Shown here one piece after another: positions 1 to 34,880 of a stretch of 34,880 nt of DNA. The DNA comes from Secundilactobacillus similis DSM 23365 = JCM 2765 (GTDB lineage: Bacteria > Bacillota > Bacilli > Lactobacillales > Lactobacillaceae). The position numbers and the translations under genes are program-made. The DNA lies in assembly GCF_001311075.1 (NCBI RefSeq), contig NZ_BBAD01000030.1, positions 1 through 34,880 of the forward strand, given 5' to 3'. Every line of letters begins with the position of its first letter. Position 1 is the first letter of the stretch. The notes beneath the pieces were generated by a model. The model did no database searches. It worked only from the letters and a program-made list of their open reading frames with translations, and had not been told where the DNA came from.

Positions 1-335
1 TCTGCCTTGCGGAGTTCATTTTCGGCGCAGGCTAATGAAAGCAGTTCCCCTAACAAGCTACACAATATCAAAAGTTCATCGCCAACTAAAGCCCCAATGG
101 CGCCGAAAACAATGTAAGCGCAGTGAACGTCGCAAACAACACTTTGAAACAGCGAAAATCTGGTCTTTGGGGTTTACTTGGGCCGCCCTTATATGCAACC
201 TTCTGCCTTGCAGAGTTCATTTCGGCGCAGGCTAATGAAAGCAGTATCCCTGACAAACTACACAATATCAGAAGTTCATTGCCAACTAAAGCCCCAATGG
301 CGTCGAAAACAATATAGCAGCAATGAACGTCGCCA
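1..335. repeat. Two diverged copies of a ~201-bp intergenic repeat
   Basis: Positions 1-133 and 202-335 are near-identical in order: both run through tctgccttg, a GGCGCAGGCTAATGAAAGCAGT stretch, CACAATATCA, GCCAACTAAAGCCCCAATGGCG and GAAAACAAT, with scattered substitutions and small indels. The spacing is about 201 bases, so this is a tandem pair whose first copy is cut by the window edge. The repeat has open frames on both strands, but none has a convincing ribosome site and the conservation is at nucleotide level, so I call no gene. A related unit lies at 1165-1334. Confidence 0.8.
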
Positions 336-374
336 CAAGCACTCACTGAATTAACGCACCATCCTTCACACCAA

Positions 375-403
375 ACAAAAAAAGCCCAGACCAAAGTCCA
401 GAC
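375..403 (-). terminator. Rho-independent terminator of the 424-1041 gene
   Basis: On the minus strand GTCTGGAC, loop TTTG, then GTCTGGGC forms an 8-bp stem with G-U pairs and is followed directly by seven T. It sits about 20 bases past the stop of the minus-strand gene. Confidence 0.75.
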
Positions 404-423
404 CCCTAAACAATCAAAGTCGA

Positions 424-1041
424 TTAAGCAAACACCCCACCCAACAACTTCGCATAAACGCCATCCCGCAGTGCGGGTAACTGATCCGCCAAGCTCCGTT
501 GCCGCTGAGCTTCCTTAGTAGCGCGCACCTTAGCCGTTTCCAGCAAGGCTTCATTTTGACTATCATCAGGGTTAGGTTGCCGCAACAACATCCAGTAAGC
601 GTAGCGGAAACCAAACTCCCAGCCGAAGAAGTAGATGTCTAACAGGTCACTCCGGTAGAGTTGGGGAACGGGTAACGTTTGAATTTCTTCAAATGAATGT
701 AGCTCGTTAGTGCGGATGAGCTGTTGATGCAACCGGTCATCAAGTTCGTGGAAGTCAGCGCTCTTAGGGTCGTTTAAGAGTTGCAGTAACGCTTTGAAAA
801 ACGGACTCCCCCAAGTGGTTGCCTTTTCGTAAACGTCGGCACCAAGGTCACGGATGTGCTTGTTTTGACTTTCAGCCGTGTAAATAATGTAGGCGGATTG
901 AAGACCCTCAGCCATCCCGGTGGTAAAGACGTCAGCTAGTGGTTTAAACCAAGCGGAAACGGGGTTATCAATCAATGTTGCCAGTTTAGCTTGAATCTGC
1001 GTTTCGGCAATGCTAAGTGATTTTTGATCTTGTTTGCTCAT
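424..1041 (-). CDS. Hypothetical protein, 205 aa, lactobacillus-type
   Basis: I do not recognise a named family. The product is a soluble, mostly helical-looking protein with no signal peptide or clear membrane segment. An aromatic stretch around residues 130-150 (YFFGWEFGFRYAYWMLL) is its most distinctive part, and the C-terminal third is rich in charged residues and Ala. The start is supported by a GGAGGC ribosome site 4 bases upstream of the ATG (read on the minus strand). The gene is monocistronic: a terminator follows it and repeats flank it on both sides. No function is proposed. Confidence 0.75.
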   Translation of the reverse strand: MSKQDQKSLSIAETQIQAKLATLIDNPVSAWFKPLADVFTTGMAEGLQSAYIIYTAESQNKHIRDLGADVYEKATTWGSPFFKALLQLLNDPKSADFHELDDRLHQQLIRTNELHSFEEIQTLPVPQLYRSDLLDIYFFGWEFGFRYAYWMLLRQPNPDDSQNEALLETAKVRATKEAQRQRSLADQLPALRDGVYAKLLGGVFA

Positions 1042-1117
1042 GAGTGCCTCCGATATTAGGTGCGTTTATGAAAACGCTTTTGTTTAGAATTAATCATAAC
1101 ATTGGAGAGAGGGCGAA

Positions 1118-1334
1118 ACAAGGCGGTTAGAAGGTGGCGTATAAGGCGCAAGTGAAGCTACCGGGTTTGGGTAGGTTTACTTGCCCCGCCCTTATACATA
1201 ACCTTCTGCCTTGTGTAGCCCGTTTAGGCTCGAGGACATAAAAGAACAGTAGCCTAAAACGCTCAGAAATCGCAAATCGCTGATGCAACGCAACCTTCTG
1301 CCTTGTGGAACCCGTTTAGGCTCGAGGACAGAAA
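1118..1334. repeat. Inverted and direct intergenic repeat cluster
   Basis: The segment CTTGCCCCGCCCTTATACATAACCTTCTGCCTTG (1171-1214) matches 168-210 (same order, few changes) and is also present inverted just upstream at about 1118-1152, giving a large imperfect stem. The unit 'aaccttctgccttg + CCCGTTTAGGCTCGAGGACA' occurs at 1199-1241 and again at 1291-1334, a period of about 93. Together with the 1-335 copies this is one dispersed repeat family around a single gene. It lies downstream of the minus-strand MFS gene and may include its transcription end, but I see no canonical terminator. Confidence 0.7.
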
Positions 1335-1432
1335 AGCGCCGGCGCCTGACGGTCACCATAAACGATAACAGTCCAGCCAACAAAAAAAGAACCACCGCCC
1401 ATGACGATAGTTCCCACAATTTAAATATCAAC

Positions 1433-2938
1433 TTAAGCCGCTTTCGAAGCCTCAGCTGCCCGCGCAGCCGCCGCATACTTCTTCCGCTCAAGCCCCTGCG
1501 CCCAAATGTTGATCACAAAGGCAATCACCATCAGTACCAGGGATACCAGCATAATGTTATGCAACCCGTTATGCAAAATCACCCGCATTTGCGGAATCAA
1601 ATGGCTGGGTAACGAACTGACACTAGCGGCGTCACTCAACTTGTTCATCATCTTCATAGTGATCTGGCCGTGCGAGGCGGTGACGCCAGCGCGCAGGGCG
1701 TTGTTCATGATCAAGCCGAAGATGGACGCCATAAAGGTTTGGCTCAGCATCCGAATCAAAAAGCTAAAAGAAGTTGCAATTGGCACGTCTTCTGGTTCGG
1801 CGTCTTGTTGCACCTTCACCTGAAGTTCGTTGAAGCACATGCCGTTGCCAAAGCCTTCAAAGGCCCCGGCGAGGACTAAGATCCAGTAAGGCGTATGCAC
1901 GCCCATCACGACCATTAAAATGAAGGTGATGGTCAACGTGATGATGCCCAGCCCAATGACCCGTTGTGGCGTCAAAACTCGCCGAAGTGGGGCAACGGAA
2001 CTCGATCCGCCAAAGTTCGTAAACGAACTGGGAATCTGGGTGGCGCCCCCAACTAACGCGGAGGTACCCAATAGCCCTTGGGCCCACATTGGTGCGTAAA
2101 TCAGGAAGCCTAAGAAGGCTGCCCAGATAATCATAAATAAGCCGAAGTCAATCACCAAGGATCGATTTTTCAGTAACCGCGCTGGAATAATCGGATCCGC
2201 GCACCGGCCCTCGACCCGCATCAAAATGGTGAGGCAGATCGCGGCAACAATCAAGAACCCGCCAATCATCATCAGACTGGCGCTGCCAATCAGTTCAATG
2301 GCCACCAGTAAGCTGATCAACCCGAACGTCATCAGGGTTGCACCAAGGTAGTCCACGGGGCTGTCGGTGCGGTATTTGGGATTGGATTTGTAGAAAAATT
2401 GCACTAAAACGGCTGAGATGAGGCCGACTGGGACGTTTAACAAGAAAACCCAGTGCCAGCCGACCGTATCGACGATGGCACCACCGACCAGCGGGCCGAT
2501 AATGGTAGCCATACTATAACTGGCAGAGACAAAGCCAAGCACCTGCATCCGCTTGCGAGGATTCTCATACAGGTGCGCATAAATGATATAGGGGAGCGAG
2601 ACGACCCCACCGTTGCCGATTCCAGCAATTGCCCGGGAAATGATCAAGAAGACCATGTTGGGGGCGATCCCTTGCAGGAAGGAGCCCACTACGAAGAATA
2701 ACGCAGCGAGTTGGTAAGCCTGCTTGTTGCCGATGTGTTGCCCAAGCTTACTCCAAAGCGGGGTGCTGACGGCGGTTCCCAGCAGGAAAATCGCGACGAT
2801 CCACCCCATGAGTTCCAACCCGTGGAGGTCGGCAATAATCGCTGGTAAGGCGGTGTTGACGATCGTGTTATCCAGACCACTCATCGCGTTGGAGAGCAGC
2901 AGGGCACAGGTGACAATAAAGACGTTGCGTTTGGACAC
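1433..2938 (-). CDS. MFS transporter, DHA2 (14-TM, EmrB/QacA-like) drug exporter
   Basis: A 501-residue, strongly hydrophobic protein with alternating membrane segments from residue 6 to about 485, the length of 14-helix DHA2 proton-driven drug exporters. Residues 19-27 (MSGLDNTIV) match the D-x-T-I-V signature of helix 1; motif A is degenerate between helices 2 and 3 (KLGQHIGNKQ); motif C of antiporters is clear in helix 5 (GPLVGGAI). The tail is Ala/Lys-rich and cytoplasmic. Translation starts at GTG with an AAGGAAG ribosome site. No adjacent TetR/MarR regulator is visible, so the substrate cannot be inferred from context; the neighbour upstream is a broken small gene in divergent orientation. 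The frame is intact. Confidence 0.88.
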   Translation of the reverse strand: MSKRNVFIVTCALLLSNAMSGLDNTIVNTALPAIIADLHGLELMGWIVAIFLLGTAVSTPLWSKLGQHIGNKQAYQLAALFFVVGSFLQGIAPNMVFLIISRAIAGIGNGGVVSLPYIIYAHLYENPRKRMQVLGFVSASYSMATIIGPLVGGAIVDTVGWHWVFLLNVPVGLISAVLVQFFYKSNPKYRTDSPVDYLGATLMTFGLISLLVAIELIGSASLMMIGGFLIVAAICLTILMRVEGRCADPIIPARLLKNRSLVIDFGLFMIIWAAFLGFLIYAPMWAQGLLGTSALVGGATQIPSSFTNFGGSSSVAPLRRVLTPQRVIGLGIITLTITFILMVVMGVHTPYWILVLAGAFEGFGNGMCFNELQVKVQQDAEPEDVPIATSFSFLIRMLSQTFMASIFGLIMNNALRAGVTASHGQITMKMMNKLSDAASVSSLPSHLIPQMRVILHNGLHNIMLVSLVLMVIAFVINIWAQGLERKKYAAAARAAEASKAA

Positions 2939-3061
2939 AGTGTTCGCTTCCTTTTATGTAAGAATAATTGACAATACCTACTATCATACAACTTTCTAGG
3001 TTCAAATTAAAAGGTATGTTAGAATAATGGCAGTCTTGTGTCAAAATGCAGGACCAAACGG

Positions 3062-3354
3062 ATGCTCCTAAGTTCAAATAGAATTGGTGACGACTTGAAA
3101 AATAAAAAATACTTCTACAGTAATTATACCGGCATGTCACCGGTGTTGCTCCAAAAACCACTGACAGCAAATGAAAAAAACGATATCGCAAATGATTTAT
3201 TGGCCCTAGAAGACTAATCGAACAGTATACGAATCGATTAGCCGGGGCGGCGCAAACTACCGAAACGGGCCAACCAGACTATCAAGCGCTGGCCGACCAC
3301 CTCAAAACAGCGCGGACTGAATTAGTGAACGTTCAGCGCGGGCTGTTCAAATAA
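3062..3354 (+). pseudogene. Broken small gene, ~98 aa when repaired, unknown function
   Basis: From ATG 3062 an open frame of 51 codons (ending ...LLALED) stops at TAA 3215. In the next frame the sequence stays open from 3214 to TAA 3352-3354 (LIEQYTNRLAGA... to ...NVQRGLFK) with good coding character. Restoring a single C in GACTAATC to give GAC CTA ATC joins both halves into one helical, charged protein. An AGGA ribosome site precedes the ATG by 8 bases. I do not recognise the family. Either a genuine one-base deletion or a sequencing error; the many similar lesions in this window favour error. Confidence 0.55.
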
Positions 3355-3394
3355 AAAAATTAATCGTTGGGTGCAGTTGCACCTAATAGTCCAA

Positions 3395-3435
3395 AAATAG
3401 CGCGACGTCCCGGAAAATGTGACGTAGCGCTATTT
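3395..3435. terminator. Strong inverted repeat, likely bidirectional terminator
   Basis: AAATAGCGC-G-ACGTC (3395-3409) pairs with GACGT-A-GCGCTATTT (3421-3435), 14 of 15 positions. It lies 40 bases past the broken small gene. The T-run is better on the minus-strand side, so termination efficiency on the plus strand is uncertain. A second small perfect hairpin, GGTGCA-GT-TGCACC, lies just upstream near 3370. From 3436 to 3642 I see no further gene, only an AT-rich stretch expected to hold the promoter of the next gene. Confidence 0.6.
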
Positions 3436-3642
3436 ATCAACCGTTAAATTAAGTTGAAATAATGAAAAAAACTTTTGAAAAATAACCTATCATAGTGTAA
3501 AAAATGATGGATTTGTGATAAATTAATTATAAAGATTCACGTTTTAAATTGAACTGTGTTCGTATGGTGGTCGGCGTAGGTTCTTGATGCGTCATCCTTA
3601 GAGTCGCGACCGTTATACCGGATCCTTAAGGAGGGATTCTGT

Positions 3643-5472
3643 TTGATTGCAGGATTAACTGCTGATAATTTCTTTTCGCAATTGGTGCTTCTGATTTTTG
3701 CCGTAGCGTTTGTTTCGGGCATTGTGATCGCTTACTCACGTGCTTGGCACTATCTTGAGACCAACCAGGGGTTGTTGCAGCCGCAACGACGTTTGATTCG
3801 AATCGCATTACCGGTAATCGTTTGGCTACTTGGTGGCATCCTGTGCTTGGCGAGTTTGTTTTCGAGTGATAATCGACATTTGTACGCTAGTATTGGGGTC
3901 TTTTTAATTGCCTTTCCAGTGCTGGATATTCATTTGAGTAACGTTGAATACTGGGCGCGAGGCGCCGTGTTAGTCATTGTTTGGGAATTGGCACATTGGG
4001 CAAATGTGTTATCGATTCAAAATATTTTAGTCAGTCTCGGTCTGATCTGGGTACTCCACTTAATCCACCACCATTTAGGGATGGTCCGTTATCGCTTTGG
4101 TTACTGTTTTGCTGCTGGCGCATACGTATCGCTTGGATTTTGGTTGACCTATCCAGGCCTACCTGTGACGGATGCTAATCTCTGGCTAAGTATCGGCATC
4201 TACATGATTATGACGGTGATTACGTGCCTCTATTGGATTGGTAAAAAAAATCATGACCAGTTGACGGATACTCGAAATCAGCAGCAAGACATTACGCCAA
4301 CCACGCTGTATGCCTCTTATGAACGAGACGTGAACAGTCTATTTGAGATGGCGCAGGGCACGCATACGCCAATGACGGTGGCCATCATTAACATTGACCG
4401 GTATGCGGATGTCAATAACCGCTATGGGCAGCGGGGCGCTAACGCAATTTTAGGCCAATTCGAAACGTTGCTGCAGCACGTGTTGCAACAGTACAGTACT
4501 GCGTATCACCTGTTCCGTTCAGGTGGCAGTACCTTTAACGCTATTTTCACCAACGCAACGCCGGTGGATACCGCACCGATTTTGATGGATTGCTGAGACA
4601 CGGTGCGCACGCATGAATTTAGCTTTAACGGTGAAAAAGTCGAGTTAACGGTTTCGATTGGGGTCACTCAGGTTCAAACTGTCGATAAGAGCGTTGATGA
4701 TACCTACGCACGCGCTAGCAAGAGTCTCAAACAGAGCAAGCGCGAAGGTCACGATGCGATTACGGTGGAGGGTGTTTCGCAACATGCCCGAGAATCAATC
4801 AACTGGTTCCCAACGTACCGCTACTTTGTGCAACCGATTGTCGACGCCAGCAAGCCCGACCACCCGATATTGTTGAATGAAATGCTGTTGCGCGAATTCG
4901 ACCGTAACCAGTGGCGATTGCCCGCAAACTTTGAGATTCCGGTCACCACGCAGATCAGCTTGATCAAACAGGTGTTGAACCATAACGCTTGCCGGGGTGT
5001 TAACATTAACCTCACTGCGAAGCAATTTTCTGATCCGAAGATTGCCCATGATTTGGTGCGCTTTAAGCAACATGAACCACGGATCGATGAATTTGTGGTG
5101 GAAATCATGGACGCGCCGGGAACCGAAGTTGTGAAGCAGATCAACGAAATTTACCACGCTGGCGGGATTAAGGTTTACCTTGATGACGTTGGTAGTGATA
5201 ACAGTTTCGAACTGGTGCTGGACATGTTCCACTATCTGGACGGCATTAAGTTTGCGATTCAAAATTTGCGGAAGACCAATAATCAGGATCAACTCTTGGA
5301 ACGAATCGACTTCTGGACAAAAGTTGCCGAGCAAAACGACTTGGAATTTGTGCTTGAAGGGGTCGAGACCGAAGATGAGTCGCAGTATTCGATTAAAAGC
5401 CACGGCATTTTTCGGCAGCAGGGGTACTACTTTGCGAAACCGTCGTTGCCGGAGGAAGAGCATGTGAATTAA
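3643..5472 (+). CDS. Membrane GGDEF-EAL domain protein, interrupted by in-frame TGA
   Basis: Cyclic-di-GMP type protein of 610 codons. Translation starts at TTG 3643, 7 bases after AAGGAGGG. Residues 1-205 hold about six to seven membrane helices; about 225-350 is a GGDEF-like domain; about 390-600 an EAL domain. The GGDEF motif reads GGSTF (in FRSGGSTFNA), lacking the Asp/Glu needed for cyclase activity. The EAL domain keeps most metal and substrate residues: E in NEMLLRE for EAL, N in NINLTAKQ, E in VEIMDA, paired Asp in YLDDVGS, K in IKFAI, E in EGVET and Q in QGYYF. This suggests a phosphodiesterase or sensor with a regulatory degenerate cyclase domain. Codon 318 is TGA (4594-4596) and the frame continues unchanged after it; TGG (Trp) would be the simplest ancestral codon. 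As read, the protein is truncated before the EAL domain. Confidence 0.8.
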
Positions 5473-5510
5473 ATAAGTATGTCATACAGGCTTTAGCATA
5501 ACGACAAAAC

Positions 5511-5566
5511 AAAAACAATCGACATTGGTTAACCTTCTCGGGGTTACCCAACATCGATTGTTTTTA
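5511..5566. terminator. Bidirectional terminator between convergent genes
   Basis: AAAAACAATCGA-C-ATTGGTTAACC (5511 onward) pairs with GGTTACCCAA-CATCGATTGTTTTT ending near 5565; A-run on one side and T-run on the other. It serves the GGDEF-EAL gene (plus) and the small minus-strand gene that ends at 5591. Confidence 0.8.
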
Positions 5567-5590
5567 ATTTTATATAGCGATAGTTAATGA

Positions 5591-5854
5591 CTAATCATCC
5601 AACGGAAAAACCGCATCCGCTTCGTCCCAGTTCTTGACCCACTGTTCGAAATCATCATGTTCAGGATCGCCATCGATCATCCAAACGATTTCGTATAACT
5701 TATCGGGATCACCATCGACTTTGTAGCCAATGCCACGCACGACGTCAACGGTATCCGCAACGCCCATCACGGTGAATTGGTTGATATGCTCAGTTGGTGC
5801 GGTGACGATCACGTAGTCGGTACCTTCGACGCGAACGGTTTGTTGAGTTGCCAT
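5591..5854 (-). CDS. Small acidic hypothetical protein, 87 aa
   Basis: The best start is the ATG at 5854, with a GAAGAGGG ribosome site 6 bases upstream; a longer open frame to 5920 exists but has no ribosome site. The product (MATQQTVRVEGTDYVIVTA...) has a beta-strand-like N-terminal half and a very acidic C-terminus (WDEADAVFPLDD). No signal peptide or membrane helix. I do not recognise the family. It is transcribed alone, downstream (same strand) of the LysR gene with an 88-base gap, and ends at the shared terminator. Confidence 0.7.
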   Translation of the reverse strand: MATQQTVRVEGTDYVIVTAPTEHINQFTVMGVADTVDVVRGIGYKVDGDPDKLYEIVWMIDGDPEHDDFEQWVKNWDEADAVFPLDD

Positions 5855-5942
5855 AGAATTACCCTCTTCTTTGAAATAGTTGATGAGTCTATTAGTAGGC
5901 GGGTGTGGGGAAGCTGCCAAGCGATGTGCAAGCGCTTCAGCA

Positions 5943-6839
5943 TTATCTTTGAGTTGAAAACAAATCGATAAACGTCTGTAGGCTCGGTTTTATTGCCTGT
6001 TTTTTATAAATCAGTTCAAACGTGAAATGCTGGTCAGCTTTGGTTTCAAGTGGGAGGTAAGTGATTGCTTCAGCCGGATTTTGTACGGTTTCAACCACGC
6101 CACCGGGATAAAAAGCTGTCACCTGATCGAGACCCACGAGCATTTGCATTTGTTCAAATGAGGCTTGGCGCACGACGTTGAGTTCACTTGAAATTGTGCC
6201 GAGACTTGATTCAAAGGCCCGTTTGAGGTAAGTGGACTCCTCGTTACTGTAATAGACAACGGGTTTTTCCTGCAACAACCGCTCCGGAATTTTTTTTGCA
6301 CCAGCGTAGGGATTTCGATTACTGACGCCCATCAGCATTGTACCTGCGTGAACCGGAAAGTGTGCCAGCTGTAATTGTTGGTAATCATAATGGTAACCGT
6401 AGTTATCTAAAATCACGGCGCAGTCCAGTTCGCCCATCAGCACATCCGAAACCAAGTGTTCCACACCGGACTCTTTAATGGTGACCGCAATGTCAGTTGG
6501 AAGCTGAAAGAGGGCCTTTTTGATGACGGCGCCGTCAAACGGTGAAAAATACCCAACTGAGAGTTGCTGATTGGCTGAAACGTTGAGCTGGCGGAGTTCG
6601 TAGTTGGTGGTGTGAATCATGGTGAGCATTTGTTTTGCTCGGTGTAGAAAGTGATCTCCGGCAGGTGTGAGGGTAATTTTGTTGCTCTCACGACTGAATA
6701 GCGTCACTTGTAGCGTTTCCTCGAGGAGCTTGATTCGTTTTGAAACCGCCCGCTGGGAGATAAAGTTCTTCTCAGCGACCTTTTGAAAACTGCCCAGTTG
6801 CGTGATTTCGATAAAGAGTTTGAGTAGTTCTTCGTCCAT
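5943..6839 (-). CDS. LysR-family transcriptional regulator
   Basis: 298 residues, standard for LysR. Residues 1-60 form the winged helix-turn-helix (LLKLFIEITQLGSFQKVAEK..FISQRAVSKRIKLLEE), with the typical Q-x-x-V/A-S-x-x-I-x-x-L-E spacing; residues about 90-295 are the periplasmic-binding-like effector domain. GGAG precedes the ATG by 7 bases. The gene is divergent from the zinc alcohol dehydrogenase at 6968, separated by 128 bases, the classic arrangement in which a LysR protein controls its own gene and the divergent target. The effector is unknown; an alcohol, aldehyde or aromatic compound is an inference from the neighbour only. Confidence 0.88.
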   Translation of the reverse strand: MDEELLKLFIEITQLGSFQKVAEKNFISQRAVSKRIKLLEETLQVTLFSRESNKITLTPAGDHFLHRAKQMLTMIHTTNYELRQLNVSANQQLSVGYFSPFDGAVIKKALFQLPTDIAVTIKESGVEHLVSDVLMGELDCAVILDNYGYHYDYQQLQLAHFPVHAGTMLMGVSNRNPYAGAKKIPERLLQEKPVVYYSNEESTYLKRAFESSLGTISSELNVVRQASFEQMQMLVGLDQVTAFYPGGVVETVQNPAEAITYLPLETKADQHFTFELIYKKQAIKPSLQTFIDLFSTQR

Positions 6840-6967
6840 AAGTGTCTCCTAAATCGGTAGCCGAACTAAAGTGTTCGGGTGCCGTCTTTTTTAACCATAT
6901 TACGCCGACTTAAAAGCCGGTTACAATAGTTTTGTAGAAATTTTAACAAGCCGATTCGGAGGAAATT
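6840..6967. promoter_or_regulatory. Divergent promoter region between lysR and alcohol dehydrogenase
   Basis: The 128-base gap separates divergent starts at 6839 (minus) and 6968 (plus). It must hold both promoters and is the expected place for LysR boxes (T-N11-A type). I could not settle one specific operator by eye. The GGAGGA ribosome site of the dehydrogenase lies at its right edge (6957-6962). Confidence 0.5.
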
Positions 6968-8058
6968 ATGATGAAGATTAAAGCTGCAACCGTCACCCAC
7001 GCAGGTGACCCACTTTCAATCGTTGACGTTCAATTAGACGACCCGCAAGCAAATGAAGTGCTAATCAAAATCGTTGCGACTGGCGTTTGCCATACGGATG
7101 CCGTTGGTCGGGACGGCGGAACCACGCCAATGCCAGTGGCATTAGGACATGAAGGCGCCGGAATCGTTGAGCGGGTCGGCAGCAGTGTTTCAACCGTTAA
7201 GCCGGGTGATCACGTTGTCCTCTCGTTTGCCTATTGTGGTAACTGTTCGAACTGCTTAGCGGGGCATCCGGGCATGTGCACCCATTTCAACGAACTGAAC
7301 TTTGAGGGTGCCAACCATGATGGTAGTCACCGGTTGCATTTAGATAACGGTGAAGACGTCTCCGTTTTCTTCGGACAGTCCTCGTTTGCGGATCATGTGG
7401 TTGCCGATGTGCATAACGTGGTAAAGGTTGACCCAGAAGTTGATTTGCGGTTACTGGGACCTTTAGGTTGTGGTATCCAAACCGGTGCTGGAACGGTGTT
7501 AAATTATATTCACCCGAAATTCGGTGATTCAATTGTTGTGTTCGGGACCGGGGCCGTTGGACTATCAGCAATTATGGCGGCTAAAATTGCGGGGGTTGCC
7601 CACATTATCGCCATTGATATTTTTGATAATCGGTTGGCGTTGGCCAATGAACTAGGCGCAACCGAAACCATTAATAGTAAAGTGGTTGATCCAGAACAAC
7701 GGGTTCGAGAAATTGTTCCACAAGGTGTTGACTACAGTATCGATACCACTGGCGTTTCATCCGTGATCAAAACCGCAATTCACGTGTTGAAGCAGCTGGC
7801 GAATGCGTTTTGCTTGGTGTTGGCGGCGACCTAACGTTGAATGTGATGGGCGACTTGTTAGCTGAATCCAAGAAGCTTTCAGGGGTGGTCGAAGGTGATG
7901 CCATCCCGCAACTGTTCATTCCGCAGTTAGTCGATTACTACAAGCGTGGGTTATTCCCGTTTGATAAGTTGGTCAAATTCTATGACTTTGATCAGATCAA
8001 TCAAGCGTTCGCGGATTCGAAGAGTGGGCAAGTGTTGAAGCCGGTTGTGACGTTATAG
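6968..8058 (+). CDS. Zinc-dependent alcohol dehydrogenase (MDR, aryl-alcohol type), one-base frameshift
   Basis: Oxidises alcohols or reduces aldehydes with NAD(P), in the cytosol. The protein has catalytic zinc ligands Cys (GVCHTD, near residue 42), His-Glu (GHEGAG, near 66) and Cys (LGPLGCG, near 175); four structural-zinc cysteines in YCGNCSNCLAGHPGMC; and the Rossmann motif GTGAVGLSA. The class resembles benzyl/aryl-alcohol dehydrogenases. The frame is lost at about 7793: AAGCAGCTGG should read AAG CCA GCT GG (one C missing), giving K-P-A-G-E-C-V-L-L-G, which joins the segment open from 7810 to 8058. Repaired length is about 363 residues, normal for the family. GGAGGA precedes the ATG by 4 bases. 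A divergent LysR gene is the probable regulator. Confidence 0.85.
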
Positions 8059-8074
8059 GATGATTTAAGGTATA

Positions 8075-8122
8075 AATAAAGGTTCAAGACTTCACTTTCG
8101 AGGTCTTGAACCTTTATTTTTT
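8075..8122. terminator. Rho-independent terminator between convergent genes
   Basis: AATAAAGGTTCAAGAC(TT) pairs with A-GGTCTTGAACCTTTATT across a short loop and runs into TTTTTT. It ends the dehydrogenase transcript; on the minus strand it can also end the acyl-CoA synthetase transcript. Confidence 0.85.
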
Positions 8123-8154
8123 AGAATCACTTTTGTTATCAAGTTTGGGCGAGC

Positions 8155-9682
8155 TTACTTCTCCTCGCCAACCATCAACAACTGCTCCCGCAACTGCGGC
8201 CGCAACACCTTACCCGTAATGTTCCGGGGGAATTCTCTCAGAAATTCAACCCGGGTTGGGCTTTCGAACTTGGCCAGATGAGTGGTTGAGTAGTCGAAAA
8301 TGGCTTGGCGTTGTTCGGCTTCGTTGAGGCCGGGGGTGGTGCTGACCACCACGGCGGTGACTTCTTCACCGTACAGGTCGTCTGGCATGCCGATGACGGC
8401 CAGTTGTTCGATGAAGTCGAGGTCGTTCAAGGTGTTTTCAACGGCAGCTGGCGCAACTTTTTCACCACCGCGGGAGATGATCTCCTTCTTGCGGCCCTTG
8501 ACGAACAGGTAGTTGTCATCGTCCAAATATCCCAGGTCGCCAGTTAAGAACCAGCCATCCTTGAAGCTATCGGGATTTGGATCCATGTAGTGGGTGATGA
8601 CGTGGTTGCCGCGAACGGCGATTTCGCCCATCACGTTGTGGTCGTTGGTGAGTTCACCGTCGACTAACAGGCAAAGGTCGGTGCCAAATGGCTTGCCGGC
8701 TGAGCCAATCTTGGGCGCGTCAAATGGTTGATCGTGCATTGACTGGAAGCTTCGGTCATGCCGTAGCCTTCAATGATTGGGGCACCAAAGCGGTCTTGGA
8801 ACGCAATTAAACGTTCTTCAGGGAGCGCAAACGAGCTGGAACGGATGTAGCGTAAGTGAATACCGTCTTTCAAGGCATCGTAAGCGGCGTTGGCCTTTTC
8901 GTTTAGTAACAAGAAGGAAACGATGGTTGGGACCACTGAAACCCAGGTGACATGGTTGTCGTGAACTTGCTTCCAGAAACGGGAAGCGGAGAACTTCTGG
9001 GTAACGAGGACCTTACCATCAGAAACCCGGGTCGACAACGTCGTCATGACTTGGGCGTTGATGTGGAACATTGGCATGGTGACCATGGCAACGTCATTTT
9101 CGTCCATGTGGTTAGAAACGGCGTCGTTCTGAGCGGCATTTAACAGCATCTCGTGCGTTAAACCGACTCGCTTGGGTTCACCAGTAGTTCCGGAAGTGTT
9201 CATCACTAAGCCAAGGTCGGTGGCGCTCACGGGCGTGGTATCGGCTTCGGTTTTGGCGGCTTCCTTGTTGACCAAGAACGTTAAGTGGGGCGACGTCAAC
9301 AGGTCTAAGTGGCTCACAGACCACTCGTCAGTTGACCAGTCAGCGGCGAGCTCCGGCGTGGTGAATAGCGCTGGGTAGCGTGGGCCTCGTAATCCGCGTG
9401 TAATTTCGCGGTTGGCGTTGATGGTGAGATGGGGTGGACAATGATGCCCAGTTCCCAAGCCGCTTGGTTGATCACCGGGAAAACGGCGGAGTTGGGTAGG
9501 CAAACCAGAATCTGATCCCCTTTCCCAAGGTTGTTGGCTTTAAATGCTTCTTGGAACACGTCGATATCCGCCTGCATATCGGCGCCGGTAAACCAGGTGT
9601 TCATGGCCTCATCCTTAATGATGGGGTCCGTTTGGTGACGCTGAAGTTGTTCCGTTAAAATCGTAGTTAATGGTGTGGCCAT
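8155..9682 (-). CDS. Acyl-CoA synthetase (AMP-forming, FadD/Acs-like), two frameshifts
   Basis: Activates a carboxylic acid to acyl-AMP and then acyl-CoA. Repaired length about 509 residues, typical of the ANL superfamily. The order of motifs is complete: N-terminal domain with ILVCLPNSAVFPVINQAAWE; phosphate loop NTSGTTGEPKRVGLTH; YGMTEAS; DGWFLTGDLGYLD; hinge KGRKKEIISRGGEKV; and catalytic Lys in NITGKVLR. Two one-base losses break it: near 9385 (between ...LHADYEA and ...YPALFTTPELAAD) and near 8740, where CAATGC should be CAAATGC, giving S-S-Q-M-H-D-Q-P. AAAGGAG lies upstream of the ATG at 9682. The substrate is unknown; oxalate, medium- or long-chain acids are all possible. Two lesions could mean a true pseudogene, but the motifs are undecayed. 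Confidence 0.8.
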
Positions 9683-10007
9683 AAAATGAATCGCTCCTTT
9701 AATAATGAGTAGTCGGTTTCAATGACTCGGCAAATTTAATTGGTTTTGTTTGATGTCATGAGTAATAGCCTAGGCGAGTTAACTTAAATCAGGCTTAAAG
9801 GTTAGCAAAAGATGATTACCGAGGGTACTTTTTCTTATTATAGACAGCCATTTTCGACTTGACTAGTAGTTAATGGGAAAAAGATGAGAAAAGGTGACTA
9901 ACATCTCACTATACTATCGCATATTGAGACGTTTAAAACTGGAACTGAGACTTCAAATTCTGAAGATTAGTACAGTTGTTGGGAAATGTCTGCTGAAACT
10001 GTCGATT

Positions 10008-10189
10008 CCGGTAGGCGGTCAGGTTCCGGCTATGGGGACCGGCCTGAGCCAAAAGGCGGTCTCAGCCCTCGCATTGAAGCCTCGCTAAAATCGTGCGAGT
10101 CTTCAATGACGTCCCCGATAATTGATAGTTGTTGGGAAACCACCAACAACTATCAATTATCGCGCCACAGCCGGAACCTGACCGACCGG
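10008..10189. other. Nested inverted-repeat element (candidate structured RNA or MITE)
   Basis: Five stems fit inside each other. P1: CGGTCAGGTTCCGGCT (10016-10031) with AGCCGGAACCTGACCG (10169-10184), 16 bp perfect, extended by CCGGT/ACCGG. P2: GGGGAC (10034-10039) with GTCCCC (10111-10116), enclosing P3 (CTGAG 10044-10048 / CTCAG 10061-10065) and P4 (CATTGAAG-C-CTCGC 10072-10085 / GCGAG-T-CTTCAATG 10095-10108). P5: 19-bp perfect palindrome arms 10117-10135 and 10143-10161. AGTTGTTGGGAAA also occurs as a direct repeat at 9974-9986 and 10127-10139. No gene overlaps it. It lies in the 600-base gap between the citrate synthase terminator and the acyl-CoA synthetase. The rest of the gap (9683-9990) is AT-rich with no gene I can support. 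Confidence 0.65.
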
Positions 10190-10248
10190 TTGTGCCCACA
10201 ATATCAGCCATGATTAACGCGGCAAAGAAGCCAAACTTCACAAGCGAC

Positions 10249-10284
10249 AATAAAAAGCCCTGAAGCATTTTGCTCCAAGGCTTT
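10249..10284 (-). terminator. Terminator of the aconitase-citrate synthase operon
   Basis: Minus strand AAGCCTTGGAGC, loop AAAAT, GCTTCAGGGCTT: a 12-bp stem (two G-U pairs) followed by TTTTTATT. It lies about 10 bases beyond the repaired citrate synthase stop at 10294, which supports the extended C-terminus. Confidence 0.85.
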
Positions 10285-10293
10285 CAAGCGCTA

Positions 10294-11428
10294 TTAGCCA
10301 AAATTCACATGATCCGTAACACTAGCATCAGTCCCACGGTCACCCGCAATCACATAATGCCGCCCAGTCGGCCCATCATACACGGATGACGGACGAATCA
10401 AGCAACCTTCGCGTTGCTGTTCCAAGATGTGGCTAACCAGCCAGCAGTCCGGCAGGCCGCGAACATTGTGGTGAAGGTGGCTTTGTCCAGTCCGAGACAG
10501 TGGTAAATCAAAGCGGTGTAGTAGTCAACGTTGGGATGCAACCCGATCCTGTTTAACATCTCCGCCGCCAACGCTTCCTGCAGGTCAAACAGCGCTTGGT
10601 TATCGGTCGAAGCCGCTAACCGAGCCGCAACTCCGCGGAGAATCTTCGCCCGTGGATCACCATGCTTATAGACCCGGTGTCCGAAGCCCATAATCTTCTT
10701 ATGAGCGCCCAGTTTCTCGTCAACGTACTCAGACGCGGTCAAGTGCCGCCGGTTGATGTCCATCAACATGTTATACACCTGTTCGTTAGCGCCACCGTGG
10801 AGCGGACCCTTCAACGCGCAGACAGCTGCGGTCAAGCAAGAGTAGTAGTCCGACTTAGTAGAAGCCACCACCCGACTGGTAAAGGTCGAGGCGTTAAATT
10901 CGTGGTCGGCGTGCAGCACCATCACGGTGTTGAACATCGCCGTGGCCTCAGCGTCAGGCCGTTTGCCAGAGAACAGGTAGACAAAGTTTTCCACCACGCC
11001 CCAGTTTGGATCGGCGTGCAGTAGTGGCAAGCCGTCGCGGATGCGGATGATGGCCGCAATCGCTGTCAGCATTTTCGCCAAGATTTTGGTCGGCGTATCG
11101 CGGTCCACGTTGTTGGTGGTGCCTAACAGTGAGGTCGTGGTGCGCAGGATACTCATGGGGTGCTGAGGTTCTTTCGCAATTTCAGTGATCAAGCGCACCG
11201 TTTCGTTTGGCAACTGCATGTTGGTCACGAGTTGTTGGCGAAAAGTCGCCAGTTCATCTGGTTCTGGTAACCGGGTATGCCACAACAGGAAGACCACTTC
11301 TTCAAATGGCGCGTGTTGCAGTTCTTCAATTGGGTAGCCGCGTAAGTGAGGTGGGCGTTTTTAGTGGAGCTGATCTTGGTGGTATCGATGACGACGCCAG
11401 CCAGTCCCTTTGGTAAAGTTTGAGTCAT
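10294..11428 (-). CDS. gltA: Citrate synthase, two one-base frameshifts
   Basis: Condenses oxaloacetate and acetyl-CoA to citrate in the cytosol. Family signatures are GPLHGGANE, GFGHRVYKHGDPRA (catalytic His) and LHADHEFNASTF. Two single-base losses interrupt it. Near 11341, GCGGCTAC should be GCGGGCTAC, giving Y-A-G-Y-P-I-E-E-L. Near 10432, TTAGCCACATC should be TTAGCCCACATC, giving W-L-A-H-I-L-E-Q, after which the frame runs to TAA at 10294-10296 (...LIRPSSVYDGPTGRHYV...). Repaired length is about 378 residues, normal for CitZ/GltA. The start is ATG 11428 after AAGAGGTG. It follows aconitase by 30 bases in one operon and ends at a strong terminator. It likely feeds 2-oxoglutarate/glutamate synthesis rather than a full cycle. 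Confidence 0.88.
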
Positions 11429-11458
11429 ATGAATCACCTCTTGATTCTGTGACGGATG

Positions 11459-14064
11459 CTATTCAGCAAGTTTGTTTTTGACGATCAGTGGCATGATGCC
11501 ATCGTTTTGGTAGTAAATGCGGTCAGTTGGCGTATCGAACCGGAGCCGGGTATCGAATTTAACCACTCGGTCGCCAGCAGTGGCAGTTACGTGGGCGGTT
11601 TGACCATCGAGTTCGATCGCAAACGTTTCGGTGCCGTTCAAGCCCAATGATTCAGCGGTGTCCCCTGGCAAATACTCAAGTGGGGCGATCCCCATCATGA
11701 CCAGGTTGGCCCGGTGGATCCGCTCGAAGCTTTCAGCGATGATGGCTTTCACACCCAGCAACTTGACCCCCTTAGCGGCCCAGTCACGGGATGAGCCCAT
11801 GCCGTAGTCTTTGCCGGCGAGGACGACTAAGCCAGTGCCAGCTTTTTGGTAAGCCATGGCGGCGTCGTAGATGGTGGTTGTTTCATCCGTTGGGAAGTAT
11901 TTAGTAAACCCGCCGACCTTATCCGGGGTCAGTTGGTTTTGCAGGCGGATGTTGGCGAGGGTGCCGCGCATCATGACCTCGTGGTTGCCCCGACGCGAGC
12001 CGTAGGAGTTGAAGGACTTTGGTTCGATACCGTGGGCCTTCAAGTAGATGCCAGCGGGCGATTTCGAAGCAATGAAGCGGCAGGACTGATGTGGTCGGTG
12101 GTAATGGAGTCGCCGAGTTTGGCGAGCACGCGCAGACCGCTCAGTTGCCGGTCGGTTTGACCGAAGAATGGTGGTGAGGCGATGTAGGTCGACTTGGCGT
12201 CCCAGTCGTAGGTTTCAGACGTTGGGGCGGACAGGGCGTTCCAAGTGGCGTTTTGGTCGAGAATCTTGCCATAGTTGTCGCTAAATTGTTCCGGTTTCAG
12301 GTAACGTTGCGTTAAGTCGGCCACTTCGGCGTCATCTGGCCACAGGTCGGTTAAGTAAACCGGCTTGCCATCGGTGCTGGTGCCCACCGGTTGGGTGGTG
12401 AGGTCGATGTCCAAGGTACCGGCTAACGCGTAGATGACGACCAGTGGTGGTGAGGCCAAGTAGGTGTCTTTGACCAGTGGGTTGACCCGGCCTTCAAAGT
12501 TCCGGTTACCACTTTCAACGGCGGCAATGGGGAACGGGTTCTCGCTTACGGCAGTTTGAACTTCGTCGACGAGTTGCCCGGAGTTGCCGATACAAGTGGT
12601 ACAGCCGTAACCCACGAGGTTAAAGCCGATTTGGTTTAAGTAGTCTTGCAAGCCCGCAGCCTTCAAATACTCGGTAACGACTCGCGAACCAGGCGCCAGC
12701 GACGTCTTCACGTAGGCGGGGACCTTCAAGCCCAGCTCAACGGCCTTCTTGGCAATCAAGCCTGCCGCAATCAGCACTTGCGGGTTCGAGGTGTTCGTAC
12801 AACTGGTAATGGCGGCGATGCCCAGTGACCCCACGTGGAGGTCGAACTGGTTACCGCCAACCGTAACGGGGTAGGCGGGTAAGTTGCGGCGACTGGCAAA
12901 CTGTGCGGGCAGGTCCGCTAATTTAACGGAATCCTGTGGCCGGTTTGGTCCGGCAACGGTGCTGACCACTGTGCTGAGGTCCAGTTCTTCGGTTTCGGTG
13001 TACTGCCGCGGTTCGCTGTCATCGTAGAAGAAGCCGTTAGCCTTGGCGTAGGCCACGACCCGGTCGATGGTGGCTTGTGGCCGGTTGGTCAACTTCAGGT
13101 AGGCAATCGTTTGGTCGTCGATTGGGAAATACCCGCAGGTAGCGCCGTATTCGGGTGCCATGTTGGCAACCGTGGCCCGGTAAGCCAGTGGAAGGGTGGC
13201 GAGACCGCTGCCGTAGAATTCCACGAATTTGCCAACCACGTTGTGCTCACGTAACAGGTGGGTCAGCGTTAAGGCTAAGTCGGTGGCGGTGACGCCCTTG
13301 TTGAGGTGGCCGGTAAGTTTGACGCCGACGACCTTTGGCAATGGCATGTAGGTCGCTTCACCTAACATGCTGGCTTCGGCTTCGATACCGCCAACGCCCC
13401 AGCCGAGGACGCCCAGCCCGTTGATCATGGTGGTGTGGGAGTCGGTGCCGACTAAGGTGTCGGGGAAGGCCACGTCGCTGCCATCGGGAAGTTGCTTGGT
13501 GCGGATGACATCGGCGAGATATTCCAAGTTGACCTGGTGAATGATCCCAGTGTCAGGTGGAATCACGGTGAGGTTATCAAAGCTGTTTTGCGCCCATTTT
13601 AGGAAGGTGTAGCGTTCCTGATTACGTTCAAACTCGCGCTTCACGTTGTAGGCGAAGGCGGTGTCGTTGCCAAACCGGTCAACTTGCACGGAATGGTCGA
13701 TGACTAAGTGAACGGGGACTTCGGGATTGATCTTGCGAACGTCGCCGCCCGCTTTAGCTACGGCGTCGCGCATGGCGGCCAGGTCAACTAAGGCTGGCAC
13801 ACCGGTGAAGTCTTGTAAAATTACCCGTTCCGGTTGGTGCGCCACGTCTTGGTCGTGGTGAGTATCCCAGTCAAGGAAGGCGCCAAGATTCGGTTGGGTT
13901 TCGGGTGCCAAGTCGGCATGTCGCAGGGTTTCTTCTAAAAGAATGCGAATCGTGTATGGAAGCTCGCCAAGGGTCTTGCCCTGGTCGGCGAGGTAGGCGG
14001 CAATGTCATAGTAGTGATATGTATGCCCGGTTACTGTCAAGTCACGTTGATACGTTTGAGTCAT
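11459..14064 (-). CDS. acnA: Aconitate hydratase A, one-base frameshift
   Basis: Isomerises citrate to isocitrate using a 4Fe-4S cluster. Cluster cysteines are visible in [10 protein letters not shown] and [12 protein letters not shown]; the substrate region [20 protein letters not shown] and the swivel domain ([25 protein letters not shown]) are present. Near 12073 one base is missing: TCATTGCTTCG should be TCAATTGCTTCG, giving [16 protein letters not shown]. Repaired length is about 868 residues, close to the usual 880-900. I use ATG 14064 with AGGTG upstream; a GTG at 14076 overlaps that ribosome site. First gene of an operon with citrate synthase. No isocitrate dehydrogenase follows, although it is often next in lactobacilli. 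Confidence 0.9.
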
Positions 14065-14104
14065 GAATGAAATCACCTAACTTTCTCAATTGTGCATCGT
14101 GCGA

Positions 14105-14180
14105 AAAATGAGTAAACCAATCACGTTCTAATTAAATACTCATTTTAATCTAATGTAACGGTTTATATTCAGTTCGTCAA
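14105..14180 (-). promoter_or_regulatory. Promoter and palindromic operator candidate of acnA-gltA
   Basis: On the minus strand TTGACG (14180-14175), 17 bases, TACATT (14157-14152) form a plausible sigma-A promoter. Immediately downstream lies a perfect 10-bp inverted repeat, AAAATGAGTA (14105-14114) and TACTCATTTT (14137-14146), 22 bases apart, overlapping the expected transcription start. That position suits a repressor site. The cognate regulator is unknown. Confidence 0.5.
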
Positions 14181-14861
14181 GTAAAAATGAATGTTTATTT
14201 AAATTTATCAAACTGCTAACATTGCCATGTTAGGTTTGCGAGAAGTCGCTGAATTAGTGCTGTATCACCTGAACGACTGATAAAACAAGAAATGAATGCT
14301 CACATGAATAATTCAGAAATAATCGAAAAATAGATAATCAGTTCGTTCGCGAATGAATGTAGATTCAACCACTGAATAAAAGTTGCGTTGTAAACGTTGC
14401 GGATGAAACGTTGATGTCGGGTCTTGGGTGTTTAAAAATGAGAAAACCGATGTTGACCTTGGGCTGAGCACTAAGTTGGTGGGCGACGTTATTCAAGTTA
14501 TTAATGATCATCTGATAACTAAAGCCGAAAACAGAAGTCGAATCGACTATGGCTCAAAATCCCATGCTTATGGGTGATTTAACGTCATTTGATTAGTAGT
14601 TAAGTGGCCAATCAACTTTCCCGTCATAAGCACCAGTTATCAGTCATAATTCAAAATGGTAACGGTTCAATTAAATTCGCATGATTGTCGTGACACCCTC
14701 ATAATTGGCACAATGTGACTATGACTGTCGCGACTTTACAAAAATTAAACATTGGCAATATTTGACGGCATAAATGTGTTAAAATCGGGCGTAAGCAAAC
14801 CGTCAAGAGTGGGGGAACGCTGTTGGCGGTGGTCATGCACAGTTAAATGGAGGAGATCACG
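14181..14861. other. Long intergenic region before the first adhesin
   Basis: About 680 bases between divergent operons. It is AT-rich and holds no gene with a start and ribosome site. Small hairpins are visible, for example CCCAT-GCTT-ATGGG near 14561-14574. One plus-strand frame is open from about 14407 to a TGA at 14575-14577 and could be a decayed coding fragment. The right edge should hold the adhesin promoter (TTGGCA/TTGACG and TAAAAT near 14750-14785, spacing not ideal). GGAGGAG lies just before the adhesin ATG. Confidence 0.45.
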
Positions 14862-17758
14862 ATGAAAAAGCGAATTACTGGTGCGGCGAAGACTCGGTTC
14901 AAGCTGTACAAGAAAGGCCGTCACTGGTTGGTGATGGGCACCACGGTGGGCTTGGCTTGGGGCGGTTTGGTGTTGAGTGGGCAAACGGCGCGGGCGGCGA
15001 CTGAGTCAACGAACCAGTCTGATGTGTCATCACAGGTCAGCGGGACGACAGCGGCGCCTAAGCAAGTGACGTTGACAACCGAAGCGACTAATGTGAGTAA
15101 CAATGAGGCAACGGTAGCACCAGCAAGCGCCACGGCGGCAACTGATACTCAGTCGGTTCCGGTAGTTTCGGATACGACCGCTGAGCCAGCGTCAGAAACG
15201 GACGCCGAAGTTACCGAAACAGTGAACGCAAGTCAACCGACCATGGCAGCCGACTCAGCGATGGGTATCGGTCAATCAGATAGTTCATGGGGTATATCAA
15301 TTGAAAAAACGGCTGTATCGACCACCACGACTAATCAATCAGCTGTTACCGCCACACCGCAAGTTACCGATTTAGGCGCGGCAGACAGCACCGCCTTTGC
15401 AACCGCCAAGAAGGTGGCAACGGCAACCTACCAAACGCTAGGCCAACCCCAAAAAGTAACGGCAGTGGCCGCAGCCCAACCCGGTGCCGTGCTGACACTT
15501 CCCAAGTCCTTTTCAATTGATACCGAGGGCTTGGCGGCGGATGAAGTGGCTAAGGGAATGTACGGTGATACCAACTGGGTGATCAAGGACGACCACACTC
15601 TGCACATTTACGGGGAGGCCTTATTAGGCAAGGACAACACTACGGTGACCCCACAGACGCTGGCCGCCGGGATGGTAAAACGGTGACGTTGACTAACGCC
15701 TCACCGTGGTTTGATTACCGGGATGCATTTGATAAAATCGTGATTGACGAGCCGATTTATTTGCCGGAGAATGCGTCGTACTTGTTTGCGGGGTTAGATG
15801 ATGTGACGACGATTGATGGCGCTGATAAGCTGATTGCCAGTGACACAACGGATATGACGGGGATGTTTGAGGGCGATACTTCTCTGTCAACGCTGGACCT
15901 GTCGACTTGGGATACCAGCAAGGTCACGGCGTACGCGGATATGTTTCGGTTAACGGGATTATCCGAGCTCGACCTTGGGCCGCAATTTTCACTACCGGTT
16001 GAGATGCCAACGACTATTCTGAAAAAAGATGGTACGCAAACGGAGGCTAGTTTCTGGATTGGTCTCGGTGAGGGGACGCTGGGTGAACCAACTGGAAAGC
16101 AGTTTTTAAATACCGTGTACTCTGGTGATGCAGCGGATGCCGATACGTATGTTGCGGTACCAAATCCATTCACTGAGCCAATCAACCTCTTTTTTCTCGA
16201 TGCTGAGACCGGCCGCAGTTATTTAGCAGCGAAAACGTTGCGTGGCACGATTGGCGAAAGCGGCGTCTACACCGTGGTGACGCCACCGGATATCATTTTA
16301 GCTGATGGGCAGGCCGCCGATGTCCCATACACGTTTGGTTACGGGGCTCAAAACATCGATGTGCTGTTGATGCCGCGGCTAGAAAACGCTCACTTGACCG
16401 ATCACGTTAGCAGCATCGTGCAAACCGAAACGGGGGATGTATTAGCGCAAACGGACACGTTATACCAATTGGATGCGGTCTTTGCGCCAGCAAGACTGAC
16501 CGAGATTACCGAAATCAAAGCGGAATCATTTGAACCCAATACGGTCACGGTTCCCGATGGATACGAGGTTACCAAGGTCGCGTTGATCGAAGCGTTCGAA
16601 AGTACCGGTCGGTACGGCGTGTTCACGGTGGACAAAGCGACTGATGACATGACGGTAACGCAGTATATAGTCAATCAATCAACTGGGGTCGTTGAGGTGA
16701 CCGATCCAGTATTTTCGAAGCAGGATTACGAAGAAATAATGAAGCGAAGTGCCGTTCAAGACGGTAACCAATATACGGTGAACCAAGCCAATATCAACAC
16801 CCTATCAAAAATCAAGGTCGGCTCACCCATGCCACTCAACACCCAAAACATGATGATCTACACCGTCCGCCCGCTACCAGAAACGCTGACAGTCAATTAC
16901 GTGGATCAAGTGTCAAATACCGTGGTGAAAACCGCTGACTTGACCGGAATGATGGCCGAAACGGGCGACTATCAAGTCAGCGTGCCGGCTGGGTATTTGC
17001 TGGCACCGGGTCAAGCGAAACAGGTGACTTACCAGTTTGCGGCGGATGACACGGATAACGTGACGATCAAGGTGCTGCCGGCGGTGTCCACTTTGGTGGC
17101 GGATGATCAAGGTGATAGCCAATTAACGGTCCGTTATGTGGATGGGTCTGGGAAGGCACTTGCGCCCGAGGCAACGCAAACGGGGCAGGTTGGTCAGCCG
17201 CTAACAGTGACCGCGCCAATAATTGCGGGCTATCAGTTAGCGCCGGGGCAGAGCGCCGAAACGACTGGCACGTATCAGGGTGATGCGATGGCATTGACGT
17301 TGATTTATGAGGCAGTGCCGGAAACGTCGGCTGTCGTGCTGACAGACGGGAACGTAGCAGTAACGGCTTCGGCGCCAGCGACTTTAACGACGCCAACTGC
17401 AACCGCAACCAACCAGACGGAAGTCGCCAACCAGTCAATGACGAGTGCTGAACCAAGCGCTCCGCAACCAATTGAGAACGCGACCGCTAATCGTGAAACG
17501 GACGCGCAACCGGACTCAGCATCAGAACTAGCCACAACCACCACTGAGGATGCACAGGCGCAGGGAACAGCAACTGCCACCAGAACGCAACCGGCAACCC
17601 AGAACAAGCTCGTACCGACCGCCGATGGTCATGTACAGGTCACCACGCCAATGACCTTACCACAAACGGATGAACGGTCGGGCATATCCGCATTGGTGGG
17701 AATATTGCTATTAGGTGCAACTTGGTTGGCAGCAACCGTACTGCGAAAACGTGATTAA
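14862..17758 (+). CDS. Sortase-anchored surface protein with BspA-like and MucBP-like domains, one frameshift
   Basis: Cell-wall adhesin of about 965 residues when repaired. The N-terminus carries a KxYKxGKxW-type signal (FKLYKKGRHWLVMG) and a long hydrophobic core ending near ARAA. Residues ~50-220 are Thr/Ala/Ser-rich. Residues ~280-370 have BspA/DUF285-like repeats (DMTGMFEGDTSLSTLDLSTWDTSK split over two units). Later come two MucBP-like domains (TVNYVDQVSNTVVKT..., LTVRYVDGSGKALAPE...), a second Thr/Ala-rich stalk and the sorting signal LPQTD, a hydrophobic helix and RKRD. Near 15670 one G is missing from GGGG, which would read A-A-G-D-G-K-T-V-T-L. The start is ATG 14862 after GGAGGAG. 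LPQTD deviates from LPxTG at the last position, as seen in some lactobacilli. Confidence 0.87.
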
Positions 17759-17844
17759 CCCGCAAGTAACCGATTACCACGCATCACGATTAGCGAATGG
17801 TGGTATGATGTAGTCATTCTAAGACGATTGTGGGGGCAATTCAG

Positions 17845-18225
17845 ATGAGAACAGGAATCAAGTTAGGGATCATGGGGTTAACGCTGGTATCAGCCATGGC
17901 GGTAACGGCGATCGTGCCAGCACACGAACCAGTGGCGCAGGCTAAAATGGTCACGTTGCCGAAAGCGTACCGGCATGTTTGGCGGTATAGTTATAAACCG
18001 TTCCACCAGCGGATGGTGTTGAAAACCTACGCGCACTACGCCTACTTCACGGATGTACCAGGTTACGGCCACTACATCAAGTACCGCTACGTTCATAATA
18101 AGGGGCACAAGTACGGCACGATTTCAGTCAACGGTACCGCTGAATCGATTGGCCTGAATTTCAAAAACAGTCGCAATTTGTACGTGGGTTATGACATCTC
18201 AACTTTGCATTTCACACACCGGTAG
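17845..18225 (+). CDS. Small secreted protein, 126 aa, unknown function
   Basis: The start ATG 17845 follows a GTGGGGGC ribosome site. Residues 1-32 are a signal peptide (RTGIKLG then a hydrophobic core, cleavage near AQA-KM). The mature part is basic and rich in Tyr, His and Lys (YRHVWRYSYKPFHQRMVLKTY), with no cysteine and no sorting signal, so it is probably free or charge-bound to the wall. Its overall build resembles the two other small secreted proteins at 27123-27533 and 28730-29116, though similarity is weaker. It lies between the two adhesins and ends at its own terminator. Confidence 0.7.
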   Translation: MRTGIKLGIMGLTLVSAMAVTAIVPAHEPVAQAKMVTLPKAYRHVWRYSYKPFHQRMVLKTYAHYAYFTDVPGYGHYIKYRYVHNKGHKYGTISVNGTAESIGLNFKNSRNLYVGYDISTLHFTHR

Positions 18226-18232
18226 ACCAATT

Positions 18233-18277
18233 TAAAAGTGCCCGGCTTCAACTGACGGTTGAGGCTGGGCACTTTTA
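18233..18277 (+). terminator. Rho-independent terminator
   Basis: AAAAGTGCCCGGCTTCAAC, short loop, GGTTGAGGCTGGGCACTTTT: a long stem ending in T, directly after the small secreted protein. Confidence 0.88.
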
Positions 18278-18322
18278 TGTTGTAGAATAGGGGTAAGCGA
18301 AGATTAGTGTAGGGGGACAACC

Positions 18323-18667
18323 ATGACTGAGCATAGTTATAATTATGGCAACCAATCGAATCAGTACCTCTCGGCAGCGGCCATGCTGGAGGAGACGATG
18401 GCCTACTATCAGATCACGCAACAGGATCTGGCCGAGCGCATCGGGGTGACGCAAAAGCACGTTTCAGAGGTGTTGAACCACAAAGCGTACCTGACCCCGC
18501 AGCTGGCGTTTCGCGTCGAACGGGTCACGGGGCTTTCTGCGCGGACGTTGTTGAATCTGGACTATCAGTACCGCCTGCAGTTGGCGGCCGAGTCGGTGAA
18601 GCGGGAAGTGCCGGGGGAAAATAACTTGTTTTTGCACCCGTATGAGTGGTCAACGTTTCAGGGATGA
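18323..18667 (+). CDS. HigA-like XRE-family helix-turn-helix protein
   Basis: 114 residues. Residues ~20-85 form an XRE/HigA helix-turn-helix: ITQQDLAERIGVTQKHVSEV, then NHKAYLTPQLAFRVERVTGLSARTLLNLDYQYRL, which matches the HigA pattern of helix-turn-helix followed by 'TP..A.R......S...LLNL'. HigA proteins are antitoxins that also repress their own operon. Here no HigB-type toxin gene precedes or follows; the gene is flanked by terminators on both sides, so it is monocistronic. GGGGG lies 6 bases before the ATG. It may be an orphan antitoxin or a stand-alone regulator, perhaps of the adjacent surface genes, which is speculation. Confidence 0.75.
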   Translation: MTEHSYNYGNQSNQYLSAAAMLEETMAYYQITQQDLAERIGVTQKHVSEVLNHKAYLTPQLAFRVERVTGLSARTLLNLDYQYRLQLAAESVKREVPGENNLFLHPYEWSTFQG

Positions 18668-18716
18668 AGTGCGTGGCCATGGTGACTGGCTGAAAATGAT
18701 GATTAATAATAGATGT

Positions 18717-18755
18717 AACGTTCGAGTGATGTGATTGGTACTCGAACGTTTTTAT
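18717..18755 (+). terminator. Rho-independent terminator
   Basis: AACGTTCGAGT and ACTCGAACGTT pair perfectly around a 12-base loop and continue into TTTTTATA, about 50 bases after the HigA-like gene. Confidence 0.85.
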
Positions 18756-18940
18756 ATTGAAAGCGCAACCACCGTTATGCATATTCATACGATAAATGAG
18801 TGATTTTTAATGATTAACTGCTAATTCTCATGACAATCGGCAATAATTTGAACAAATATGCACCACGTTTCAAAAAATTGTGCTCATTCAGCATTATTTT
18901 GACATGTAAAGCAATTTGGGTTAAAAGTCTCAAATTGGTA

Positions 18941-18994
18941 TGCTATAATACGTGAACGAAGAAAACTTATCTTTCAATAAGCAAATTTTCTTCG
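18941..18994 (+). promoter_or_regulatory. Extended -10 promoter and 5'-end hairpin of the second adhesin
   Basis: TGcTATAAT (18941-18949) is a perfect extended -10 element; the -35 at 17-bp spacing is weak (TTAAAA). Transcription would start near 18956. At 18957-18994 CGAAGAAAA pairs with TTTTCTTCG (9 bp perfect), with an inner CTTAT/ATAAG stem, so the mRNA would begin with a hairpin. The leader to the start codon is about 85 bases. Confidence 0.65.
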
Positions 18995-19041
18995 CATTGT
19001 TTAACTTGAATCAACTCAATGATGTTAGGAGGTGAAATCAA

Positions 19042-22000
19042 ACGAAAAAGGTCATTCAAATTAATCAACGAGTGTTCCTACTGATTGGACTGATGGTGGG
19101 GTTCTTTGTGTGGGGACTGATGGCAGTTAGTGCCTCGGCCGCAGCAACAACCCCTGACAATCTTGCGCCAGTAACGGCAACGAAGTCAACGCCGGCGGAC
19201 ACTCAAGTTTTAAGTACAACCTCGGAAAGTGTGGTTGACCAGCCAACCCCTGCATCACAGGAAACTGGCGATCAATCAGTACCGACGAGCGCGACCAAAC
19301 CGGTTCAAACCGAAGCACCAGCACCAACAACGGCACAACCGTCAAATGCGCCGACCCCTGAACCGGAGCGCCAACCCACAGTAACACCCACATATAACCC
19401 GGGTAATGATGTAACTACTCAAGTCAAAGTGAGCCAACAACTCTACGATGGCTACGGTAACCCCATCGATGAGACGTACCAATCCGACATCTACGATCAG
19501 GAAAGTATCAAGGTGATGTCGCATTTTGAGGTTCCGGTCGACTTGGTGGATGACATTCAGGCTGGGGATTACTTTAAGGTGGCATTACCTGATAACCTGA
19601 TCACCAGTGATACGACCGTCCATGATTTGATCCACGAAGACCAGGTGGTGGGAGCGTATCAGCTATCATCGGTAACGACCGAGAAAGCATTTCAAGTGAC
19701 CTTCAACGACTTTCTTGCCCGAAATCGGCAAGTCAGTGCGCTAACAGGGGACATCGAAGTGCACGGCCTAGCGCAAATCGGTAATTTGGACGTGGCGACC
19801 AAAACCGGTGGCGTAACGGACATTCAAGTGAAGCCTCGGCCCAGTCGAGAGACGACCGCTAATCCATACGTTGCCACGAAAGAACTCATTTCCAAGCAGG
19901 GGTTCCAAGTGCCCGATTACGATGGCGGGCCAACGTGTGATGTGAACTGGATCCTCGACATCAACACCGATGCAATCGCGGAGGCGCTGGGTGAGGGGAC
20001 CACGACGCACGCGATGACCAACACCATGATCTACGATAACCTGACGCTCGGCCAAACGGTGTCGACGCGTTCAACACCGCGGGTCATGGTGCCAATCTAC
20101 TACCGGGACGCTGATGGGAAGGTGTTAAATACCTACGGCCCACGCCTCGAAGTTAGCATTGGCGACGAGGTGACAGTGGCTCAAGTGGCCGCAGCCAACC
20201 ACATCGCCGAAGCGGACGTGACGTTCAGTCAGTTCGGTAGTTACATCAAGCAACACCTTGGGTCATATGGTTATTTCAAACATGCCAGTGATGGCAGTTT
20301 GTTTGACCAAGCCTACCAAGCAGGTCAAATCACCTTCGTCATGAACCTCGGCGACTTAGGGTCCCCAACAGCGACCGGCAACCAACTCCACTTGGCTACC
20401 ACAGCTGAGGAAACGCCTGAAGCTCAGATTCAAACCGATTTTCCAACCGGTGCGGCGGATCTGCAACAAACGTTAGCTGGCTATCAGAACCTGTTAGCTG
20501 CAACGGCGGGCTCTGGCATCGCTGGCCTCCACGTGGAGTTCTTGATGCACGAGCTGGCCGACGTGGACCAACAGTTGTCGAACACGGCAATTTTGGTTCA
20601 TGATGGTCAAAGCAGCCCATCTAAAAACTACAAGATCCTATATGACAGCACCAGCAGCCGCGTGGAACTCACGTTGGCTAAGGGCGTCATTCGGATCCAG
20701 AAGGCGGCTACGGCCGTTGATGACGCAGGCAATTATCCAGCATTAGCCGGGGTGGTATTTAACATTACCGATACCAACGACCACGTGGTGGCGCACCTCG
20801 TCACGGACGCCAACGGTATCGCCGAGACACCGGTACTACGAAGCGGGCACTACCTAGTTCAGGAAATGCAGTCGGTAGCTGGTTACGACCCAGTGATGCT
20901 GGCGGATGTCGCCGGCACGCTACTGGGTGACGGTCAGAGTTATTCAGTCACCATCGACCGTAAAGCCGATGATCACGGGATTCTCGTCAACGTCTTCAAT
21001 AAAAAGACGCCCACCACGACGATTACCGTGACCAAGCAGTGGCAAAACGTCCCAGCTAACGTGCAGACGCCTGACGTTGCCGCAACACTGTATGCGGGCG
21101 GTGAGTCAACCAACCAGACGATCATGTTGACACCGCTCAACGGCTATACTGGCATCTTTACGAATTTAGCCGTCACGGATGCGACTGGCAATGCCATTAT
21201 TTATTCGGTTCACGAAACCACGCCAGTCGAGGGTTACACCGCTGAAAATAACGGGGTAGCGCCAGTCGTCAACGGTCACGCACTGCTGATCAACGACTAC
21301 AACGTGCCGGTTGAACCACCAGTGAAGCCAACGACTGAGATCACGGTCATTAAACAGTGGCACAACGTTCCCGCTGACGTACAAACGCCAAGCGTGACGG
21401 TGACCCTGTTAGCGAACCAGATGGCAACGAAGCAGTTAACGCTGACTAAGGACCAACGTACGTGGGTCAATTTACGGATTTGGCGGTGACGACGGCTGAC
21501 GATGAGCTAATCGTCTACACGGTCCAAGAAGCCCATGTTGATGGCTACACCGCTGAAAATGGCGGCTTCGCGCAGGTCGTTAACGGTCAGGCCACCATCG
21601 TGAACGATTACAACGTTCCCGAGGAACCTAAAGAACCGAAAACGCCAAACGAGCCTAAGGATCCCAAGACGCCCAACGAACCAAAGGAACCAAAAACCCC
21701 GAAGACGCCAAACGTGCCGGAGGAGCCCAACGTTCCCGAAGAACCAAAGACGCCAATCGTGCCTGACACGCCGGTGACGCCGGAAACCCCAACGACACCG
21801 GAGACGCCAGTCACACCAAACGTTCCCGAGACGCCAACCACGCCGGAGGAACCAAGAACGCCCAACGTTCCAGAAACACCAGTGACACCAGAAACACCAG
21901 TCACACCCACCGAACCAGAAACACCACACACGCCTGACGTGCCATCACCATCAACGGTGCCCGAATCACCACTCACCACAACCAGTGAGCGTGAATGGTT

Positions 22001-22220
22001 CCCGGTATCAGCGACTAGTGGGGCCAAGCGAACGGTGCAACCCGCAACGGCAACTGAGCCAGTAACTCAGTCAACGCCAACGCAGGCAGCCCCAGCACAA
22101 TCTGCGGCAACCTTACCACAGGCGAGCGACAGCCAATCAGTTGTAGCGCTATTAGGCGGCCTATTACTGATGCTGGTCAGCTTAGCGGGCGCAGCGTGGT
22201 TGCGTCGGTCAACGTTATAG
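19042..22220 (+). CDS. Sortase-anchored SpaA/Cna-B pilin-like adhesin, one frameshift and unusual start
   Basis: About 1059 residues when repaired. The signal peptide is complete only if translation begins at codon 19042, which reads ACG (M/T-KKVIQINQR then VFLLIGLMVGFFVWGLMAV, cleavage near ASA-A). AGGAGG lies 9-10 bases upstream of it, while the first standard start, GTG 19072, has no ribosome site and would lack the basic n-region. Then come a Thr/Pro/Ala-rich linker, an adhesin-like region (residues ~130-530), a SpaA prealbumin-like domain (~545-650; LAGVVFNITDTNDHV... YLVQEM), two Cna-B repeats (TITVTKQWQNVPA..., EITVIKQWHNVPA...), a Pro/Glu/Lys/Thr stalk (21619-21960) and the sorting signal LPQAS with hydrophobic helix and RRS. 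Near 21461 one G is missing (ACGTGGGT for ACGGTGGGT, giving R-T-V-G-Q-F-T-D-L). Confidence 0.83.
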
Positions 22221-22228
22221 ACGCACAC

Positions 22229-22268
22229 AAAAAATCGCATGGCAGCCAAGTGGCAGTCACGCGGTTTT
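22229..22268. terminator. Bidirectional terminator between adhesin and GAPDH
   Basis: AAAAAATCGCATGGCAGCC and GGCAGTCACGCGGTTTTT pair at 10 of 12 core positions around AAGT, with A-run and T-run on opposite sides. It separates two convergent genes. Confidence 0.75.
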
Positions 22269-22312
22269 TGGTAGTTGAGAATCAAGTATTTTTAAGCTAA
22301 ATCCAGTCCAAA

Positions 22313-23320
22313 CTAAGCTTCGGCCAACGCCTTAGCCGTCCGCACCATGTTACAAACAAACCCGTACTCGTTATCAAACCAAGTGGCGGTCTTCACCACT
22401 TGGAAGTCGCCGTTGGTGGTGACTTCCGTCAAGGTTGGATCAAAGACGCCCCCGTGCGTGTCGCCGATGATGTCGGAGGACACGATGCTGTCTTCGTTCC
22501 AGCCAAACGATGGCGTGTTGGCGTGCCCGCGGATGGCGGCGTTGACTTGGTCAGCGGTGACGCCCTTGGTGCCCAATACGGAAACCAGTTCGCACACCGA
22601 ACCGTCGATGACCGCTACCCGTTGCGCGTGGCCTTGTAAGTGCCCGTCCAGTTCGGGAATCACTAAGCCAATCGCCTTGGCTGCCCCGGTGGAATGGGGA
22701 ATCGTGTTCGCTGAAGCGGTCCGGTTAGGGCGGAGCTTGCTGCCCTTAGGCCCATCTAGGATCATCTGGGAGCTGGTGAAGGCGTGGATCACCGTCATGG
22801 TACCGACTTCCAAGCCGAACTCCTGATTCAACGCGGCGGCCATTGGGGCTAACGCGTTGGTGGTGCAGGATCCTGCCGAGATGATTTGGTCGTCTGCCGT
22901 GATCGTGTCGTGGTTCACGTTGTAGACGATGGTCTTCATCGGGCCAGCGGGAGCGGAGATCAGCACCTTCTTGGCACCGGCGTCCAAGTGGGCCTGTGAT
23001 TTATCCGCCGAGGTGTAGAACCCGGTACATTCCAGCACGATTTCCACGCCGTTAGTGCCGACCCACGGGATATCGCGGGCGTCACGTTCGGCGTAGACCC
23101 GGTACGCGGTGCCGTCGATCACCAGCGAGTCCTCAGTCGCCGAAACGGCGTAGGGGACGGTGCCGTGGGTCGTATCGTATTTGAACAAATACGCCAACAT
23201 GGATGGCGTTGTTAGGTCGTTGATGGCTACCACTTCGATTTCCGGATCGTTGAGTTCTAGAATCCGGCGCAACACTAGGCGGCCGATGCGACCAAAACCG
23301 TTGATACCAACTTTTACCAT
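22313..23320 (-). CDS. gap: Glyceraldehyde-3-phosphate dehydrogenase
   Basis: Glycolytic enzyme: glyceraldehyde-3-phosphate to 1,3-bisphosphoglycerate with NAD and phosphate. From ATG 23320 (after GGAGGAGG) it is 335 residues, the normal length. NAD fold [10 protein letters not shown] at residues 5-14, catalytic Cys152 in [13 protein letters not shown], catalytic His178 in VIHAFTSSQ and the C-terminal WFDNEYGF motif are all present, so it should be active. It stands alone: no cggR, pgk, tpi or eno is adjacent, unlike the common gapR-gap-pgk-tpi-eno operon of lactobacilli. It may be a second paralogue or a relocated gene. The frame is intact. Confidence 0.95.
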
Positions 23321-23597
23321 TTTGATTTCCTCCTCCAAGTCAAAACCAAAGGGACATCAATCAATCCCCATTATACGGGCTGGCGCGGCGGTGACAATCA
23401 AGGCGACTTGGTTTGACGGGAGTTGGGAAAATACCGTGCAACTGTTCGAAAATGGGGCAGTTTTGGAGTTTGATTTGATAGTCAAAATGCGCGATTGTTA
23501 TTGCGAAAAATCGAACTGGGCGTAAAATTAATGGTAGACACCACCGAAACACTCTAATTGACAGCGACCCAAAACCTGATAAACTAAACGTAGAAAC

Positions 23598-23607
23598 TAC
23601 AATTGTA
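23598..23607. promoter_or_regulatory. cop box (CopY operator)
   Basis: TACAATTGTA is an exact match to the CopY/BlaI-type operator TACAnnTGTA, 15 bases before the GTG of copY and just upstream of GGAGG. It implies autorepression relieved by copper. Confidence 0.85.
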
Positions 23608-23622
23608 AACGGAGGCCACATC

Positions 23623-24075
23623 GTGAGCGAAACGATTACTAAAAACATCCCCGAGATCACCCCAGCTGAGTGGGAATTAATGCGCATCGTCTGGACGAAG
23701 GGCGCCATCGTCAGCCGCGACCTGATCGACATGCTGCAGGCGAAACGCGACTGGTCCGATTCCACGGTCAAGACGCTATTACGCCGGCTGGTCAACAAGG
23801 GCCTACTCACCACCGAAAAAGAAGATCGGCGCTTCATCTACCGCGCCACCATCAGCGAAATCGACGCCATGGACGACAGCTCACAGCAACTGTTCGATCA
23901 CCTGTGTGCCATGAAGAAGGGCCAGACGCTGTTGCACTTGGTGGATCACACCACGCTGACCCAAAGTGATATTGCGGCGTTGCAGGACCTGTTGGCGAAA
24001 AAGGCCGCCAGTGCGCCGGAGAGCGTTGAGTGTGACTGCTTGCCGAAGGGTTTTGGTGATGGGTGCGAGTGTTAA
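23623..24075 (+). CDS. copY: CopY-type copper-responsive repressor (BlaI/MecI family)
   Basis: 150 residues. Residues ~10-75 are the winged helix typical of BlaI/MecI (PAEWELMRIVWTKGAIVSRD, STVKTLLRRLVNKGLLTTEK). The C-terminus carries the metal site CxC-x8-CxC (Cys137, 139, 148, 150), longer than the classical CxC-x4-CxC of Enterococcus CopY. Start GTG 23623 with GGAGG. In known cop operons Cu(I) displaces Zn(II) from this site and releases the operator, inducing the export ATPase. Here no copA, copB or copZ follows; the next element is a tnpB insertion, so the operon is split or the repressor acts on a distant target. Confidence 0.88.
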   Translation: MSETITKNIPEITPAEWELMRIVWTKGAIVSRDLIDMLQAKRDWSDSTVKTLLRRLVNKGLLTTEKEDRRFIYRATISEIDAMDDSSQQLFDHLCAMKKGQTLLHLVDHTTLTQSDIAALQDLLAKKAASAPESVECDCLPKGFGDGCEC

Positions 24076-24098
24076 GCGATTATCAATAGAAGTGAAAA

Positions 24099-24400
24099 GG
24101 TCAACCACCCCCCGACTAAAGTCAGGGGCTTGTGAGCCAAAACCACTTTGACGGTTGTTACTTTGGTTTCGAACCACAATTTGCGTAGATACGGATAACG
24201 CGCTTAGTTACCCATCGGTTACTAAGTGGAGGTCATCTAATTACCAACGCCGTTTAGGTTCCCAGGTTGCCATAGGAACCGCCTTGACTCAGGCTAATTT
24301 GAGCTTCTTGAGTCCTTTATCCAGGATATTTTGCGCAGCGTTCCAATCACGAATATGATTTGTTTGGCAACTAGGGCATTGCCATTTCCGTTGATCTAGG
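24099..24400 (-). ncRNA. Putative omega RNA and right end of the tnpB element
   Basis: In tnpB elements the guide RNA scaffold is encoded across the 3' end of tnpB and the right end. Here the minus strand downstream of the tnpB stop carries about 190 bases of non-coding sequence with hairpin potential and ends with GCCCCTGACTTTAGTCGGGG and then GTGGTTGAC (24100-24126), a form typical of IS200/IS605 right ends. If the boundary is at about 24100, the guide would be the next minus-strand bases (about 24099-24080). The 5' limit is a guess. Confidence 0.5.
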
Positions 24401-25545
24401 GTCAACTTCTTAGTACTTTCAGTACCCATTACAAACGCACATTTAGAACAAGTCTGCGTTGTATTGCGTGGATCAACGGTCACAAAAGTCGTGCCATATA
24501 AATCTGCTTTATAAGTCAGCATCCCTAAAAAGGTTCGCCAGCCAACATCACTGATACTCATCGCTAAAGCGTGGTTCTTCAACAAGTTCTTACTCCGCAA
24601 CTCTTCGGCCACCACTAGATCGTGACTTTTGATCAGTGTAGTGGAGAGTTGATGAAGAAAGTGCTGTCGTTGTGTCCGTACTTTATCATGCAACTGGGCA
24701 ACTAAGCGCCGTTGTTTTTGATAGTTTTGACTGTTCTTCAATGAGCGATGTTCGCGTTTAGCCCGACGTGCTCGCCGGGAGAGGGTACGTTGTTCCTTGG
24801 CTAACCGTTTTTTACTGTTTCGATAGTGCCGTGGATTAGCGACCGTCTTCCCGTTACTATCGGTTAAGAAGTTTTTGAGATTCAAATCAATTCCTACTGA
24901 CCCTGATTGCGATTCCTGATAGGTCACGAATGGCCAGTCAGAAGCTAACTGCATCGCTAAATAGAATCGGTCAGAAGCATCTTTCATAATTGTGACCGTA
25001 CCGATTCGAGTGTCTAATAAGCGCTTCAAAAGGCGCTTGTGAGAACCACGAATCCGCAGTTTACCCAGTTTGGGAACGATTAGCTGGTTAGTATTGTTAA
25101 AACGAACGGTCCCATTAGTCAACCTGGCTACTGTTTGACCAGGATACTGACAGTTCGTTTGATATTGCCAAACCGCGCTCTTGCGATGAAACTTCGGTAT
25201 ACCGGTATGATGGACCTTCAAAAACTGCTGCCAAGCTTTTTGATAGTTCTTAATGGCATTGGCTTTGGCTAAACTATCGATCCGCGAATCCGCTAAAAAG
25301 CCGAAATGATTCGTAAGTTCACGAGCATTACGCCGTTTTTCAAGTTGCGCCAACCGCGTTTGAACGGTATCAATGGGCAAATTAACGCGCTTTAGTTGAT
25401 GAATTTCTTGGTTGATTCCCACCATTTGATTGTAAATGAACCGACTAGCGTCTGAGTTAACTTTGATGATTTGTTTTTGTTCATCACTGGGATAGATGCG
25501 CACTTTTAAGCCGTAATGATACGCCAATTTACTCATTGATTTCAT
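24289..25545 (-). CDS. tnpB: TnpB, RNA-guided nuclease of an IS200/IS605-family element
   Basis: 418 residues, full length and intact. The N-terminal domain begins with GLKVRIYPSDEQKQIIKVN; the RuvC catalytic residues are Asp220 (VGIDLNLKNF), Glu314 (VVAEELRSKN) and Asp400 (IRDWNAAQNI); the zinc finger has Cys366, Cys369, Cys390 and Cys393 (TCSKC..., CPSC). All key residues are present, so it should be active. TnpB cuts DNA matching the guide in its omega RNA and helps the element persist after transposition. No tnpA transposase lies beside it, so mobility would need a TnpA in trans. The start is ATG 25545, 8 bases after GGGGGTG. It sits directly behind copY. Confidence 0.92.
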   Translation of the reverse strand: MKSMSKLAYHYGLKVRIYPSDEQKQIIKVNSDASRFIYNQMVGINQEIHQLKRVNLPIDTVQTRLAQLEKRRNARELTNHFGFLADSRIDSLAKANAIKNYQKAWQQFLKVHHTGIPKFHRKSAVWQYQTNCQYPGQTVARLTNGTVRFNNTNQLIVPKLGKLRIRGSHKRLLKRLLDTRIGTVTIMKDASDRFYLAMQLASDWPFVTYQESQSGSVGIDLNLKNFLTDSNGKTVANPRHYRNSKKRLAKEQRTLSRRARRAKREHRSLKNSQNYQKQRRLVAQLHDKVRTQRQHFLHQLSTTLIKSHDLVVAEELRSKNLLKNHALAMSISDVGWRTFLGMLTYKADLYGTTFVTVDPRNTTQTCSKCAFVMGTESTKKLTLDQRKWQCPSCQTNHIRDWNAAQNILDKGLKKLKLA

Positions 25546-25742
25546 GTTTTTTCACCCCCCCAATCTGGTATAAATTGAGTATATCAAGAATTAGCAATAA
25601 ATAATATTCTTTATTACTTTTAAGATATAATTTATTTTCAGGGTGAATGAAATGCGAAACTACTCATTATTTGAACTTTTTCAACCAATTGATTCAATTA
25701 ATAATATTGATAATAATGACATGATTTTTTATTTTTTGTTTC

Positions 25743-25773
25743 AAAAAAGCCGCGACGCTTTCAGCGACGCGGC
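25743..25773 (-). terminator. Orphan minus-strand terminator
   Basis: GCCGCG-A-CGCT (25749-25759), loop TTC, AGCG-A-CGCGGC (25763-25773) pair at 10 of 11 positions; read on the minus strand the stem is followed by TTTTTT (25748-25743). No minus-strand gene lies upstream within reach, so the gene it served has probably been lost. Confidence 0.7.
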
Positions 25774-25779
25774 GGCCTA

Positions 25780-25816
25780 TCCATCCCCTGACTAAAGTCA
25801 CGGGATTTCCGGCATA
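25780..25816 (-). mobile_element. Solo IS200/IS605-like right end (relic)
   Basis: CCCCTGACTAAAGTCACGGG repeats, in the same orientation, the hairpin at the right end of the tnpB element (CCCCGACTAAAGTCAGGGG at 24107-24126). On the minus strand it reads like an element end (AATCCCGTGACTTTAGTCAGGGGATGG) without a tnpB gene behind it. It is either a relic of a second element or a part of the left end of the present one. Confidence 0.5.
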
Positions 25817-25824
25817 AATTTATT

Positions 25825-25888
25825 AAAAATCCGAAAAATGACATGGCACCTATTGTACAATAGGTTCTATATCATTTTTCGGATTTTT
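25825..25888. repeat. 64-bp near-perfect palindrome
   Basis: Arms 25825-25856 and 25857-25888 match at 29 of 32 positions and meet at ATTGT|ACAAT with no loop. The ends are AAAAATCCG and CGGATTTTT, so it could act as a bidirectional terminator or be a short inverted-repeat element. No gene I can support lies between 25889 and 26073. Confidence 0.75.
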
Positions 25889-26082
25889 GATTTTAGCCCA
25901 TTTTAAATGTCATTGTTCACCAACAAAAATGATCTAACACCGCCAACCCCAACCAACTAATCGCACCGTCACGATTTCCTAATTTGGTCGAATAAACGTC
26001 ACAAAAAGACCATTTCCTGTTCGCTTGAACCGCGCAGACTGCCATGACACACTAGAGCCATCAAAAGCAGGAAGTGATGAGT

Positions 26083-26550
26083 GTGACGGAGATACGGCAA
26101 CTGGTGAATTGGTTTCGGGTCCACAATGAGGCACAAGTGCGACGGGATGAGGCAACGGAAAAGTTAACGCTGGAGCAGGTGATGGCGTTACTGTACTACG
26201 TGCAAGGGATGCATTTGGCAGTGTTTGATACCGTGGCGTTTGCGGATGACATTTTGGCTTGTGAACGGGGCGTTGCGATTCAAACCGTGGCGACGCAGTT
26301 TTACGGCGCGGCGGGGTTGATCGATGACCTGGATGAAGCCGTTATCGCCGACCATGACGCAATCGAAGCTGACCCGCAACTGGCCGCTATCGTACACACG
26401 GTTCAGGCGTTTGCGGATGGCCGGTCGATTATTCGACTGATTACGCGGATGAGTACCGAACGGCCTTGGATGGAGACGCCGCAGAATCAGGTAATCTTGC
26501 CGGGGTTGATGGCGGATTATTTTCGGAAGTTGATGCAGGTGATTGAGTAG
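26083..26550 (+). CDS. Panacea/SocA-like (DUF4065-type) protein
   Basis: About 155 residues. The segment LTLEQVMALLYYVQGMHLAVFDTVAFADDI, split at residues ~25-52, matches the core of Panacea/SocA-like proteins (usually 'KLQKLLYYVQGWHLA...LF.D.I'), followed by a partly conserved '...QTVATQFYG'. Panacea proteins act as antitoxins in several toxin-antitoxin systems or as proteolytic adaptors. No toxin gene adjoins it. I choose GTG 26083 because AGGAAG lies 8 bases upstream; ATG 26077 and GTG 26074 are in frame but too close to that site. It converges with the AbrB-like gene at 26690. The match is by eye, so the family call is moderate. Confidence 0.55.
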   Translation: MTEIRQLVNWFRVHNEAQVRRDEATEKLTLEQVMALLYYVQGMHLAVFDTVAFADDILACERGVAIQTVATQFYGAAGLIDDLDEAVIADHDAIEADPQLAAIVHTVQAFADGRSIIRLITRMSTERPWMETPQNQVILPGLMADYFRKLMQVIE

Positions 26551-26570
26551 GTGCTAGTTAAGATGGTCAT

Positions 26571-26611
26571 CAAAAAAGGGATGCTTGAGCGGTTTGCTCG
26601 AGGATCCCTTT
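26571..26611. terminator. Terminator between convergent small genes
   Basis: AAAGGGATGCTTGAGC and GCTCGAGGATCCCTTT pair at 14 of 16 positions around GGTTT. The T-run (TTTTTT) is on the minus-strand side, so it mainly ends the 26690-26971 transcript. Confidence 0.75.
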
Positions 26612-26689
26612 GTCATTAAAGATGACTGATTGATAAAAATAAAAAGAATGTCCGAGCCAACCCGCCCAAACATTCAACCAATTGCTAAT

Positions 26690-26971
26690 TTACTGCTCCC
26701 GCGCCTTCCGCGACAACGCCAGAATCGTCGCGTTCACCTCGCGTTTCCGCCGATTATACTCACTGACCATCCGTTCGCGGGGTACGCCCTCAACCAGGAG
26801 GTCCTGCAAGATCTGACTACCAGCGTCTAACACATCATCGTCACGTACAAATTCATAAAAGATCCCGTTCGTGAGCAACTTCGGCTCGACGCGAACCCCC
26901 GCGCCAACGTGGAAGTGTTCCGGAACGGCCAACGTTACTGCATCGCCCTGCTGCTTGGTGGTGATTGCCAT
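26690..26971 (-). CDS. AbrB/MazE-like antitoxin-type protein
   Basis: 93 residues. Residues 1-42 (TTKQQGDAVTLAVPEHFHVG, then VEPKLLTNGIFYEFV) fit the swapped-hairpin AbrB/MazE/PemI fold: 'K.GN....IP......G....V....NG.I'. Residues 50-93 are charged and helical, as in the toxin-binding tail of MazE-type antitoxins. No MazF/PemK gene is next to it, so it is an orphan antitoxin or a small regulator. AGGAGG lies about 8 bases upstream of the ATG. Confidence 0.6.
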   Translation of the reverse strand: MAITTKQQGDAVTLAVPEHFHVGAGVRVEPKLLTNGIFYEFVRDDDVLDAGSQILQDLLVEGVPRERMVSEYNRRKREVNATILALSRKAREQ

Positions 26972-27122
26972 GACTGCTGCCTCCTAGTTTTTCTCAAATG
27001 TCACCACTATTATAGCGGGTTAGACCCGGGATAGCGATTAATTTGATTGAAAAATTCAACTAAAGTAGTAATTAGCTACATAACGAGGTATTTGGCTGAA
27101 TTTGTCAAAATACGGGGCAGTT

Positions 27123-27533
27123 TTAGTAACGGTAATAGTAGTGTGGCGTGCCCGCAATTTTAATTGTGTGGTGGTTATACCACTTCACCTTAACGTGACC
27201 GGAAGACATCCCGTTCGACTTTAAATCAGTGATGTAATAAGTGTGGTGGCCTAAGTAGCGATAGTGGCCTTTATTGATTACAGGTAGGGCGTTATCTAAC
27301 GTCGTGCGTCCGTGGTAAGTTTCGACCTCATAACCAAAGATTTGACTTTTTCCAATATGAACCGATAACTTAACGGTATTCGGACTCCGCCTAAACGACT
27401 TCGTTTTCCACTTTCCCTGCAAAACCTTGGGTGTCCCACTATGCCAAGTCGCAGCGTGGCCAACAGTGGGTGCCATCATACCAGCGCCCAATAGTGCCGT
27501 GATCATCAACCCGAATCTAACTGTTTTCATCAT
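27123..27533 (-). CDS. Small secreted protein, 136 aa, WH-G-PK-LQGKW type
   Basis: The start ATG 27533 (MMKTVRFG...) follows GGGGAG by 7 bases. The signal peptide has a clear core (LMITALLGAGMMAP) and ends at GHA-A. The mature N-terminus ATWHSGTPKVLQGKWKTK is shared in pattern with the 28730-29116 protein (STWHRGMPKALRGTWRAP). The rest is basic and Tyr/His-rich, with short beta-strand-like segments ending ...PHYYYRY. The pair are paralogues of a lactobacillus small secreted family of unknown role. No sorting signal. About 150 bases of AT-rich DNA without a gene follow at 26972-27122. Confidence 0.75.
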   Translation of the reverse strand: MMKTVRFGLMITALLGAGMMAPTVGHAATWHSGTPKVLQGKWKTKSFRRSPNTVKLSVHIGKSQIFGYEVETYHGRTTLDNALPVINKGHYRYLGHHTYYITDLKSNGMSSGHVKVKWYNHHTIKIAGTPHYYYRY

Positions 27534-27670
27534 CAAAAATCTCCCCAATAATCAGCATTTAACAAGTTAAGCATACCGCATTCTCGACCCTCCGATGATA
27601 TTTTTTGTCAGGGTTGTGGTATCATCAAACTAAATCAATGCAACCGATTCCATTCACGAGGTGATCAACA

Positions 27671-28633
27671 ATGTACATTGGTATCGACTTAGGCGGCACC
27701 AACATTAAACTGGGCTTGTTGGCGGATGATTTGAGCGTCATCGACCGCTTGAAAGTGCCAACTGAATCCGAAACGAACAGTGACACGGTGATGGCCAACT
27801 TGAGCTATGGCATCCAGCAACTGTTCATCACAAACCACATCAGCGCCAACGACGTCCAAACCATCGGTATCGGCGTCCCGGGCCAGATGGATATCCAAAA
27901 GGGCCTGTCCATCTTCTCGCCCAACTTCAGCAACTGGGCCAACGTGCCAGTCGCCCAACTGATCTCTGATGAGTTCCAAACCCAAACCGTCATCGACAAC
28001 GACGTGCGCGTCAACCTCTACGGCGAGTGGCAGTTCGGCGCCGGCCGCCGCAAGCAAGACGTCTTGATGGTCACCCTAGGCACCGGCTTCGGCGCAGCAG
28101 TTATCGCCGGGGGCAAAATGCAGTACGGGCGCTCTGACAGCGCCGGTGAAATGGGCCACATGAGCATGCACCACCACGGTCGCCCGTGCGCCTGTGGCAA
28201 CAAGGGCTGCCTCGGCCGCTACGTGTCGGCAAGGGGCATGCTGTGGACGGTCAGAGACCACTTGGAAGCCGGCGAGACCACCATCATGACTGATTGGGTC
28301 AATGGTGACGTCAGCCAACTCACCGCCCACATGATCTCAAAAGCCTATGATGAAGGCGACCCACTGGCCAAACAAGTCATGCAAGAAACCGGCGAAGAGT
28401 TCGGCTACGGTCTCGCCAACGCCATCAACCTGTATAACCCAGAACGGATCATCGTTGGCGGCGGTGTTGCCCAAGCAGGGGAGCGGTTAATGGCCCCCGC
28501 CAGAGAAATCGTCGCCACCCACGCACTGAAGACGGCGCGAGAAGCTTGCGATATCGTGATGGCTGATTTGGGGCCCTGGGCTGGGATGATTGGGGCTGGG
28601 GTGTATGCGAAGTTAAAACATGAGGAAAAGTAA
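27671..28633 (+). CDS. ROK-family sugar kinase (glucokinase-like)
   Basis: 320 residues. The ATP-binding motif GIDLGGTNIK is at residues 4-13; DNDVRVNLYGEW holds the catalytic Asp of ROK kinases; the ROK zinc motif CACGNKGCLGRYVS is intact; GTGFGAAVI and GGGV (C-terminal) complete the fold. These features fit glucokinase or fructokinase/N-acyl-hexosamine kinase; glucokinase is the most likely. GAGGTG precedes the ATG by 8 bases. It is a single-gene unit with its own terminator and no adjacent transporter. No DNA-binding domain is present, so it is a kinase, not an NagC/XylR repressor. Codon use is notably C-ending and GC-rich compared with neighbours. Confidence 0.9.
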   Translation: MYIGIDLGGTNIKLGLLADDLSVIDRLKVPTESETNSDTVMANLSYGIQQLFITNHISANDVQTIGIGVPGQMDIQKGLSIFSPNFSNWANVPVAQLISDEFQTQTVIDNDVRVNLYGEWQFGAGRRKQDVLMVTLGTGFGAAVIAGGKMQYGRSDSAGEMGHMSMHHHGRPCACGNKGCLGRYVSARGMLWTVRDHLEAGETTIMTDWVNGDVSQLTAHMISKAYDEGDPLAKQVMQETGEEFGYGLANAINLYNPERIIVGGGVAQAGERLMAPAREIVATHALKTAREACDIVMADLGPWAGMIGAGVYAKLKHEEK

Positions 28634-28644
28634 ACTTAATGTAA

Positions 28645-28694
28645 TAAGGTCTGCAGTCAATACGTCTTAGAGACGAGTTGGCTGCAGACCTTTT
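28645..28694 (+). terminator. Rho-independent terminator
   Basis: AAGGTCTGCAGTC and GGCTGCAGACCTT pair with an inner CGTCT-TAG-AGACG hairpin, followed by TTATATCT. It ends the ROK kinase transcript. Confidence 0.85.
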
Positions 28695-28729
28695 ATATCT
28701 TGAATGAGTTGTGATTGATCGACGCAAAT

Positions 28730-29116
28730 TTACTTACGCCAAGTTATCCAGTAGTGCTTTGACCATTGATTATTGGTTTTAATGTAATGACGGTTGACCC
28801 ACTTGAAATAGCGAACCTCGGTGGACTTGCTATAAATCGGTTCGTACCCACTTACCTTGTAATAGTGATTGCCCAGATATCGGTACTTAGTCCGGTTCAA
28901 GAAGCCAGGATCATTAGAGTAGACCCGAGAATAATTGGCACCGTTAACAATTTTTGAATGGAAAATTTTATCATGTGGTGCTCGCCATGTTCCGCGTAAC
29001 GCTTTAGGCATTCCTCGGTGCCACGTACTAGCATGAGCTGGAGTACTTAAGCTAGCAGTTCCAGCGAGTAACGCAATTCCAAGTGACAGTGTTGTAGTAA
29101 TCAGTTTATTAGACAT
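28730..29116 (-). CDS. Small secreted protein, 128 aa, WH-G-PK-LRGTW type
   Basis: The signal peptide is SNKLITTTLSLGIALLAGTA, cleaved near AHA-S. The mature N-terminus STWHRGMPKALRGTWRAP matches that of the 27123-27533 protein, and both contain the later motif KYRYLG(N/H)H-YY. It is basic and aromatic-rich and ends WITWRK. No sorting motif or cysteine. A purine-rich AAGGGG site lies about 9 bases before the ATG. Function unknown; wall-associated by charge is an inference. Confidence 0.75.
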   Translation of the reverse strand: MSNKLITTTLSLGIALLAGTASLSTPAHASTWHRGMPKALRGTWRAPHDKIFHSKIVNGANYSRVYSNDPGFLNRTKYRYLGNHYYKVSGYEPIYSKSTEVRYFKWVNRHYIKTNNQWSKHYWITWRK

Positions 29117-29822
29117 CCTTCACATCCCCTTGAGCCGAGTATACAAAATTGAGAAGATAACCGAAAGTGCTAAATCACAGACACGTGTCCCAAACAACAT
29201 GATAAATTCACAACTATCAGGACGTAATCCCGGAAAGTAGTGGAGTAAGATGTAATAGTGCTCATTGCGTCATTAAATGGCTCATTAATACTCGGTAAGC
29301 ATGAGATTAAAAAACTACCCACATTCGTTAAAGCGGTTTGAACCAAAAACTTATCAATAGACCAATCGTCAGCTACCTTAAGTAATCAATCGGCCCAACA
29401 ATTACCAGTAGCCATACTAACTATGAATACGCGAGAAACATTACGACAACTATTGTCGCAAAGATTTTACATAGCGCAATAGCAACACCTAAACTAACCG
29501 TCCGAAACAGCGTAACTCAATCAACAACGTAAACTACCAAAACTCACTAACCTAAAACTTCCTCAAAACATTAGATACACAACCTTCAGACTACCTCAAT
29601 TATAAAGAATTAATTAAGTTTCTTCCTATTAAATAAACTACATATCCGACCACATACTTCCGTCACCATCACACCCCATTGACGTTCCAATTCTCGAAAA
29701 GATTGCCTCGCAGACTTGACGACAACCCAATTAAATGGAAAGATAAGTGGTGAAATTATTATATTTTGTAAAGGAGGCTGGTGCTTCGAGTTGAGAAGTG
29801 CCGGTTTAGGGAAGTGAGCAGT
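29117..29822. other. AT-rich intergenic region before the EPS cluster
   Basis: About 700 bases without a gene I can support. It has a small perfect hairpin CGACAA-CTA-TTGTCG near 29440. A minus-strand frame at 29610-29885 overlaps the LCP gene and lacks a ribosome site. Near the right edge, TTGACG (about 29717) may be a -35 element, and AAGGAGG at 29771-29777 sits before an in-frame GTG (29781) that is only 3 bases away. Confidence 0.5.
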
Positions 29823-30817
29823 ATGAGTGATCAAAACAAAGATGTAAACACGCATCAACATCATCATAAGCACCATCATCGCCACCGCAGACTCAAGCGG
29901 TTCCGCAATGTTATTATCGGTATCTTAGTTATCCTAGCTGTAGGGGCTGCAGGATACTCAGCATACGCTTGGCACAAACTGTCAGAAACCTCTAAGGTCA
30001 TCTACAAGAGCGCCGGCGCACCCAAGCTGCGGAAGGCTAGCACCGTGATCGATAAAACCAAACCGGTGTCGATTTTGCTGTTGGGGACTGATACGGGGTC
30101 GTTGGGTCGGAGTTACAAAGGCCGGACTGATACGATCATCGTGATGACAATTAACCCTAAGACGAAAAAACGGTGATGATGAGTCTTCCACGTGATATGG
30201 AAGTGAACTTACCAGATTACCCTAACTATTCACCAGCAAAGATTAATGCGGCTTATGTGTATGGCGGGACTAAAGAGACTATTAGTACAGTTCAAAAGTA
30301 CTTGAATGTACCTGTCGACTACTACTTCATGATTAACATGGGCGGCCTAAAGAAGGCCATCAATAAAGTTGGTGGTGTAGATGTTACTTCGCCGTTAACT
30401 TTTACCTATAATGGGTCGAGCTTTAAAAAAGGTAAAACAACTCATATGAATGGTAATACTGCATTAAACTTTGCGCGGATGCGGCATGAAGATCCACAAG
30501 GAGATTATGGTCGTCAAACCAGACAAAGACTTGTAATTTCAGCATTGATGAAGAAGTCGATTTCGTACAAGACTGTCTTGAATAGTGATTTCTTAATGGC
30601 AATCTCTGACGAAATGCAAACTGATTTAACTCGGTCACAAATGATTAAATTAGCGATGAGTTATCGAGATGCTGGTAAAAATGTTAAATCGGATCACGTT
30701 CAAGGTTCAGGACAGATGATTGGCGGTCAGTCATTTGAAGTGGTTTCTGCAACTGAACGAATTCGAGCATCGAACGAACTAAGAGCAAATTTAGACTTAA
30801 AACAAGTTAACTATTAA
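29823..30817 (+). CDS. LytR-CpsA-Psr (LCP) family ligase, one-base frameshift
   Basis: LCP enzymes transfer teichoic acid or capsule/EPS chains from undecaprenyl carriers to peptidoglycan, outside the membrane. The N-terminus is a His-rich cytoplasmic tail (HQHHHKHHHRHRR), then one membrane helix (NVIIGILVILAVGAAGYSAYAW), then the LCP domain with ILLLGTD, GRTDTIIVMTINP, MMSLPRD and YGRQTRQRL (conserved Arg/Asp). One A is missing from the A-run at 30165-30170 (6 A; 7 give K-K-T-V-M-M-S-L-P-R-D). Repaired length about 331 residues. I use ATG 29823; an upstream GTG 29781 is in frame and has AAGGAGG but at 3-base spacing. It is the first gene of the EPS locus, with its own terminator. Confidence 0.87.
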
Positions 30818-30829
30818 CTGGATGAAATG

Positions 30830-30867
30830 CTGATATCTTGCAGTAATGCAAGTGTCAGTATTTTTTT
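30830..30867 (+). terminator. Rho-independent terminator after the LCP gene
   Basis: CTGATATCTTGCA and TGCAAGTGTCAG form a stem with a small bulge, followed by TATTTTTTT. It separates the LCP gene from the rest of the EPS operon. Confidence 0.75.
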
Positions 30868-30923
30868 ATGTAAAAAAAACAAAAAAATAGAGACTGATAT
30901 CGACGGCGTGGGGTAGTTCTGAA

Positions 30924-30932
30924 TGATATAAT
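30924..30932 (+). promoter_or_regulatory. Extended -10 promoter candidate for the EPS operon
   Basis: TGaTATAAT is a perfect extended -10 element; no good -35 is seen at 17 bp. The leader to the wzd ATG would be about 160 bases and is AT-rich. A second weak promoter (TTGCGT...TAAATA) may lie near 31023-31050. Confidence 0.45.
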
Positions 30933-31097
30933 TAGAGTAAAATATCTGTTATGTTATCCAGCTGAACGTTAAAAAATATCACAAACGCATGTATCATTTT
31001 GGTTAAAATTTTAAGATTACCTTGCGTTTTTGTTAAATCTGATAAATAATGGCTAATGATATTGTCATAATTTAAAACCAATGTTCGGAGGATCAAC

Positions 31098-31954
31098 ATG
31101 GATAGCACCCTGGATTTACGCCAAATGTTTGGCATTTTACGCAAACATATCTGGTTCATTATTATTAGCACAATCGGTTTTGCAATTATCGCTTTTGGTA
31201 TCTCAGAGTTTGCAATGACCCCGAAGTACACAGCAACGACACAAATTTTGGTTAATCAAAAAAGAGTGCTGATAACGGACTCGCTTATCAAAATCAGCAA
31301 GCTGATGTTCAGATGATTAGTACATACAAAGATATTATTACTAATCAAGTTATTTTGAAGCAAGTGCAACACAATTTAGCTAATCCTGAAAAAGTAGTGC
31401 GAAAAGCGACAAAGGCGGTCTATAAGACTAACCCGTATACCGGTAAGAAACGGTTAGTACAGGCTGCTAAACCTGCAGTGATTAAGACTACCGGAAAAGC
31501 TTATGATATTTCTGTAGAAGATTTGCAAAGTTCGATTTCAGTTTCAAATCAACAAAATTCGCAAGTGTTTGCGTTAGCAGTTAAAAGTGGAAGCCCTGAA
31601 GAGGCGGCAGCAATTGCAAATCAAGTCGCCAATGTATTTAAGACAAAAATCAAGACAATGATGAGCGTAAATAACGTTACCATTGTGTCTAAGGCTGTTC
31701 CAGTGGATCAAAAAACGTCGCCTAAGACTAAATTGATTGCGTTGATTGGTTTAGTAATCGGTGCGTTGATTGGTATGGGCTATGCGTTTATTAAAGAGTT
31801 GACTGACACAACAGTTAAAGATGATGAATTTTTGACCACATTAGGTTTAACAAACTTAGGTCATATTGCAACAATCAAGATGCGTAGTACAAAATTAGCA
31901 GTTAAACCAAGTTCAAAGCAATCTTCAAATAGAAATAAACGAGTTCGGGTATAG
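31098..31954 (+). CDS. wzd: Polysaccharide chain-length/tyrosine kinase modulator (Wzd/CpsC-like), one-base frameshift
   Basis: A membrane adaptor of the Wzz/CpsC type that activates the cytosolic BY-kinase and sets chain length. N-terminal Wzz motif DLRQMFGILRKHIWFIII, first helix ~18-38, extracellular part with typical PKYTATTQILVNQK, second helix LIALIGLVIGALIGMGYAFI and a C-terminal cytoplasmic tail. The A-run at 31258-31263 has 6 A where 7 give N-Q-K-K-S-A-D-N-G-L-A-Y-Q-N-Q-Q, which connects to the frame open to 31954. Repaired length about 285 residues. The ATG follows CGGAGG. It lies 11 bases before the kinase gene, in one operon. Confidence 0.87.
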
Positions 31955-31965
31955 GGAGGAACATC

Positions 31966-32685
31966 ATGGCGTTATTTCGTAAAAAGAAAAAGCTATCAAC
32001 TGATACAATTGATAACGGGGTGAAACTGATCACCGCAGTTGAGCCTAAAAACGTGGTGGCTGAACAATTTCGGACAGTCCGGACTAATATTGATTTTTCA
32101 TCTATTGATAAAACTTTGAAGACAATACTTTTTACGTCTTCAGATGTTAGTGAAGGTAAATCTACAGTTTCTGCCAATACAGCGGTCACTTGGGCACAAC
32201 AAGGTAAAAAAGTATTATTTGTGGATGCTGATATGCGACGTCCAACGTTACACACAACTTTTGGTGTTACGAATACTCAAGGTCTATCAACGATTCTTGC
32301 AAATAATGAAGATTATCATGGAATTGCTGTTGATAGCGTTGTTGACAATTTAACAGTAATTACAAGTGGACCGGTACCGCCTAATCCAGCAGAATTATTA
32401 AATTCAAATCGAATGAAGAATTTTCTGCAAACTGTTCAAAATGAGTATGATATGGTGATTCTTGACGTACCTCCTTTGCTATCAGTTACAGATACGCAGA
32501 TTCTATCAGCTGGAGTTGATGGTGTGGTCTTAGTAGTTAGGCAGGGGGTTGCACAACGTACCTCAGTTCAACGTGCAGTAGAATTGCTTGAAATGGTTCA
32601 TGCTAACTTATTAGGCTATGTATTGAATGATGTAGCACCTAAAAACGGTTATGGGTACGGTTATGGATATGGCTACGAAAAGTAA
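31966..32685 (+). CDS. wze: Tyrosine-protein kinase (BY-kinase, Wze/CpsD)
   Basis: 239 residues. The P-loop reads SSDVSEGKSTVS (residues 58-69), Walker A' VLFVDADMRRP (83-93) and Walker B VILDVPP (164-170). The C-terminus is a tyrosine cluster (NGYGYGYGYGYEK, five Tyr), the autophosphorylation tail. The separate membrane modulator is the gene just upstream, as is usual in Firmicutes. Phosphorylation state controls polysaccharide assembly. An AGGGAGG site precedes the ATG. The frame is intact. Confidence 0.93.
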   Translation: MALFRKKKKLSTDTIDNGVKLITAVEPKNVVAEQFRTVRTNIDFSSIDKTLKTILFTSSDVSEGKSTVSANTAVTWAQQGKKVLFVDADMRRPTLHTTFGVTNTQGLSTILANNEDYHGIAVDSVVDNLTVITSGPVPPNPAELLNSNRMKNFLQTVQNEYDMVILDVPPLLSVTDTQILSAGVDGVVLVVRQGVAQRTSVQRAVELLEMVHANLLGYVLNDVAPKNGYGYGYGYGYEK

Positions 32686-32702
32686 TCTGAAAGGATGATT
32701 TC

Positions 32703-33476
32703 ATGATTGATTTACACTGTCACTTGTTACCAGGTGTGGATGACGGATCCAAAAGCCTTGATATTTCACTGAGATTAGCGCAAGAAGCTGTCGAAAACGG
32801 GATAACGCATGCATTGCTAACACCACATCATATGAATGGCGTGTTTATGAATCATCGCTCAGAGGTCATAGAACAAACAGCACATTTTCAAAAAGAATTA
32901 CAAGACCATGGTATAAGTTTAACTGTTTTCCCTGGTCAGGAAGTAAGGATTAATGGTGATTTACTTACAGCGTTAGATGAGAATGATATCTTGTTTGCTG
33001 ACGAATCAGGCCAATATCTAATGCTAGAATTTCCAGACGATGACGTTCCGGCATATACATCAGATATGGTTTATCAGTTACAACAGAGAGGTATCGTACC
33101 AGTTATTGTACATCCAGAGCGAAATACTAAGATTATGAAACATCCAAGTCTACTGTTTGAGTTACTCGAAAAGGGATGTTTATCTCAAATTACCGCAAGT
33201 AGTTACGTTGGGACCTTTGGCAAAAAAGTTGAGGCGTTTAGTGAACAGCTAATTGCAGCAGGCCAAGGTTACTTATTTGCGTCGGATGCACATGATTTAC
33301 CTGGCAGAAAATATGAGATGCGAGAGGCTTTTGGTAAGTTGCAGATGAAGTTTGGCAGCGAATTAGCAAACGAGTTTGAAGAGAATGCGAAGGCGATTAT
33401 TAATGGGGACGCCGTGTCACCGCATCGAATTGAACCTGTGAAGAGTAATAAGAAAAAGCGGTTCGGGTTGTTTTAA
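32703..33476 (+). CDS. wzb: PHP-type tyrosine-protein phosphatase (CpsB/YwqE-like)
   Basis: 257 residues. Metal-binding motifs of the PHP family are in place: DLHCHLLPGVDDG (residues 3-15), LLTPHHMNG, PGQEVRI, VIVHPERN and FASDAHDL. It dephosphorylates the Tyr tail of the BY-kinase encoded upstream, using Mn or other metals. Gap to the kinase 17 bases, with AAAGGATG before the ATG. The basic tail KSNKKKRFGLF is outside the catalytic fold. Intact frame. Confidence 0.92.
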   Translation: MIDLHCHLLPGVDDGSKSLDISLRLAQEAVENGITHALLTPHHMNGVFMNHRSEVIEQTAHFQKELQDHGISLTVFPGQEVRINGDLLTALDENDILFADESGQYLMLEFPDDDVPAYTSDMVYQLQQRGIVPVIVHPERNTKIMKHPSLLFELLEKGCLSQITASSYVGTFGKKVEAFSEQLIAAGQGYLFASDAHDLPGRKYEMREAFGKLQMKFGSELANEFEENAKAIINGDAVSPHRIEPVKSNKKKRFGLF

Positions 33477-33512
33477 ATGATATTAGGGAAGAAGTATAGG
33501 GAGGAACCGCAA

Positions 33513-34165
33513 GTGGAAGTCACAAATAATCATGCCGAAGAACAAGTAATTGAAACGTATCGTGAAGAAATCAAAGGTAGAGTGCACTCGGGTTACTTAC
33601 CGTTTAAGGCGATGTTTGATTTTTGCTTTGCATTAATTCTATTTGTCGTTACTTTACCATTAGTCGTAGTGGCAATTATTGCTGTTAAACTTGAATCTAA
33701 AGGCCCTGCATTTTATCACCAAGTTAGAGTCGGATTGATGGGCAAGCATATTAAGGTAACCAAGCTACGTTCCATGTACATAGATGCTGAAAAACATGGT
33801 GCAAAGTGCTGATAAGGATGATCCAAGGGTAACCCGAGTAGGTCATTTTTTGCGTAAAACAAGAATTGACGAGTTGCCTCAATTGTTGAGTGTTTTGAGA
33901 GGTGAAATGAGTTTAATAGGGCCTCGTCCAGAACGTCCAGAGTTTACTGAAGAATTCTCTCATGAATATCCGGGGTTTGAGCAACGATTACGAATTAAGC
34001 CAGGCCTAAGCGGATACGCTCAAGTTCATGGCGGTTATGATATTGATCCCGGTCAGAAGGCAAAATTAGATTGTTATTATATTGATCATTTCGGTTTGAA
34101 AATGGACGCACACGTTTTTTTTTGAAACAATTAAAACTGTTATTACAGGTGAAGGAGCTCGTTAA
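33513..34165 (+). CDS. Priming sugar-phosphate transferase (undecaprenyl-phosphate type, EpsE/WcaJ C-domain), two frameshifts
   Basis: Transfers the first sugar-1-phosphate to undecaprenyl phosphate to start each repeat unit. GTG 33513 is preferred (GGGAGG 8 bases upstream) over ATG 33477, which has no site. One membrane helix (AMFDFCFALILFVVTLPLVVVAI) is followed by the bacterial sugar transferase core: KxRSM, DELPQLLSVLRGEMSLIGPRPERPEF and the C-terminal GLSGYAQVHG. Near 33808 two bases are missing (GTGCTG for GTGGGCTG would give A-K-W-A-D-K-D-D-P-R). At 34115-34123 there are 9 T; 8 give H-V-F-F-E-T-I-K-T-V-I-T-G-E-G-A-R and TAA 34163-34165. Repaired length about 217 residues. Confidence 0.88.
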
Positions 34166-34167
34166 TT

Positions 34168-34880
34168 TTGGATAAAATAAAGAACAGCAAAATTCTGATT
34201 ACAGGTGGCGCTGGTTTTATTGGGTCTAATTTGACGGATGCATTGATTGAAGATAACGAGATTGTGGTAGTTGATGACCTCTCGATGGGCAATGTCGAGA
34301 ACTTACCACAATCGACTCATCTTCATTTTTTTGAACATTCGATTACTGATAAAAAATTTATGAATCAGTTATTGTTAGACTGGCAATTTGACTATATATT
34401 CTTGTTGGCTGCAGTGGCAAGCGTTGCAGATACAATTGAACGTCCATTGGAAACACACGAAATTAACCAGAATGCCAATATTGATATTCTTGAAACAATT
34501 AGAGTTAAAGAGCTTAAAGTAAAAAAAATTCTATTTGCTTCTTCTGCCGCAGTTTATGGAAATAATCCCGAGCTACCTAAGAGAGAAAACTCACCCATTG
34601 ATCCACTTTCGCCGTACGCAATAGATAAGTTTGCTACGGAACGATTTGTGATTGATTATGGGATTTTATATAAGATTCCAACAGTGTGCACTAGGTTTTT
34701 TAACGTGTATGGACCTAAGCAAAATCCTAAATCACCGTATTCAGGAGTATTATCTTTGATTAGTGAAGCAACCAAAAACGGTGAACTTTTTTCTGTTTTT
34801 GGGGATGGTAAACAAATCAGAGATTTTGTATACGTTGAAGATGTAATACAGGCATTACAAATTTTAATAATAAATGATAG
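34168..34880 (+). CDS. NAD-dependent epimerase/dehydratase (UDP-glucose 4-epimerase-like), partial
   Basis: Starts at TTG 34168, two bases after the previous stop, with AAGGAG about 10 bases upstream; it runs open to the window end (237 codons seen, no stop). Extended SDR features: NAD motif ITGGAGFIGSNL (residues ~11-22), VVDDLSMGN, LLAAVASV, ASSAAVYG with the catalytic Ser, SPYAIDKFATE (catalytic Tyr-x3-Lys) and TRFFNVYGP. This fits GalE-like 4-epimerases or NDP-sugar dehydratases that supply EPS precursors. About a third of the usual 310-330 residues is missing at the 3' side. The sequence is AT-rich like the rest of the cluster. Confidence 0.88.
   Translation, partial: MDKIKNSKILITGGAGFIGSNLTDALIEDNEIVVVDDLSMGNVENLPQSTHLHFFEHSITDKKFMNQLLLDWQFDYIFLLAAVASVADTIERPLETHEINQNANIDILETIRVKELKVKKILFASSAAVYGNNPELPKRENSPIDPLSPYAIDKFATERFVIDYGILYKIPTVCTRFFNVYGPKQNPKSPYSGVLSLISEATKNGELFSVFGDGKQIRDFVYVEDVIQALQILIIND

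Follow-up and report, generated by a model that had tools for sequence, protein, structure and literature searches.

A gene-free patch in the Secundilactobacillus similis genome is probably a worn copy of a dispersed repeat that carries a conserved multi-stem fold

Results

The locus and the fold of the patch

The window analyzed here is positions 1 to 34,880 of contig NZ_BBAD01000030.1 of S. similis DSM 23365 = JCM 2765, and the patch of interest is a gene-free gap between an AMP-binding enzyme gene on its left and a citrate synthase gene on its right. The AMP-binding enzyme gene (8155-9682, minus strand) is split over three overlapping open reading frames, which match the N-terminal and middle part (PF00501) and the C-terminal part (PF13193) of the enzyme, and it therefore looks frameshifted or mis-sequenced. 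The citrate synthase frame (10296-11297, minus strand) starts at position 43 of the profile, and near 10296-10400 a different frame encodes what we take, by eye, to be a typical-looking citrate synthase C-terminus, so this gene, too, may be broken.

The first-pass annotation had described the gap as a set of nested stems, namely an outer stem, a GGGGAC/GTCCCC-closed arm with two hairpins inside it, and a palindrome, and all of these were located (Table 1). Together they form a module of approximately 150 nt, a four-stem junction composed of the outer stem P1, the hairpins P2 and P3 within a GG..CC-closed arm, and the hairpin P4. The outer stem of the window copy is paired at 16 of 16 positions, with a single mismatch when it is extended to 20 nt, whereas mismatches occur in the outer stem of many other copies (copies elsewhere are described below). 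The claim that the fold lies beyond chance also held: the plus strand of 9900-10250 was predicted to fold at -144.5 kcal/mol, compared with -92.2 (sd 5.8) for its shuffles (z -8.97), and the minus strand at -160.6 kcal/mol compared with -102.2 (sd 5.3; z -11.02), and on either strand none of 100 dinucleotide shuffles was as stable. A simple terminator or a known riboswitch was rejected, in agreement with the first-pass annotation, as Rfam gave no match at the gathering threshold in the window or in 12 loci of this genome, and tRNA only in nine loci of other species; below that threshold there were only weak scores (E up to 10).

Table 1. Features of the patch and of its right-hand border, in window positions
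Feature	Position	Strand	Remark
Left module, homologous block	9991-10171	+	88% identity over 183 columns to copy C37:18344; one of 91 cores
Outer stem P1, CGGTCAGGTTCCGGCT	10016-10031 pairs with 10169-10184	+	Perfect over 16 bp; 95% over 20 nt
Match to covariance model R1	10021-10179	+	76.3 bits, E 2.8e-20; R1 built from other genera only
Junction helix GGGGAC / GTCCCC, closing P2 and P3	10034-10039 / 10111-10116	+	Read from the sequence
Hairpin P2, GGCCTGAGCC ... GGTCTCAGCCC, with unpaired T	10041-10068	+	Most conserved part
Hairpin P3, with conserved C·T mismatch and covarying outer stem	10070-10111	+	
Hairpin P4, the palindrome of the first-pass annotation	10116-10135 / 10143-10162	+	20-bp arms, 100% complementary
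Type B right end of the element, linked to the left module	10178-10245	+	
Terminator-like hairpin of the citrate synthase gene, AAAAAGCCCTGAAGCATTTTGCTCCAAGGCTTT	10250-10290	-	Adjoins the right end; read by eye

The boundaries proposed earlier, 10008-10189, enclose the stems and are too narrow for the element, since homology to longer relatives takes in both the left-module and the right-end block of Table 1. The right end of the window copy aligned over 66-68 columns, at 88-94% identity, to approximately positions 597-675 of four longer copies (C37:18344, C4:4720, C27:10461 and C14:37455), and the approximately 460 bp that these copies hold between left module and right end are absent from the window. 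The patch is thus probably a dispersed-repeat copy with an internal deletion, as judged from the alignment. No left inverted end could be recognized in it and the right module is absent; therefore, the window copy is probably immobile.

We also considered the earlier suggestion that the inner arm and the palindrome were separate insertions nested in an older repeat, which was based on the recurrence of AGTTGTTGGGAAA at 9974 and 10127. The recurrence was confirmed, but it looks like chance and needs no nested insertion, because the copy at 9974 occupies, by eye, the place of the left arm (AGTTTGTGAAATG...) of other copies. Furthermore, nearly all aligned copies, including those of other genera, have both arm and palindrome and have them in a constant order, which argues against separate insertions; a few copies are shortened (C36:6273 in this genome, L158 and L186 elsewhere).

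A repeat family in the S. similis genome

The first-pass annotation had proposed a whole-genome copy count as a check, and had counted a lack of other copies, if joined to a complete lack of transcription, as a refutation. A core pattern from the module, allowing up to three mismatches, was found at 91 places in the S. similis genome and its reversed control at none, so that copies exist elsewhere, and a search with the element gave at least 40 places at 81-100% identity, the window included (40 of 121 candidates were scored). The assembly comprises 3.45 Mb in 176 contigs; for many of the fetched copies a contig end is no more than a few hundred bases away, and the repeats appear to break draft assemblies.

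Similarity in uncut copies typically extends from about -110 to a point between +620 and +820 relative to the start of the core, and inverted repeats, GTCGYTTGTGTCCAGCGTAAGCAT and its complement, stand at both ends of the element. Counted by their inner 18 bases with up to three mismatches, these ends occur 136 and 134 times in the two orientations, compared with 2 and 0 for the control. Thirty copies have both ends, 29 of them 699-905 bp long and one of 307 bp. No open reading frame of 100 or more amino acids was found within L053:7577-9088, the one copy for which frames were listed.

The copies lie mostly just after the end of a gene. Of the 83 copies with a called gene on the left, 65 had that gene directed toward the element, and the left ends often stand, by eye, just past a terminator-like hairpin and T-run. 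A flanking gene was taken, crudely, to be the longest open reading frame close by, and 48 of the 91 copies lacked a call on at least one side; the 43 with both flanks called were convergent (22), same-direction (14 and 6) or divergent (1). Transcription may be affected by repeats in this position.

The second module of the elements in this genome is of other types, which were recognized by eye. The type A right module (in copies such as C5:33022 and C7:57712, at about +540 to +760 from the core) is GC-rich and multi-stem and is unlike the left module, while type B resembles the module without P2. Three 318-bp elements (L206:3484-3801, L207:3784-4101 and L209:3243-3560) have the inverted ends of the repeat around a different large palindromic module, and L217:1784-2212 consists of a left inverted end and the start of a right module with no left-module core, which suggests that modules may be gained or lost separately.

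Pairing is conserved while stem sequences turn over

Homologues that failed to conserve pairing had been named beforehand as the outcome that would speak against a structured element. To examine pairing across species we used a covariance model, R1, for which 13 of the 32 initially aligned modules served as seed, none of them from Secundilactobacillus, because MAFFT alignments misregister P3 and P4 in some groups; P3 is still misregistered in some rows of the seed. Among 146 distinct aligned matches, seed modules included, both sides had changed at 41 of 44 pairs, and double changes occupied 1014 cells, compared with 291 (sd 17) after shuffling and at most 193 when partners were slid, in an alignment that was fitted to the model and so favors pairing. 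In S. similis itself, 83 copies in a structure-free alignment gave 252 double Watson-Crick changes, counted on a hand-drawn structure because the RNAalifold consensus fold missed most stems. Thus, pairing is kept by compensatory change across genera while the letters of the stems turn over.

The stems differ in how strictly they are kept. The outer stem of P3 is perfectly complementary in 65 of 76 ungapped S. similis copies; P4 is perfect in 67 of 77 copies in its outer part and in only 19 of 82 in its inner part, the core of P1 is perfectly complementary in 33 of 77, and the three counted G-C pairs of the junction helix are retained in 77, 78 and 79 of 83 copies. Several unpaired features are conserved as well, namely a P2 loop of the form NAANNGC, the unpaired T in P2 and the C·T mismatch in P3.

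Perfect stems of this kind might arise without selection on the fold, if the module were passive cargo and intrastrand template-switch correction at replication kept its palindromes perfect, so that covariation would reflect a habit of repair. The outer stem of P3 would suit such a process, with 11 distinct perfect arm pairs in S. similis and with 784 Watson-Crick cells beside no G·T or T·G cell. However, correction would tend to erase the P2 loop, the bulged T and the C·T mismatch, which are conserved across genera; moreover, one model finds the module in 12 genera and the mismatches that do occur are strand-biased (see below). We therefore consider passive cargo improbable.

Distribution in Lactobacillaceae and beyond

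When S. similis and 40 relatives were searched with the pattern at up to two mismatches, it was present only in S. similis and one congener, which we take to be Secundilactobacillus odoratitofui. The exact pattern was found in at least 61 stretches of a named genome collection, and among the matches listed 56 were from Lactobacillaceae (Companilactobacillus, Levilactobacillus, Lacticaseibacillus, Lactiplantibacillus, Secundilactobacillus and Lactobacillus sp.) and five from elsewhere. In nearly all of these 56 the outer stem is followed by P2, P3 and P4 in turn, and three stretches (L158, L180 and L186) are shortened or degenerate; between genera the outer stems differ in sequence and the pairing stays. 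The five listed stretches from outside the lactobacilli were rejected as members, as they lack the fold: R1 gave 19.9 bits on P2 alone in one of them (L181) and nothing at E 0.01 in the others.

With R1, at least 62 of 251 Lactobacillaceae genomes, S. similis included, and 12 of 40 genera gave a match, a lower bound because 12 candidates per genome were scored under strict filters. Among 250 genomes of the class Bacilli, which included S. similis and at least one other member of the Lactobacillaceae, only S. similis matched. The 162 matches from 66 sources (E up to 0.01) often form oppositely oriented pairs separated by a few hundred bases, and such pairs are frequent in Levilactobacillus and S. 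odoratitofui, among others. L. brevis CD0817 holds 159 core motifs (up to three mismatches; control 0). A phage or plasmid origin was rejected: the exact core did not occur among 2.9 million viral contigs of IMG/VR, blastn with a full-length copy and with an L. brevis element gave no plasmid or phage match, and a Companilactobacillus huachuanensis element gave the sole match, 79 bases in a Limosilactobacillus reuteri plasmid near an IS30 gene.

Which strand is folded

An A·C mismatch on the plus strand is a wobble pair on the minus strand, and the two mismatch classes are unequal. In the other species, 37 columns that are at least 70% Watson-Crick (5032 cells) hold 101 A·C or C·A against 43 G·T or T·G mismatches on the plus strand; in the S. 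similis copies the 62 columns passing the same threshold hold 79 against 37. All hand-drawn columns of these copies hold 218 against 77, a count that a few columns sway. As the copies are related and not independent, the asymmetry could be inflated. The minus strand, which also has the better predicted energy, thus seems to be the one that folds.

These data fit a folded single-stranded DNA or a folded RNA alike and do not separate the two. The module could be a functional RNA made from the minus strand, such as an sRNA, a 3'-UTR stabilizer or a protein-binding RNA, that has been spread by transposons and is selected as RNA. The conserved unpaired letters in the loop and bulge of P2 and at the P3 mismatch are consistent with such a role, as are an asymmetry that favors one folded strand in two data sets and the placement at gene ends. 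However, wobbles are rare, at 43 of the 5032 cells if the plus strand is folded or 101 if the minus strand is; in a small control set of 14 distinct tRNAs they made up 18 of 314 pairs, though the brackets there may show standard pairs alone. In addition, two oppositely oriented modules are present in many elements, many S. similis copies stand, by eye, behind terminator-like hairpins, and the 56 listed Lactobacillaceae loci share no neighboring gene. Selection for an RNA is accordingly a reading that we regard as doubtful.

How the element may move

The first-pass annotation had named a mobile element as one candidate, and the 91 cores, the inverted ends and the target duplications in a related genome support this. 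The duplications come from C. huachuanensis, where the ends CTAAAGGTTGAAAG occur 234 and 231 times in the two orientations with at most one mismatch (control, 3 and 2) and where exact duplications of 7-9 bp flank 15 of 30 neighboring end pairs at 28 fetched loci; shuffled end pairs gave a mean of 0.66 and at most four in 2000 trials. Target duplication above chance was not found at 33 end pairs of S. similis, and none was seen at 10 pairs from Levilactobacillus.

An IS4-family transposase (NF049925) matches at four places in C. huachuanensis, on C1, C3, C28 and C30, and at none of them was an intact single frame seen across the whole model. At up to three mismatches, CTAAAGGTTGAAAG ends flank three of these places on both sides; the fourth lies close to a contig end and has only the left one. 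The module was absent, by R1, from all four; that transposon therefore does not need it, and the module-bearing elements of C. huachuanensis look like its passengers. Transposition marks together with an IS4-family transposase that has the same ends were observed in this one species. Six long end spacings there, from 100 of the 465 ends, enclosed ordinary genes or modules, except for one (L234), in which fragments of a disrupted IS4-family transposase were found. At L140:6699-7863 and L159:5900-7424, elements seem by eye to lie side by side or nested.

No mobilizing transposase was identified in S. similis, whose genome lacks NF049925. Across the Lactobacillaceae, NF049925 was found in 19 of 62 module-bearing and 16 of 189 other genomes (P 6e-5; related genomes are not independent in this test or in the next), yet it is missing from 43 of the 62, and the IS4 family was rejected as the general mover. 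We likewise rejected an autonomous element whose gene would lie between paired modules, as none was seen and grouping of the open reading frames over the 56 Lactobacillaceae loci gave no common neighbor; the largest group covers nine loci, and its leader is presumably an ABC-type ATPase.

We next consider a REPIN-like element, in which a Y1 (HUH) transposase acts on the folded single strand. Genes for Y1 (PF01797, matched at E 1e-10, with RAYT proper and IS200-type Y1 counted together) are enriched, at 27 of 62 module-bearing compared with 42 of 189 other genomes (Fisher P 0.0017), and S. similis is among the 27. Such an element would also suit the paired inverted hairpin modules, one hairpin of which has an unpaired T, the placement at gene ends, and the fact that target duplication was not found in Secundilactobacillus or Levilactobacillus. 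However, 35 of the 62 module-bearing genomes gave no Y1 match, including S. odoratitofui (G004), which has at least 12 modules, so that Y1 was rejected as the general mover; size and fold differ from those of REP, and C. huachuanensis shows target duplications. This makes a Y1-driven element highly unlikely.

Discussion

Our preferred reading, to which we give a probability of roughly 0.58, is that the patch represents one worn member of a family of mobile, non-autonomous repeats that carry a conserved single-strand fold. The element would be moved through its ends by a trans-acting transposase in each lineage; the module would be a single-strand hairpin, most likely of the minus strand, that a protein recognizes during mobilization or upkeep, perhaps much as REP and REPIN hairpins are recognized. 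We rank a mobile element with a protein-read hairpin above a structured RNA spread by transposons, and the latter above palindromes maintained by template switching. A bolder version can be offered only tentatively: the four-stem structure, and not its sequence, might be the signal, some protein would read the folded minus strand, and the repeats would form a new, apparently chromosome-confined mobile class of lactobacilli, the same structure having passed, in at least three lineages, into elements whose ends are unrelated.

The repeat looks like an undescribed kind of gene-less jumping structured element; a search of open papers by title and opening of the abstract found no description of it. 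It adds an abundant repeat class with no Rfam match (159 cores in L. brevis CD0817 and 91 here) to otherwise well-studied food bacteria. A structure kept under fast sequence turnover also offers a testable system in which folded single-stranded DNA, RNA and upkeep by replication error can be set against one another.

Comparison with known repeat systems

The repeat resembles miniature inverted-repeat transposable elements (MITEs) in being short, apparently gene-free and present in many copies and in having inverted ends (in S. similis, at the 30 two-ended copies and the three 318-bp elements), and in C. huachuanensis also in its target duplications and in the IS-related loci with the same ends. 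It differs from MITEs in that its multi-stem module is conserved among elements with unrelated ends in different genera and in that target duplication was not found in S. similis.

With REP, BIME and REPIN sequences it shares paired inverted hairpins, placement at gene ends and many copies, features of REP that are in part described in PMC3733652. The REP unit is a 20-40-bp hairpin, whereas the module has about 150 nt and four stems, and a Y1 transposase is missing from 35 of 62 module-bearing genomes; the text of PMC3733652 contains no word that begins with Lactobacill.

Previously, bcr1 was described in the Bacillus cereus group as a clade-restricted, many-copy repeat of 147-167 bp (PMC2267715) with mobile-element features and a predicted fold (PMC6542083, PMC2267715), and it resembles the present repeat in these respects. 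It belongs to a different clade, and R1 matched none of the 249 other Bacilli genomes sampled; the comparison with bcr1 is one of descriptions. Lac-1 of Lactobacillus johnsonii, compared by description only, is also a stem-loop-containing repeat family of a lactobacillus, but it is tabled as genic in PMC2267715. The nearest kinds are MITEs, REPINs and bcr1, and the repeat fits part of the MITE definition and departs from REPINs in two features.
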